Assembly (NCBI RefSeq): GCF_000702445.1
Contig: NZ_JNIF01000004.1
Span: 1,240,001-1,304,000, forward strand
Source of the DNA: Bryobacter aggregatus MPL3
GTDB lineage: Bacteria; Acidobacteriota; Terriglobia; Bryobacterales; Bryobacteraceae
DNA: 64,000 bases
Direction: 5' to 3'
The notes beneath the pieces are model-generated. The model worked only from the letters and a program-made list of their open reading frames with translations. It searched no databases and had not been told where the DNA came from. The translations under genes and the position numbers were made by a program. Positions 1 to 64,000 of this stretch are shown here, in pieces. How positions within the stretch are numbered: position 1 is the first letter of the stretch; the number at the start of each line of letters is the position of its first letter.

Positions 1-1622
1 TTGCTGATCTTGCCCACGCTATCGCGGTGCATGCGGATCACTTCAAGGAAGGGCTCCTCGTTGATCTCATAGCCAGGGCACGGGCCCACAGCCTCTGCCG
101 TGCGAGCACTGGTGAGATAAGCCTGTCCACACATCACGGCGGTGATGGCGCCGGCCATGTCGCGGCCCTCATCGCTGTCATAGGGCATGCTCATCGCCAT
201 CAGCAGCGTACCGAGATTTGCGTAGCCAAGGCCAAGCGGGCGATAGTCGTGCGAGTTCTTGCCGATCTTGTCGGTCGGGTAGCTTGCATTGTCGACCAGG
301 ATCTCCTGGGCCAGAATGCAAGTGTCGACAGCGTGGCGGAAAGCCTCGACGTCAAAACGGCCATCGGGACCAAGAAACTTCATCAGGTTCAACGAGGCGA
401 GGTTGCAAGCCGAGTCGTCGAGGAACATGTACTCGCTGCAAGGGTTCGATGCGTTGATGCGTGCCGTGTTCTTCGAGGTGTGCCACTTGTTGATTGTCGT
501 GTCAAACTGCATGCCCGGGTCGCCGCACTTCCAGGTGGCTTCGGCAATCTGGCGCAGCAGGTCCTTGGCCATGTAACGCTTGACCGGCGCACCAGTGACG
601 CGGCTCTTGGTCCAATATTCGCCGTTGCGTTCGCTCGCGTCCATGAACTCGTCGTCCGCACGCACGCTGTTGTTCGCGTTCTGGAAGAAGATGCTCGTAT
701 AGGCTTCTCCGTCGATGCCCGCGTCATAGCCGGCGTCGATCAAAGTATGAGCCTTCTTCTCTTCCTTTGCCTTGCACCAGATGAACTCTTCGACGTCCGG
801 ATGGTCTGTGTTGAGAATCACCATCTTCGCGGCGCGGCGGGTCTTACCGCCACTCTTGATGACGCCCGCAAACGCATCGAAACCACGCATGAAGCTCAGC
901 GGCCCCGAAGCGCGTCCGCCACCCGACAGAATTGCGTTCTCTTCCCGCAGGCTGGACAAATTGGAACCCGTCCCCGAACCCCACTTGAACAACATGCCCT
1001 CGGTCTTGGCCAGATCGAGAATCGATTCGAGCGAATCACCCGCGCTATTGATGAAGCAAGCCGAACACTGCGGCCGGTGCTCCCCTGTCGACAGCTTCCG
1101 AATCTGCTGCGTCGATTCATCCCACACCCAACCGTAGCCACGCTGCTCTTTGACCCCAACGTTGAACCAGACCGGCGAGTTGAAACACGCCTTCTGCGTC
1201 AGCATCAGATGCGCGAGTTCCTGCCGGAAATTCTCTGCATCCGTTGCCGTCTTAAAGTAGCTGTCCTTGATGCCCCAATCGGCAATCGTGTCCACCACTC
1301 GATGCACGAGCTGGCTCACACTGGTTTCGCGCTCCGGCGAACCCAGCTTCCCATGAAAATACTTGCTCGCCACAATGTTGGTGGCGGTTTGCGACCAATC
1401 GGAGGGAACCTCCACATCACGCTGTTCAAACACGACGGCACCCGTCGAGTTCCCGATCGTGGCAGTACGCTTCTCCCACATGACGTCGTCATATGGGGTC
1501 TTTCCGGCATCCAGTTTGGCAGTGAAATAGCGCGGGAAATTCACCCCAGTCCGTGCGGACCTGGGGAGAGAGCGCTTAGCCTTTGGAATTTTCGCTCCGA
1601 GAGCGACGGCAAGTTGACCCAT
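1..1622 (-). CDS. nrdJ: Vitamin B12-dependent (class II) ribonucleotide reductase, 3' end outside window
   Basis: The gene reduces ribonucleotides to deoxyribonucleotides using an adenosylcobalamin radical. Reading the minus strand from ATG at 1622 gives at least 540 residues, and the C-terminal part continues beyond base 1. The start MGQLAVALGAKIPKAKRS is followed by the block VVFEQRDVEVPSDWSQ, typical of the long NrdJ type. PQCSACFIN carries active-site cysteines, and the loop KWGSGTGSNLSSLRE and the segment RPLGLGYANLGTLL follow in order. A GAGG Shine-Dalgarno sequence lies about 11 bases before the ATG. The gene is divergent from ggt, and NrdR-box-like sites lie about 100 bases upstream. 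Family assignment is confident. The C-terminal cysteine tail cannot be checked. Confidence 0.95.
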   Translation of the reverse strand, partial: MGQLAVALGAKIPKAKRSLPRSARTGVNFPRYFTAKLDAGKTPYDDVMWEKRTATIGNSTGAVVFEQRDVEVPSDWSQTATNIVASKYFHGKLGSPERETSVSQLVHRVVDTIADWGIKDSYFKTATDAENFRQELAHLMLTQKACFNSPVWFNVGVKEQRGYGWVWDESTQQIRKLSTGEHRPQCSACFINSAGDSLESILDLAKTEGMLFKWGSGTGSNLSSLREENAILSGGGRASGPLSFMRGFDAFAGVIKSGGKTRRAAKMVILNTDHPDVEEFIWCKAKEEKKAHTLIDAGYDAGIDGEAYTSIFFQNANNSVRADDEFMDASERNGEYWTKSRVTGAPVKRYMAKDLLRQIAEATWKCGDPGMQFDTTINKWHTSKNTARINASNPCSEYMFLDDSACNLASLNLMKFLGPDGRFDVEAFRHAVDTCILAQEILVDNASYPTDKIGKNSHDYRPLGLGYANLGTLLMAMSMPYDSDEGRDMAGAITAVMCGQAYLTSARTAEAVGPCPGYEINEEPFLEVIRMHRDSVGKIS

Positions 1623-1724
1623 AATACTAAAACCTCATTTAATTCTACTAAAAATCGGGTGCGCCGAGAAGGGACAGTAAGCAAACGGGCTAGGCTTGCG
1701 ATTTCCGGGTGCGTAGCGATGATG

Positions 1725-1770
1725 ACACAAGATATTGTGTGACATCAAGAGAAATATCTATATACGGTGC
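1725..1770 (-). promoter_or_regulatory. Pair of NrdR-box-like sites upstream of nrdJ
   Basis: The site acacaagatattgtgt (1725-1740) is a near-perfect 16-bp palindrome that fits the known NrdR box. A weaker match, tatctatatacggtgc, lies at 1755-1770, with centres 30 bp (about three helical turns) apart. Paired boxes at this spacing are the usual NrdR arrangement. A weak candidate promoter for nrdJ (TTCTCG, 17 bp, TAGAAT on the minus strand, 1642-1670) lies between the boxes and the gene. The remainder of the 339-bp gap 1623-1961 holds the ggt promoter and nothing else recognised. Confidence 0.7.
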
Positions 1771-1921
1771 AACGACTTGCGGATTTCGCAGACTTCATCC
1801 ACATTTCCCCTCTTTTTTTGCACTTCTTTTCCACGTCCTAAGCCTCTCGAAACATAGGAGCTTACCTCAGGTGATCGGTAGAAATCGAAGCGAACCAAGA
1901 ATCCGTGTGAGAAACCATTTT

Positions 1922-1950
1922 TTGCGAAAAACAGGCCTCAGCGTTACACT
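1922..1950 (+). promoter_or_regulatory. Candidate sigma-70 promoter of the gamma-glutamyltransferase gene
   Basis: TTGCGA (1922-1927) and TACACT (1945-1950) are separated by exactly 17 bp. Transcription would start near 1957, only about five bases before the ATG at 1962, and no Shine-Dalgarno sequence is visible. The message may therefore be nearly leaderless. Confidence 0.4.
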
Positions 1951-1961
1951 CTGTAGAACCC

Positions 1962-3659
1962 ATGCGCCCCCTCGCCCTCGCTCTCGCTTTCTCGATCCTC
2001 TCGGCACAAGAAACTCCTCTTCCGGCAACACCTGTATCTGCACGGGACCAAGCACGGTCGATGATCGTTTCAAAATATGGGATCGTAGCCGCACCGCAAT
2101 ACCTTGCCTCTCAGGCTGGCGCAAAAATCCTCGAAGCCGGCGGCAATGCGGTGGATGCCGCGATTGCTGCCAATGCGATGACGGGCCTGACCCAACCTTA
2201 TGTGAATGGGATCGGTGGCGACCTGTTTGCCATCTACTACGAAGCCAAATCAGGCAAACTCTACGGCCTGAATTCAAGTGGATGGACCCCGAAGGCGCTG
2301 ACCACGGAATATCTGAAATCGAAAGGGATCGACAAAATCGATCCAATTGGCGTCCACGCCATTACCGTACCCGGAGCCGTCGCGGGCTGGGATGCCTTAC
2401 GCAAGCGTTTCGGCACAATGCCCTTCTCGAGGTTGCTCGCCCCTGCTATCTATTATGCCGAGAATGGATTCTCAATGCCAGAGTGGGGAGCCAAAAGCTG
2501 GATCAGCGACAAACTCCTGAAGCAACCCGGCTACACGGCCACCTATCAGCCCGGAGGCGTCACGCCTGAACTGGGCGACACCTTCAAGAACCCGTCCCTC
2601 GGAGAAAGCTTCCGCCAGATCGCGGCAAAGGGCCGGGACGCCTATTACAAGGGCAGCATGACCGAGAACATGGTGAAGTTCCTCCAGGCTCAGGGCGGCA
2701 CGCACACGAAGGAAGACTTTGCGGAGTATGAGCCGGAATGGGTGGACCCCATCTCCACCACCTACCGCGGCTGGAAGATCTACGAACTGCCGCCCAACGG
2801 ACAGGGGGTCGCCGCTCTCTCGATGCTGAATATCATGGAGAGCTTCCCCATCGGGGACTACGGCCCCAATTCCACGGCAGCTCTCCACGTCATGATCGAA
2901 GCAAAAAAGCTTGCCTATGCCGACATGGCCCACTACGTCGGCGACCCTCGCTTCACTGCCGTGCCCGTCGCGGCCATGCTGTCCAAAGAGCTGGCGGCCA
3001 AGCGTGCCCAGCAGATCCAGATGGACAAGGCCAGTTGCAAGGTGTTGCCAAGTGAGATTAGCCAAAGCCTCAACGCCAAAGGCAGGGAGACCATCTATCT
3101 GTCCGTCGTCGACAAGGATGGCAATATTGTCTCGCTGATCCAGAGCAACTACGCCGGCTATGGGACCGGCATGGTCGCCCCGGGAGCGGGCTTCTCCTTC
3201 CACAATCGTGGCGCGGGTTTCGAGCTCAGCCCCGACAAGCCAAATACGCTCATGGGCCGCAAGCGCCCCTTGCACACCATCATCCCGGCCTTCATGCAGA
3301 AGGATGACATCACGATCGGCTTCGGCATCATGGGCGGCTGGAACCAGTCGCAGGCCCACGCGCAGTTTGTCGCCAATATCGTCGACTTCAAGATGAATGT
3401 GCAGATGGCGCTTGAAAGCGCCCGCTTCACGAAGCTGACATTTGAGGGCTGCGATGTCCAGATGGAAACCCGCATTCCTGAATCGGTTCGCCTGGATCTC
3501 CAGAAGCGCGGCCACCTCATTACGCCGCTGCCTGGCTTTTCGAGCACGGTCGGCAATGGCGAGGCGGTTCTGCACGACAAGAAGCGCGGTGTGAACTTTG
3601 CCGGCGCCGACCCGCGCACCGATTCCGCCGCAGTCGCGCAGTTGCCGGCGATCCCCTAA
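1962..3659 (+). CDS. ggt: Secreted gamma-glutamyltransferase (glutathione hydrolase)
   Basis: The gene encodes 565 residues of the Ntn-hydrolase gamma-glutamyltranspeptidase family, which cleaves or transfers gamma-glutamyl groups, for example from glutathione. A signal peptide (MRPLALALAFSILSAQ) points to export. The GGT signature GNAVDAAIAANAM lies near residue 63 and GQGVAALSMLNIME lies in the large subunit. The self-cleavage site is probably Thr377 in GRETIYLSVVDKDGN, which aligns with the first Thr of the TTHYSVVD block of the E. coli enzyme. The second Thr and the His of that block are replaced by Ile and Tyr, so activity may differ. Length is normal for the family. The start is chosen by the signal peptide, although no clear ribosome binding site precedes it. 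Confidence 0.93.
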   Translation: MRPLALALAFSILSAQETPLPATPVSARDQARSMIVSKYGIVAAPQYLASQAGAKILEAGGNAVDAAIAANAMTGLTQPYVNGIGGDLFAIYYEAKSGKLYGLNSSGWTPKALTTEYLKSKGIDKIDPIGVHAITVPGAVAGWDALRKRFGTMPFSRLLAPAIYYAENGFSMPEWGAKSWISDKLLKQPGYTATYQPGGVTPELGDTFKNPSLGESFRQIAAKGRDAYYKGSMTENMVKFLQAQGGTHTKEDFAEYEPEWVDPISTTYRGWKIYELPPNGQGVAALSMLNIMESFPIGDYGPNSTAALHVMIEAKKLAYADMAHYVGDPRFTAVPVAAMLSKELAAKRAQQIQMDKASCKVLPSEISQSLNAKGRETIYLSVVDKDGNIVSLIQSNYAGYGTGMVAPGAGFSFHNRGAGFELSPDKPNTLMGRKRPLHTIIPAFMQKDDITIGFGIMGGWNQSQAHAQFVANIVDFKMNVQMALESARFTKLTFEGCDVQMETRIPESVRLDLQKRGHLITPLPGFSSTVGNGEAVLHDKKRGVNFAGADPRTDSAAVAQLPAIP

Positions 3660-3705
3660 GACATTCGCGTTTGAGACGCTGAAGCGATACCAGACTGACG
3701 GAAGC

Positions 3706-3744
3706 GCATCATCCACCAAGAGCGAACGACTTGGCCGATGATGC
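3706..3744. terminator. Hairpin between convergent genes, probable bidirectional terminator
   Basis: GCATCATC pairs with GATGATGC (8 bp), then after a small internal loop CCAAG pairs with CTTGG around a 9-base loop. The hairpin lies 46 bases after the ggt stop and faces the end of the convergent protease operon. No strong T-run follows. Nothing else is recognised in 3660-3925. Confidence 0.5.
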
Positions 3745-3925
3745 CACACGACCTACCTTAGAAGTCGTTTCCGAACAGACCCAGATCTGGGCAACAGAAT
3801 CGGACGCAAGTCGGCATTCTGACAGAGAAGGACTCATGGCTTCAACCTCCTCACTGCTTGGTGTGGCTCACAAAGATCATGAATGTCTTCGCCCCGCTTG
3901 CGCGTCTCAAAAGCCCACGACAACC

Positions 3926-4774
3926 CTAAGGCTGCGTGATGCTCAGCCGGCGATTCGGATAGTCGATGGTCAGCACCGCATCCTGAAACGCGTTCGCTCC
4001 CAGCACGCCATCGACGGTTGCTCCGGCCGCCGCGCTCATCGCGTCGAAGAAATCGCCGGTAGCAAAGGTGAAATCCGCAAAGCGGCGGCCGGCAATGTCG
4101 AAGTTCTGCACCTTGGTCATGTAGCCCGCTGAAGAGCCGGAAGCGCCCATCACCGGAACCGGAATTCCGTGCGGCAACATCAGCCGTTGCGCGAGGGTTT
4201 GCGAAAGCACAGAGTTCGACGCTCCGGTATCGACAGCAAATCGATAAGGGCCTTGGCCATTGATGCGCCCCTCGATGATCGCAAGCGGCTTTCTGCTGCC
4301 CAGCGTAAAGGAGGTGCCCTTGGTGAGGGCGTTGCTCGACAGAAGCACCACCTTCGAGCGGTAGTTCAGCACGAGCGTATAGTCCTTGAGAAAGAGATAG
4401 CCGAGATTGGCTGACAGTGGCTGCTCAATCGCTTCGGCAATCGGCCGCAGCGCGTCGGTGACACCAATATCCATGGCCGGGAGCGTTTGCCCACCGAGCC
4501 GCATCGATTGGATGCGCGCCTTATAGATACGAGGCCCACTGTTGGGCCCGATGCCGAAGGTATTCGCCACCCGGTCTTCTTCGCGATAGGCGATGCCCAG
4601 TTGCTTGGCTTGCACATCGGAGAGCAGCAGCGGAGAGACGCCTTGGCCAGTATCGAGGACAGCAATCATCGGCCGTCCTTCGTTCACTCCCACCTCGATC
4701 AGCACCAGCGGAATCTCCGGGGAGGCAAAGCGGAAGGGAAACTCAATCGTCAAGAGCAATGCCAGAAGCAGCAT
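3926..4774 (-). CDS. Retropepsin-like aspartyl protease with two DTG lobes
   Basis: The 282-residue protein starts with a short hydrophobic segment (MLLLALLLTIEF), so it is probably exported or anchored. Two aspartyl-protease active-site motifs are visible, AVLDTGQG near residue 59 and FAVDTGASNSVLS near residue 181. Each is followed by a beta-rich half-domain, so a single chain could form the active site that retroviral-type proteases build from two chains. It is the last gene of the operon, beginning 9 bp after the NtrX-like regulator. Its substrate is unknown. A role in envelope proteolysis controlled by the adjacent two-component pair is an inference from position. Confidence 0.82.
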   Translation of the reverse strand: MLLLALLLTIEFPFRFASPEIPLVLIEVGVNEGRPMIAVLDTGQGVSPLLLSDVQAKQLGIAYREEDRVANTFGIGPNSGPRIYKARIQSMRLGGQTLPAMDIGVTDALRPIAEAIEQPLSANLGYLFLKDYTLVLNYRSKVVLLSSNALTKGTSFTLGSRKPLAIIEGRINGQGPYRFAVDTGASNSVLSQTLAQRLMLPHGIPVPVMGASGSSAGYMTKVQNFDIAGRRFADFTFATGDFFDAMSAAAGATVDGVLGANAFQDAVLTIDYPNRRLSITQP

Positions 4775-4783
4775 CTCTTGAGC

Positions 4784-6112
4784 TTACTTCCTCCGCGCCA
4801 GTTGGAGTGCTTTCATTCGTTTGTGGAGGTTGGTCCGTTCGAGGCCCAGTGCCCGGGCAGCCTGCGAAACATTCCAGCCACTGTCGTCGAGAGCCTTGAG
4901 CAACGCTTCCCGCTCAGCGCCTTCGCGCGCCTCGTGCAAAGAATTGCGGCTGATCCCGGCAATCTCAATCTCCACCGGAACTGACTCCTCATCGATCGCA
5001 TCGCCCGGCGTCAGAATCGCCATTCGCTCAACAATGTTGCGGAGTTCGCGGGCATTGCCGGGCCAGTGATAATTCGCCAGCGCCTCGAGCGCCGCCGGAG
5101 AGATTGTCTTCGGCTTAAACGCATTGCGGCGGCAGAACTCATCGAGAAAGTATTCGACCATCGCCGGAATGTCGTTCACTCGCTCGCGCAAGCTGGGCAT
5201 CCGGATCGGCACCACCGCGAGGCGATAGTAGAGGTCTTCGCGAAACTGCTGCTTCTGGGCCAGCGCCTGCAGGTCCTTATTGGTCGCACTGACCACGCGC
5301 ACCTGTACCTTGATCGATTGCTCTCCGCCTACCCGGTGGAACTCGCCTTCCTGCAAAACGCGCAAGAGCTTTGCCTGGCTGGCGCTGGCCAGGTCGCCCA
5401 CCTCATCGAGAAAGAGAGTGCCGCCATCGGCCAGCTCAAACTTCCCCCGCCGCATGGCCGTCGCGCCGGTGAAGGCACCCTTCTCATGACCGAAGAGTTC
5501 GCTCTCGATCAACTCATTTGGAATCGCCGCGCAGTTTACCTTGACGAAAGGCCCGGAAGCAAAGGGGCTCGACTGGTGGATGTGCGCAGCCAGCAGTTCC
5601 TTACCCGTCCCCGATTCGCCAATCAACAAGACACGAGCATCGGCGCGGGCCGCGAGCGTTGCCTGCTCCACCACGCGTTGGAAGGCCGGCGAGTTGCCAA
5701 TCATCCGGGGGCCGGTGCCCAGTTGCTCGCGGAGCTGGATGTTCTCTTTCTTCAGTTCGGTGCGCTCAAAGGCATGGCGGATTGCGAGCAAAACCCGCTC
5801 GCGCGACAGCGGCTTCTCGAGAAAATCAAAGGCCCCGGCACGCACCGCATCGACCGCATCGGCAATGGTCGCGTGGCCCGAGATCATCAACACCGGCGCC
5901 TCCGGCTGTTGCCCGATGACCTGGCGCAGAATGTCGATGCCGCTGCCATCGGGCAGGCGCACATCGAGCATGTAGAGGTCGGCTCGAGGCGATTGCTGGA
6001 AAGCCGCCGTCGAGTTTGCCGTCAATACCGAATAGCCTTCGCGCTCCAGAATCAGGCGAAGGGAGCGGCCAATATTTTCTTCGTCATCGACGATAAGGAT
6101 TCGTTTTGCCAT
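4784..6112 (-). CDS. Sigma-54-dependent response regulator, NtrX/NtrC type
   Basis: The 442-residue protein has a complete three-part layout. A receiver domain comes first (acidic pair D9-D10, phospho-acceptor D50 in MLDVRLPDG, conserved K in EKPL). An AAA+ sigma-54 activator domain follows, with Walker A GESGTGKE, the sigma-54 contact loop GAFTGA and DEVGDL as Walker B. A C-terminal Fis-type helix-turn-helix (NVSQAARALGLERTNLHKRM) ends the protein. It probably activates RpoN promoters when phosphorylated by the kinase encoded just upstream. The LERTNLHKRMK ending resembles NtrX more than NtrC. Its first 61 bases overlap the end of the kinase gene in another frame. Confidence 0.95.
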   Translation of the reverse strand: MAKRILIVDDEENIGRSLRLILEREGYSVLTANSTAAFQQSPRADLYMLDVRLPDGSGIDILRQVIGQQPEAPVLMISGHATIADAVDAVRAGAFDFLEKPLSRERVLLAIRHAFERTELKKENIQLREQLGTGPRMIGNSPAFQRVVEQATLAARADARVLLIGESGTGKELLAAHIHQSSPFASGPFVKVNCAAIPNELIESELFGHEKGAFTGATAMRRGKFELADGGTLFLDEVGDLASASQAKLLRVLQEGEFHRVGGEQSIKVQVRVVSATNKDLQALAQKQQFREDLYYRLAVVPIRMPSLRERVNDIPAMVEYFLDEFCRRNAFKPKTISPAALEALANYHWPGNARELRNIVERMAILTPGDAIDEESVPVEIEIAGISRNSLHEAREGAEREALLKALDDSGWNVSQAARALGLERTNLHKRMKALQLARRK

Positions 6113-7419
6113 ATCTGCAAGCGGAACGCTGCCCCTCCTAGGGAACTTTTTACGAACTCAAGATCTCCACCCATCAACACCGCGCTGCGCTTGGCAATCG
6201 AAAGGCCCAGGCCCATTCCCGTACGTTTGAAGGAGATGGTGGGCTGGAAGAGACTCTCCCGGGCCAGCAGGCTCAAGCCCGGCCCGGAGTCTTCAATCGT
6301 GATTGCCACGCCGCCGGCCAGCGTTTCCGTACTCACCCGGATCACGCCGCCACGGCCCACCGCATCGGCTGCGTTTTCCAGCAGATTCGTCAGGATGCCC
6401 TTCAGCAGGTCCGGGTCGGCCACGGCTTCCCCGCCCTCGAATTGAGTTCGATAGATCACTTCCGGGTGTGCGGTTTTGAGGAAAGCCACCCGCTCTTCCA
6501 CCAAGGCGTCAACATCCAGGGAAACCAGCATCAGCGGCGGCTCGCTCGAGAAGTCGCCAAAGGCGCGCACGCGGCGCTCGAGCGTCTGCACTTCATCGGT
6601 GACAATCTGCGAAGCCTGTTCGAGAAAGGGCCGCTCGTCGGGATGGCTACGCGCCACCATCTCTTCGACCGTCAGGCGGATTGGCGTCAGCGAGTTCTTC
6701 ACTTCGTGGGCCATCTTGCGGGCCAGCATCTGCCAGGATTCGAGGCGGGTGAAGTACAGCAACTTCTCGCGGCTGCGCTCGATTTGCTCCGACATGTCAT
6801 TGAAGCTGGTGATTGCCTCAGCCACCTCGTCGCGTCCCGATACCGCAAGCGTGTTGCGCTTGCCTGCGGCAAATTCCCGCAAGGCACGGGTGAGGTTCTG
6901 AATAGGTTGGGTCACCCGGGCGGTGAAGTAAAGCATCGCCAGCAGTGCGACCACCCAGATGCCACCCGCCACAGAGGCGAGGGTAAGGAAGAAGCCGCGC
7001 TTCCAGTTTCGATCCTGATGGGAGGCGATCAGTTCCCTGCTGCGCGCCAGATCCAATTGCAACTGCGACAGGCGAACGCTGCCAAGCCTGAGGCGATAGG
7101 CTCCTTCCGGCCGCAGCAACACAATGTCGGCCCCATCGAGGAAAACGCGTTCTGCCTCGCCTTCTTCAAGCCGGATGCTGGGCATCGGCTGCGCTTCAAT
7201 CTCATGATGCTTCGCCTTCTCGCGCAGCAGTTCGCGAGCGGTCTGGTAGAGCAACTTGCCGGACGCTTCTAACTGCGTGGTGGATTCTTCCAGTTCGGTG
7301 ATTGGCGCGAGGTCGAGCGATTGGTTCAAGAGCCGCAGCGAGACATAGAGCGTGGCCCCCATGGGCGCTAAGGTAGCGAGGAGGAAGAGCAGAAGCAGTT
7401 TGTCGCGCAGTCTTCGCAT
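6052..7419 (-). CDS. NtrY-like membrane sensor histidine kinase
   Basis: The 455-residue kinase has an N-terminal membrane helix (about residues 7-30), an extracytoplasmic segment of roughly 110 residues, a second membrane helix (about 145-168), a HAMP linker, a HisKA domain with phospho-acceptor H238 in KMAHEVKNSLTP, and a HATPase_c domain with N box NLLENAADAV, DSGPGL and GMGLGLSIAKR. This layout and the HEVKNSLTP H-box match NtrY-type kinases. The gene starts 4 bp after the DUF4390 gene and its last 61 bases overlap the response regulator gene. The sensed signal is unknown, but the neighbouring outer membrane protein suggests an envelope signal. Confidence 0.93.
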   Translation of the reverse strand: MRRLRDKLLLLFLLATLAPMGATLYVSLRLLNQSLDLAPITELEESTTQLEASGKLLYQTARELLREKAKHHEIEAQPMPSIRLEEGEAERVFLDGADIVLLRPEGAYRLRLGSVRLSQLQLDLARSRELIASHQDRNWKRGFFLTLASVAGGIWVVALLAMLYFTARVTQPIQNLTRALREFAAGKRNTLAVSGRDEVAEAITSFNDMSEQIERSREKLLYFTRLESWQMLARKMAHEVKNSLTPIRLTVEEMVARSHPDERPFLEQASQIVTDEVQTLERRVRAFGDFSSEPPLMLVSLDVDALVEERVAFLKTAHPEVIYRTQFEGGEAVADPDLLKGILTNLLENAADAVGRGGVIRVSTETLAGGVAITIEDSGPGLSLLARESLFQPTISFKRTGMGLGLSIAKRSAVLMGGDLEFVKSSLGGAAFRLQIWQNESLSSMTKKILAAPFA

Positions 7420-7423
7420 GGGG

Positions 7424-8002
7424 TTAGGGCGTCGCCAATGATCCTAGGGTAAAGGGTTGCGATTGTGCCGTGAAGCGGGCCTCTTTGGGGTCGGGAGGCC
7501 GCGAGAAGATTTCAACCAGCACGCCCAGGTCGACTGTACCCTGCGGGCGCAGCGGGTTGGCGATCTTCGCTCCAGTGCTGCGGATTTCCAGCTGCAAGGT
7601 GAGCGGCTTCTGTTTGTCGGCCTCATTCAGCCGCAGCTTCATGCGGCCCAGACACCAGTTGGCAACGGCATCGGACTTCAGACGGGTCGTGGAATAGACG
7701 GGCGTGCGTGGCGAAGCCTGAGAGAGTTGCACCGCCGAATAGGTCTCCTCCCAGAGGTCGTAGCTGAGTACAAAGCGTTCGAGCGAGCGGGCCAGGGTCT
7801 TCTGGCCGTCAAGAAGTTGCAGTTGAAAATCAAAGGCGACGCTCTGTCCGTTTTTCAGGCGATCGAGCGCTTTGCCTTCGAGAAAGCGGACATTGAGGGC
7901 CGTTGCAACCAGTTGTCCATCGTTCCATTTGGGCGCGAGGGACTGGGCCGCCAGCGGAAAGAGCAGCGAGAGGTACAGCGCGATGCTACGCGCTGGGATC
8001 AA
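7424..8002 (-). CDS. DUF4390-type secreted protein
   Basis: The best start is TTG at 8002, whose bases overlap the TGA of the upstream gene (TTGA) and which follows a GGGG Shine-Dalgarno sequence. It gives 192 residues with a clean signal peptide (IPARSIALYLSLLFPLAAQS). Reading from the far upstream start at 8137 would add a non-signal extension buried in the previous gene. The remainder looks like the DUF4390 family, with the block ALDRLKNGQSVAFDFQLQLL and a YDLWEE segment. DUF4390 genes often sit directly before NtrY/NtrX-like pairs, as here. No biochemical function is known. Confidence 0.72.
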   Translation of the reverse strand: MIPARSIALYLSLLFPLAAQSLAPKWNDGQLVATALNVRFLEGKALDRLKNGQSVAFDFQLQLLDGQKTLARSLERFVLSYDLWEETYSAVQLSQASPRTPVYSTTRLKSDAVANWCLGRMKLRLNEADKQKPLTLQLEIRSTGAKIANPLRPQGTVDLGVLVEIFSRPPDPKEARFTAQSQPFTLGSLATP

Positions 8003-9234
8003 AAATTCATCCCCACCAAAAAGATGGGTTCCATTGAGCCATTCCGGATTGGGAAAGCAACCATAGCCGTGATTCCACTGACGACAACTCCAACACCGAG
8101 AGAATGCCGCAACACTTTTGGACGGCCCGCATTCCAAAGCGTTCCAGTGTCGTAGACAGCGCGGACAAAATGATAGCGGCCGTCCGCCGAAAAGTGGATG
8201 ACCCGATCGGCCCCGGCGGGAGCCAGGTCAAAGCGATTCCAACCGCGCAGGGTGTGTGTATTGCCCAGCACGAAGCGGTCTAAAACGGGGGCGCTACCGT
8301 CGATGGCACCCACCAAACTACTGAAACTAAGGCTCGAAGTAGACTTCTCGGAGTTGCCTGAGGCGAGGGTAAAGCGAGCCTCGCCCATGTGACGCCGATA
8401 GTCGAAATCGGACCGAAGAAAACTGGCGGCCGCGCGCAGGCTGTAACCTGCCTCCAGCGTTTGTGTGCCAGTAAGGCCAAGCTGCCACTGCCGTGAGTAG
8501 CGCAGAGTCGTGATTACGGCATTGACAGCTTGGTCTCTCGCGACCGGAAACTGCATTTCTAAATTGTTGAAGCTAAACCCGGCGCGCAGCTCAAGACCGC
8601 GCGCAATGTCATAAATGAGAGTGGGTTCAATGTTAGTTCTAGTGCGGTAGAGAGCATCAGAAACCATGAGCGTCTTGCGATTCCACTGCGTCCGGTAGGA
8701 TTCGCCGAGCAGTGCGACTTTGAAGCGGCTATGGGCGATGGGCGCAACCACGGCGCCGTGATAACCGGAGTAGCGCTCCACCCGTTCGTTGTTGTCGGTG
8801 ATGAGCCCGAAGTTGAAACTGGCCCGCTCGAAATTCAGGTCAGCACCGGCGCCGAAGGTGAACTGTTGCTGTGAATGATAGGAGAAGCGCGGACTACTGA
8901 AATCGATGATCTTGCGCGTCGATTCGAGCTCGAAGCGAACCCGGATGTGATCCTGCATCCCGCCTTTGGCCACGACTCTCGTCACCCGGTAGCTGGGATA
9001 CTCGAGGCGCACGCGGCGCTCTACGGCATCGAGAGTTTCTGTCCGGTAAGGACGGCCGACCAGGCGGTCGAGCTCTCGCTGCAGCGCTTCGCTCGGAGGA
9101 TGAGTGCCGTTGTCGATCGTAATTAACTCGATGCGGTAGCGCGAGTTCACATTCGTATCTTGAAAAGCCACGGCCCTCCCGAAGGGGACCAGGAGAACCG
9201 TGGAAGCCACGAGGGTGGCGAAGAGGCACTTCAT
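7999..9234 (-). CDS. Short Omp85/BamA-TamA-like outer membrane protein
   Basis: The 411-residue protein has a signal peptide (about residues 1-23), one POTRA-like alpha/beta domain (about 30-105) and a beta-barrel half. The barrel carries DRFVLGNTHTLRGW, the form of the Omp85 loop motif that reads LGGxxxLRGY in many members, and it ends in a terminal aromatic residue (GMNF) as expected for outer membrane insertion. It is far shorter than BamA (about 800 residues), so it is more likely an accessory Omp85 or bacterial surface antigen protein. It is the first gene of the five-gene operon ending at 3926. An assembly or secretion role is inferred from the family. Confidence 0.82.
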   Translation of the reverse strand: MKCLFATLVASTVLLVPFGRAVAFQDTNVNSRYRIELITIDNGTHPPSEALQRELDRLVGRPYRTETLDAVERRVRLEYPSYRVTRVVAKGGMQDHIRVRFELESTRKIIDFSSPRFSYHSQQQFTFGAGADLNFERASFNFGLITDNNERVERYSGYHGAVVAPIAHSRFKVALLGESYRTQWNRKTLMVSDALYRTRTNIEPTLIYDIARGLELRAGFSFNNLEMQFPVARDQAVNAVITTLRYSRQWQLGLTGTQTLEAGYSLRAAASFLRSDFDYRRHMGEARFTLASGNSEKSTSSLSFSSLVGAIDGSAPVLDRFVLGNTHTLRGWNRFDLAPAGADRVIHFSADGRYHFVRAVYDTGTLWNAGRPKVLRHSLGVGVVVSGITAMVAFPIRNGSMEPIFLVGMNF

Positions 9235-9406
9235 CTGTTTCCTTCTTATGCAGCTTGTCGACCAATCTTGATCGTGTTGATTCTAAAAGGAGTTACAAGA
9301 ATGTGTGTGTGCTGTGCACACTCATGTGTCACCAGATTGCGACACTGTTGCGAGCTTCACATCTTCTTACAATTCCATCGTTCGGAGGGCGAAGAACTGC
9401 GATTCA

Positions 9407-10135
9407 ATGGAAGTGATGAGATACCTGATTGCAGCAACAGTCCTTTGCGCAGGCGCAGTGGTGGCAGCGGATTTCTGGAAGTCGAAGCAGCCAGCCGAAT
9501 GGACCGAGCCTGAGGCCACTAAGATCCTCGAGGAATCTCCGTGGGTGAAATCGACGACACCCTTCATGGACCCGAAGGTGGCGCGGAGTTCGCGCTCGGC
9601 GGGAATGGGATCTCGTGGGGGTTCTGGCAACATGAGCGGTGTGGGTCCGATGGGTACAAATGCAGGAGGCGCCGGGGGCACGCCGCTCCGCCTGCCTCCA
9701 GTGCGAGTGAGCTTTGAGACCTCGGCGGCTGTGAGCGACGCGAAGCTCCGCTTGAAACTGCAGGATCTCTATCAGGAGCAGCGCGCGGAGAATGTAGTGG
9801 TCTCGGTGCTGGGCATGCCAATGGCGGGCGACGTCGGCCGGGGACAGAAGATGCCCGATGCCGAACGCCGCAAAGAGATGCAAGAGGATCTCCAGGAGCG
9901 TTTGACGCAGATGACCACACTGAAGTTGAGCAACGATCGGGTGTTTCAGCCTGCGGAAGTGCGGCTACAGAAGACGGTGAATGGACAGGTGGTGCTGTTC
10001 GTGTTCCGCCGCGAGGAGCTGAATCTGCACCCGGACGATAAGCAGATTGTCTTTAAGACACTGATGGGGCCGCTTGAGGTGGACGTGAAATTCAACCTCA
10101 AGGAAATGGTCTACCAAGGGAAGCTGTCGCTCTAA
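9407..10135 (+). CDS. Small secreted protein of unknown function
   Basis: From ATG 9407 this gives 242 residues starting with a signal peptide (MRYLIAATVLCAGAVVAA after a three-residue lead). A second ATG at 9416 is equally possible. A start at 9305 would put 34 extra residues before the signal peptide and is unlikely. The mature protein begins with WTEPEATKILEESPW, a pattern seen in acidobacterial hypothetical proteins. A Gly/Ser/Met-rich linker (about residues 65-90) follows, and then a mixed alpha/beta domain containing VRLQKTVNGQVVLFVFRREE. No catalytic motif is visible. The gene is divergent from the Omp85 operon and ends at a strong hairpin. Confidence 0.75.
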   Translation: MEVMRYLIAATVLCAGAVVAADFWKSKQPAEWTEPEATKILEESPWVKSTTPFMDPKVARSSRSAGMGSRGGSGNMSGVGPMGTNAGGAGGTPLRLPPVRVSFETSAAVSDAKLRLKLQDLYQEQRAENVVVSVLGMPMAGDVGRGQKMPDAERRKEMQEDLQERLTQMTTLKLSNDRVFQPAEVRLQKTVNGQVVLFVFRREELNLHPDDKQIVFKTLMGPLEVDVKFNLKEMVYQGKLSL

Positions 10136-10136
10136 A

Positions 10137-10177
10137 GCAAAAGTCCCACCGGAGGAGGGGGCCGGTGAGGCTTTTGC
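10137..10177. terminator. Strong hairpin after the secreted-protein gene
   Basis: GCAAAAG and CACCGG on the 5' side pair with CCGGTG and CTTTTGC on the 3' side around a G-rich loop, leaving about two mismatches in a 16-bp stem. It begins one base after the TAA of the plus-strand gene and faces the convergent gene ending at 10406. Nothing else is recognised in 10178-10405. Confidence 0.7.
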
Positions 10178-10405
10178 ATTTCAGGGTTGGTGGTTAATGC
10201 AGAATGATTCTACAACTCTGTTCAGGAAAGCACCAGCCCCTTCAAGGAGATTTGCGGTAACGGCGCTCGAGCGTTGCAGCGGTACAACATCTGATCCCCA
10301 CGCTTGCGGTAGCTGCTGCTCGATCGCGTGAAGGGCTTCCGCCAGATTAGCGGAAAACGCAATTCCGCATTCTATGTGCGCTGCTCAGACGATGAGCTCG
10401 CCGAC

Positions 10406-12358
10406 TTAGAGCGGCTTGAACCAGATCGTACTTGCGCTGATCCTTCCGTCCACGGCGATCTCAAGAGTCGCAGGACCGTGCAGATTGAACCCGGAGTTCA
10501 GCCGCACCTTGATCTGCATCAGGCCGGGGAGTTGCCCCTCCACCGTACCGGCAAAGCTCACGGCCTGCTCGCCAGCACCACTGATCGATGCGACCACCTT
10601 CAGCTTCGCTCGAGCTGCGTCGACTTTGGCCGTGACACGCGCCGGGTCCAGCGAATGATCCAAGTCCCCCCCGCCGAGCAAATAGACGTCGATGACCTCT
10701 CCAGGTGCAACAGGGTTAGCCTCTGTCACCAGACCGCGGCTATTGAAGGCTCCGAGTCGATAGCCACTGGGCGTCGCCGTCACAAGTTGCGAAGGGGAAG
10801 AGGCCACCACCTTCATTCGCGTGATTTCCGAGACCTTTCCGTTGCGCGAAACGGCGAGGCGAATCTCCGGCTTGCCGGCAATCGTGAAAGGCAGGGCGAT
10901 GGATACTGCGGTTGGCGCAATCGCGATGATCCCGACAGGGGCTCCGTCGACAAGAATCTCAGTTCCTCCCACCTCCATCGGCAAACGACCGAGAGTCTCA
11001 GGTGGAAAGGTCGCTTGCCCTACGCTGAGGCCAGAACCAAACACGGTCACTAACTCGCCCGGTGCTACATTCTGCGTGTTGTATCCATAGGTTTGAGCTG
11101 GATAGCTCGCCTGATGGAGCGTGACCGCGTAACTCTCGAGGAAGGCGTCGAGGCAAGGACTCGCTTCGGTTGCGCCAGATTGTTCTCGTAGTGACACGGT
11201 ATCCAGTTGGCCATTCTCGAAGAAGCTTGCAGCGCTGTTGGCGAAACCGGCAAAGCTAGCCGTCACCGAGTTCTTACGCAGATAGCTGACCAGCGCGGGA
11301 GAACCGGACGCGTAATCGAGCGAGGCGTAGAAGCTCTCCACCGCAATGGAGCGGCAGGGGTTCTTGGCGTCTGCGGTGGTGGCAAGCCCGGTGTCAGAAG
11401 CGCCGAGGATGTCGATGATTCCAGTTGGACTGGCGCGCAGCGCAGAGATGGAGCTTCCGAGATATTGCTCGCCTTCGACCGCGTTCAGACTGGCGTTCAA
11501 GCGCTGGTAGAATCCGGTTCCGGTACGCACATAGGCATCGTAGCCGTGGAGATACGCCGTGCCGCCTAGGATGAGGCCGTCGCCCGGGAGCGCCGCAATG
11601 GCAGAGACCGCACGAAGGGCTGGCGCAGAGAAGCGGGAGGAAAGTGTAAAGCGGGCGCGTTGTTCCCCGCTGCTCGCCCTGAGCCGGACGACATAACTTT
11701 CGAAACTCGGATCGGAACCCGAGCTGACGACCGCCAAGGCGTCGCCGCTTGTCGCCATCGCTAATGCCGGCAGTTCGGCCGGCGTCTCAGAGAGTTCGAC
11801 CGTCCAAGTTGCGCTCTCTTCGTTCCCTGCAAAGGACATCACGGCAGGACGGTTACTCGAACGCCCTCCAACATAGACGCGTCCGCTACCAACGGCAAGT
11901 GCGGAAGGCCGGAAATTTTCACCTAACTTTCGCAAGCTCCTGAGTGTAGATAGGGTTGGATCCATCGTGAGCAGATAGCCGCCAGCGATGTCGGGCGAAT
12001 CGGAGTAACCTGCTACAAATACATTCCCCGTGGCATCTACCGTAACTGCCTCAACCGACTCACTGCCCACACCTCCGAAATAAGTGGCTGCAATTGGCGT
12101 TGAGGCATTGGGCGCGTAACGCGCAATGTAGAGGTCCGGACATGGAATCGTTCTCGCTCCCTGACCACTGCCAACACTCAGCACAATACACTCACCTGGC
12201 GTTCGGGTACGCTGCAAAGCTTGCTCGCTGACCTCGAGTCCGTCTTGTGTGGTGGATTGAACGACAACGCGATCGCCATTCGGCGCATCGGTCACACGTA
12301 TGCCCATGATCTGCGCAGAGAGCGGCGTGCAGAGTAAGGCAAGAATATATTTGAACAT
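10406..12358 (-). CDS. Secreted propeller-like protein with Solibacter-type C-terminal domain (TIGR03437-like)
   Basis: ATG 12358 is preferred over GTG 12361 because it lies 6 bases after GAGGAG. The product has 650 residues with a signal peptide (FKYILALLCTPLSAQ). The first two thirds contain SBBP/beta-propeller-like blades, for example ATYFGGVGSESVEAVTVD and GNVFVAGYSDS. The C-terminal part has the paired Ig-like motifs NVAPGELVTVFGSGLS and NPVAPGEVIDVYLLGGG plus IAPTAVSIALPF, which are the signature of the C-terminal domain common in Solibacter proteins. The protein is probably surface-exposed or secreted and its ligand is unknown. It supports assigning the window to the Bryobacterales. 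Confidence 0.85.
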   Translation of the reverse strand: MFKYILALLCTPLSAQIMGIRVTDAPNGDRVVVQSTTQDGLEVSEQALQRTRTPGECIVLSVGSGQGARTIPCPDLYIARYAPNASTPIAATYFGGVGSESVEAVTVDATGNVFVAGYSDSPDIAGGYLLTMDPTLSTLRSLRKLGENFRPSALAVGSGRVYVGGRSSNRPAVMSFAGNEESATWTVELSETPAELPALAMATSGDALAVVSSGSDPSFESYVVRLRASSGEQRARFTLSSRFSAPALRAVSAIAALPGDGLILGGTAYLHGYDAYVRTGTGFYQRLNASLNAVEGEQYLGSSISALRASPTGIIDILGASDTGLATTADAKNPCRSIAVESFYASLDYASGSPALVSYLRKNSVTASFAGFANSAASFFENGQLDTVSLREQSGATEASPCLDAFLESYAVTLHQASYPAQTYGYNTQNVAPGELVTVFGSGLSVGQATFPPETLGRLPMEVGGTEILVDGAPVGIIAIAPTAVSIALPFTIAGKPEIRLAVSRNGKVSEITRMKVVASSPSQLVTATPSGYRLGAFNSRGLVTEANPVAPGEVIDVYLLGGGDLDHSLDPARVTAKVDAARAKLKVVASISGAGEQAVSFAGTVEGQLPGLMQIKVRLNSGFNLHGPATLEIAVDGRISASTIWFKPL

Positions 12359-12445
12359 CACTATCTCCTCGGGTCAAAACGCGGAGAAAAGCGAACTTCA
12401 GCCTTCCTGCTTGCAATATCAGATTGCTCGCCTCTCCTGTATGTA

Positions 12446-12479
12446 GAATTACATCTGTTCCAATCACTTTCTGTAATTC
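12446..12479. repeat. 8-bp perfect inverted repeat upstream of the propeller gene
   Basis: GAATTACA (12446-12453) is repeated in inverted form as TGTAATTC (12472-12479) with an 18-base spacer. It lies about 90 bases before the start of the minus-strand propeller gene, so it may be an operator or an mRNA hairpin. Function is inferred only from position. Confidence 0.45.
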
Positions 12480-12526
12480 AACTTTCCCTGCCCTTGCGAT
12501 CGTGAGCAAAGCGCGAGAGGAAATGC

Positions 12527-12562
12527 GGATGGCCCGCTAGCATCTCTGCCAGCGGGCCATCC
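12527..12562 (-). terminator. rpoC terminator hairpin
   Basis: GGATGGCCCGCT and AGCGGGCCATCC form a perfect 12-bp stem around a 12-base loop, starting 24 bases beyond the rpoC stop. The stem is very GC-rich, but the downstream side (GCATTTCC) has only a short T-run. Confidence 0.75.
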
Positions 12563-12586
12563 ATTGGGTTCGTTTGTGAACTTTGA

Positions 12587-16834
<4,248 letters not shown>

Positions 16835-16858
16835 ATTGTTAGCTCCTTTCCCTTTCCA

Positions 16859-21274
<4,416 letters not shown>

Positions 21275-21540
21275 TCGTTCGAACCTCTGGCTGCGTGGGC
21301 AATCGTCAAGCTGACGAATTCATCAATAAGAAGGAGACTACAGATACTGCGGGGAACATCGACCGGCCCCAGGGGCTAAAACCCTGGCTCTCCGGCGAGC
21401 GATGTCAGATCATAGACACGGAAAAGAAAAAATCTGGAGCTAGAAACAGCAAAACGAGACAACGCAGTACGCGCCGTCTCGAGAAGCGGGTCACAAATTT
21501 GAAGATGGATCAAAAATTGGCGCCTTAACCTAGCCCTACA
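21275..21540 (-). promoter_or_regulatory. Structured rpoB leader with two hairpins
   Basis: The predicted transcript has a leader of about 265 bases. One hairpin (21456-21480) pairs GAGACGGCGC with GCGTTGTCTC (10 bp, two G-U pairs) around a 5-base loop and is followed by the T-rich GTTTTGCTGTTTCT, so it resembles an attenuator. A second (21369-21387) pairs CCAGGG with CCCTGG. No open reading frame with a recognisable product was found here. Attenuation is inferred. Confidence 0.45.
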
Positions 21541-21546
21541 GAAGCT

Positions 21547-21575
21547 AGCTTAGCAGACTGTCATTCAATCGTCAA
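21547..21575 (-). promoter_or_regulatory. Sigma-70-type promoter of rpoBC
   Basis: On the minus strand TTGACG (21570-21575) and TAAGCT (21547-21552) are separated by exactly 17 bp. This is the best promoter match seen in the window, and it lies in the only sizeable gap upstream of rpoB. Transcription would start near 21540. Confidence 0.65.
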
Positions 21576-21627
21576 ATGAGGCCCAAGGACAGTTTCCCTT
21601 CCACGATCGCACCTGATTGCTGATGAT

Positions 21628-22149
21628 TTACCTGGAAGTTCCTGTTTCTACTTGATTTATCGATTTTCCTTGGCTTTTCTTTCGAAATTCCCAGGGAGGA
21701 AGCGGATGAGGATCGACCCAGAGGCCACGATGGGCCTCTCTGGCTGCCGTCTCCAAGCGTTCCAGTTTCTGGTCCTTCGAATACTGCCGGTAGTGCCATG
21801 CCCAACCCTGTTCGACGAGCCACTCATTCACAATTGTGCCGTCGTCCAGCCGGAGGATGGCCAAGGTCCTTCGATAGCGATCCTGACCACGATCGATCAG
21901 CCCAAGCTCTCGCCCAAACACCAATTCGCTCAGCGCCTGCTTGGCACGTGTCCCGAAAGCTTGCCCTTTTTCCGGAGCATCGATTCCGGCCAGACGCACC
22001 CGCCGCTCTTCCCGATCGACCAGGATCCGTACCGTATCGCCATCCACCACACCGACAACGCGCCCCCGGATTTCCCCCGCCCAGGAGGAAGCATTCCAGG
22101 CAAGGCAGAGGATCAGGAGCTGGACGAGCCTCTTTCCCTTCCCGCTCAA
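21628..22149 (-). CDS. Secreted thermonuclease-family (SNase-like) nuclease
   Basis: The 173-residue protein starts at TTG 22149, which overlaps the TGA of the preceding gene (TTGA). It has a signal peptide ending near SSWAGE and one staphylococcal-nuclease OB-fold domain. The calcium-site aspartates lie in VVDGDTV. The catalytic Arg and Glu are in VRLAGIDAPEKGQAFG, and the second catalytic Arg is in DRYRRTLAIL. The family hydrolyses DNA and RNA with calcium. It is the last of three coupled genes with a LOG protein and a GH43-like protein, and no pathway link between them is obvious. Confidence 0.9.
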   Translation of the reverse strand: MSGKGKRLVQLLILCLAWNASSWAGEIRGRVVGVVDGDTVRILVDREERRVRLAGIDAPEKGQAFGTRAKQALSELVFGRELGLIDRGQDRYRRTLAILRLDDGTIVNEWLVEQGWAWHYRQYSKDQKLERLETAAREAHRGLWVDPHPLPPWEFRKKSQGKSINQVETGTSR

Positions 22150-22745
22150 TCGAGCAGCTCAGACTTTCTCAGTTCCTCAACCCACTTCTCACGGAGCGTG
22201 GGGAGCTTGGCGGTTTGGAGGGTGCGAATCAGGCGTGCGGGGTCCTTGTCTACCAGTAGCAAGTTACGATGATCAGGCAGAAGAAAGCCTTCGGCAACCA
22301 GATGGTCGAAGAGATCGAGAAGCCGGTCAAAGAAGCCGAGCGTGTTCAGGACACTCACATACTTCCGTTGCAGACCAAGTTGCGTCCAGGTGAGGATCTC
22401 GCAGAGTTCCTCGAGGGTTCCGTAGCCACCGGGCATCGCGACAAAGGCATCGGAGAGCTCGGCCATCAGCGCCTTTCGTTCGTGCATCGAGCCAACAACG
22501 CGCAGGTCCTTGATCCCGCCATGGGCGACTTCCTTCACCATGAGCGCTTCCGGAATCACGCCAATCACATTGCCGCCAGCGGCGAGAACCGCGTCAGCAA
22601 CCGCGCCCATCAGCCCGACACGCGCCCCGCCGTAGACAAGCTCCAGTCCTTGCTGCGCCAGACATTCCCCAAAGGTGGTTGCCGCGCTCAAATATTCGGG
22701 GCGCGCGCCTCGGCTGGAGCCACAGAAGACGCAAATCCGTTTCAT
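22146..22745 (-). CDS. LOG-family protein (TIGR00730), probable nucleoside 5'-monophosphate phosphoribohydrolase
   Basis: ATG 22745 is chosen because it gives MKRICVFCGSSRG, the standard family N-terminus, and overlaps the stop of the upstream gene (ATGA). The product has 199 residues. The LOG active-site motif PGGYGTLEE and the Rossmann-like segments YGGARVGLMG and MHERKALM are present. Family members release cytokinin bases from their ribotides or hydrolyse AMP. Many bacterial members were once labelled lysine decarboxylases without support. The overlaps at both ends imply translational coupling with the GH43-like and nuclease genes. Confidence 0.9.
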   Translation of the reverse strand: MKRICVFCGSSRGARPEYLSAATTFGECLAQQGLELVYGGARVGLMGAVADAVLAAGGNVIGVIPEALMVKEVAHGGIKDLRVVGSMHERKALMAELSDAFVAMPGGYGTLEELCEILTWTQLGLQRKYVSVLNTLGFFDRLLDLFDHLVAEGFLLPDHRNLLLVDKDPARLIRTLQTAKLPTLREKWVEELRKSELLD

Positions 22746-23656
22746 TGCTTTCGGCCTGCACGGAAGGCCGTCCCGTGCCGCATTCCTTTCGGCAGACGAA
22801 TCTGCGCGCTGACATCTTCCCAAGTCTTGAGATCTTTGCTGCGGATGGCTCCGTACTTGTGATCGCGGTACTTGTCGAAGTAGATGTACCAGTAGTCACC
22901 AATTTTGAGCGGGCTGGCGCCTTCAGCCCATTCCGGACCACTGATGTTCGCACTCGGCGGCGTCCAGGGACCATTCAGACTGTCGGCAAAGGTCAGGAAC
23001 AGGTATTTCGCCGGGGGAGTCTGGGTCTCGTTTTTCGCCACCATCCCATAACGCTTTCCATCCCAGAAGAGTGCTCCATCAATCACAATGAAGCCCGGAT
23101 CATAGAAAAGTTCTGCTTTAGAAAAAGACTGAAAGTCTTTGGTTTTAGTGGAGTAAAGACGGTGATTGTACTCTTTGTTTCCCTGCCCTAGCGTGGCTGG
23201 AAACTTCCCGGAAAAGGTCGAAGCCCAGATGATGAGATAGCTCTTGGAGGGAGCGTCGTAGTAAAGCTCGGGAGCCCAGCAATTGAGGACGTCCGAAGAA
23301 TCGCCGAAAGGAGTGATGGTGCGCTGGGGAGACCAGGTCTTGAGATCGCGAGAGGACGCATAGCCAAGCGTCCGGCCCTGCCAGGAGGTGGTCCAGACCA
23401 TGTGATAGACCCCATTGGGACCGAGAGTGATCGACGGATCACGAATGAGTCTCGATTCGCCCACTTCCGGCTTGAGGACCGGCTTGTCGCCATTGAGCGG
23501 CGTCCAGTTGAGGCCATCCGTACTTTCCGCCAGATAGAGGCCATCTTCGCCATTGTTGCGAAAGAAAGAGAACAGATAGCGATCTTTGGCTGACGCGAGA
23601 GCACTGCAGAGAACCAGAAGGCCGAGGAGTTGGGCAAAGAGCTTTTGATTCGTCAT
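22742..23656 (-). CDS. Secreted GH43/GH32-like five-bladed beta-propeller protein
   Basis: ATG 23656 follows AAGGGCG and starts a signal peptide (LFAQLLGLLVLCSALASA). An upstream ATG at 23695 adds 13 residues before it and is less likely. The 304-residue product carries propeller blades typical of the GH43/GH32 superfamily. SRLIRDPSI, NCWAPELYYD and VIDGALFWDGKRYGM sit where the catalytic acids of this fold usually lie, and AEGASPLKIGDYWYIYF follows. It probably acts on arabinose-, xylose- or fructose-containing glycans outside the cytoplasm, but the substrate cannot be assigned. It is the first gene of a coupled trio. Confidence 0.78.
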   Translation of the reverse strand: MTNQKLFAQLLGLLVLCSALASAKDRYLFSFFRNNGEDGLYLAESTDGLNWTPLNGDKPVLKPEVGESRLIRDPSITLGPNGVYHMVWTTSWQGRTLGYASSRDLKTWSPQRTITPFGDSSDVLNCWAPELYYDAPSKSYLIIWASTFSGKFPATLGQGNKEYNHRLYSTKTKDFQSFSKAELFYDPGFIVIDGALFWDGKRYGMVAKNETQTPPAKYLFLTFADSLNGPWTPPSANISGPEWAEGASPLKIGDYWYIYFDKYRDHKYGAIRSKDLKTWEDVSAQIRLPKGMRHGTAFRAGRKQ

Positions 23657-23723
23657 AAACGCCCTTATTGTCGCAATCCACCACCATTTTTGCATTGTGC
23701 CGTCTGTTGTAACCTAAACGGCT

Positions 23724-25310
23724 ATGAGACTCCGCATCGCTCTGTTCTCCCTTGCCGTGCCGGCGCTGCTACTCGCGCAAAGCCCTTCGCTCGAACAACT
23801 GAAAAAGGAAGCGATCTCCAATATCGACGGACGCACCAAGATGGTGCAGGAGATTGTCGACATGGTGTTCAGCTTTGGCGAACTTGGTTTTCAGGAAGTG
23901 GAGACCTCCCGCTACCTGACAGGCATCCTCGAGAAGAACGGCTTCCAGGTGCAACGCGGTGTTGCCGGAATGCCGACGGCCTGGGTGGCGAGTTGGGGAT
24001 CGGGCAAGCCGACGATCGGGTTCATCACCGACATCGACGGAATTCCGCGGGCTTCTCAAAAGCCTGGGGTGGCATTCCACGATCCGATTATTGAGGGAGC
24101 GCCGGGCCATGGAGAGGGTCACAATTCCGGCAACGCGGTGAATATTGTCGCAGCGCTGGCATTGAAAGATCTGATGACCAAGCACAAGATCCCAGGAACG
24201 ATCAAACTCTATCCGGGTGTTGCAGAAGAACTGGTGGCGACCAAGGCGTTCTACATCCGGGCCGGGCTCCTGAAAGATGTCGACATCATGCTCGGTTGCC
24301 ATGTCGGGCGGGAATTGGCGACATCTTATGGGCATCCAGCGATCAATAGCGGACTGGTCTCGGTCCAGTTCACCTTTAAGGGCGAGGCGGCCCATGCGGC
24401 AGGCGCCCCATGGAAAGGCAAGAGTGCGCTCGATGCCGTCGAAATCATGAACGTGATGTGGAACTACAAGCGCGAACACTTGCGGCCCGAACAGCGTTCG
24501 CACTACGTCATCGTCAACGGCGGGGACCAACCGAATGTCGTGCCCAGCGAAGCGACCGTCTGGTATTACTTCCGCGAAGAAGACTTTGCACGCATCAAGG
24601 AGTTGCACGAGTTTGGCACCACCATGGCCAAGGCCGCGGCGATGGCCACCGGCACCACCGTTTCTCAGCGAGTGGTGGGCTCCGCCTGGCCGAATCACTT
24701 TAACAAGCCGCTGGCAGAAGTGCAGCAGAAGAATATGGAACTGGTGGGCATGCCCCTCTGGACGGAGGCGGATCAGGCGCTGGCCCGCGAGTTGCAGCGC
24801 GAGATCCAAGCACCCAAGGTGGACCCGCTCCCCACCAGCGTGAAACCACTGGACGCCCCGGCGGCGTGGAGGGGCGGCGGGTCCGACGATGTGGGCGACA
24901 TCTCCTGGGTGATGCCGATGGTGTATCTGCGCTATCCAGCCAATATTCCGAATCTGCCCGGCCATAGCTGGGCCGACGCGATCTCGATGGCAACCCCGAT
25001 CGCCCATAAAGGATCAACCGTGGGCGCGAAGGTACAGGCCACGACGGCACTCGATTATCTGTTGCAACCGGAGTTGGTGGAGCAAGCGTGGAAGTACTTC
25101 CGCGAAGTGCAGACGAAGGATCAGAAGTACCAGCCCCTGATCTCCGCCAGCGATCAACCGGCGATCGAGCTGAATCGCGACAAGATGGACAGCTATCGCG
25201 AGAAGATGCGCAAGTACTATTACGATCCCAGCAAGTACAGCAGCTACCTGGAACAGTTGGGCATCCAGTATCCGGTCTTGCGGAAAAAAGATGAGCAGCC
25301 TCAGAAATAG
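23724..25310 (+). CDS. Secreted M20-family amidohydrolase (AbgB-like)
   Basis: The 528-residue protein has a signal peptide (MRLRIALFSLAVPALLLAQ) and an M20 dizinc peptidase fold with a dimerisation domain (about residues 215-330). Metal-site candidates include the GHGEGHNSG segment, the glutamates in VAEELVATK and the histidine in GCHVGRE. The arrangement resembles the aminobenzoyl-glutamate hydrolase subunit B group, which cleaves amide bonds of acyl-amino acids. Export makes folate salvage less likely than peptide or amide breakdown in the periplasm. It leads a close-packed run with the META, MoaD/ThiS-like and BNR genes. Confidence 0.88.
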   Translation: MRLRIALFSLAVPALLLAQSPSLEQLKKEAISNIDGRTKMVQEIVDMVFSFGELGFQEVETSRYLTGILEKNGFQVQRGVAGMPTAWVASWGSGKPTIGFITDIDGIPRASQKPGVAFHDPIIEGAPGHGEGHNSGNAVNIVAALALKDLMTKHKIPGTIKLYPGVAEELVATKAFYIRAGLLKDVDIMLGCHVGRELATSYGHPAINSGLVSVQFTFKGEAAHAAGAPWKGKSALDAVEIMNVMWNYKREHLRPEQRSHYVIVNGGDQPNVVPSEATVWYYFREEDFARIKELHEFGTTMAKAAAMATGTTVSQRVVGSAWPNHFNKPLAEVQQKNMELVGMPLWTEADQALARELQREIQAPKVDPLPTSVKPLDAPAAWRGGGSDDVGDISWVMPMVYLRYPANIPNLPGHSWADAISMATPIAHKGSTVGAKVQATTALDYLLQPELVEQAWKYFREVQTKDQKYQPLISASDQPAIELNRDKMDSYREKMRKYYYDPSKYSSYLEQLGIQYPVLRKKDEQPQK

Positions 25311-25346
25311 ACGAGGTGCTCCGTTATCCTGGCGAAGGAGGTCATG

Positions 25347-25790
25347 ATGAAACGAGTTATTGCACTAGGATTCGTCTGTTTTGCCCTATGCGCGGAAAAT
25401 GCGCCCTTGGTCGAAACACAGTGGAGATTGAAGCAAGTTGCCGAGGAACCCTACACTCCAGGCAAGGGACAAAAGAAGCCCTACTTAATTCTGAAGGCGC
25501 AGGGAAATCATGTCATTGGCTTTAGTGGCTGCAATCGCCTGACGGGCAGCTACAAATTGATCGGGACCAAGCTCGAGTTCGGACCTGTGGCGGGCACCAG
25601 GATGGCGTGCGCACAAGGCATGGAGATCGAGATGAAGTTCCTGCAGATGCTCCCCATGGTGAAGACGTGGAAGGTGAAGGATCAGGGGCTCGATCTGTTC
25701 GATGCAACCGAGCGTAAGATCGGACATTTTGAAGCGGCGAGCGAAAAGGAGAAAGAGCCCGAGCCGGAAAAAGCGAAGCAGAAGAAATAG
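25347..25790 (+). CDS. META-domain (HslJ-like) exported protein
   Basis: Two adjacent ATG codons (25344, 25347) follow the strong Shine-Dalgarno AAGGAGG, and the second has the better spacing (5 bases). The product has about 147 residues with a signal peptide (VIALGFVCFALCAEN). The META core is visible as TQWRLKQV, GFSGCNRLTGSYKL and TRMACAQGMEIEMKFLQML, matching HslJ-type domains. The C-terminus is a highly charged Lys/Glu tail (EKEKEPEPEKAKQKK). Family members are linked to heat or drug resistance without a known activity. Confidence 0.88.
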   Translation: MKRVIALGFVCFALCAENAPLVETQWRLKQVAEEPYTPGKGQKKPYLILKAQGNHVIGFSGCNRLTGSYKLIGTKLEFGPVAGTRMACAQGMEIEMKFLQMLPMVKTWKVKDQGLDLFDATERKIGHFEAASEKEKEPEPEKAKQKK

Positions 25791-25797
25791 GTCCCAT

Positions 25798-26067
25798 GTG
25801 GCAAGCCTGCGCTTTACTCAGAACATCCAGCGGCACGTTGCCTGCCCCAATCTTCAGGTCCCAGGCAAGACACTGCAAGAGGCGCTCGATGCCTATTTTG
25901 CGATCCACCCGCGAGCGCGCGGCTATGTCCTTGATGACCAGGGCGCGCTGCGCCAGCACATGGCGATTTTCGTGGACGGCGAGCAGCTACGGGACATATT
26001 GCATTTCAGTGATGCGCTAAGAGAAAATTCCGTTGTGGATGTTGTACAGGCTCTCTCTGGAGGATAA
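25798..26067 (+). CDS. MoaD/ThiS-family ubiquitin-like carrier protein ending in Gly-Gly
   Basis: The start is taken as GTG 25798, six bases after an AGG and seven bases after the META gene stop, which gives 89 residues beginning MASLRFTQNIQRHV. The beta-grasp features of MoaD/ThiS are present: an N-terminal strand, a helix (TLQEALDAYFAIHP), a strand with IFVDGEQL, and a C-terminal GG directly before the stop (QALSGG). In MoaD and ThiS this tail is adenylated and converted to a thiocarboxylate. No E1-like or molybdopterin-synthesis gene lies nearby. The gene is followed after 8 bp by the BNR propeller gene. Confidence 0.82.
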   Translation: MASLRFTQNIQRHVACPNLQVPGKTLQEALDAYFAIHPRARGYVLDDQGALRQHMAIFVDGEQLRDILHFSDALRENSVVDVVQALSGG

Positions 26068-26075
26068 GAAAGCAC

Positions 26076-27194
26076 ATGAGCAAACGTTGCCATATTGCAA
26101 CTCGAAAAGGCTTGTTCTCGCTCGCACGAGGAGCACAGGGCTGGTCGATCGAGAAGTCTAACTTTATCGGGGACAACTGCACCTTGGTGATGCATGACCC
26201 GCGCGACCAGAGTCTGATTGCCGCTTTGAATCACGGCCATTTTGGAGTGAAACTCCACAAGTCCAACGACCATGGCGATAGCTGGCGGGAGATTGCCACG
26301 CCGAAGTATCCAGAGAAGCCGGCAGACTACCAACCGGCAGCGCCCCTCGAAGGCAAGGCTGCAGATTGGTCCTTAAAGCTGGTCTGGGCGTTGACGCCCG
26401 GAGGCGCCGATGAACCTGGCGTGTTGTGGTGTGGCACCTTGCCCGGGGGATTGTTTCGCAGCGAGGACGGCGGCGAGAGCTGGGAATTGAATCGGCCGCT
26501 CTGGGATCATCCCTTGCGGGAGAAATGGTTCGGTGGCGGCGCCGATCATCCTGGCATCCATTCGATCTGCGTGGACCCGAGAGACTCCAAACATGTCACG
26601 ATTGGGGTGTCTTGCGGAGGTGTCTGGGAAACCCGCGATGGTGGTGCGAGTTGGGAACATACGGGTACTGGAATGCGTGCCGAGTTTATGCCGCCCGAAT
26701 TGCAATTTGATCCGAACGTGCAGGACCCGCATCTCGTTGTCCAGTGCCAGGCGGATCCCGATGCACTGTGGGTACAGCATCATAACGGAATCTTTCGCTC
26801 GACTAACGGGGGAGCCTTGTGGCAGGAGATTGCGGGAGTCAAGCCTTCCGCCTTTGGATTTGCTGTCTCCGTCCATCCCAAGAATCCGCAAACGGCTTGG
26901 TTTGTCCCTGCCGTGAAGGATGAGAAACGTTATCCAGCGAACGGGCGCATGGTGGTGAATCGAACTCGCGACGGTGGAAAGACCTTTGAAGAGCTCACGG
27001 CCGGTCTGCCGCAAGAACATGCCTACGACCTGGTGTACCGCCATGCCCTTGATGTCGATGAGAAAGGCGCAACGCTTGCCTTTGGTTCGACAACCGGCTC
27101 TCTGTGGCTGAGCGAAGACGAAGGCGATCAATGGACCACCGTCTCCTCGAACTTGCCGCCCATCTACGCCGTTCGCTTTGAGAAGAATCTTTAG
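26076..27194 (+). CDS. BNR/sialidase-like beta-propeller protein, cytoplasmic
   Basis: The 372-residue protein has no signal peptide. Six Asp-box motifs (S/TxDxGxxW or close) are visible: SNDHGDSW, SEDGGESW, TRDGGASW, STNGGALW, TRDGGKTF and SEDEGDQW, consistent with a six- or seven-bladed propeller. Databases often call such proteins exo-alpha-sialidase or glycosyl hydrolase. I see no Arg triad or Tyr/Glu nucleophile that supports sialidase activity, and a cytoplasmic location argues against a glycan substrate. It lies directly behind the MoaD/ThiS-like gene, so a joint role is likely. Its stop overlaps the convergent ankyrin gene by 4 bp. Confidence 0.85.
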   Translation: MSKRCHIATRKGLFSLARGAQGWSIEKSNFIGDNCTLVMHDPRDQSLIAALNHGHFGVKLHKSNDHGDSWREIATPKYPEKPADYQPAAPLEGKAADWSLKLVWALTPGGADEPGVLWCGTLPGGLFRSEDGGESWELNRPLWDHPLREKWFGGGADHPGIHSICVDPRDSKHVTIGVSCGGVWETRDGGASWEHTGTGMRAEFMPPELQFDPNVQDPHLVVQCQADPDALWVQHHNGIFRSTNGGALWQEIAGVKPSAFGFAVSVHPKNPQTAWFVPAVKDEKRYPANGRMVVNRTRDGGKTFEELTAGLPQEHAYDLVYRHALDVDEKGATLAFGSTTGSLWLSEDEGDQWTTVSSNLPPIYAVRFEKNL

Positions 27195-27871
27195 GGCATT
27201 GGGTTGCCCAGGAGATTTGCTTCCATCCCGTCTCCATAACTGGCGCTGATCCGGTGCCTGCCATAGAGGAGCTTGCGCAAGATCGGAATCGGACGGCAGT
27301 ACCAACTGGCCCAACTGAGCGGAGTCTCGCCGTTGGCATCCCGCGCGTCGATCACGGCAGTGGAATCGAGAAGCATCTGAATTGCTCCTTCGTCCCCAAA
27401 CGCAGCGGCACGATGCAGAGGCGTCTCCCCTTTGGTCCGGCAATCGCGCATGAACGCTCCGGTCTCCACATTCGGAATGGTCGCCACATTGGGGTTTGCT
27501 CCGTGAGCGAGAAGTACACGCAGCACGCGGTTGCGCGCCAGGCGGTTTGCGGTGCAGAGTGCGGCGTGGAGCGGCGTTTCGCCTGTATCCTCTAAGGGCA
27601 GATTGACATCCGCGCCCTGATCGATAAGAAACTTTACCAGCCGCCAGTGGCCATGAAATGCGGCGCCATTGAGATCGAGATTCCGGCCCAGGGAGCCAAG
27701 CGTTGCCCCCTGTTGGAGCAGAAGCTTCATCGCGCTCACGTCGCCGTAATAGGCACACCACTGGAGTAGTGAGGTGCCGTCTTCATCTGTCGCGGATGCA
27801 GATTCTCCCGCGGCAATATACTCAAAAACCAGGTCGGTACGTCCTTCCAGGATTTCTTCCAGCATTGCCAT
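27191..27871 (-). CDS. Ankyrin-repeat protein
   Basis: The start ATG 27871 is chosen because the predicted promoter would begin transcription near 27909, downstream of the other possible start (GTG 27913). The 226-residue product consists of about six ankyrin repeats, for example DGTSLLQWCAYYGDVSAMKLL, TGETPLHAALCTANRL, KGETPLHRAAAFGDEGAIQML and NGETPLSWASWY, and no other domain. It has no signal peptide. It is probably a cytoplasmic protein-binding scaffold with unknown partners. It is convergent with the BNR gene. Confidence 0.88.
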   Translation of the reverse strand: MAMLEEILEGRTDLVFEYIAAGESASATDEDGTSLLQWCAYYGDVSAMKLLLQQGATLGSLGRNLDLNGAAFHGHWRLVKFLIDQGADVNLPLEDTGETPLHAALCTANRLARNRVLRVLLAHGANPNVATIPNVETGAFMRDCRTKGETPLHRAAAFGDEGAIQMLLDSTAVIDARDANGETPLSWASWYCRPIPILRKLLYGRHRISASYGDGMEANLLGNPMP

Positions 27872-27915
27872 GTTGCTGACTCTAGCACTTCGGAGAAAGC
27901 AGAGAGGCGCCACAG

Positions 27916-27944
27916 CTTATAATGCGAGTTCGGCATTATGTCCA
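27916..27944 (-). promoter_or_regulatory. Candidate promoter of the ankyrin gene
   Basis: On the minus strand TGGACA (27939-27944) and TATAAG (27916-27921) are separated by 17 bp. The element overlaps the start codon of the divergent coiled-coil gene at 27938. Confidence 0.5.
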
Positions 27945-28336
27945 CCACTCTCGATCAATACCGCGAAGCCAAACAGAACTGGCTCAAGCTTAGAAACCAG
28001 GCCAAAAAGGAATTGGTGACGCGATTCCACGAAGTCGGCGCAGAACTGCTCCAGATCCAGCGCGAGTTACTCGAAGACTTCGGCGAAAAGGTGAGCCTGC
28101 CCTTGAAGGCGAAAAAAGGCCCGGCGAAAAAAGCCGCACCAGCTCCCGCTCCCCCAGTAGCCGCAAAGCCAGTTCCCACTCCGTCCAAGCCTGCTCCCGC
28201 CAATCCGCTGGAGAAATTGCTTGCGGTCCAGAAGAAGAAACTTGCCGAGGCCAAGGCCGCCGGTAAAGCCACCAAAGCGATTGAAGATCGCATTTATGAG
28301 ATTGAGGACGACATCCGCGTCGCGGCCAACTCCTAA
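27938..28336 (+). CDS. Small coiled-coil protein with Ala/Pro/Lys linker, unknown function
   Basis: The 132-residue protein has three parts. An N-terminal helical segment (about residues 1-55) contains LDQYREAKQNWLKLRNQAKK. A low-complexity Lys/Ala/Pro linker follows (about 58-90, PAKKAAPAPAPP and similar). The C-terminal helix (about 92-130) contains LLAVQKKKLAEAKAAGK and a short acidic end. There is no signal peptide. The layout resembles small nucleoid- or scaffold-type proteins, but no family was recognised and no function is claimed. It is divergent from the ankyrin gene and followed by a hairpin terminator. Confidence 0.72.
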   Translation: MSTTLDQYREAKQNWLKLRNQAKKELVTRFHEVGAELLQIQRELLEDFGEKVSLPLKAKKGPAKKAAPAPAPPVAAKPVPTPSKPAPANPLEKLLAVQKKKLAEAKAAGKATKAIEDRIYEIEDDIRVAANS

Positions 28337-28382
28337 GATTGGCTTCGTTCCGTTCAAACTTACCAGGGCAACAGTAAAGGAG

Positions 28383-28413
28383 AAAGCCTCTCACTCCCAA
28401 AGTGTTAGGCTTT
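28383..28413 (+). terminator. Terminator hairpin after the coiled-coil gene
   Basis: AAAGCCT pairs with AGGCTTT (7 bp) and, inside a small internal loop, CACT pairs with AGTG. A T-run (ctttttctg) follows about ten bases later. It lies between the coiled-coil gene and the efflux genes. Confidence 0.55.
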
Positions 28414-28446
28414 ACTCATCCCACTTTTTCTGTTGAGCGATTCCCT

Positions 28447-29667
28447 TTGAACTCTCGATTTCTCTTTTTCTTCTCCTGCCTTGCTGCCTTCGGGACGGTC
28501 TTCCTGGCAGGCTGCAAACCGACTGCAACTGTCTCCACCAAGGCGCCCGATGCGCCGGCGATTCCCGTGGTGACGGCAGTGGTGACCCGCGCGGCAATCC
28601 CCGTTGAGATTAGCGTCGTCGGCTCTGTCGAAGCCTCTGAGACGGTACAGATCAAATCCCAAGTGGCCGGGCAGATCTTGAAAGTATTGTTCCAGGAAGG
28701 CCAGACCGTGCAAAAAGGCGATCTGCTCTTTCAGTTGGATGAGCAACCCTTCCGTCAGGCCCTTACCCAATTTGAGGCCGCCGTTGCACGGGACCGCGGA
28801 GCCTTGCGCCAAGCCGAGGCGGTCCTGAATCGCGACAACGCCCAGGCGAAACTGGCCAAGTCTGAAGCCGAGCGCTACGCCGAACTCCAGAAGAGCGGCA
28901 TCATCTCCGCAACCCAATACGAGCAGCTCAAAACCGCGGGCGATGTGGCACAGGCCGGTGTGGCCGCTTCTCGCGCTGCGATCGAGAGTGCCCAGGCGAA
29001 TCTCGCCAATGATCTGGCAGGCGTGGAACGCGCAAAACTCGACATCTCCTATTGCTCGGTGCGCTCGCCGATCACAGGCCGCGCCGGAATGCTCCTGGTG
29101 CATGCCGGAAATCTAGTAAAGGTGAACGACGTTCCCCTGGTAGTCATCAATCGGATTGCTCCGGTCTTTGTGAGTTTCAATGTCCCGGAACGGCATCTCA
29201 CGGCAATTCGCCGCCTCTATACTTCGGGACGTGTGTCTGTCCGCGCGACGCTCCGCGACCAGCCCGATGTTGTCGCCAATGGAGTGCTCAGCGTAATCGA
29301 CAATGCCGTCGATGCAAGCACCGGAACCATTCGTCTGAAAGCGAAGTTTGAAAATGCGAACAGCGTCCTGTGGCCTGGGCAGTTTGCCGATGTTGTGCTT
29401 GGACTGGGCAGCGTCGCACAAGCGACACTCGTGCCCGCCGAGTCTGTGCAGCCTGGCCAGAAGGGTCCGATGGTCTATCGCGTAAAGCCGGATATGACGG
29501 TCGAGATCGTCCAGGTGACCACCGGCGAAAGTGTCGCCGGAAAACTGCAGATTTTGAGTGGCGTGGAGCCGGGAGATGTACTGGTGACCGACGGGCAGCT
29601 TCGTCTCAGCGCGGGCGCTAAAGTGAAGAAAGGTGTCGACCCGACGGCAGGAGTGGTAGCGCCTTGA
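28447..29667 (+). CDS. RND efflux pump periplasmic adaptor lipoprotein (membrane fusion protein)
   Basis: TTG 28447 is chosen because it starts directly on a lipoprotein signal (NSRFLFFFSCLAAFGTVFLAGC). The alternative GTG 28402 lies inside the preceding terminator hairpin. The roughly 406-residue product has the adaptor layout: a lipoyl half-motif (VEASETVQIKSQVAGQIL), a coiled-coil hairpin (about residues 95-165), the second lipoyl half (CSVRSPITGRAGMLLV), a beta-barrel and a membrane-proximal domain. It links the inner membrane RND pump encoded by the next gene to an outer membrane channel not encoded nearby. Its stop overlaps the next start (TTGA). Confidence 0.92.
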   Translation: MNSRFLFFFSCLAAFGTVFLAGCKPTATVSTKAPDAPAIPVVTAVVTRAAIPVEISVVGSVEASETVQIKSQVAGQILKVLFQEGQTVQKGDLLFQLDEQPFRQALTQFEAAVARDRGALRQAEAVLNRDNAQAKLAKSEAERYAELQKSGIISATQYEQLKTAGDVAQAGVAASRAAIESAQANLANDLAGVERAKLDISYCSVRSPITGRAGMLLVHAGNLVKVNDVPLVVINRIAPVFVSFNVPERHLTAIRRLYTSGRVSVRATLRDQPDVVANGVLSVIDNAVDASTGTIRLKAKFENANSVLWPGQFADVVLGLGSVAQATLVPAESVQPGQKGPMVYRVKPDMTVEIVQVTTGESVAGKLQILSGVEPGDVLVTDGQLRLSAGAKVKKGVDPTAGVVAP

Positions 29668-32600
29668 ATCTCAGTTTCAACTTCTCAAAGCCCTTCATCG
29701 AGCGGCCCGTGATGACGACGCTGGTGACCTCGTCGATCATTCTGTTTGGCACGCTCGCCTTCCGCCTGCTTCCCGTGGCGGCATTGCCTGCGATTGACTA
29801 TCCCACTATTCAGGTGCAGGCCGCATTGCCAGGAGCGAGTCCGGAGACCATGGCCACGAGTGTCGCGACGCCACTCGAACGTGAGTTCTCGACGATTGCC
29901 GGCATTGATTCCATGAGTTCGACGAATGCCCAGGGCTCGACGTCGATCACCATCCAGTTTGAACTCAGCCGCGATATCGACGCCGCGGCCCAGGACGTAC
30001 AAAGTGCGATTGCCAAGGCCGGCGGCCGCCTGCCCACCACGATGCCGCGGCCTCCTTCGTTCCAGAAAGTGAATCCGGCCGAGCAGCCGATCGTCTATCT
30101 GGCGTTGCACTCGAAGTCGCAACCGCTCTACACGGTGAACGAGTATGCCGACACGCAACTCGCACAGCGTATCTCGATGGTGAGCGGCGTCTCGCGCGTG
30201 AACATCTTTGGCGTGCAGAAGTATGCCGTACGCATCCAGATGGATCCGGATCGCATGGCCGCCCGCAACATTTCTGTCGAAGACGTCCAGCGAGCCATCC
30301 AGACCAGCAATACGAATCTGCCCACCGGCCGGCTCGATGGCGATAAACAAGCCGTGACCATCCAATCGAGCGGCACGCTTGCCAATGCTGCCGCCTATCG
30401 TCCCGTGATTATTGCCTGGCGCGGGGGCACACCCGTGCGGTTGGATCAGATTGCTACGGTGCTGGACGGTGTCGAGAACGACAAAAATATTGGCTGGTAC
30501 AACGGCGAGCGCAGCGTCATTCTCGCAGTGCAACGGCAGCCCGGAACGAATACAGTGGAGATCGTCGATAAGATCCGCGAACTGCTTCCCGAGTTCCGCA
30601 AGGAGATCCCGCCAACGATTGAGTTGGATATTGAGAACGACACCTCGCGATCCATCCGGGCCTCGATCCATGACGTTGAATTCACACTGATGCTCACTGT
30701 GGTGCTGGTCATCATGGTGATCTTTATCTTCTTACGCAACATTCCCGCGACCTTGATTCCAGGGCTCGCCGTGCCCATTTCATTGGTGGGCACCTTTGGC
30801 GCGATGTACCTGCTCGGCTATAGCTTGAACAATCTTTCGCTGATGGCGCTCACGCTCTCGGTGGGCTTTGTGGTGGATGACGCCATCGTAATGCTGGAGA
30901 ACATCGTTCGTCATATGGAGATGGGCAAGCCGCGCATGCAGGCGGCTCTCGATGCCTCGCAGGAAGTTGGATTCACGATCGTCTCGATGACCATTTCGCT
31001 GATTGCCGTCTTCATCCCGGTTCTCTTTCTGGGAGGGATTGTCGGCAGACTGCTGCACGAGTTCTCCGTGACGATTGTAGTCGCGATCCTGATCTCCGGC
31101 TTTGTTTCGCTCACCCTTACACCGATGCTCGGAAGCCGGATGCTGACCTCCGAACATGGCAAAGCGCATGGCTGGTTGTACCGCTCCTTTGAGTCTGCGT
31201 TTGACGGATTGGCTTCGCTCTATGCCGCTACCTTAAGACCGGCCTTGAAGTGGCACGGGGTCACGATGGGAATCGCGATCACCATGCTGGTGGGTACGAT
31301 CTATCTCTTCCTGCAGATGCCGACCGGATTCATTCCGAGCACCGACACCGGGATGTTCTTCTCACAAACCCAGGCCGCACAGGATATTTCTTTTGCGTCG
31401 ATGGCCGCACACCAACAGGCGGTGGCCGCTAAGTTCCAGGCACATCCCGATGTAGCAGGCGTCGTTTCCTTTGTTTCTCGTGGCAACGGCGGTTTTGTCG
31501 CTACCAGAACGAAGCCATTGGAATCCCGCAGCAAATCTGTGGACGAAATCATCAACGAACTCCGGCCCCAGGTGGCGGAAGTACCGGGAGTGATGACCTT
31601 CATTCAGAATCCGCCGCCGATCCGGATCGGCGGACAGCAGTCCCAAAGCGCCTACCAATTGACCCTGCAAAGTACAGACTTGAAGGCAATGTATCTGTGG
31701 GCCCCCCGCTTGATGGATGCGATGAAGAAATTGCCGGGCTTTGTCGACGTCAACACCGATCTGCAGATTGCCAGTCCGGAGCTCAATGTGGAGATCGACC
31801 GCGACCGCGCACAGGCACTGGGAATCTCGCCACAACAGATCCAGAGCACACTCTACGGCGCCTATGGGCAACGCGAGGTCACAACCATCTATTCCCCGGC
31901 GAATCAGTATGCGGTGATTTTGGAAGTGGAGGCGAAGTATCAGAAGGATGCTACTTCCTTGAAGAAACTCTACTTGCGATCGGCCACGGGAGCGCTGGTT
32001 CCCTTGGACAGCCTGGTGAAAGCGGAATCGAGAAGCGGCCCGCTGACCATCAACCACTTTGGACAGTTGCCCGCCGTCACGATCTCGTTCAATCTGCAAC
32101 CGGGCTTCGCGCTCGGACAAGCAGCCGGCGCGGTTGGGGAAGCGATTAAGGATCTGCGAATGCCCTCGGTGATCACCACCAACTTCCAGGGCACGGTGAA
32201 GGAATTCCAGAAGTCGTTTGACAACATGACGATCCTGCTGGTCGTTGCCGTGCTGGTGATCTTTATCGTGTTGGGGATTCTTTACGAGAGCTTCATCCAT
32301 CCGATCACGATCCTGAGCGGTCTGCCCTCGGCGGTATTCGGAGCCCTTGCGACGCTGTTACTCTTTGGAAAGCAACTGGATCTGTATGCTTTCGTCGGGT
32401 TGATCATGCTCTTCGGCGTGGTGAAGAAGAATGCGATCATGATGATCGATTTCGCGATCGCGGCGCAGAAGGAAGGCATGGACCCGAAAGAAGCCATCTG
32501 GCAGGGCTGCATTCTACGCTTCCGTCCGATCATGATGACGACGGCAGCCGCGCTTCTGGGCACTCTCCCTATCGCTATGGCCTACGGGGAGGGGTCTGAT

Positions 32601-32765
32601 GCGAGACAACCGCTAGGGCTGGCAGTCGTCGGAGGTTTGCTCGTCAGCCAATTGCTCACGCTTTATATCACCCCCGTGATTTACCTCTATCTGGAGCGAT
32701 TCCGGAACTTGGGACGACGGAAGGCAAAGCACAAATTGGAGCCGGTAGAAGTGCAAGTCGCCTAG
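29664..32765 (+). CDS. RND multidrug efflux permease (HAE1/MdtB-like)
   Basis: The 1033-residue protein is full length for an AcrB/MdtB-type inner membrane transporter: one N-terminal helix, a large periplasmic porter domain, five helices, a second periplasmic loop, and the last helices. Proton-relay residues are present as the Asp pair in GFVVDDAIVMLENI and the Lys in GVVKKNAIMMIDFA. The N-terminus (FSKPFIERPVMTTL) and the segment PAIDYPTIQV match the MdtB/MdtC side of the family. It exports drugs or toxic small molecules using the proton gradient. It starts at TTG overlapping the adaptor stop. No TolC-like gene follows, and the next gene is a baeRF protein. Confidence 0.95.
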   Translation: MNLSFNFSKPFIERPVMTTLVTSSIILFGTLAFRLLPVAALPAIDYPTIQVQAALPGASPETMATSVATPLEREFSTIAGIDSMSSTNAQGSTSITIQFELSRDIDAAAQDVQSAIAKAGGRLPTTMPRPPSFQKVNPAEQPIVYLALHSKSQPLYTVNEYADTQLAQRISMVSGVSRVNIFGVQKYAVRIQMDPDRMAARNISVEDVQRAIQTSNTNLPTGRLDGDKQAVTIQSSGTLANAAAYRPVIIAWRGGTPVRLDQIATVLDGVENDKNIGWYNGERSVILAVQRQPGTNTVEIVDKIRELLPEFRKEIPPTIELDIENDTSRSIRASIHDVEFTLMLTVVLVIMVIFIFLRNIPATLIPGLAVPISLVGTFGAMYLLGYSLNNLSLMALTLSVGFVVDDAIVMLENIVRHMEMGKPRMQAALDASQEVGFTIVSMTISLIAVFIPVLFLGGIVGRLLHEFSVTIVVAILISGFVSLTLTPMLGSRMLTSEHGKAHGWLYRSFESAFDGLASLYAATLRPALKWHGVTMGIAITMLVGTIYLFLQMPTGFIPSTDTGMFFSQTQAAQDISFASMAAHQQAVAAKFQAHPDVAGVVSFVSRGNGGFVATRTKPLESRSKSVDEIINELRPQVAEVPGVMTFIQNPPPIRIGGQQSQSAYQLTLQSTDLKAMYLWAPRLMDAMKKLPGFVDVNTDLQIASPELNVEIDRDRAQALGISPQQIQSTLYGAYGQREVTTIYSPANQYAVILEVEAKYQKDATSLKKLYLRSATGALVPLDSLVKAESRSGPLTINHFGQLPAVTISFNLQPGFALGQAAGAVGEAIKDLRMPSVITTNFQGTVKEFQKSFDNMTILLVVAVLVIFIVLGILYESFIHPITILSGLPSAVFGALATLLLFGKQLDLYAFVGLIMLFGVVKKNAIMMIDFAIAAQKEGMDPKEAIWQGCILRFRPIMMTTAAALLGTLPIAMAYGEGSDARQPLGLAVVGGLLVSQLLTLYITPVIYLYLERFRNLGRRKAKHKLEPVEVQVA

Positions 32766-32784
32766 GGGATTGGGAAACGAAGAG

Positions 32785-32816
32785 GAGGAGTCCTCAGTCT
32801 CTAAAGCGGACTCCTC
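32785..32816 (+). promoter_or_regulatory. 9-bp perfect hairpin touching the start codon of the baeRF gene
   Basis: GAGGAGTCC (32785-32793) pairs perfectly with GGACTCCTC (32808-32816) around a 14-base loop, and the next base begins the ATG at 32817. It may end the efflux transcript or control translation of the next gene. The only Shine-Dalgarno-like GAGGAG is locked in the 5' arm. Confidence 0.55.
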
Positions 32817-33950
32817 ATGCAAGTAGCCACCCTTGAAACTTCACCCACCAAAGAACAGATTCATGAAATGGCGAAGGAGACAGGTCCCTGCCTCTCCTTC
32901 TTATTTCGTCTCGCGGAGGTACCGGGTACCCGAGACCTCCGATTGCAGCATCTTGTTGACACATTGAAGAGGCAACTGGCGCAGGCTGGACTCTCCGATC
33001 AGGAAGCCAAGTCTTTCCTCGATGCAATTCGGACTCGCGTTACAGAACGGTTGGAGCAGCGGCCAACCGGATGCCTCGCCATCTACCAATCGCTGCATAA
33101 AACCTGGGTATTTGATGTGAGTTGCGACATCCGTGATTTTGCGATGGTCGGCAATTCCTTTCACATCACGCCACTGATTCCATCTCTTTCGGATCATCGC
33201 GAGTTCTACCTGCTCGCCCTCAGCCAGAAACACACCCGGCTGATTCGTTGCACCACAACCAATTCGATCGAGGTTAGCCTGCCCCCGTCGTTTCCGACGA
33301 ATCTGACCGAGTTTAACTCCCACGCCATTCCAGACCATCGGTCCGAGAACCATTCCTCAGGGGGACAGAATGGGTCGATCTCGTTTGGCACCAAAGCGGA
33401 TGCGGACAAGAAGGGTGAGTATCTGCACAACTTCTTCAGTGCGATTGATAAACAACTGCAGATCTTTCTCGGAGACCAGCCAGAGCTTCCGGTTATTATC
33501 GCTGGAGTGGATTACGAGGTGGCACTCTATCACAAGATCAGCAACTGTCCTCATCTCATCCCGGGAGGCGTTATCGGGTCGCCGGACGGACTGAAGGGCG
33601 GAGAGTTGCACAGCCGGGCGATTCAGGTGCTGGAGCAATTGAATCAAAGCAGGGCACAGCGCGCTCTCGACATCCAGTCCAAGGCGTCCGGACAGCGGGT
33701 GTCCTCCGATCTCGACACTATTGCCGCCGCCACTGTAAACGGGCGAGTCCTCAACCTGTTTGTCGCCGCGGATGCAAAGCGTCGCGGTGTATTCGACGAA
33801 ATCTCTCACAAGACCCGGGAAACAGATTCCGGCGAAGACCTGCTGAATTGGATGATGCTCCAGACCTTAGGCCATGGCGGCGACGTCTATCTGTTCCCGA
33901 GGGACAAGATGCCCAATCAAACTGAAATCGCAGCCTACATGCGATATTAG
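32817..33950 (+). CDS. baeRF-type protein (bacterial relative of archaeo-eukaryotic release factor)
   Basis: The 377-residue cytoplasmic protein has the layout of the bacterial archaeo-eukaryotic release-factor families. The segment TGPCLSFLF lies near the start and FYLLALSQKHTRLIRC begins the middle domain. A Gly/Ser/His-rich loop (about residues 180-195) follows, and a C-terminal L7Ae/eRF1-domain-3-like part includes VVNG-type strands and ends GDVYLFPRDKMPNQTEIAAYMRY. These families are proposed to act on ribosomes, and some are thought to belong to conflict systems; none is well characterised. No Shine-Dalgarno sequence is free before the ATG. Its place behind an efflux pair may be chance. 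Confidence 0.72.
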   Translation: MQVATLETSPTKEQIHEMAKETGPCLSFLFRLAEVPGTRDLRLQHLVDTLKRQLAQAGLSDQEAKSFLDAIRTRVTERLEQRPTGCLAIYQSLHKTWVFDVSCDIRDFAMVGNSFHITPLIPSLSDHREFYLLALSQKHTRLIRCTTTNSIEVSLPPSFPTNLTEFNSHAIPDHRSENHSSGGQNGSISFGTKADADKKGEYLHNFFSAIDKQLQIFLGDQPELPVIIAGVDYEVALYHKISNCPHLIPGGVIGSPDGLKGGELHSRAIQVLEQLNQSRAQRALDIQSKASGQRVSSDLDTIAAATVNGRVLNLFVAADAKRRGVFDEISHKTRETDSGEDLLNWMMLQTLGHGGDVYLFPRDKMPNQTEIAAYMRY

Positions 33951-33981
33951 TGGCGCTCCTTGTCCTTCCTGGCTGCGGCGG

Positions 33982-35007
33982 CTACTCTTCCTGATTCATC
34001 GTCTGATTGATAAAGCGAAAGGTAGCCGCCAGCGCCTTCAGATTGGCTTCGCGCGTTTTCGCCAAGGACTTGCCAATGAATCCTTGGCCGACTTCAGGAA
34101 TCACGATCAACTCGTGAGGGAGATTGAAGGCGCGCAGCTTTTCTGCCATCTCCAGCGATTGGAGAGCAGGAATGGTCTTATCTTCTTCGCCCACAATGAG
34201 CAGCATCGGAGGATCTTTCGGATCAAGATAAGTGACCGGACTTGCAGCGGCGAGCTGTCCTTTCTGACACTGCCCGGCAAAGCATCCCAAGAGACGCCAC
34301 TCCGGAGCATCCGCAGTATCTCTCGACAGTGCCTTCGCGGCGCGTGCCTGTACCGCAATGGTCGCCATGTCGAAAACGCCAGACCAAACCACACTCCCCT
34401 GGACACAGTCCGATGGATCGGAAGCGTTGCTCCTGCTTGCGAGAGCGGCAACATGGCAACTGACTCCGAGTAGTGCCGCGAGATGTCCTCCGGCAGCAAC
34501 ACCCCAGGCCATCGCCCGGCTGGGATCAATTCCATACAGCGAAGCCTGAGATCGCAGCCAGCGGATGGCTGCTTTCGCATCCTGTAGTTGTGCAGGGAAA
34601 ATCGCTTCCCCGCTCAGGCGGTACTCGATCGATGCCACCACGTATCCCTTCTCGGCAAGAGACGCGAGCACGCTCGGAAAATCAACGAAAGCGCCGCTTC
34701 GCTGGGGATCGCCGTCCATCCAACCTCCTCCGTGGAGGAAGACAATCAAGGGATGTCCGGCATCGGCCCGCGGAAGTGTCTTCGGTGGCAAGTAGAGGTC
34801 AAGCGATAAGGGCCGATAGCCCAGCGGCTGCGCATAGACCAGATTCGAGAAGCCACTCACACCATTGGCAAATGTCACCTCATGATTCGGATAATGATTT
34901 TCTTCCTCGATCTTGCCTGCGATTTCCGGTGCGGGCGAAGGAAGCTGCGCGGATAAAGCGCTTGCGAGGATCGTAAGGGCAATGGATGGATGGATCACAA
35001 GCTTCAT
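33982..35007 (-). CDS. Secreted alpha/beta-hydrolase (esterase-like) lacking the nucleophile serine
   Basis: The 341-residue protein has a signal peptide (MKLVIHPSIALTILASALSAQ) and an esterase/lipase core. The oxyanion-hole motif HGGGW, YRLSGEAIFPAQLQDAKAA and a C-terminal region with VGEEDKTIP are present. The nucleophile elbow, which reads GxSxGG in active relatives, reads G169-V-A171-A-G-G (codon GCT), so the catalytic serine is replaced by alanine. The expected acid (in GEEDK) is present, but the usual histidine is also not obvious near the end (PEVGQGFIG). It is probably non-catalytic or uses another chemistry. It follows the GH79-like gene after 9 bp. Confidence 0.85.
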   Translation of the reverse strand: MKLVIHPSIALTILASALSAQLPSPAPEIAGKIEEENHYPNHEVTFANGVSGFSNLVYAQPLGYRPLSLDLYLPPKTLPRADAGHPLIVFLHGGGWMDGDPQRSGAFVDFPSVLASLAEKGYVVASIEYRLSGEAIFPAQLQDAKAAIRWLRSQASLYGIDPSRAMAWGVAAGGHLAALLGVSCHVAALASRSNASDPSDCVQGSVVWSGVFDMATIAVQARAAKALSRDTADAPEWRLLGCFAGQCQKGQLAAASPVTYLDPKDPPMLLIVGEEDKTIPALQSLEMAEKLRAFNLPHELIVIPEVGQGFIGKSLAKTREANLKALAATFRFINQTMNQEE

Positions 35008-35016
35008 TCGGCCACC

Positions 35017-36618
35017 CTACCGGCAACTGGAGTTGTTGGCCGCCGGAATAGCCAGAAAGGTAATGCTCGCCGGCGCAAAGCTCTGCGGGCCTGCCACGAC
35101 AGGCGTGGCCATTAGAGTGGGCACCAGATCGCCGGACTCCAGCCGCAGTTCCGCGCCATTCAAAGCAATGCTGGAAGAATCAAGGCGTTTCGCGGTGAGA
35201 CTGTAGCGATCGGAGGCCGTTCCGAACTCAAGAGCCTGAGTTGCCGTACGATTTGTATTGATCACCAGCAGGGCAACCCCTCCTGGTTGCCCACGCAGGC
35301 AATGCGCATACAGATGCAGCCCGGATGCGGGCGAAGGGCCTGCCTCCAACACCGTATTGCCCATTAAGCTCCTCCAGAGCAAGGCCGCCCAATAGTTGGG
35401 CCTGGGATCCAAGGTGTTCTCATCCAGCAATCCGTAATCACTGGAAGCGAGAGTATTGTGCGCCACCACCTGAACGCCGCGCCTGGCCATACGTCCCAAT
35501 TGATCGAGATAGCGGAAGCTGTCCACGAAAGTAGAGGCCCATCGGTTTCCACCACATGCCGCATCAGCCGTCTCCGTAATCCAGATCGGCTTTCCGGGCT
35601 CGAAGCGGTCACGAAGATCCTGATAAAAGGCCTCGGCTTGATCGGTACGCGAAAGCCACTCGTTTGTCAGAGCCGCATCGATCTTTGTTGTTGAACCTGC
35701 GCCGAGCGACGCACAGCGCGCGGAAACCGCACCATAAAAATGATAGGAAAAGGCATCGAATCCCGGCCCGGCAGCGGCGAGCAGATCCGCGGACTTCAGG
35801 AAGGACATTCCGCTTGGAATCAGTGCGTCCCCGAGCGGCAGTCCCTCTCCCACAGAACCTGGCCCCAGCAAGAGCACGGAGGGTGAGGTCTTTTTCAGAT
35901 ACGGACGAAATACGGCGAGATCCCGTCCGTATGCGGCAGCATCATAGCCTTTGGGTGCGCCGCCCATCACTGCTAGCGTTGGCTCGTTCATGAACTCCGC
36001 GGCAGCGATGCTACCGCCAAGCGAGGCCGTATAAGAAAGAAGCTTTTCCGCCTCGACCGGCGTCCAGAGTCCTTTCGCATCCCGCGTGCCCGCGCTCGTG
36101 GCAAAAGACGTGATGAGCTTTGCACCAGTTGCCTCTGAGAACTGCATCACCCCTTTCCACTGCGAGCGCGTGAGAATTCCATTGAATCCTGCCGGAGGCT
36201 TTGCTGGAGCGGTCGTATCCGCGTTGTAAAAGTATGTCGAGTTGGCCCAGGTTCCACTCACGCGCAGATAAGAAGGAGCCAGCGCAGCAGCCAGCTTTCT
36301 TAGCTTCTTATTGGTCAAATCAATCGGGGGCCGGTACTGGTAGAGTTCCGGATTCATTCCGGCGGGTACGGCGGCGGCTTGCTTTGAGGATTCCTCAGTT
36401 TTCAAGACGCCCTCAATCTCGCGATAAGGCTTCCAGAATCTGCCGCCTGTCACTTCGACCATCTCGACGTTGAAGGATTGGAAGCGATCCTCAACCGTCG
36501 CCAGGCGGGGCATCCTGGCAGGAGAAATCACAGCCGCACCAGGAGGATGAGAACACGCATGACTCCCGAGCAAGACAATGAGGACAACCCAGTTCCGTTG
36601 GGGCGGCTTCCAGAGCAT
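35017..36618 (-). CDS. Heparanase-like glycoside hydrolase (GH79-type)
   Basis: The 533-residue exported protein (hydrophobic N-terminus, about residues 9-22) matches the heparanase/GH79 clan-A layout. The acid/base Glu is E212 in AEFMNEP and the nucleophile is E349 in WITETADAACGG. The stretch following the nucleophile (DSFRYLDQLGRMARRGVQVV, then YGLLDENTLDPRPNYW) parallels human heparanase closely. A C-terminal beta-sandwich (about residues 425-525) completes the fold. The substrate is probably a glucuronic-acid-containing glycan outside the cytoplasm. A co-transcribed, apparently inactive alpha/beta-hydrolase follows. Confidence 0.82.
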   Translation of the reverse strand: MLWKPPQRNWVVLIVLLGSHACSHPPGAAVISPARMPRLATVEDRFQSFNVEMVEVTGGRFWKPYREIEGVLKTEESSKQAAAVPAGMNPELYQYRPPIDLTNKKLRKLAAALAPSYLRVSGTWANSTYFYNADTTAPAKPPAGFNGILTRSQWKGVMQFSEATGAKLITSFATSAGTRDAKGLWTPVEAEKLLSYTASLGGSIAAAEFMNEPTLAVMGGAPKGYDAAAYGRDLAVFRPYLKKTSPSVLLLGPGSVGEGLPLGDALIPSGMSFLKSADLLAAAGPGFDAFSYHFYGAVSARCASLGAGSTTKIDAALTNEWLSRTDQAEAFYQDLRDRFEPGKPIWITETADAACGGNRWASTFVDSFRYLDQLGRMARRGVQVVAHNTLASSDYGLLDENTLDPRPNYWAALLWRSLMGNTVLEAGPSPASGLHLYAHCLRGQPGGVALLVINTNRTATQALEFGTASDRYSLTAKRLDSSSIALNGAELRLESGDLVPTLMATPVVAGPQSFAPASITFLAIPAANNSSCR

Positions 36619-36697
36619 CTCGCTTCCCTTCCTCCTTCTCCGTTTCGCTAGATTGTGATTCCAGCTCTCCTGTAAGGGAAGGCACCCAAGGGAAGAG

Positions 36698-37273
36698 TTA
36701 CAGCGCGACCTTACTCAGGTAGGCTTTCGCCGAGTCTGCCATTGTGACCAGCGCGGCGCCCATCATGATTGCATCCTTCACCACCAGGCGTCCGGCACCC
36801 GTCAACAGTGGGAAGCCGTGCTCGGGCCCGCCCAAGTCTGGCACCCAAACCTCGGGGGTGGTAATCAGAAAGGAAAGAGTGACGAGGGACATCAGGAAAA
36901 CGAGCAAGCTCCCCACCGCCGCCACCTGCGGCAACCAGCGGTGAACGGAGAGCATGAGTCCGAACCCGACGATGACCGAGCCCAGGCCGATCGCGAACGG
37001 ATAGGTATGATTCGTCACGTGCCAGGCATGATTGGCAGGAGCAGGATCGCCTTCCCGATTCATGTGTTGCTTATATTCGGGCGCTGGATGCGCATAGAAA
37101 AAGCTCATCAATGGGCTGTTGGCGACAAAGGGGACGATACCATCGGCCTCATAGCGCTCCACTTTCAAAGCGCCAATCCAGACCAACACCACAATGAGAC
37201 CCAGGCGCGTCAGCGCAACGGCCCATCGATCTGCGCCAGCCATCACTTGGAATACTTTAATTGTTCGGTTCAC
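36698..37273 (-). CDS. DUF417/RclC-like inner membrane protein
   Basis: The 191-residue protein (GTG start) has four predicted membrane helices, at about residues 20-37, 95-111, 117-135 and 160-178. The family signature ERYEADGIVPFVANSPLMSFFY matches the YkgB/RclC group. RclC of E. coli is part of the reactive-chlorine resistance genes controlled by the AraC-type activator RclR. Here an AraC-type gene lies 48 bp upstream on the same strand, which strengthens the comparison. No RclA-like flavoprotein is nearby. The molecular role of the family is unknown. Confidence 0.87.
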   Translation of the reverse strand: MNRTIKVFQVMAGADRWAVALTRLGLIVVLVWIGALKVERYEADGIVPFVANSPLMSFFYAHPAPEYKQHMNREGDPAPANHAWHVTNHTYPFAIGLGSVIVGFGLMLSVHRWLPQVAAVGSLLVFLMSLVTLSFLITTPEVWVPDLGGPEHGFPLLTGAGRLVVKDAIMMGAALVTMADSAKAYLSKVAL

Positions 37274-37321
37274 GCCTTCAGCCTATGAGGATGCGGCACG
37301 GAAAGGAATGGATCGAAGGCG

Positions 37322-38221
37322 CTACGACATGGACAAATTTCTTCCGCCGCGGATCTCCGTCTCGAAGTCGCGGAAAAATGTCGGCGAACAGCCCGTACCG
37401 CGCTTGAACATGCGGCTGAAGTAGAAAATGTCCTCAAAGCCGAGCTCCAGCGCAATCTCCTTCACCGGCTTTCTCGTGTGCAACAGTTCCCACTTCGCCT
37501 GTTTGAGAATGCGCTCGCGGATCAATTCCGTGAGCGTTTTGTGCAGGTGGGTCTTGACCAGGCGCGCCAGAGCTTTGGGCGAGATCGCCAGGAACTCCGC
37601 ATACTTCGAGGGACTCCGCTGCTGGCGGAAGTGGGTCTCAACCAGTTCCTGCAACTGCCGCAGCATCCCGGGGACTCTGGAACCCGGTAGTTGAGACAAC
37701 TGCTGTTGCCCCAGCTTCAGGCGAGTGGACTGGATCAGCAGGATCTTCAAATAGGACACGAGTACTTCTGAATGTGCGAGGGCCGCGTCCCGCAACTCTC
37801 CACTCATCAGGTCAAAGAGGCGAGCAAATTCAACAACACTCAGCGGGCCGAGGGTAATGAAAGGAAGACCATAGACATCATTGAAGAGAATGCCGTTGCA
37901 ACCGACCTCCTCATGGTGTGTTTCAATGCAAAAGAAGTTTGCGTGGAACTGGAGCAGGATGCCTCGCAAATGCTCCGCCGCATGAAGCCTTGCAAATTGA
38001 TAAGGGACACGGAAGAGTAAGGAGTTCGGTTCGAAGGAATAGCAGCCAAAATCCGCGTGGAAGTCTCCGCGGCCCAATTGTATCCAGTAGATCGTAAAGC
38101 AGTTGGAACGAGGAAGCTCCCAATCTCCCGGTGCGACTTGGAAATGCTCCAGCTTGAGGGCAAGATCTCCGTTTCGGGGATCATAGAGATGAAGAGGAGT
38201 CTCCTCTACAACAGACTTCAT
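37322..38221 (-). CDS. AraC-family transcriptional regulator
   Basis: The 299-residue protein has an N-terminal cupin-like sensor part (about residues 20-170, with Cys and His residues in NFFCIETHHEEVGCNG that could sense oxidants or metals). The C-terminal double helix-turn-helix is of the AraC type, with KPVKEIALELGFEDIFYFSR and MFKRGTGCSPTFFR. It lies between a YeaO-like gene (27 bp upstream) and the RclC-like gene (48 bp downstream), all on one strand. It is a plausible functional counterpart of RclR, though that is inferred from gene order. Confidence 0.9.
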   Translation of the reverse strand: MKSVVEETPLHLYDPRNGDLALKLEHFQVAPGDWELPRSNCFTIYWIQLGRGDFHADFGCYSFEPNSLLFRVPYQFARLHAAEHLRGILLQFHANFFCIETHHEEVGCNGILFNDVYGLPFITLGPLSVVEFARLFDLMSGELRDAALAHSEVLVSYLKILLIQSTRLKLGQQQLSQLPGSRVPGMLRQLQELVETHFRQQRSPSKYAEFLAISPKALARLVKTHLHKTLTELIRERILKQAKWELLHTRKPVKEIALELGFEDIFYFSRMFKRGTGCSPTFFRDFETEIRGGRNLSMS

Positions 38222-38248
38222 GCAAAGGATCAGGATACCCGATCGCTG

Positions 38249-38590
38249 TCAGCCCATCAGTTTTTCAAGGACCAAGGCTTCATTATGCGACTCGTCCTTT
38301 GCGGCATAAAGAAGTGTCACGGGACCTTGATCGACTTCCCGCTTCAACTGCTCGAGCGCCTCGGAGTGGTCCTTGAGTTCGAGCCGGTAACGCTTTTGGA
38401 ACTCAACCCACTTCTCCGGATCATGTGCGAACCACTTCCGCAGTTCGGTACTGGGCGCAAGCTCTTTCAGCCAAAGATCGACATGCGCTTTCTCTTTGCT
38501 GAGACCTCTGGGCCAGAGCCGGTCTACGAGGATGCGCATGCCATCCTCGGCGCCGGGCTTCTCGTAAACGCGTTTGCTGTGGACGCTCAT
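38249..38590 (-). CDS. DUF488 (YeaO-like) small protein
   Basis: The 113-residue protein shows the DUF488/YeaO signature: KRVYEKPGAEDGMRILVDR, LWPRGLSKEKAHVDLWLKE and LAPSTELRKWFAHDPEKW, with a C-terminal VTLLYAAKDESHNEA. It is cytoplasmic and full length. Members are widespread and uncharacterised. It is the first gene of the presumed yeaO-araC-rclC-like run. Confidence 0.9.
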   Translation of the reverse strand: MSVHSKRVYEKPGAEDGMRILVDRLWPRGLSKEKAHVDLWLKELAPSTELRKWFAHDPEKWVEFQKRYRLELKDHSEALEQLKREVDQGPVTLLYAAKDESHNEALVLEKLMG

Positions 38591-38682
38591 AGTAGAAACT
38601 ACTTCCCAAAATACTCTGTCTTCATTATGGACTCCGGATCTCTCTGCATCACAACTTACTTCGACGGACAGGACAAAGCGAT

Positions 38683-40296
38683 CTAGCGCAAGAACCTCCG
38701 GATCACATTGGCAGTGATTCTCGATACATTCTCATCCACCATCAAGGAACTGACCCAGGTGATGGAGCTGGCGGAGAAGCAGGCGCCTCCCGACGCCAGT
38801 TCGTAAATCACCATTTCTGCGCCGCCTTCGTCGGGATTCTCACCCTTCGCCAGCAGGACAGTCTCCTGCGGAGAGTAGCGGCTCCTCTTGTCAGTCTCAT
38901 AGCCGGAAGCCCCACCGGGGCAGCGTTCGTGCTGGCTCGCTTCTCCAAAGAGATCTCCTGCTTCGAGCCCTGTCCCTGCAAAGACCCAGTGATCGGGCTG
39001 GATGGCCCTGTAAGGCGCGGCCGTCATCACGCCGCTGTCTGTGGAGACCACGCCCAGTAGGTTTGCTTCGGACTCAACATTCCGGTGGAAGCGGCTCTCC
39101 AGGATCTCGCCCGCCTCGTCCCGCATGCTGAATGTGCCACCTTCGCTCTTCAAATGACTATGGATGCACATTGCAGAATCGCCGACGAACTGGACCTCGG
39201 CGTTCACTCCATTGCCCCCCAGGTACAGCAAGCGGCCACCCCGTTCCTGCACCCACTCTTTCAATCGCAGATACATCCGTCTTGTCCAGTACTCTGGATG
39301 GACACCGAAGATCAACACCTCGTATGCATCCAGTTCGAGAAGGCCGTTATCCAAGTGCTGCTCGGAATAGTAGTCATAGGCGAAGCCCTCGCGCTCTAAC
39401 CAAGCGAGCAGACGCCATTCCCCGGGAGCCATGCTCGATTGCAAGCGGCCTTTGATCGGGTCTGCTGCGCCCTCGTCGGGAAAAGGACTATTGAAGAGTT
39501 CTGGCCGTTCAAAGCTCAGCGGGAGGAAGGCATCATCGTTGGGCAGCCATTCCGTGAAGGGCCCTTTCTGATAGCGATTCAGGTCCTGCCGCGCATATAC
39601 CGTTGGCTCCGGCGGAAGGCCTGCGGCATTGACATAGTTACTGCGGCCACCCCAGTTGTTGTAGGCATTCCAACTATTCGTGGCGGCGAGAACGGCGATA
39701 CGAGCCGAAGGCCTCGCGGGGGCAACCACCCACGGAAATGCGAAGAATGCGCCCGTGGCCGTCTCGGCGTGGAGGTAGTACAAACCAGAACGTTCCGGAG
39801 CCTGGATCAAGCCATTGCTATGCGGATTGGTAAAGCCGATGCGATTCCAATGAGTACCAGTCTGGGTGAAGTCCCCATCAGGCAGGATTTGCCGCATTGC
39901 CTGCGGCCCATGTTCGTCCTGCCATCCGAGCAGTCGAATCAACTCCTTCTCCCGCCCGTAGCGCCACAAACTCAAGCGAAATGCTTCTATGGAATGCACG
40001 CGGAACTCGCAGCGCTCCCCAGACCGCAGCCACTTGGGCCAGGCATAGCCGCAGAGGGAATGTGAGAGCATTCGGAACTGATAGGGGCTTTCGGGATCTA
40101 CAGTCATCTCCACCCGTTTTGAGCCGAAGCCGTCGCGGGCAAGCGTCACACGATAGGGGCCGGGTGGAATGTCGGCATAGAGGGCACCTGAAGGAGTGGA
40201 CCGCACCACAGCCGCCAGCAAGCCTCCCACTGTAAACTCCACCTGTGCATCTGCAATCGCTGAAAAATGCTCGTCGCTCACATAACCAATCAACAT
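38683..40296 (-). CDS. N,N-dimethylformamidase beta-subunit-like protein with regulatory-like N-domain
   Basis: The 537-residue protein begins with a carboxypeptidase-regulatory-like beta-sandwich (about residues 1-75, MLIGYVSDEHFSAIADAQV). It continues with the large-subunit fold of N,N-dimethylformamidase: CGYAWPKWLRSGERCEFRVHS, then NSWNAYNNWGGRSNYVN, LLAWLEREGFAYDYYSEQHL and a glutamine-amidotransferase-like strand LIFGVHPEYW. The known enzyme hydrolyses dimethylformamide, but relatives are diverse and the substrate here is unknown. There is no signal peptide. It follows an iclR gene after 15 bp. A related gene starts at 63650 at the far end of the cluster. Confidence 0.8.
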   Translation of the reverse strand: MLIGYVSDEHFSAIADAQVEFTVGGLLAAVVRSTPSGALYADIPPGPYRVTLARDGFGSKRVEMTVDPESPYQFRMLSHSLCGYAWPKWLRSGERCEFRVHSIEAFRLSLWRYGREKELIRLLGWQDEHGPQAMRQILPDGDFTQTGTHWNRIGFTNPHSNGLIQAPERSGLYYLHAETATGAFFAFPWVVAPARPSARIAVLAATNSWNAYNNWGGRSNYVNAAGLPPEPTVYARQDLNRYQKGPFTEWLPNDDAFLPLSFERPELFNSPFPDEGAADPIKGRLQSSMAPGEWRLLAWLEREGFAYDYYSEQHLDNGLLELDAYEVLIFGVHPEYWTRRMYLRLKEWVQERGGRLLYLGGNGVNAEVQFVGDSAMCIHSHLKSEGGTFSMRDEAGEILESRFHRNVESEANLLGVVSTDSGVMTAAPYRAIQPDHWVFAGTGLEAGDLFGEASQHERCPGGASGYETDKRSRYSPQETVLLAKGENPDEGGAEMVIYELASGGACFSASSITWVSSLMVDENVSRITANVIRRFLR

Positions 40297-40311
40297 GTAG
40301 TTCCTCTTTGC

Positions 40312-41097
40312 TCATCCATGATTCTGGACACTGGCCGCCGCTCCAATTTCCGCTGCCGCACTTTTCAGCAGCGCCGCAATCCGCTCCACCGCATCGCCGG
40401 CAATCTGCCGGATGGTCCCTGTGACACTCAACGCAGCAAGAAACTGCCCTGCCGTAGAGTACACGGGAACCGCCACACAGCGGACTTCCAACTCTTCTTC
40501 CTCGTCGTCGCTGGCATAACGCAGCCTCTGTACACGCTTCAGATCGCGTAGCAGTTGGCGAGGCGTAGTCAGCGTGTGTTCGGTGTAGCGCATGTAGACA
40601 GACTTCGCCAGGATATGTTCGCGGATTTCCGCCGGGCCAAAAGCGAGGATGACTTTTCCGACTGCGGTGCAATGCAGATCCATATGGCGGCCGACATAAG
40701 TGTCAAATTTGATCAAACCCGGCGCATCCACCTTCTGGATGAACACGCCCTGATCCCTGTCCGGAACTGCCAAGTGCGCCGTCACTCGCAAACTGTCCGC
40801 CAACTGTCTCATGCGAGGTTGAGCGATGTCGGCAAGGCGCAGCGTCTTCATCACACCCTGGCCCAGGATATGCGCTTTCAAACCCAGCGAGTAGTGCAAT
40901 CCTCGCTCTTCCCGCTCCAGATAGCCAAGACGTTCGAGTGTCAGGACAATCACATGGGTGGAGCTTTTCGGGATCTTGAGCTTACGGCTCAACTCAGAAA
41001 TGTTTAAGCCGCGGCGGGAACCATCGAGACACTCGAGAATGGCCAGCGCCCGCTTCACAGCGCCCGCGGTGGGGGTCCCGAACTCTGCCTGTTTCAT
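40312..41097 (-). CDS. IclR-family transcriptional regulator (first of two)
   Basis: ATG 41097 follows AGGAGTGG and gives 261 residues. Upstream in-frame codons back to 41229 have no comparable site. An N-terminal winged helix-turn-helix (AVKRALAILECLDGSRRG, ISELSRKLKIPKSSTHVIV) precedes the IclR effector domain (LHCTAVGKVILAF, ASDDEEEELEVRCVAVPVYS). It probably controls the dimethylformamidase-like gene 15 bp downstream and the divergent enolase-superfamily gene. Effectors of such regulators are often small organic acids. Confidence 0.93.
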   Translation of the reverse strand: MKQAEFGTPTAGAVKRALAILECLDGSRRGLNISELSRKLKIPKSSTHVIVLTLERLGYLEREERGLHYSLGLKAHILGQGVMKTLRLADIAQPRMRQLADSLRVTAHLAVPDRDQGVFIQKVDAPGLIKFDTYVGRHMDLHCTAVGKVILAFGPAEIREHILAKSVYMRYTEHTLTTPRQLLRDLKRVQRLRYASDDEEEELEVRCVAVPVYSTAGQFLAALSVTGTIRQIAGDAVERIAALLKSAAAEIGAAASVQNHG

Positions 41098-41190
41098 TCC
41101 ACTCCTGATTGCAATTTTCGAAGGGAAAACCTGCCAATACAAGCAGCGGCACAAATGCTTTCCAGTGTATTGAACACCCTTTCGCACCGC

Positions 41191-41204
41191 CGTTCCGCCG
41201 AACG
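41191..41204. promoter_or_regulatory. Candidate operator in the iclR/enolase-superfamily divergent region
   Basis: CGTTCCGCCGAACG is a dyad with 5-bp arms CGTTC/GAACG and a 4-base centre, placed 34 bases before the ATG of the divergent dehydratase gene. It shares half-sites with the GTTC-N8-GAAC motif found further on. Operator function is inferred. Confidence 0.35.
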
Positions 41205-41237
41205 ATGCCGTGCAATACCCTAGTGACACCGGCAGCT

Positions 41238-42392
41238 ATGAAGATCACTAAAGTCGAGTTGTTCGTTCTTAAAAGCAGCGGCCTCTACAACAATCCCGAA
41301 GGCGCGGAAGAGGCTTCTGGCCCCACTTATATGGGACTGGTGAAGGTTTCGACCGATGCCGGTATTTGCGGCTACTCGGATGTCGAGACCTGCGCCTCCG
41401 TCGCCAAGGCCGCCATTGAAGCCCCCAAATGGAGTTCTGAGCCAGGAATGGAGTGCTTCGATGGCCTTGCCTCGCTGCTGATTGGCGAGAACCCTCTCGA
41501 AGTTGAACGGCTCTGGTATCGCATGTACCGGGGCAGCATTTACTATGGCCGCCGCGGTGTCGCAATCCAGGCCATATCGGCCATCGACATCGCACTCTGG
41601 GACATCGCCGGTAAGTTCTATGGCCAGCCGATTCACATTCTGCTCGGCGCCAAATGGCGTGATCGTGTGCGCGCTTACGCCAGTACGCTCTTCCGCTCCA
41701 CACCCGAAGCAATGCGCGAGGCCGTTCACAAGTACAAAGATGAAGGCTTTACCGCGATCAAGTTTGGCTGGGGTGTGTTTGGCAAGGATCGGGAACTCGA
41801 TGTCCGGCTCGTGGAAGCCGCGCGCGCTGCGCTTGGTGACAAAAATGATCTGCTGGTCGACACCGGCTGGTTTGTCGAACGTACGGCGAAAGAGGCCATC
41901 CAGGTGGTCCGCAGCCTGGAACCGTATCGTCCTTTCTTCATTGAAGAACTCCTCCATCCCGAAGACTATGACGGCTACCGCAAAGTGGCAGACTCCGTCG
42001 ACACGCTGATCGCCTGCGGAGAGCAGGAAGCCACCGAGTGGGGTTTCCAGCAACTGATCCATCGGGGCGGTGTGGACATTGTCCAACCAGATCTCACGCG
42101 CTGCGGTGGTTTCACCGTTGGCCGCAAGATCGCCCAGATGGCCGAGCTGTCCAATATTCTAGTGATCCCACACTCCTGGTCGAGTGACCTACTGACGGCT
42201 GCGTCCTTACATTTCAACGCCTTTCTCCGGCGTGCCGTGTTTATCGAATTCAATACCTCACAGGGTCCGCTGAGCCGTGAGTTGGTCAAAAATAGTCTGC
42301 GGATTGAGGACGGTTTTGTTCGTGTGCCTGAAGGACCTGGGTTAGGAGTGGAGGTGGACGAAGATGTTATCGAGCGCTACCGCATCGCTTAG
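41238..42392 (+). CDS. Enolase-superfamily sugar-acid dehydratase-like enzyme (MR subgroup)
   Basis: ATG 41238 gives 384 residues starting MKITKVELFVL, the usual family N-terminus. The capping domain is followed by a TIM barrel with magnesium ligands D208 (LLVDTGW), E236 (FIEELL) and E262 (CGEQEAT) and the general base H312 (IPHSWSSD). This His places it in the mandelate-racemase subgroup, most members of which dehydrate or epimerise sugar acids. The segment AIKFGWGVFG contributes the barrel's second-strand residues. The substrate is unknown. It is divergent from the first iclR gene and is probably regulated by it. Confidence 0.9.
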   Translation: MKITKVELFVLKSSGLYNNPEGAEEASGPTYMGLVKVSTDAGICGYSDVETCASVAKAAIEAPKWSSEPGMECFDGLASLLIGENPLEVERLWYRMYRGSIYYGRRGVAIQAISAIDIALWDIAGKFYGQPIHILLGAKWRDRVRAYASTLFRSTPEAMREAVHKYKDEGFTAIKFGWGVFGKDRELDVRLVEAARAALGDKNDLLVDTGWFVERTAKEAIQVVRSLEPYRPFFIEELLHPEDYDGYRKVADSVDTLIACGEQEATEWGFQQLIHRGGVDIVQPDLTRCGGFTVGRKIAQMAELSNILVIPHSWSSDLLTAASLHFNAFLRRAVFIEFNTSQGPLSRELVKNSLRIEDGFVRVPEGPGLGVEVDEDVIERYRIA

Positions 42393-42494
42393 GTGTCCCA
42401 AACACCGTCTTTTTGCGAATTTGTTCCCGAGTTGTGGACGCAGAGATTCCCTCGCGCGAGGAGCTGCCCTAGCATGGGGGTGGATTTGCCATCT

Positions 42495-45068
42495 ATGATT
42501 TACCGCATCTGGCTTCTCACCGGACTCACCATCCACCTCGCGGTTGCTCAGCCCACCAACCCGTCGAACGGCTTTTACACCCAGACGGTTCGTCCGCTGC
42601 TCGCGAAAAATTGCCTCGGTTGCCATAACGCAAAGCTCCAGCAGGGCGGCTTCGACTTGTCATCGCACGCGGCACTCATGAAAGGCAGCGACAATGGGCC
42701 GGTTGTTGTCCCGGGCGACCCAGACCGATCCACCCTGCTCAAACTCATCTCGCACACGGAACAACCGGCGATGCCGTTCCAGGCGGCGAAGTTACCCGAT
42801 GAGGCGATCGCTCAGATTGCCAGGTGGATTCGCGAAGGCGCAACGATGGACGGAGCCACAACGGAATCCATGCCTCAGGCCGACCATTGGGCCTTCCGGT
42901 TGCCGGCTAAGCAAGTGCCACCCCCAGGCGCAGCCAATCCAATCGACGCCTTCCTCCAGGCAGCGAGAGCCGATCGCAAGTTGACGCCATCACCTCAAGC
43001 CGATCGCCGCACTCTCATCCGAAGGGTCTATCTAGACCTCGTGGGATTGCCCCCCAGCGAGGCGGAAGTCAAAGCATTTCTCGAAGACAAAGCTCCCCAG
43101 GCCTACGAAAGGGTGGTCGACCAGTTGCTGGCAAGCCCGCAGTACGGCGAACGCTGGGGCCGCCATTGGCTCGACATCTGGCGCTATAGCGATTGGTACG
43201 GCTGGCGAAAGGAGAACCAGGTGCGCTACAGCCAGCGGCATCTGTGGCGTTGGCGCGACTGGACCGTTGAATCGCTCAATCAAAACAAGTCTTACGGACA
43301 AATGATTGAAGAGATGCTAGCCGGGGATGAGATTGCCCCCAACGATCCCAATGTCCTCCGCGCCACCGGCTATCTGGCACGGAGTTGGTATCGATTCAAT
43401 CGCAACACCTGGGTACAAGAGGCTGCCGAGTACACCTCAACTTCTTTCATGGCGCTCACCATGAAATGCGCACGCTGCCATACGCACAAGTACGATCCCA
43501 TCAGCCATGTGGAGCACTATCGCTTCCGCGCTTTTTTTGAGCCCATCGAGGTGCGAACAGACAGAATTGCGGGGGAAGTGGACATCGATAAGGCGGGGGT
43601 GGCCCGCATCTTCGATGGCGACGTGACCACGCCCACTTACCGCTTCATTCGCGGCAACGAAGCCGCTCCTGAAAAAGACAAGCCCCTGACACCCGGCATT
43701 CCTGCGATCTTCCAGGCAAAGCTCGACATCAAACCCATCACAATTCCCTTCGACTCGCGTCATCCCGATGGCCGCGACTTCGTCTACACTGATCTGGTTC
43801 GGGATGCGGAGCAGCGTGTCGAAAAGGCAAGAGCAACACTCGCCAAGGATGCCACCAATCTCGGAGCGAAGAAACGTCTCGAGTCTCTCGAAGCCGAAGT
43901 CCCCGCCCTACGGGCTCGAATCGCGGCTGATCAGGCAAAGTACGGAAAGAACGCCAACGCCGATGCGATTGAAGCACTACGCGTCGAGGCCCGTAAGCTT
44001 GAGCGCCACGCAACGATTCTAAAGGCTCAGGAAGAGCTTTATCACGCCAATCTGGAAATGGAAGGCGCCAAGGGTGAAGAGAAGAAGCTCGCCGCAGGTA
44101 GGAGCCGGCTGGAGGCTGCCGTAAAAGCGCTGGGAGAAGCGACTGAGACCTACACACCCGTCGGCAAGATCTATCCCGATATCAGTTCCGGACGGCGTCT
44201 CGCTCTCGCCAAGTGGATTGCCTCCAAAGACAATCCGCTCACCGCGCGTGTCGCTGTCAATCATATGTGGCTGCGCCACTTTGGCAAGGCACTCGTTCCC
44301 ACGGTCTTCAATTTCGGCAAGAGCGGCAAGGCGCCCTCCCACCCGGAGTTACTCGACTATCTGGCCATCGAGTTTATGGATTCCGGTTGGGACATGAAGC
44401 GCATGCACCGTTTGATGGTCACCAGCAATGCTTACCAGATGACCTCCGCGGTAGTAGCGAACAACGCGAACTTGGCCATTGACCCGGACAACATCTATCT
44501 CTGGCGCATGAATCCGCGCAGGATGGAGGCCGAGGCCGTGCGCGACAGCCTGATTCAGATTGCCGGCAAGCTTGATCGCACGATGGGCGGTCCGGAACTG
44601 GATGAAACCAAGGCCGAGCAAGTCTTCCGTCGCAGTCTCTACTTCCGTCATGCGCCAGATCTTCAGGTGGAGATGTTGAGCGTCTTCGATCTGGCGAATC
44701 CCATCGAATGCTTTGAGCGCACGGAGAGTGTTATGCCGCAGCAGGCGCTGGCGTTGGCTAACAGCGGTCTGGGGTACACCATTGCCAGAAGCGTTGCCGA
44801 TTCGCTCAGCAAGCATACGCAAGCTGCCGCCTTCGTCGCCTCAGCGTTTGAAAAAGTGCTTGGCCGCACTGCAACACCCCTAGAGATCGCAGAGTCTATC
44901 CGCTTCCTCAAACAGCAAGCAGCGCTCTACCAGGAGCCCGCCACGCTTACGAGTTTTTCTGCCCCATCTACAGCACTGCTCAAACCCGCGCAATCGCCAG
45001 AACAAAGGGCCCGTGAGAGCTTGCTCCACGTGTTGATTAACCACAACGATTTCGTCACCATCCGCTAA
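42495..45068 (+). CDS. Cytochrome-c-domain protein with DUF1549 and DUF1553 (planctomycete-type)
   Basis: ATG 42495 starts a signal peptide (IYRIWLLTGLTIHLAVAQ). An upstream ATG at 42474 behind GAGGAG is also possible. The product is about 857 residues. A planctomycete-type cytochrome domain with heme motif C40-L-G-C43-H44 comes first. DUF1549 follows (KLTPSPQADRRTLIRRVYLDLVGLP style, with MKCARCHTHKYDP as a second CxxCH). A coiled-coil insert (about residues 430-560) and DUF1553 (RVAVNHMWLRHFGKALVPT) complete it. It is exported and probably a redox partner of the DUF1501 protein encoded 22 bp downstream. The family has no established function. Confidence 0.9.
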   Translation: MIYRIWLLTGLTIHLAVAQPTNPSNGFYTQTVRPLLAKNCLGCHNAKLQQGGFDLSSHAALMKGSDNGPVVVPGDPDRSTLLKLISHTEQPAMPFQAAKLPDEAIAQIARWIREGATMDGATTESMPQADHWAFRLPAKQVPPPGAANPIDAFLQAARADRKLTPSPQADRRTLIRRVYLDLVGLPPSEAEVKAFLEDKAPQAYERVVDQLLASPQYGERWGRHWLDIWRYSDWYGWRKENQVRYSQRHLWRWRDWTVESLNQNKSYGQMIEEMLAGDEIAPNDPNVLRATGYLARSWYRFNRNTWVQEAAEYTSTSFMALTMKCARCHTHKYDPISHVEHYRFRAFFEPIEVRTDRIAGEVDIDKAGVARIFDGDVTTPTYRFIRGNEAAPEKDKPLTPGIPAIFQAKLDIKPITIPFDSRHPDGRDFVYTDLVRDAEQRVEKARATLAKDATNLGAKKRLESLEAEVPALRARIAADQAKYGKNANADAIEALRVEARKLERHATILKAQEELYHANLEMEGAKGEEKKLAAGRSRLEAAVKALGEATETYTPVGKIYPDISSGRRLALAKWIASKDNPLTARVAVNHMWLRHFGKALVPTVFNFGKSGKAPSHPELLDYLAIEFMDSGWDMKRMHRLMVTSNAYQMTSAVVANNANLAIDPDNIYLWRMNPRRMEAEAVRDSLIQIAGKLDRTMGGPELDETKAEQVFRRSLYFRHAPDLQVEMLSVFDLANPIECFERTESVMPQQALALANSGLGYTIARSVADSLSKHTQAAAFVASAFEKVLGRTATPLEIAESIRFLKQQAALYQEPATLTSFSAPSTALLKPAQSPEQRARESLLHVLINHNDFVTIR

Positions 45069-45090
45069 CGAAAGCCATCAGGAGGCCTCT

Positions 45091-46539
45091 ATGAAAACTC
45101 CACTTTGCTCGAACGGTCGCCCACGGCGCATCTTCCTCTCAGACTGTGGCATGGGCCTCACCGGTATGGTGTTGGGCTCGATGCTGGGCCAGAACCTCAA
45201 GGCAGAAACGCCAGATGGGAAGCCTCACTTCCCCCCTAAGGCAAAGCGCGTGATCTGGCTCTTTATGCTGGGCGGTGTCAGCCACGTGGAATCCTTCGAT
45301 CCCAAGCCCGAGTTGAACAAGTACGCAGGCAAATCCATCGGAGACACCCCGTATAAGGATTCACTGGCGAACCCGGCAGTGAAAGACAACGCGAAATCCA
45401 TTATGCTCGACACGCGAAAGCTACAGCTTTCGCTGTATCCCATGCAAACCGGCTTCAAGAAGTATGGGCAAAGCGGTGCGGAGGTGTCCGACTGGTTTCC
45501 GCATATCGGGAGCGCCGTCGACGATATCGCAATTGTCCGTTCTGCCTGGACCACCGACAATGACCATGGCGCGATTCTGCAGTTCCATACGGGGCGGCAC
45601 ATCCTTGATGGATTCCTTCCCACCATCGGCTCCTGGGCGCACTATGGCCTGGGCTCGTTGAATGAGAACCTGCCCTCCTTCGTCGTGCTGGGGGAACCAC
45701 CGAGCGACTGCTGCGGCGGCAACGGCACGCATGGCTCCGGCTATCTGGGCCCGGAACATAGCGGCGTACATCTCGAAGTGAATCCCGATCATCCCTTGCC
45801 GTTCGTCTCCCCCGGCGCAGACGTCTACCGCAAGGAGCAACAGCGCGAGTTCGAGTTCATCAACAAGCTCAACTCCATCGCCGCCGTCGAGTACCCAGCC
45901 GACGCAGCCCTCAAGGCCCGCATCAAGTCTTATGAGCTGGCTTACCGCATGCAGATGGCAGTTCCCGAGGCGATTCAGTTCAAAGAGGAGAACGAAGAGA
46001 CCAAGCGTCTCTATGGCCTGGATCAGGAGAATACGAAGGGCTTTGGCGAAGTCTGCTTAGCGGCGCGCCGCCTTTCGGAACGCGGTGTTCGTTTTGTGCA
46101 GATCTATCACGGTGGCGCTGGGAATGCCTGGGATGCGCACAAGGCGCTCAAGAAGAATCATGGTGAACTGAGCGCGAAGGTCGACAAGCCCATCGCCGGT
46201 CTGCTGAAAGATCTGAAGCAACGCGGGATGCTCGACGACACGATCGTCGTCTGGGCAACCGAGTTCGGCCGCACTCCCGGGGCCGAAGCAGGCGATGGCC
46301 GCGATCACCATCCTTACGGTTTCTCGATCTTTATGGCAGGCGCCGGCATCAAGCGCGGAGTCGTCCATGGGGCCACCGACGAGATCGGCTTCCATGCGGT
46401 CACAGATCGCCACTATGTGACGGATGTCCATGCCACAGTGCTCAAGCTGATGGGAATTGATCCCCGCCGCCTTGAAGTGCCGGGCCGCAAACGTTTAGAA
46501 ATCGATTACGGCAAGCCGATTGAAGGGATCCTGTCTTAA
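45091..46539 (+). CDS. Tat-exported DUF1501 protein (first copy)
   Basis: AGGAGG precedes the ATG. The 482-residue protein starts with a twin-arginine-type signal (RPRRIFLSDCGMGLTGMVLG). The body belongs to the DUF1501 group of the alkaline-phosphatase/sulfatase-like fold: WLFMLGGVSHVESFDPKP, RSAWTTDNDHGAILQFHTGR, DTIVVWATEFGRTPGAE and GRDHHPYGFSIFMAG carry the conserved Asp, His and Glu residues. Folding before export fits a metalloenzyme. It is paired with the preceding cytochrome/DUF1553 gene, as is common in Planctomycetes and Solibacter. The reaction is unknown. Confidence 0.92.
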   Translation: MKTPLCSNGRPRRIFLSDCGMGLTGMVLGSMLGQNLKAETPDGKPHFPPKAKRVIWLFMLGGVSHVESFDPKPELNKYAGKSIGDTPYKDSLANPAVKDNAKSIMLDTRKLQLSLYPMQTGFKKYGQSGAEVSDWFPHIGSAVDDIAIVRSAWTTDNDHGAILQFHTGRHILDGFLPTIGSWAHYGLGSLNENLPSFVVLGEPPSDCCGGNGTHGSGYLGPEHSGVHLEVNPDHPLPFVSPGADVYRKEQQREFEFINKLNSIAAVEYPADAALKARIKSYELAYRMQMAVPEAIQFKEENEETKRLYGLDQENTKGFGEVCLAARRLSERGVRFVQIYHGGAGNAWDAHKALKKNHGELSAKVDKPIAGLLKDLKQRGMLDDTIVVWATEFGRTPGAEAGDGRDHHPYGFSIFMAGAGIKRGVVHGATDEIGFHAVTDRHYVTDVHATVLKLMGIDPRRLEVPGRKRLEIDYGKPIEGILS

Positions 46540-46543
46540 TCCG

Positions 46544-48196
46544 ATGAAGCCGCTCTGCCTGTTCCCTTTCGCCGCGATCCTTCTGCTTGCCCAGCCGTCG
46601 CGGGAACCACGCCTGACGAGTATCTTCCCCCTTACCGTGCAGCGTGGACAATCCGTATCCGCAGTCATCCGCGGCGCACATCTCGATCAGGTGCAGTCCG
46701 TCTACTTTCGAGAGAACGGTTTCCAGGCACGGGTGGAGAAAGTGGAACCTGTACCGGAGCCCATACCCGCTGGAGCCAAGGGACCACAGCCGCAGTTACT
46801 CCACGTTGGACTGACCATAGCGACAGATACGAAGCTTGGTCCCCACACACTCCGCGTGGTCACCAATCAGGGTCTCTCCAACGAGATTCCAATTCGTGTG
46901 GTCGACCAGCCCGTCGCAACCGAGCCGAGCACTCCGCTCGCGATTCCCTCCATCGTCACCGGACGCATTGCGACCTCTGGCGAGGTGGATGAGTACTGGA
47001 TCGAGGCCCGTGCAGGCCAAGAGGTGACTCTCCAGGCCATCTCCGGAAGCAAGACACTGGACCCCTCTGTCGCGATCTATGAGCCGTCCGGAAGCTGGTT
47101 CGATCCCAAGCGCATCAACCGCCTGGCCTTCAATGATGAACCGCTCAACTTCCCCGGTCTCTCGCTCAACGCCGAGCTCGACTATACATTCCCACGGGCC
47201 GGCCGCTATTGCATCCGTGTCGAGGCATTTGCCGGACAGGGCGGGCCGGACGCTGTCTATGAGTTGCGCGTAACAGAAGGCAAACTCCAGCACAAACCTT
47301 CCCTCCGTCCGACCCTCTCCGCAGCGTGGGAGGAACGCGAACTGACACGCAATATGGGAGAGGACTGGATGAAACAGATCTCCAGCCGAGGCAATGCCCT
47401 ACCCGTCGAAGCTGCTGAGATTTACCGCGCCGTCCCGGAAGGTTCCCAGGAAATCCCGGTGATGAAGCTTCCCGGCATTGTGGAAGGGGTCATTGCAAAA
47501 GCTGGGCAGACACATGTCATCCGGCTCCAGATCGAGAAGGCCCAGGAAACCGTTATTGAAATCGAAACCCCCGAGGCGACCACACCGGTGTTCACGCCGG
47601 TGGTGCGACTGCTCGAACCAGGCGGACAAGAGATGGTCGGCAACCTCTACACGCGGCTCAATAACAACAATCTCAAGATGATGAAGTCGGTCATGGCCAA
47701 GACGACTTTCTCGCTGTTCGCTCCAGGGATTTATACGCTTGAGATCCACGAGATTACGACCGACCATGCAGCACCGGACTTCCGCTATCGCGTGATGGTG
47801 CGTCCGCAGATTCCCCACCTCGGGAAGTTCCTCGTCCAGCAGGAAACGCTCAGCGTCGAACGTGGTGGCACCCGTCCAGTCTCGGTGCGAATTGAGCGCG
47901 AAGAGGGATTCAATGGACTTGTCGCCATCCAACTGGAGAATCTTCCAACAGGTGTGACTTCTGTCCTTGGAATCGAGAATCCCGCGGACCGTCCCGTCTT
48001 ACCGAACGCGGGCAAGGTCGAACGCTATCAACCCCGGGTACAAGCAGCCTCACTGATTGTGATGGCTGCTCCGGATGCGCCGCTTTCACAAGAGCCGACT
48101 CGAGTGCGAGCCGTCGCCCGGCCCATTCGTGATGGCCGCATGGGAGAGCCCATCGCCTCAGCCGACATTCTCCTCGTCGTGGTGAACAAAAAATGA
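46544..48196 (+). CDS. Secreted protein with pre-peptidase C-terminal (PPC)-like domains
   Basis: ATG 46544, four bases after the previous stop, gives 550 residues with a signal peptide (KPLCLFPFAAILLLAQ). An IPT/TIG-like first domain (TSIFPLTVQRGQSVSAVIRG) is followed by PPC-like beta-sandwiches (GRIATSGEVDEYWIEARAGQ, then FPRAGRYCIRVEAF) and a third repeat (about residues 310-425). No enzyme domain is visible. Similar proteins accompany DUF1501/DUF1553 genes in other genomes and may bind polymers. Its last 4 bases overlap the next gene (ATGA), so the two are translationally coupled. Confidence 0.82.
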   Translation: MKPLCLFPFAAILLLAQPSREPRLTSIFPLTVQRGQSVSAVIRGAHLDQVQSVYFRENGFQARVEKVEPVPEPIPAGAKGPQPQLLHVGLTIATDTKLGPHTLRVVTNQGLSNEIPIRVVDQPVATEPSTPLAIPSIVTGRIATSGEVDEYWIEARAGQEVTLQAISGSKTLDPSVAIYEPSGSWFDPKRINRLAFNDEPLNFPGLSLNAELDYTFPRAGRYCIRVEAFAGQGGPDAVYELRVTEGKLQHKPSLRPTLSAAWEERELTRNMGEDWMKQISSRGNALPVEAAEIYRAVPEGSQEIPVMKLPGIVEGVIAKAGQTHVIRLQIEKAQETVIEIETPEATTPVFTPVVRLLEPGGQEMVGNLYTRLNNNNLKMMKSVMAKTTFSLFAPGIYTLEIHEITTDHAAPDFRYRVMVRPQIPHLGKFLVQQETLSVERGGTRPVSVRIEREEGFNGLVAIQLENLPTGVTSVLGIENPADRPVLPNAGKVERYQPRVQAASLIVMAAPDAPLSQEPTRVRAVARPIRDGRMGEPIASADILLVVVNKK

Positions 48197-50700
48197 AGTA
48201 CGCCCTTTCTCTCTTTGTCGTGGCCGCCTTCGCCCAGGCCCCACTTTCCTTGCGCATCGCCCCAAGCACGACAACGCTTCGCGGCGCCGACGATTCCCAA
48301 CAACTCGCGGTCACCGCCGTTTATCCCGATGGGATCGAACACGACGTCACAGCAAATGTAAGTTGGCGCCTCTCCAACCCTGCACTTGTCGAAGTATCAG
48401 CGACGGCACTGCTCCGCGCACGCGCTGATGGGAATCTGAAGCTGACTGCCAGCTACGGTGGCAAATCCGTCGAGACGCAAGTCATTGTGCAAAACTCTAC
48501 TGCCAGCAATGAGTTTCAGTTCGCACGGGATATTGGCAATGTACTCACACGCAAAGGCTGCAATGGCGCTGGCTGTCATGGAGGCGTGAAAGGCCGTGGC
48601 GGCTTGAAGCTATCCTCTGGCGTTCTCTATCCGAAGGATGACTATGAATGGATCGTCAAAGGAGGCGTCTACCAGGTGCTCAGCGCCGAGGCGAAAGGGG
48701 AACGAACGCCACGAGTCAATACCAAAGAACCAGAGAAGAGCCTCATTCTGCTCAAGGCCACCAACTCCATTCCCCACGGAGGCGGGCGTCGCTTTGCGCT
48801 AGATTCGCCTGAGTACCGCAGTATTTTGGATTGGGTTCGTAAGGGCGCGCCCTATGGCCCGGAGGTAAAAGCAGAGAACCGTGTCTCCCGCCTTGAGGTC
48901 TACCCGGCAACCATTGCACTTGAAAGCAAAACGCAGCAACGCCTGATCGTTACCGCTCATTTCGCAGACGGGACACAGAAGGATTTCACGCATCAGGCCC
49001 TCTACGCATCGAACAACAAGGAGGTTGCAACCGTCGATGAGGCGGGCATCGTCAAGGCAAAGGAGCTCGGCGAAACGGCCATCGTGGTCCGTGCCGCGGG
49101 ACAAGCCGCCAGCGCCACCGTCGGCGTGATGGGTGCGATCGCGAGCAAGTACCCGGACACTCCACGCACCAACTTTATCGACGAGCAGATCTTCGAGAAG
49201 CTACGCCGCTTTCGCATTGTGCCGAGCGAGCTTTCCAGTGATTCGGAGTTCATTCGGCGGCTTTGTCTCGACCTTACGGGCACACTGCCCCCGCCGGCAC
49301 GCGTTCGTGAGTTTCTAACAAACAAGGATCCGAAGAAACGAGAGAAGCTGATCGATACCTTGATTGGCAGTCCTGAGTTTGTTGACTATTGGACCTTCCG
49401 CTTTGACGATGTCTTCCGTGTCTCAGTCAATGCCAACGCGCTCCCGAAGTGGAGCAACATGTATGCGGAGTGGATCCGCACAAGCATCGCTACAAACAAG
49501 CCCTATGACCAGATCGCCCGCGAACGCCTGGTGGGGCAAGGCTATACAGCCGCCAGCCGCCACTTTCTGCCTTACGATGTCATTGCGCCGATCAACGAGA
49601 CCATGGCCGAAGAGGTTCGCGTCTTCTTCGGGCGCCGTCTCGACTGCGCACAATGTCACAACCACCCTTACGAAACCTGGAGCCAGGATCAGTTCTGGGG
49701 CATGGCCGCCTTTTATGGACGCATGTTCAAGCTTGGCGATAACGGCGTTGCGGACGACTATGTTGTCTTTGACCATCCCGTGCACAAATCCATGGGCAAC
49801 GCCGATGTTGACGCCAACATCAAAGTCTTTCATCCGCGGACCAAGGCGGAACTGAAACCTGCGCTCCTCGATGGCCGGGTGATCGAACCCCAGGATCACA
49901 TCAACCCTCGCACCATCATGGCCGATTGGATGGTAAAGAATCCCTTCTTCGCAGAAGCCATTGTGAATCGCATGTGGTCCTACTTCTTTGGTCGCGGCAT
50001 CGTCGATCCTGTCGACGACTTCCGATCCACCAATCCGCCCACTCATCCTGCGCTGTTGAACGAACTCGCCGATTCCTTCCGGAATCATCGGCATGATCTG
50101 CGCGCACTCATCCGCACCATCGTCCTGTCGCGCACCTATCAACTCTCGAGCCAGACACGCCCGGATAACGCATCAGACCACACGAACTATTCCCACTTTC
50201 CCCCGCGTGCCCTCGATGCTGAAGTGCTACTCGATGCAATCAGCGACGTTACAGGCGTTGCGGAACGCTTCACAATCGGAATTCCGGACGGCCAGAGCCC
50301 GCCGCGCTACGCCCCTCTCCACACACGCGCGATCACGCTACGCCAGCCTGAGACTTTCTATTCCCGCTTCCTGGAGCTGTACGGCAGGCCCAACCGCTTG
50401 ACCATCCCAGAACGCAGCGGCAAGGCGAATCTAGGACAAGCGCTGCACATGGTAGCAGGCAATGTCTACAACGAGAAGCTTGCCTCTCCGGCCGGACGCT
50501 TGCAACAACGCATCGACGCGGGCAAGTCCGATGCAGAGATCATTGACGAGTTCTATCTTGCTGCTCTCTCTCGTCTCCCCGAGGCCCAGGAGCGGAGCGC
50601 CCTCCTCAAACTCGTCAGCACCAGCAGCAATCGCGCGGAAGCACTACGCGACTTTGTCTGGGCACTCATTTGCTCACGCGAATTCGCAGAAAACCATTAG
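48193..50700 (+). CDS. Ig-like (Big2) plus DUF1549 and DUF1553 protein with atypical heme motif
   Basis: The 835-residue exported protein has a short signal peptide (KYALSLFVVAAFAQA) and a Big2-like domain (about residues 20-100). A cytochrome-like segment follows with C123-NGAG-C128-H129, a CX4CH spacing, and then a second Big2-like domain (about 235-315). DUF1549 (FIRRLCLDLTGTLPPP, with CAQCHNHPYE) and DUF1553 (AIVNRMWSYFFGRGIVDPVD) complete the protein. This is the second architecture type of the family, distinct from the gene at 42495. It is followed 10 bp later by its own DUF1501 partner. Function is not established. Confidence 0.9.
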   Translation: MKYALSLFVVAAFAQAPLSLRIAPSTTTLRGADDSQQLAVTAVYPDGIEHDVTANVSWRLSNPALVEVSATALLRARADGNLKLTASYGGKSVETQVIVQNSTASNEFQFARDIGNVLTRKGCNGAGCHGGVKGRGGLKLSSGVLYPKDDYEWIVKGGVYQVLSAEAKGERTPRVNTKEPEKSLILLKATNSIPHGGGRRFALDSPEYRSILDWVRKGAPYGPEVKAENRVSRLEVYPATIALESKTQQRLIVTAHFADGTQKDFTHQALYASNNKEVATVDEAGIVKAKELGETAIVVRAAGQAASATVGVMGAIASKYPDTPRTNFIDEQIFEKLRRFRIVPSELSSDSEFIRRLCLDLTGTLPPPARVREFLTNKDPKKREKLIDTLIGSPEFVDYWTFRFDDVFRVSVNANALPKWSNMYAEWIRTSIATNKPYDQIARERLVGQGYTAASRHFLPYDVIAPINETMAEEVRVFFGRRLDCAQCHNHPYETWSQDQFWGMAAFYGRMFKLGDNGVADDYVVFDHPVHKSMGNADVDANIKVFHPRTKAELKPALLDGRVIEPQDHINPRTIMADWMVKNPFFAEAIVNRMWSYFFGRGIVDPVDDFRSTNPPTHPALLNELADSFRNHRHDLRALIRTIVLSRTYQLSSQTRPDNASDHTNYSHFPPRALDAEVLLDAISDVTGVAERFTIGIPDGQSPPRYAPLHTRAITLRQPETFYSRFLELYGRPNRLTIPERSGKANLGQALHMVAGNVYNEKLASPAGRLQQRIDAGKSDAEIIDEFYLAALSRLPEAQERSALLKLVSTSSNRAEALRDFVWALICSREFAENH

Positions 50701-50710
50701 GAGTTACAAC

Positions 50711-52000
50711 ATGACCACCCGCAGAAATTTTGTTTCCGCCGGTTCTTTGGGGGCACTCGGAATCTCGCTCCCCCAATATTTGCGCGCTGCAGCAGCGAGC
50801 CCTGGCACTGGCAAGGCGAAGTCCTGCATCCTGTTCTGGCTCGAAGGAGGACCGAGCCAGGTGGATACCTTCGATCCCAAACCAAACTCTGCGTTCAAGC
50901 CAATCTCCACCAACGTTGCCGGCATCCAGGTATCAGAGTTATTGCCTCAGATTGCCAAGCGCATGAATAAGCTCTCGCTCGTCCGCTCCATGCACACGCG
51001 CGGCACAGACCATCCCCAGGGTTGCCACTATGCGATCACCGGGCACGAGTCGAATCCAGTGATGCAGTTCCCTTCGATCGGCTCCGTCATCGCCCGTGAG
51101 GTTGGGTCCCGCAACGGCATCCCGCCGCACATTCTGGTTCCGCAGTGGGCACAAAGCCGGCAGTATGAGCAGTACTTCGGATCGGGCTTCCTTGGTCCGG
51201 ACTATGACCCGATGGCATTGCCCGACCCGAGCCGCAAAGACTTTCAAGTCACCGACCTGAGCTTGCCCAAGGGCCTCTCTGAGCAGGCTGTAGCAGGCCG
51301 GCAGTCCTTTCTCGATATCGTCGATCAGCGATACCGCAAGTTGACGCAAAGCGTCGAGCACTCCAACATGGACGGGTTCACAGCACAAGCTTGGAAGATG
51401 TTGTTGAACCCCGCTGTACGCGATGCTTTCGACTTGACCAAGGAACCAGATTCCCTGCGAGATCGGTACGGCCGCGACGCCGTAGGCCAAAGCGCTCTGT
51501 ATGCACGCCGTCTTGTGGAAGCAGGCGCACGCTTTGTCACCGCAGCGGGTTATCACACGCTCGCCTGGGACACTCACGGGGATAACGACACCGGCCATCG
51601 GGATCGTCTTTGTCCGAAGTTTGATCGCACCTTAGCCGTCCTGCTCGATGATCTTGAGGAGCGAGGTCTCCTTGATTCCACCGTCGTGCTCGCAATGGGT
51701 GAGTTCGGCAGAACCCCGTTCGTCAACTCCGATCGCGGGCGCGATCATTGGCCCACCTGCTGGTCTCTGGCGATCGGTGGTGGAGGACTTACCGGCGGCC
51801 AGGTGATCGGTTCGAGCGATGCCACAGGAGGCAATGTCACCAGCCGTCTCACCAGCATGGGAGACATCTTCGCAACCGTCTATAAGGCCTTCGGCATTGA
51901 TTGGACCAAGGAGTACGACACTCCCGTTGGCCGGCCCATCAAGATCGCAAACGCTCTCGACGATGAGACCGGCAAACCGTTGTCGGAGCTCTTCACCTAA
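50711..52000 (+). CDS. Tat-exported DUF1501 protein (second copy)
   Basis: ATG 50711 follows AGGAG, and the next residues TTRRNFVSAGSLGALGISL form a clear twin-arginine signal. The 429-residue product has the DUF1501 blocks ILFWLEGGPSQVDTFDPKP, RSMHTRGTDHPQGCHYAITG, YHTLAWDTHGDN, STVVLAMGEFGRTPF and GRDHWPTCWSLAIGGGG. It differs clearly from the copy at 45091, so the two pairs may act on different substrates. It is co-transcribed with the Big2/DUF1549/DUF1553 gene. No known reaction. Confidence 0.92.
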   Translation: MTTRRNFVSAGSLGALGISLPQYLRAAAASPGTGKAKSCILFWLEGGPSQVDTFDPKPNSAFKPISTNVAGIQVSELLPQIAKRMNKLSLVRSMHTRGTDHPQGCHYAITGHESNPVMQFPSIGSVIAREVGSRNGIPPHILVPQWAQSRQYEQYFGSGFLGPDYDPMALPDPSRKDFQVTDLSLPKGLSEQAVAGRQSFLDIVDQRYRKLTQSVEHSNMDGFTAQAWKMLLNPAVRDAFDLTKEPDSLRDRYGRDAVGQSALYARRLVEAGARFVTAAGYHTLAWDTHGDNDTGHRDRLCPKFDRTLAVLLDDLEERGLLDSTVVLAMGEFGRTPFVNSDRGRDHWPTCWSLAIGGGGLTGGQVIGSSDATGGNVTSRLTSMGDIFATVYKAFGIDWTKEYDTPVGRPIKIANALDDETGKPLSELFT

Positions 52001-52093
52001 GCGCACGCGATCCCCGCAAACTCGCATCGACGCTGCTTCCGAGCGGCGCGATGTGCTGCGTCATGGTGCAGCTTGCAGGCTCCATCGACACAC

Positions 52094-52109
52094 GTTCAAC
52101 GGGATGAAC
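52094..52109. promoter_or_regulatory. GTTC-N8-GAAC dyad upstream of the TonB receptor gene
   Basis: gttcaacgggatgaac is an exact copy of the recurrent dyad and lies 115 bases before the receptor start. The remainder of the 52001-52163 stretch shows nothing recognisable. Operator function is inferred from recurrence. Confidence 0.45.
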
Positions 52110-52163
52110 AGTATCGCTACGAACACGCTGCATTCGTTTTCCTCCACGTGAAAATAGACCAGA

Positions 52164-52198
52164 TTGAACGGCACAGCAGGATTGAGATTGCCGTTCAA
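52164..52198 (+). promoter_or_regulatory. 10-bp perfect hairpin just before the TonB receptor Shine-Dalgarno
   Basis: TTGAACGGCA pairs perfectly with TGCCGTTCAA around a 15-base loop. The Shine-Dalgarno AAGGAGG begins at the next base (52199). The position suits translational control or mRNA stabilisation. Confidence 0.55.
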
Positions 52199-52208
52199 AA
52201 GGAGGCCT

Positions 52209-55200
52209 ATGAGGCTAGTACTTGGTGGAGTTCGCATGAATCCAGGCCCGCCCGCACGCGGCAATTACCTACTTCTACTCTTGGCTGTTCTGCTGTCGCT
52301 GCCGCTCCTGGCACAGACCGGTACGGACGGCTCGTTTTTCGGAACTGTCCTCGATTCATCCGGCGCCGCAGTACCTCGCGCCGAAATTACGATTAAGCAA
52401 CTCAACACCGGCCTGACCAAGACTGTCGCCGCCGATGAGACTGGAAACTTTGCCATCCCTGCCCTGCCCATCGGGCCATACTTCATCGGCGTTCGCTCTA
52501 AGGGCTTTAAACGATGGGAGCTCTCCCGTACAGAGCTCACGGTCGGGGACCGCAGCCGTCTCAGCCCTGTTCTCACGGTTGGAGACGTCGCCGAAACCGT
52601 TGCCGTCGAGGCCACAGCCGAAGTGCTCCAGACGGAAAAGACATCTGTCGAAACGGTTGTGCAGATGCGGCAGATTCGCGAGTTGCCGCTAGCCACACGC
52701 AACCCTCTCGCTCTTGTTGCGCTGGTGCCCGGCATGCGCTGGGAAAGCACACAGGATGGGGGCGAGCGCGCCACCTACATTCAAGGACAGGGCTTGCGCA
52801 ACAACAAGGCCGGCTTCCAGTTGGATGGGCTGAACTCCAATGCCCCCATGGATGAGGGCGGCACAGCAATCCCGAACGTCGATACGATTGCCGAGTTCAA
52901 CGTCCAGACCATGAACTTCACCGCAGAGAGCGGGCGCAATCCGATGCAGGTTTTGGTGGTCACCAAATCGGGCACCAACAATCTACATGGCGCGGCATGG
53001 GAGTTTGTGCAGAACGACGCCTTCAACGCCCGCAATACCTTCTCACCCACCATCGCCCGGGTGCGCCGCAACCAGTTTGGCGCCGCGGTAGGTGGCCCGA
53101 TCCTCAAAAACAAAACCTTCTTCTTCGGCGCTTACGAAGGTACGATCATTCGCAACGCACGCATCTACAACAGTCTTGGCGTCACCCCTGCGATGAAAAC
53201 CGGCGACTTTAGTGCGCTCAGCAAAACCATCATCGATCCTCTGACAAAGCAGCCCTTCCCTGGCAATCGAATTCCGGCAGATCGTATCTCTTCCGCATCG
53301 AAATACTTCCTGCCGTTGATCCTCGAACCCAATTCCTCAGACGGCTTCTTCAAGCAGAACGCCTCGGCGAAGAACGACACCCACGAAGGCACGCTCCGCA
53401 TCGACCACATGATCACATCCGGCCAGCGGGTTTACGGCCGCTGGGTCACGGTACGGCAACCCCAGGATCAACTCGGTTACGTACCCAATCCGTCGATCAC
53501 TGGCTTCTCGCAAGTGAAGCAGGACAACATCGGCGCCAACTACAGTTGGACTGTCTCGCCCAACATCTTGTTCACCGCCTCGGCCGGGGTGATGCGAACC
53601 AATAGCAGCTATACCAATCCGTCTCTTGGCAAGCAGAACGATGTTCTGCTTGCTGGCATCCAAGGCATCCCGACAGCAGGCCGTGAAGCTTGGATCGGCC
53701 CACCGGATATCAGCTTTGCGAATGGCTATACCGGCGTCAGCTTCCCTGGCGGTTGGGGCGTTCCTGGCTATCTCAAAGGCGACGTTCGCAATGGCAAAGT
53801 AGCAGTCAGCGCGATCCGTGGCCGCAATACGCTGGCCGCCGGCTTTGAGTACGGCGATTGGCACACCTTTGGAGAACACGGTTCAGCCGCAGCCCGCGGC
53901 TCCTTCGCATTTAACAATCTCTATACCAATGATGGATTCGCCGATTATCTACTTGGCTACGCCTCTTCCAGTAATCGCAACGATCCGCTCACCAAGTTCG
54001 GAACGGATAAGAGCCCTTACGCTGCCGGCTACATTCAGGACACCTGGCGCGTCAGGTCGAATCTGACCTTAGAACTTGGCATCCGCTATGAGCGCTGGCT
54101 GGCCCGCCACAACGTCAACGATGTCTCGAGTACCTGGGACCCCAAGCGAAACATCATGGTTACCGCCGTCGACTCGAATGGCAAGCCCAATCTCACTGCC
54201 TTCGCCGTCACTCCTTATCTGGCAGCAGCCACCAAAGGCCTCTTCATCACGGCACGCGAGGCAGGCATTCCCGATGGACTCTACGAACCCAATGGGAACT
54301 GGGCTCCCCGTCTCGGCGCAGTCTATCGCCCGTTCAAAAATGAGAACATCATCATTCGTGGCGGCTACGGCATCTTCTACAACAGCTACACGGGCAATCG
54401 CGGCGCCTCGACCGTGAATATTCCGCATTGGAGCCTCGAGTCGTTGAGTTTTAGTCCAACCACCTTGCAGCGATGGGAGACCATGTGGCCTGCCTCGCCC
54501 ACGACCTTCGGGCCTGGCACCATCTATGCTCCCGCCTACAACCTCCGCCCCGCTCGCACTCATGAGTGGAACTTCACGGTACAAACCGCGCTGCCAGGAC
54601 GCACCGCCCTCACCGTCGCCTACGTCGGCACACTGGTTGGCAATGAAGTTGGCGTTCGGAATTACAACGAAGCCACGACAGGCCTCCATACGAATCTACA
54701 GGCGGACCGCCCCTTCCCTGCCTTCGCCAGCATCCAGATCAATGAGAACTTCGGACGGAACTGGTATAACGCACTGCAGACCAAAGTGGAGCGCCGCTAC
54801 TCCACCGGTCTCGCCTTCACCGTCTCTTACTCCTTCTCGCGTAGCATGATGTCGAATACACCAGACTGCGAAACCTGCGCGCTCACGCCTTACTCCCCCG
54901 ATTGGTATAACCGAGGACGCACTTCCTTCGATCGCCGTCACATCGAGTATGCAACCGTCGTTTGGGAAGCACCCTTTGGACGCGGCAAGAAGTTCGGCAC
55001 ACAAATCAACCGTGTCGTTGACCTCATCGCCGGTGGATGGCAACTCAATGTAACCCAACAGGGGCAATCTGGTGCGCCTCTCAGTATCTCCGCAGGTACC
55101 CCGAGTCTGGGTAATTCCTGGACGCCAAGAGCCAATATCGTCGGGAATCCCGGAGTGAGCAATCCAAGTCCTGCCCTCTGGTTTAACACTGCCGCATTTG

Positions 55201-55463
55201 CAGCGCCGCCCGCCTACGTCTTCGGCAATTCCGGCATCGGAATCATCGAAGGCCCCGGCAACTTTGCCATCAATACGGGGCTTACAAAGAACTTCCACGC
55301 CACGGAGTCGAAGTACTTTCAGTTCCGCTTTGAGACCTTCAACACCACCAACCGCGTGAACTACAACAACCCAAGCACATCGCTGACCAGCGCAACCTAT
55401 GGCAGGATCACAAGTGCCGGGTCGTCGCGGTACATGCAACTGGGACTGAAGTTCCTCTTCTAA
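52209..55463 (+). CDS. Oar-like TonB-dependent outer membrane receptor
   Basis: ATG 52209 follows AAGGAGG closely, and ATG 52236 (after GGTGGAG) is an alternative. Both lead into the same signal peptide (LLLLLAVLLSLPLLAQ). The product of about 1084 residues has a carboxypeptidase-regulatory-like domain first (GTVLDSSGAAVPRAEITI), then a TonB plug (MRQIRELPLATRNPLALV, QLDGLNSN), then a long beta-barrel ending in the aromatic KFLF. These Oar-like receptors are abundant in Solibacter and import or bind large substrates at the outer membrane. It sits between the second DUF1501 gene and an S9 peptidase, which suggests uptake of the cluster's substrate. Confidence 0.92.
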   Translation: MRLVLGGVRMNPGPPARGNYLLLLLAVLLSLPLLAQTGTDGSFFGTVLDSSGAAVPRAEITIKQLNTGLTKTVAADETGNFAIPALPIGPYFIGVRSKGFKRWELSRTELTVGDRSRLSPVLTVGDVAETVAVEATAEVLQTEKTSVETVVQMRQIRELPLATRNPLALVALVPGMRWESTQDGGERATYIQGQGLRNNKAGFQLDGLNSNAPMDEGGTAIPNVDTIAEFNVQTMNFTAESGRNPMQVLVVTKSGTNNLHGAAWEFVQNDAFNARNTFSPTIARVRRNQFGAAVGGPILKNKTFFFGAYEGTIIRNARIYNSLGVTPAMKTGDFSALSKTIIDPLTKQPFPGNRIPADRISSASKYFLPLILEPNSSDGFFKQNASAKNDTHEGTLRIDHMITSGQRVYGRWVTVRQPQDQLGYVPNPSITGFSQVKQDNIGANYSWTVSPNILFTASAGVMRTNSSYTNPSLGKQNDVLLAGIQGIPTAGREAWIGPPDISFANGYTGVSFPGGWGVPGYLKGDVRNGKVAVSAIRGRNTLAAGFEYGDWHTFGEHGSAAARGSFAFNNLYTNDGFADYLLGYASSSNRNDPLTKFGTDKSPYAAGYIQDTWRVRSNLTLELGIRYERWLARHNVNDVSSTWDPKRNIMVTAVDSNGKPNLTAFAVTPYLAAATKGLFITAREAGIPDGLYEPNGNWAPRLGAVYRPFKNENIIIRGGYGIFYNSYTGNRGASTVNIPHWSLESLSFSPTTLQRWETMWPASPTTFGPGTIYAPAYNLRPARTHEWNFTVQTALPGRTALTVAYVGTLVGNEVGVRNYNEATTGLHTNLQADRPFPAFASIQINENFGRNWYNALQTKVERRYSTGLAFTVSYSFSRSMMSNTPDCETCALTPYSPDWYNRGRTSFDRRHIEYATVVWEAPFGRGKKFGTQINRVVDLIAGGWQLNVTQQGQSGAPLSISAGTPSLGNSWTPRANIVGNPGVSNPSPALWFNTAAFAAPPAYVFGNSGIGIIEGPGNFAINTGLTKNFHATESKYFQFRFETFNTTNRVNYNNPSTSLTSATYGRITSAGSSRYMQLGLKFLF

Positions 55464-55514
55464 TCTCTATGGAACGGAGCGGGGTGGCGTCTCCACGTCA
55501 CCCTGATCATCAAC

Positions 55515-57374
55515 ATGCTACTTCTTCTCTTCGCTGCTTCCGTCTGGTCTCCTGATGCACTGATGTCGCTACAGACCATCCATGACCCGCAACTGTCATC
55601 CGATGGAAAACAGGTTGCCTATGTTGTGCGTCAAGTAGACACAGCAGCAAACCGCTATCTCTCTACGATCTGGCTGCTCACCCGCGGCAAGTCCCCTCAA
55701 CCCATGCCTGCCTCACATCCGACAGATGCAAGCCCACGCTGGTCTCCTGATGGAAGGCAGCTCGCCTTTCTCTCCCGTCGCAGCGGAAACTTGCAGATTC
55801 ATCTCTCATCCGGACGGCAGCTCACCCAATCGACCACCGGCATCCAGTTCTTTCGCTGGTCTCGAGATGGCAGACAAATCGCCTATGTCGCCCCACGCCC
55901 GCTCTCTGCGGAAGAGCAACAGGATCGGGCTGCAGGCCGGGACATGATCATCGCGGGAAAGAACTATCGAGACAGCGCCATCGTCGTTCTGACCCTTGCG
56001 ACAGGGGCCACGCAGACGCTGCATATCCCCAAGCACGTTCTGAGTTTTGATTGGTCTCCGGACGGTTCCAAGATTGCCTACGCGGCACAGAAGAATGGAC
56101 GGGCGCAGCAACGCTTTCATGCAGACCTGTTTGAATATTCACTTGCCAAAGGAACCGATACGCCTCTTGTCGTGCAACCAGGACAGGATCTCTACCCTGT
56201 TTATTCCAACGACGGGAAGTACATCGCCTTCCATTCCCAGGTTGGCAGTCTCAGTTATTTTGGTCCGCGACAGCTGGGCGTGGTGCCTTCAGGTGGCGGC
56301 CCGATTCGCTACCTCACACAGACCTTGGACGGCGATGTATTTAGCGGAGGATCGAAGATCTGGTGGAGTCCCGATGACAAGGAGATTCGTTTCGGCGCTG
56401 GCAAAGGAAGCAGCGATTATCTCTATTCCGTCGATGTTGCAAACGCTCTCGGAAAGAGACTCGGGCACAGTGACACAAACTCATTCAGCATCAGTGCCGA
56501 TGGACAGCATACCGCCCTCCTCCGCGACTCGGCGCTCTATCTCGATCAAAAGCTGCTTGTCGATCTGAAACCGCAGGGCATGCCTGCCTTCCAGACAGAA
56601 ACAGTGCGATGGAAGTCGAAGGATGGCCTCGAAATCGAGGGAGTCCTTCGCTATCCGGTGAACTACGCAACTGGCAAGAAAGTGCCCTTGCTCGTTCTTG
56701 TTCATGGTGGCCCGACAGGTGTCGCGACAGAGTCGTTCCCTGTTCCCCGCATGTATCCGACGCAGGCCTTTCTTCAAGAAGGCTTTGCTACCTTTGAACC
56801 CAACTTCCGTGGCAGCATCAACTATGGTCCTGCCTTTCGGACGGCCACCATCCAGCGGCAGGGGTATGGAGACATGGACGACATCATGACCGGTGTGGAT
56901 CATCTCATCGCCAAAGGAATCGCCGATCCCAACCGCCTCGGCATCATGGGCTGGAGCTATGGCGGCTTTCTCAGCTCCTGGATCATCACCCAAACCAATC
57001 GCTTCCAGGCCGCATCCCTTGGTGGTTGCAGCATGGATTGGGTCACTTACTACGGGATGTCGGTCGGCGGGGATGACGGCCCGCCTGAAGTCATCCACGA
57101 GTACTTCGGCGGCAAGCCTTGGGATCGCCTAGAAGCCTATTACCGGCACTCACAGCGTCCTCACTTAAAGAACATCAAAACGCCAACATTGCTCATGCGT
57201 GGCGAAAGAGATCTCGACAACGTGGCCGAACTCTATCTGGCTCTCACAGAATCCAAGATTCCTACGGAGTTCATTACCTATCCGCGCGAGCCGCATTCGA
57301 TTGGCGAGCCCGCCCATCAGCGCGACATGATGACGCGCAACCTCGATTGGTTCAAGCGCTGGCTAAGGCCCTAG
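55515..57374 (+). CDS. Secreted S9-family prolyl-oligopeptidase-like peptidase
   Basis: The 619-residue protein has a short hydrophobic start (MLLLLFAASVWS), a seven-bladed TolB/DPP-like propeller (about residues 20-350, with repeats such as SPRWSPDGRQLAFLSRR and FDWSPDGSKIAYAA), and an alpha/beta-hydrolase domain. The catalytic triad is complete: S481 in GWSYGG, D566 in GERDLDNV and H594 in REPHSIGEP. S9 enzymes cleave short peptides, some after proline. Gene order after the TonB receptor suggests periplasmic degradation of imported peptides. Its last 23 bases overlap the convergent iclR gene. Confidence 0.94.
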   Translation: MLLLLFAASVWSPDALMSLQTIHDPQLSSDGKQVAYVVRQVDTAANRYLSTIWLLTRGKSPQPMPASHPTDASPRWSPDGRQLAFLSRRSGNLQIHLSSGRQLTQSTTGIQFFRWSRDGRQIAYVAPRPLSAEEQQDRAAGRDMIIAGKNYRDSAIVVLTLATGATQTLHIPKHVLSFDWSPDGSKIAYAAQKNGRAQQRFHADLFEYSLAKGTDTPLVVQPGQDLYPVYSNDGKYIAFHSQVGSLSYFGPRQLGVVPSGGGPIRYLTQTLDGDVFSGGSKIWWSPDDKEIRFGAGKGSSDYLYSVDVANALGKRLGHSDTNSFSISADGQHTALLRDSALYLDQKLLVDLKPQGMPAFQTETVRWKSKDGLEIEGVLRYPVNYATGKKVPLLVLVHGGPTGVATESFPVPRMYPTQAFLQEGFATFEPNFRGSINYGPAFRTATIQRQGYGDMDDIMTGVDHLIAKGIADPNRLGIMGWSYGGFLSSWIITQTNRFQAASLGGCSMDWVTYYGMSVGGDDGPPEVIHEYFGGKPWDRLEAYYRHSQRPHLKNIKTPTLLMRGERDLDNVAELYLALTESKIPTEFITYPREPHSIGEPAHQRDMMTRNLDWFKRWLRP

Positions 57375-58194
57375 AAGTTGGAACCGACTTCATCCGCAAG
57401 GGTCCTGACATCGCAGAATGCTTGAGATCCGGCAACTTCACCAGCTCTGAGATCTGCGTTGCCGTATTCACCAACATCGACGCAAGATGTTGGATCGTTC
57501 CGCCGTGGATCTCATTTGTCGTACCAACCAGGCTCAGACCGCCAACAACCTTGCCGTCCTCAAACAGTGCACCACCAATACAGCGGATGCTGATTTCCTC
57601 TTCTTCATCGTCCATGGAATAACCACGCTGCCGGACGGTGGCCAGTTCCTGCTTCAGCCGCCTCATCGAACAGATGGTGTTCTCGTTGTGGCGCATAAAC
57701 CCTTGTTCGCGCATGAGCGTTGTCAGGGCTTCTTCGTCCATGTAGGCCCCAATCGCTTTCCCGATGGCAGTGCAGTGCAAGCTCAATTGCTTGCCCACCC
57801 ATGTTGCAATCGGTGGAACGCCTGCGGGAGTCATCTTCTCGATCAACAGGCAAGATCCATTCTCGAGAATCGCCATGTGCACCGTGAGACCAGACTCTTC
57901 TGAGAGCCGGCGCAGATAAGGTTTGGCTTTCTCACGAAGACCAATGCCATTCAAGGCCATACTGGCGACGGTGCAAATTCTCAAACTGACACTGTACTTG
58001 CCGGTCTTCGGATCTCGGATCAGATATCCGCACTGTTCGAGCGTCCGTAAAAGGCAAAAGGCGGAACTCTTGGGCAGGTCGAGGTAGCGCGTAATCTGCG
58101 AAAGCGTTAAGCCACCTCGCGACCGCGCCACGGCCTCTAAAACTGTCAAACCCCTCTCCAACGCAGGCGCCGTGGCCTTGGAAATATTCTCCAT
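57352..58194 (-). CDS. IclR-family transcriptional regulator (second of two)
   Basis: The 280-residue protein starts after GGAGGTGTT. The winged helix-turn-helix (LERGLTVLEAVARSRGGLTL, ITRYLDLPKSSAFCLL) is followed by the IclR effector domain (LHCTAIGKAIGAYM, SMDDEEEEISIRCIGGALF). It is divergent from the amidohydrolase gene, and a near-match to the recurrent GTTC-N8-GAAC dyad lies 80 bases before its start. It is the best candidate for the regulator that recognises that motif. The C-terminal tail of about 25 residues is not typical of the family. Confidence 0.93.
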   Translation of the reverse strand: MENISKATAPALERGLTVLEAVARSRGGLTLSQITRYLDLPKSSAFCLLRTLEQCGYLIRDPKTGKYSVSLRICTVASMALNGIGLREKAKPYLRRLSEESGLTVHMAILENGSCLLIEKMTPAGVPPIATWVGKQLSLHCTAIGKAIGAYMDEEALTTLMREQGFMRHNENTICSMRRLKQELATVRQRGYSMDDEEEEISIRCIGGALFEDGKVVGGLSLVGTTNEIHGGTIQHLASMLVNTATQISELVKLPDLKHSAMSGPLRMKSVPTSRALASA

Positions 58195-58273
58195 AACACC
58201 TCCGCGATAGTTCCTCAGAATAGGCTCAGCTCGTTAGAATGTCAACGATTCGGCCGATCCTGGCAATCGAGCC

Positions 58274-58289
58274 GTGCAGCTAATCGAAC
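58274..58289. promoter_or_regulatory. Near-match to the GTTC-N8-GAAC dyad between iclR and the amidohydrolase
   Basis: gtgcagctaatcgaac matches seven of the eight fixed bases. It lies in the 147-bp divergent region, where an autoregulatory operator would be expected. Inferred only. Confidence 0.3.
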
Positions 58290-58341
58290 ACGACCGGTTG
58301 AAGGAAGACGATCGTGATTGTGGGCGCGTTACCCTGCTTTC

Positions 58342-59187
58342 ATGGTCGTCGACGTTCATAGCCACTTCTTCGAGTACCCACGCCACTTTTCTCCTGCATT
58401 TATTAAAGAATCCGTCCGCGGTCGCAACCGTGAGATCGATCTGACCGTTCGCTGGGCAGACTATGCCAAAGGAGCCACAAACGCCACACATACCGTCGTC
58501 TTTGGCGGCAAAGCAAAGCTCGCAGGACTGTGGGTGCCTGACGATGAAGTCGCCGCCTACGTTGCCACACAGCCAGGCCGGCTCATCGGTTATCTGTCGC
58601 TGGACCCCACTCAGCCGGGCTGGCAGGATGAACTCCGCCACGGCCATCAGGACCTGAAGCTCAAGGGCATTAAGCTGATGCCCATGTATGCGGGCTTCTA
58701 TCCCAACTCCCGTGATCTGGACCCGCTCTGGGAATACGCCACACGCCACTCGCTCCCAGTTCTGCTGCATACCGGCACCACCTTCATCAGCAACGCGCCG
58801 CTCGATTGCACGCTGCCACGCTTGCTTGACGACGTCGCCATCCGCTTCCCGGAAGTGCGCATGGTCCTGGCTCACCTTGGTCATCCCTATGAAGGAGAAT
58901 GCGTCGTCACGATTCGAAAACACGCCAATCTTTATGCGGACTGTTCCGCCTTACATTACCGCCCCTTCCAGCTCTATCATTCGTTGATGCTGGTGCAGGA
59001 GTATGGTGTGTGGGACAAGGTGCTCTTTGGTAGCGACTATCCCTTCACCACCGTTGACGCCAGTATCACTGGCATGCGCGCACTCAATGACATGCTTGCT
59101 GGGACCGCTCTGCCCCGTCTCGATATGGATGCCATGGAGAGACTCTTCACCAGAGACTCCTTATCCATCCTGGGCATCGCTCCCTAA
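58342..59187 (+). CDS. Amidohydrolase-2 family metal-dependent hydrolase
   Basis: ATG 58342 gives 281 residues beginning MVVDVHSHFFE, with the HxH metal motif (HSH) at the first barrel strand as in amidohydrolase-2 enzymes. Further likely ligands are the His in LLHTGTTF, the His in LAHLGHPYEGE and the Asp in FGSDYPF. The family includes decarboxylases and lactone or amide hydrolases acting on aromatic or sugar-acid-derived compounds. No strong ribosome binding site is visible. It is the first gene of the plus-strand set behind the divergent iclR gene and precedes an MFS transporter. Confidence 0.9.
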   Translation: MVVDVHSHFFEYPRHFSPAFIKESVRGRNREIDLTVRWADYAKGATNATHTVVFGGKAKLAGLWVPDDEVAAYVATQPGRLIGYLSLDPTQPGWQDELRHGHQDLKLKGIKLMPMYAGFYPNSRDLDPLWEYATRHSLPVLLHTGTTFISNAPLDCTLPRLLDDVAIRFPEVRMVLAHLGHPYEGECVVTIRKHANLYADCSALHYRPFQLYHSLMLVQEYGVWDKVLFGSDYPFTTVDASITGMRALNDMLAGTALPRLDMDAMERLFTRDSLSILGIAP

Positions 59188-59189
59188 TT

Positions 59190-59205
59190 GTTCGATATCC
59201 GGAAC
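59190..59205. promoter_or_regulatory. GTTC-N8-GAAC dyad upstream of the MFS transporter
   Basis: gttcgatatccggaac is an exact copy of the dyad, flanked by T and A so that the arms extend to 5 bp. It lies 54 bases before the transporter start and immediately after the amidohydrolase stop. Confidence 0.5.
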
Positions 59206-59259
59206 ACACTGCCTGCAAGAGCTTGCTGAGCGGACGAGAGGCCCCTTACGCTGAACACC

Positions 59260-60504
59260 ATGGAACCCCGAGAGCACACAATCAGTCGACGAAGCGCCTG
59301 GGTGCTGGTCGCCTTGCTCTCGCTGGCCTTCGTCATCAACTATATGGATCGTCAGGTGGTATTTGCCATCTTCCCGATCCTCCGCCGCGAACTGCAGTTC
59401 TCAGACATTCAGCTCGGGCTCGCAGGCAGTCTCTTCACCTGGACCTACTCTGCAGCGATGCCGGTATCGGGCCGCTTAGCCGATATCTTTCCTCGTCATC
59501 GCCTGGTCATCGCCTCACTCATCTTGTGGAGCCTGGCAACCTTTGCCACGGCCTGCAGCCGCAACCTCAATGAGTTCCTCATCTCGCGCGTCCTCACCGG
59601 GTTGAGCGAATCGCTTTACGTACCAGCGGCTATCGCTCTCATCACGCAAGCTCATCCTGGCGCCACGCGCTCCCGCGCCTTGGCCGTGCACGGTCTGGCT
59701 CAGTTCGCCGGCATCACCCTGGGCAGTTGGTATGGCGGCTGGGCTGGAGAGGGAATCGGGTGGCGACCGGGCCTCTCGATCCTGGCGGCGCTCGGGGTGG
59801 CGTATTCCTTCGTCATCATGAAGTTCCTCCACTCTCCGGAACGCAGCGTTTCAGAGAAGAAGGAATCGGCTCAGGCCACGCCGCTTGCGTTACTGCGCTC
59901 CCCGAGTTTCATCGCTCTTTCGATCACCTTCCTCAGCTTCTGCGGCATGCTCTGGATGCTGTACGCCTGGCTGCCAACCTACATCTACGACCACTTCCAT
60001 TTGTCTCTTGCGGAAAGCGGGCTCACCGCCACACTCTTTCTCCAGACCGGTTCTGCCTCGGGAGCCATGCTCGGAGGCTATGTCGGCGACACCTACGGGG
60101 CGCGGCGTCCTTTCGGCCGCTTCCACGTGTTGCTTTTCGGCCTTGTTGCCTGTGCGCCCTTCGCGCTTGGCACTTTCGCCGCGCCCTCACTTCTGTTGCT
60201 CAAGAGCTCAGCCTTTTGCTTTGGCCTCTTCGCAGGAATTTTTGTCTCGAATATCTTTGCCAGCGCTTACGATATCGTCTCACCCGGAAATTTCGGCTTG
60301 GCCGCCGGCATCATCAACATGGCAGGCGGCCTGGGCAGCGGCGCAGCCATCCTACTCACCGGCATTTGGAAGCAATCAGTTTCTATTTCGTCGCTGATGG
60401 CGATCGGCGCGGCCTTTGCACTGCTCATGGCCTTGATCTTCACGCTTACGCTCCGCCGCTGTACTCCCGCGATGCCAAATCGTCCAGCCACGGTGCCCGC
60501 TTAG
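59260..60504 (+). CDS. MFS transporter
   Basis: The 414-residue inner membrane protein has about twelve predicted helices and the major-facilitator signature between helices 2 and 3 (SGRLADIFPRHRLV). The N-terminal part (VINYMDRQVVFAIFPILRRE) resembles the anion:cation symporter/hexuronate (ACS) group, whose members import sugar acids and other organic anions. Its surroundings (two enolase-superfamily enzymes, amidohydrolase, RraA) fit import of such an anion. The substrate is inferred only. Confidence 0.92.
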   Translation: MEPREHTISRRSAWVLVALLSLAFVINYMDRQVVFAIFPILRRELQFSDIQLGLAGSLFTWTYSAAMPVSGRLADIFPRHRLVIASLILWSLATFATACSRNLNEFLISRVLTGLSESLYVPAAIALITQAHPGATRSRALAVHGLAQFAGITLGSWYGGWAGEGIGWRPGLSILAALGVAYSFVIMKFLHSPERSVSEKKESAQATPLALLRSPSFIALSITFLSFCGMLWMLYAWLPTYIYDHFHLSLAESGLTATLFLQTGSASGAMLGGYVGDTYGARRPFGRFHVLLFGLVACAPFALGTFAAPSLLLLKSSAFCFGLFAGIFVSNIFASAYDIVSPGNFGLAAGIINMAGGLGSGAAILLTGIWKQSVSISSLMAIGAAFALLMALIFTLTLRRCTPAMPNRPATVPA

Positions 60505-60669
60505 AGGAGAAGACATCTCGTCCATGGCGAAGGAGGGGGGAGGATTTTCACGAGGCAGTCAATCGCGGTGAAAGTAAAACTTCCGTCGACGAAGACTTGA
60601 GGATTCAAGATTGCCACTGCGTATCGCCAAGGCCTCCTGCCGAATTCATCGCTTGTTTTTTTTAATACC

Positions 60670-60685
60670 GTTCCATCGAATGAAC
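60670..60685. promoter_or_regulatory. GTTC-N8-GAAC dyad upstream of the creatininase-family gene
   Basis: gttccatcgaatgaac is an exact copy, flanked by C and G so that the arms extend to CGTTC/GAACG. It lies 53 bases before the start. The 234-bp gap 60505-60738 otherwise holds a run of nine T bases (60655-60663) and no gene. Confidence 0.5.
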
Positions 60686-60738
60686 GTCGATTCTGATCGG
60701 AGCAATCAACAACCGCCACATCGTTTACCATCTCCACG

Positions 60739-61521
60739 ATGCTTCTCGAAAATGCCACTTGGCCAGAGGTCGCCGCGCTCCCCCGCAACACCATCGTCGT
60801 TGCACCCTTTGGAGCGATGGAGCAACACGGCCCGCACCTACCCTTTCAAACAGATGCCCGCATCGCAACCGAACTTGTCCAGCGCCTCGACCAAGCGGTA
60901 GACGGCAGCGCCTTGATCCTGCCTGTCCAATGGGCTGGCTATTCGCCGCACCATATGGACTTTGCAGGCTCCATCACACTCACTGCGGAAACTTACATTC
61001 GTGTGGCGGTGGAGATTGCCAGCTCCCTCGCACACGCTGGATTCCATCGCTTCCTTTTGTTAAACGCGCATGGCGGCAATCGTGCGATTCTCGACGTCGC
61101 CGCCACGGAACTCCGCTTCCAGTTCCCTCAAGCCAGCTTCGTCACTGCCACGTATTGGAATGTAGCGCGTGCAGAGATCCAGGGACTTCGCGAATCCTCT
61201 GAGGGCGGCATGGGACATGCCTGTGAACTTGAAACGTCAATACTCCTTGCCATCTCCAAGCACAATGTCAGGCTGGAGTTGGCGCAGCCGGACGGAGCCT
61301 GGCCTTGCTCCGATTTCCTCGCACATGACATGCTCGGCAGCTCACAGATCGGCATCGCATCCGCCTTCTCGGAATTCACAAAGTCGGGTACAAACGGTGA
61401 CCCTCGCACCGCCACTGCAGCGAAGGGAGAACAGTTCCTGAATGCAATTACCGGACGACTCGCTTTACTTCTCCGCCAATACCAATCGGGAGAATTGCTC
61501 CTCACTAAGTCCGTGCGTTAA
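60739..61521 (+). CDS. Creatininase-family amidohydrolase
   Basis: The 260-residue protein has the creatininase/creatinine-amidohydrolase metal motifs. The Glu and His lie in GAMEQHGPHLPFQTDARIA, the Asp-containing segment follows, NAHGGNRAIL comes later, and the last Glu is in GHACELETS (most relatives read HAGExETS). Members open cyclic amides such as creatinine or hydrolyse formamide-type bonds in purine-like or mycofactocin precursors. An amide substrate would fit the neighbouring dimethylformamidase-like genes. The exact substrate is not assignable. Confidence 0.92.
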   Translation: MLLENATWPEVAALPRNTIVVAPFGAMEQHGPHLPFQTDARIATELVQRLDQAVDGSALILPVQWAGYSPHHMDFAGSITLTAETYIRVAVEIASSLAHAGFHRFLLLNAHGGNRAILDVAATELRFQFPQASFVTATYWNVARAEIQGLRESSEGGMGHACELETSILLAISKHNVRLELAQPDGAWPCSDFLAHDMLGSSQIGIASAFSEFTKSGTNGDPRTATAAKGEQFLNAITGRLALLLRQYQSGELLLTKSVR

Positions 61522-61620
61522 TACCCCAGCAAGATGAGCCATCACTCTCCGGCGTGGTGAGCTCAAAAGCCGGGAACGCGCGTCCTCGACGAACGCGCGA
61601 CTCCTGGCCATCGACAATCC

Positions 61621-62334
61621 CTACAAGACACCATACTTCTTATAGACATCTGCAAGATATAGGCCACGCATCAGCTCATCGCGACTGTGGTTTTCGCGGT
61701 TCATCTTATCGGTCGCCCGGGTAATCACTTCACTCACAATAGCCGCAGGAACCACCACCACTCCATCAAAGTCGGCAAAAACAAGATCGCCTGGCCACAC
61801 CGAAATCTCACCACATTCGATGGGCACATTGTAATCCGTCACCACGCCTCGCCCCATCGAGTCCACCGGCTTGATGCCAGTCGCAAATACCGGAAACTTC
61901 AGTTCTTGGATCTTGATCACATCGCGGACCAGGCCACCGATGATCGCCCCACGCGCACCACGAGCTTTCGACGCCGTAGACAGGAGCTCTCCCCAAGGTG
62001 CATTTCGCTCCGAGTCCCCCGTACTGACAACAACAACCTCACCCGGCAAGAGACTGTCTATCGCCTCAATCTCCAGCCCGTAGGGGTCTTCCGGGATTTC
62101 AAATACATCCATGCACTGCACGGTCCGTGCCCAGCCGGCACAGCGGAAGGTAGGATCAAGTGGCCTAAAATCCTTCCGCATCGCCTGGTCGCGATACCCC
62201 ATCTCGTCCAGTGAGTCCGACACAACGGCGGTATACAATTTCGCCTCAATGTGAGCAAACAGTTCTAAATCCTTGGCGCTCGCGGCCTCTCTAACAATGC
62301 GGCTCGGTGAAGTCGTTACCAATTCTTTCTCCAC
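61621..62334 (-). CDS. RraA-family protein (HMG aldolase/oxaloacetate decarboxylase-like)
   Basis: GTG 62334 is preferred because it lies just after AAAGGAGG, whereas ATG 62349 lies upstream of that site. It gives 237 residues. The family motifs GGLVRDVIKI and DFDGVVVVPAAIV carry the Arg and Asp used by 4-hydroxy-4-methyl-2-oxoglutarate aldolases and oxaloacetate decarboxylases. The name RraA (RNase E inhibitor) reflects E. coli only. Here a role in cleaving a 2-oxo acid from the catabolic pathway is more likely. It is the only minus-strand gene within 58.3-64 kb, divergent from the second enolase-superfamily gene. Confidence 0.9.
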   Translation of the reverse strand: MEKELVTTSPSRIVREAASAKDLELFAHIEAKLYTAVVSDSLDEMGYRDQAMRKDFRPLDPTFRCAGWARTVQCMDVFEIPEDPYGLEIEAIDSLLPGEVVVVSTGDSERNAPWGELLSTASKARGARGAIIGGLVRDVIKIQELKFPVFATGIKPVDSMGRGVVTDYNVPIECGEISVWPGDLVFADFDGVVVVPAAIVSEVITRATDKMNRENHSRDELMRGLYLADVYKKYGVL

Positions 62335-62433
62335 GTCGCCTCCTTTCATGCTCGATACCCTGTCGCGGTTAGGTTCAGGATACGAGACCCCTGCAAGATT
62401 CGAACTTCATGCCAAGCCCGCTCGGTCGAATCT

Positions 62434-62449
62434 GTTCAATTCACCGAAC
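62434..62449. promoter_or_regulatory. GTTC-N8-GAAC dyad between the RraA and second enolase-superfamily genes
   Basis: gttcaattcaccgaac is an exact copy of the dyad in the divergent region. It is about 100 bases from the RraA start and 54 bases from the enolase-superfamily start, close to the 53- and 54-base spacing seen at two other genes. Confidence 0.5.
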
Positions 62450-62503
62450 CAGCGGCCAAAGCCAGGTCAGAGTGCTGCCAGCGACGGCCTACAATCGGTG
62501 ATT

Positions 62504-63604
62504 GTGACACAGCAAAATGAAATCTGCGCCATTGAAGTAAGTCGGGTTTCCCAGGTCGTCCGGCGAGACCTCGCGATCATCAGCGCCGCCGGCTCGCAAC
62601 CGGAATCCCACTACATCGTCGTCTCCGTCCATACGAAAACGGGGCACACAGGCTACGGAGAAGCAACCGTAGTACCCGCCTGGAGTGGCGAGAGTCAAGA
62701 CAGTGCAGCCAGCATTGTCAATCAGCTTCTCGCCCCGCTGCTGATCGGCGAAGACCCCACTCACGTCGCAGCACTTGCCGATAAAATGGACCGCTACCTT
62801 ATCGGGAACCCCTTCACCAAATGTGCCCTCGAAATGGCCTTGCTCGATGTCAGTGGAAAGATCCTCGGCGTGCCTGTCGTCACTCTCCTCGGCGGCCCGC
62901 GCCGCGCTCCGGAGATTGGATTGAAGTTCTCGATCGGCGCATTCTCCCCGCAGGAAGCCGCCCGTGTCGCCCTCCATGCCAAGTCGATCGGGCTCAAGGC
63001 CGTCAAGGTGAAGGTAGGCCTCGACGTCGCAGGCGACATCGCTCGTGTCACTGCTGTTCGAGAAGCACTGGGCGATGACTTCCGCATTGCTGTGGATGGC
63101 AATGGAGGCTGGCTGGAAAATGACGCCCTTCTCGCACTGCCTCATCTTGAAGCACTGAAGGTCAATTGCATCGAGCAACCTCTCCGCCGCGGCGACTTCC
63201 GCAATTGTGCCCGCCTCCGCGAGCGCACCCATATCCCACTCATGCTCGACGAATCTGTATTCACCAGACAGGATGCCATGGAGGCGATCCGGCAGGAAGC
63301 CTGCGATATCATCAGCGTCTATCCCGGAAAGAATGGCGGCATCACTCGCTCCCTGGAGATTGCGCAGATGGCCGCCGTGGCCGGCTTGCGCTGCACCATC
63401 GGGAGCAATCTCGAAATGGATCTTGGGTCGGCCGCCATGCTGCATGTCGCCGCTGCGCTTCCGTCGTTGGCCAGCGCCGTCGATCACGACATCATCGGTC
63501 CGCTCTACTACGACGAACATTTCACCTCTTCTCCGATTCAGTTCCGGAACGGGTGTGCAGTTCTTCCGGATGGTCCCGGCCTTGGAGTTGACTTCAAGCC
63601 TTGA
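62504..63604 (+). CDS. Enolase-superfamily enzyme (muconate-lactonizing/epimerase subgroup)
   Basis: The start is taken as GTG 62504 (GTG 62498 is also possible). Longer in-frame starts back to 62273 would overlap the divergent RraA gene and the putative operator. The 366-residue product has a capping domain and a TIM barrel with the KxK base motif (KAVKVKVGLD). The magnesium ligands lie in AVDGNGGW, CIEQPL and MLDESV, and the second lysine is in YPGKNGGITRSL. Two opposed lysines mark the MLE subgroup (cycloisomerases, o-succinylbenzoate synthase, dipeptide or N-acylamino acid epimerases). It is thus chemically distinct from the gene at 41238. Confidence 0.88.
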   Translation: MTQQNEICAIEVSRVSQVVRRDLAIISAAGSQPESHYIVVSVHTKTGHTGYGEATVVPAWSGESQDSAASIVNQLLAPLLIGEDPTHVAALADKMDRYLIGNPFTKCALEMALLDVSGKILGVPVVTLLGGPRRAPEIGLKFSIGAFSPQEAARVALHAKSIGLKAVKVKVGLDVAGDIARVTAVREALGDDFRIAVDGNGGWLENDALLALPHLEALKVNCIEQPLRRGDFRNCARLRERTHIPLMLDESVFTRQDAMEAIRQEACDIISVYPGKNGGITRSLEIAQMAAVAGLRCTIGSNLEMDLGSAAMLHVAAALPSLASAVDHDIIGPLYYDEHFTSSPIQFRNGCAVLPDGPGLGVDFKP

Positions 63605-63649
63605 CGATTGGTCACCACGATGAGTGCTATCGAGTCACGAGGAAAACAA

Positions 63650-64000
63650 GTGAAAGCCATCGGCTACATATCAGATGAAGAAGATCTGGCGATCCCAGGA
63701 GTCGCCGTCGAGATTGAGTCGCTGCACAGCGGCACGATCACTCTCCTGAGCTCTTCGCCACGCGGCGCACTCTACACCGACCTGCCAGAAGGCCGTTACC
63801 GGATCACCTTCGCAAAAGATGGCTACGGTTCTAAGTGGGTGGAATGCGAGATCGGCGCGGTGCCCCAACGCTTCCGCCTTCTTCGCGATCATTTGGCCGG
63901 CTATATGTGGCCCAAATGGCTCCGCACAGGCGAGAAGTCAGAGATCCGTGTACACAGCCCTGAGCAATATCAGCTCACACTCTGGCGCTATGGACTCAAG
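63650..64000 (+). CDS. N,N-dimethylformamidase beta-subunit-like protein, 3' end outside window
   Basis: GTG 63650 follows GAGGA by a normal distance and gives MKAIGYISDEEDLAIPGV, matching the start of the related protein at 38683. An ATG at 63620 would add ten residues. The 117 visible residues comprise the regulatory-like beta-sandwich (GALYTDLPEGRYRITFAKDG) and the start of the main fold (LAGYMWPKWLRTGEKSEIRVHS). Segments such as MWPKWLRTGE and LTLWRYG parallel the first copy. The catalytic part lies beyond the window. Confidence 0.85.
   Translation, partial: MKAIGYISDEEDLAIPGVAVEIESLHSGTITLLSSSPRGALYTDLPEGRYRITFAKDGYGSKWVECEIGAVPQRFRLLRDHLAGYMWPKWLRTGEKSEIRVHSPEQYQLTLWRYGLK

Follow-up and report, generated by a model that had tools for sequence, protein, structure and literature searches.

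The closest described systems pair a small ubiquitin-like sulfur carrier with an enzyme. In molybdopterin synthase (MoaD-MoaE), a beta-grasp carrier ending in Gly-Gly stands beside an enzyme subunit, linear fusions of the two occur, and JAMM proteases accompany fused or extended carriers; in D. radiodurans such a protease cleaves the MoaD-MoaE fusion and leaves a C-terminal Gly (available passages of PMC8832034). The locus described here resembles it in these features; unlike MoaE, however, the partner is a seven-bladed beta-propeller, and the genome has a MoaD-MoaE of its own. CysO-CysM-Mec is similar in that our carrier is of the CysO/SAMP1 type (match to PDB 3dwg_C, E 1.3e-3), but the propeller is not a PLP enzyme, and the CysO-type gene run of this genome is a separate locus. 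TtuB-TtuA and the SAMPs share with it a Gly-Gly-ended carrier served by a general E1; three carriers are activated by the single E1 TtuC, and such a carrier may also modify proteins (available passages of PMC3980101). In contrast to these systems, no TtuA-like or E1 gene is conserved beside our pair, and the SAMP1 cut-off is missed. BexX-CysO 2-thiosugar synthesis likewise joins a metabolic enzyme with a carrier and an E1, and 4n6e_B is the PDB sequence closest to our carrier (E 7.9e-5); there, a general carrier is encoded outside the cluster (available passages of PMC4425429), whereas here it is dedicated and linked.

A carrier with a dedicated enzyme is a known kind of system; the literature searched gave no case in which that enzyme is a propeller. 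Our pair goes unmentioned in the openly readable part of that literature, including passages of PMC1779556, PMC1949818 and PMC2716378, with subscription papers outside the scope, and the words 'MoaD' and 'operon' are absent from the text of PMC2716378, the paper on the PDB 3b7f family. Few partner enzymes of ubiquitin-like sulfur carriers are known, and a propeller, as a partner in at least eight phyla, would extend them by an acceptor of a new type and hint at a sulfur-containing product, or a modification of proteins, that has gone unrecognised. The pair also gives a handle on the 3b7f family, a crystal structure (released in 2007) without a function. It was described as the 'YP_299179.1 family', a 7-bladed Asp-box propeller with a tunnel given as '9 by 11' (presumably Angstrom) and a function 'not known' (available passages of PMC2716378). 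Moreover, the pair calls into question the 'exo-alpha-sialidase' label of public records, and the matter is directly testable, with two small soluble proteins and a known kind of E1.

The carrier and propeller genes of the window

The window, the whole stretch of 64,000 nucleotides of Bryobacter aggregatus MPL3 that was analysed (G000:C4:1240001-1304000, from a genome of 5.7 Mb in four contigs), contains the two genes listed with their main features in Table 1. The carrier has the C-terminus QALSGG, with the terminal Gly-Gly of the ThiS/MoaD superfamily, and matches Pfam ThiS (PF02597) at 28.6 bits, above the gathering cut-off of 22.5. Its invariant residues in an alignment of 16 sequences are F6, R12, H13, F34, Y43, D46, R52, H54, Q84, L86, S87, G88 and G89. 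The initial annotation of an 89-residue beta-grasp protein with a Gly-Gly end is borne out by the open reading frame, the ALSGG end and the Pfam ThiS score. The NCBIfam equivalogs TIGR01682 (MoaD) and TIGR01683 (ThiS) gave no match to the carrier at E up to 1; its top NCBIfam match is SAMP1 (NF041918), at 35.8 bits and below the cut-off of 60. The nearest solved sequences, all weak matches, are 4n6e_B (E 7.9e-5), 1v8c, 2l52 and 3dwg_C (E 1.3e-3), and among carriers of solved structure, CysO, SAMP1 and MoaD-like entries come closest. We take 4n6e to be the BexX-CysO complex, and 3dwg is presumably that of CysO with CysM.

Eight bases separate the carrier stop from the propeller ATG (26067 and 26076), the spacing that had been annotated, and the GGAGGA of the carrier Gly-Gly codons resembles a ribosome-binding site that could serve the propeller gene. 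The propeller has five strict Asp-boxes ([ST]xDxGxx[WF]) and one with N for D, a fair match to the six counted initially. Its N-terminus is free of hydrophobic stretches (the top 12-residue mean hydropathy nearby is 0.475), in agreement with the earlier reading of a protein without a signal peptide, and it is apparently cytoplasmic. The gene is single-copy in its own genome, and the nearest named relatives of its product belong to the Bryobacterales / Bryobacteraceae (73% identity). The best sequence match is PDB 3b7f (E 1.1e-65 over residues 7-367). The fold comparison rests on a relative, L090, standing in for the window propeller: it gives Z 49.7 with 3b7f, followed by GH74 (Z ~28) and 6-phosphogluconolactonase (Z ~27). 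The full-length match, the common invariant residues in the alignment and the fold, via L090, place the window propeller in the 3b7f family, while Ycf48/HCF136 (NF010237) scores 14.8 bits and does not reach its cut-off of 326.

Table 1. Positions of the carrier and propeller genes, of their conserved elements and of the convergent neighbour, numbered within the window.
Feature	Position	Strand	Remarks
ThiS/MoaD-type carrier gene	25798..26067 incl. stop	+	GTG start 25798, TAA 26065-26067; ubiquitin-like, 89 aa
Terminal Gly-Gly codons GGAGGA	26059..26064	+	appear to double as Shine-Dalgarno-like stretch for propeller gene; read from sequence
Asp-box beta-propeller gene, PDB 3b7f family, seven blades	26076..27194 incl. 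stop	+	ATG at 26076; 372 aa
K11 codon	26106..26108	+	conserved in 0.99 of 153 propellers, six clades
H162 codon	26559..26561	+	invariant (1.00) among 153 propellers
S179 codon	26610..26612	+	invariant (1.00) among 153 propellers
H219 codon	26730..26732	+	invariant (1.00) among 153 propellers
Q234, H235, H236 codons	26775..26783	+	Q234 0.99, H236 1.00 of 153; H235 varies between clades
R322 codon	27039..27041	+	invariant (1.00) among 153 propellers
Ankyrin-repeat gene	27191-27913	-	convergent with propeller gene, 4-base overlap at its end

Linkage of the pair across bacterial phyla

With the propeller as query, 199 acidobacterial genomes yielded 72 matches at E <= 1.6e-38, and 70 loci were analysed; the two matches left out are G188:C557 and G128:C120, and the G128 propeller also has a carrier beside it according to the carrier profile survey. 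A carrier lies near the propeller on the same strand in 66/70 loci. Among the first 30, it is directly upstream in 17/17 close relatives (at least 53% identity), and a homologue is found downstream in 11/13 remoter relatives; among the remaining 40, it is present in 38. The distance is mostly within a few hundred bases, with ~1 kb at L020 and L022 and ~2 kb at L154. A search of the 199 genomes with a profile built from 16 close carriers gave 17 matches at 111-148 bits (next 56.5), and these 17 top carriers adjoin the 17 closest propellers in the identical 17 genomes (propellers at no less than 421 bits, next 247).

Among 84,980 species genomes, 550 relatives of the propeller were found, of which the best 80 loci, chosen by propeller alone, were analysed. 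These best 80 of 550 belong to Acidobacteriota, Planctomycetota, Verrucomicrobiota, Pseudomonadota (alpha, beta and gamma), Myxococcota, Gemmatimonadota and Latescibacterota, and in 78 of the 80, across these seven phyla, the carrier is upstream on the same strand (median spacing 36.5 bases; within 100 bases in 66/78). The two exceptions are L053, whose contig begins 64 bases upstream, and L110, an apparent absence with 4 kb of upstream sequence present. At L066, 767 bases separate the two genes, as against the usual few tens. Actinomycetota L126 also has the pair, in reversed order, so that it is present in at least eight bacterial phyla (the seven of the best 80 of 550, and Actinomycetota). 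The check across phyla that the initial annotation had proposed therefore speaks against a pair found only in one lineage, and its view of the propeller as the dedicated partner of the carrier gains from the recurrence in 78/80 loci picked by propeller alone. The carrier and the propeller almost certainly form one functional unit.

Among 72,556 plasmid records, a carrier match was found in 11; ten are the ten with 55-60% propellers, and the eleventh is weak (33%). One of the ten is from P. aeruginosa, with a 'MoaD/ThiS family protein' beside an 'exo-alpha-sialidase'; judging from the neighbouring PmpM gene, we assume this pair to be PA1355-PA1356 of PAO1. PA1356 is listed among genes with lowered expression (available passages of PMC11538994). 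A viral origin was set aside, as two pattern scans of IMG/VR found no relative.

Neighbour clustering over the best 80 of 550 loci showed no conserved neighbour besides the carrier; the other large clusters are read as antisense or other frames of both genes, or as within-genus synteny. The ankyrin-repeat gene, which had initially been considered a possible scaffold of the system, was rejected as a member on this basis. In line with the first reading, the surrounding ORF lists, part of whose ORFs were searched, showed no recognisable molybdopterin or thiamine gene. A META/HslJ-like gene (25344-25790, + strand; Pfam META 87 bits) stops 7 bases short of the carrier gene and is possibly co-transcribed with it here; among the 80 loci, it is not conserved beside the pair. 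YciI-type and sigma-factor genes occur near the pair in 7/89 loci (P. aeruginosa L118; Hyphomicrobiales L057, L058, L071, L100, L111 and L116) and were set aside as a third conserved neighbour, the lineages being too few, as was a cysteine-desulfurase-like gene (recognised by reading) near five Paraburkholderia loci of this single genus.

Each of 96 propellers was labelled by its carrier (upstream, downstream, fused or none); a maximum likelihood tree explains these labels with 10 changes, where shuffled labels take 38.5 on average, and the 'upstream' state with 3, forced by well-supported branches. The gene order was thus reversed in evolution and the linkage kept. L128 (G080:C44) has a single open frame made of carrier, GISGG, a linker of ~20 residues and propeller, with Pfam matches to ThiS (23.8), Sortilin-Vps10 (35.7) and BNR (28) all above cut-offs; this fusion is one case, from a fragmentary MAG (75% complete, ~450 contigs). 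The carrier domain ends in Gly-Gly in 110/112 matches from the 111 loci with a carrier; the other two are a second stretch of L018 and the carrier-like partner of Nonomuraea L122, hence one real loss. Residues beyond Gly-Gly are found in 8/111 loci (L007, L014, L018, L020, L025, L028, L039, L070) and also, in the second acidobacterial set, at L129, L134, L142, L152 and L166; the L129 carrier has its middle part absent. At L018, the carrier (AVSGG), downstream of the propeller, continues in frame and stop-less into a protein that by eye is TypA/BipA-like, which is either a fusion, a lost stop or an assembly error.

No carrier match was found within 4 kb of the propeller in Streptomyces L121 and Rhodobacterales L123 and L124, nor at L019 and L026 (1.5 kb flanks), at L125, or at L138 and L155 (contig ends in propeller); the L019 genome has a 56-bit carrier-type match on another contig. 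The carrier-less family propeller of L124 (1577-3758, Rhodobacter sp. CZR27 plasmid) is divergent to egtB-egtD, of ergothioneine synthesis.

Conserved residues and predicted docking

The conservation counts of Table 1 refer to 153 propellers, excluding L123-L125, L138, L155 and L166, and the K, H, S, H, Q, H and R positions are also present in 3b7f in the residue alignment. By strand order in the model, H162, H219 and R322 stand at inner-strand starts, and K11, S179 and H236 in turns (strands 2-3); because of this order, we expect the set to point away from the Asp-boxes, on the side that bears the active site in glycosidase propellers (available passages of PMC2716378). The carrier-less L123 and L124 retain the residue set, but the Halocatena match does not, which argues that it serves the propeller's own chemistry; as propellers keep the set with no carrier nearby, the propeller may work without one.

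In 24/78 loci, carrier and propeller are in the same frame, and reading the stop as a residue turns them into a tethered pair. From 135 prepared rows, 120 entered the alignment of L090 and 119 that of L105, with 20 same-frame read-through rows in each. AlphaFold2 gave pLDDT 91.0 and pTM 0.86 for the L090 read-through, with 24 residues between the carrier and propeller matches, and pLDDT 90.2 and pTM 0.86 for that of L105, with 46 residues between, disordered. A perfect propeller with a carrier at 20 Angstrom error would have pTM ceilings of ~0.81 (L090) and ~0.77 (L105), and for L105 a pTM of 0.855 requires a carrier error of ~6 Angstrom or less. As both values exceed the ceilings for free placement, the models place the carrier on the propeller with confidence, in predictions that used nearly identical alignments and tethered chains and were judged by pTM. 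Direct binding between carrier and propeller is quite probable. The Gly-Gly tail is disordered in both (pLDDT < 50 from residue 87-88 on), and its insertion into the pocket is therefore unsupported; the artificial linker may hinder it.

A proposed sulfur-donating enzyme and its alternatives

The genome has three other ThiS-family genes, all on another contig. Its ThiS scores 69.8 bits with TIGR01683 (above the cut-off of 37.45), and a MoaD-MoaE fusion of 243 residues scores 57.0 bits with TIGR01682 (cut-off 66.15) and matches MoaE models. A run of cysteine synthase, JAMM, a CysO-type carrier ending in AGGR and a MoeB/MoeZ-type E1-rhodanese (L032, G000:C3:466312-469572) is, by its gene content, a CysO-like module in an acidobacterium; these names are given by likeness and arrangement, several scoring below the NCBIfam equivalog cut-offs. 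The only Prok-JAB match of the genome (G000:C3:468144-468476) lies inside this run, outside the window, and the window carrier is not linked to a cysteine synthase and a Mec-type JAMM as a CysO system would be. With ThiS, the MoaD-MoaE fusion and the CysO-type carrier encoded elsewhere, the carrier of the window brings the total to four, and an ordinary cofactor role is weakened.

An E1 was found in 34/34 genomes tested. JAMM matches of at least 76 bits occur in 9/9 tested genomes with Gly-Gly-extended or fused carriers and in 17/33 with plain Gly-Gly ends, a contrast (Fisher p 0.007, relatedness ignored) for which both the choice of genomes and the 76-bit threshold came after the first JAMM results, and which leaves out G137 and G187, with extra residues. 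This is suggestive of a link of JAMM with carriers that are extended or fused; a general need for JAMM is ruled out by the 16/33 plain-ended genomes without a strong match, and in the pair-bearing G033, G071, G019 and G153 JAMM went unmatched at E up to 0.001. Both E1 and JAMM are widespread enzymes, so that finding them is weak evidence.

We propose that carrier and propeller form a two-subunit enzyme built like molybdopterin synthase. A general cellular E1, here most likely the MoeB/MoeZ-type E1-rhodanese (G000:C3:467062-467766), would activate the carrier at its Gly-Gly end, and the carrier would hold sulfur as a thiocarboxylate, dock on the seven-bladed propeller and pass the sulfur to a substrate bound by the invariant Lys/His/Ser/His/Gln/His/Arg set, these steps of activation and delivery following what is known of the family. 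Such an enzyme, with the carrier donating sulfur to a propeller-held substrate, has in our view about an even chance of being the right description. The dedicated carrier, the linked enzyme, the rare fusion and the general E1 elsewhere resemble MoaD-MoaE and TtuB-TtuA, and it is by this analogy that sulfur donation by the carrier thiocarboxylate is suggested, with the balance level between yes and no; against it, the best 80 of 550 loci share no sulfur gene next to the pair.

The carrier might instead be a structural or regulatory subunit only, of a glycosidase- or lactonase-like propeller, with Gly-Gly as a relic or docking element. This fits the Nonomuraea partner without Gly-Gly, the carrier-less propellers that retain the residue set, the loci with residues after Gly-Gly, and the rank of GH74 and 6-phosphogluconolactonase next to 3b7f in fold; a relic, however, would decay, whereas Gly-Gly ends the domain in nearly all matches with one real loss, and we regard this explanation as unlikely, at roughly one chance in a handful. 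Hardly different in probability, and if anything slightly lower, is a protein modifier whose Gly is joined to protein lysines; the propeller would then be a target, an adaptor or a ligase-like factor, and a JAMM would trim the modifier and remove it. SAMP1 as best NCBIfam match, the conserved K11, JAMM in all tested genomes with extended or fused carriers and the double role of TtuB as carrier and modifier (available passages of PMC3980101) point this way; yet the SAMP1 score is below cut-off, neither an E1 nor a JAMM gene is conserved adjoining the pair, four pair-bearing genomes have no JAMM match, and a one-to-one fusion would fit a subunit better than a tag. Copper propellers (N2O reductase, thiocyanate dehydrogenase) have His ligands around the propeller channel. 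By analogy with these, the pair could form a carrier-dependent enzyme of a new class, present in at least eight bacterial phyla: a metal or an activated substrate would be bound by the three invariant His of the soluble propeller together with its Lys, Gln, Ser and Arg, and sulfide delivered there by the carrier would give a sulfur compound or a metal-sulfur centre, a reading that is rather improbable.

Far less credible than any of these is a spare MoaD, ThiS or CysO serving an ordinary cofactor or cysteine pathway: the superfamily is the same and CysO is among the closest solved relatives, but the genome already has ThiS, the MoaD-MoaE fusion, the CysO-type carrier with JAMM, cysteine synthase and E1, the MoaD and ThiS equivalogs do not match, and the carrier tracks the propeller across genomes. 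We give as little credence to a sialidase or glycosyl hydrolase with an incidental carrier neighbour. The sialidase (GH33) mark is a FRIP/RIP motif near the N-terminus. The Asp-box repeats, the label in public records and a match to NCBIfam glycosyl_F510_1955 at 62.9 bits agree with a sialidase, but that score is far below the cut-off of 175 and a FRIP-type motif is absent from the window propeller, and the 'exo-alpha-sialidase' label was rejected as unsupported; in addition, the propeller has no export signal, the carrier linkage is too consistent for an incidental neighbour, and 3b7f is 7-bladed where the tabulated sialidases are 6-bladed (available passages of PMC2716378). A loose FRIP-like pattern occurs in 7/159 propellers, in six of them at 282-286 and in the seventh, as WRIQ, at 23.

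Finally, carrier-type and ThiF/E1 matches lie in tandem in frames of ~490-520 codons at G125:C1:877590-878570, G148:C89:71288-72268, G110:C137:2998-4314 and others, which are apparent carrier-E1 fusions.
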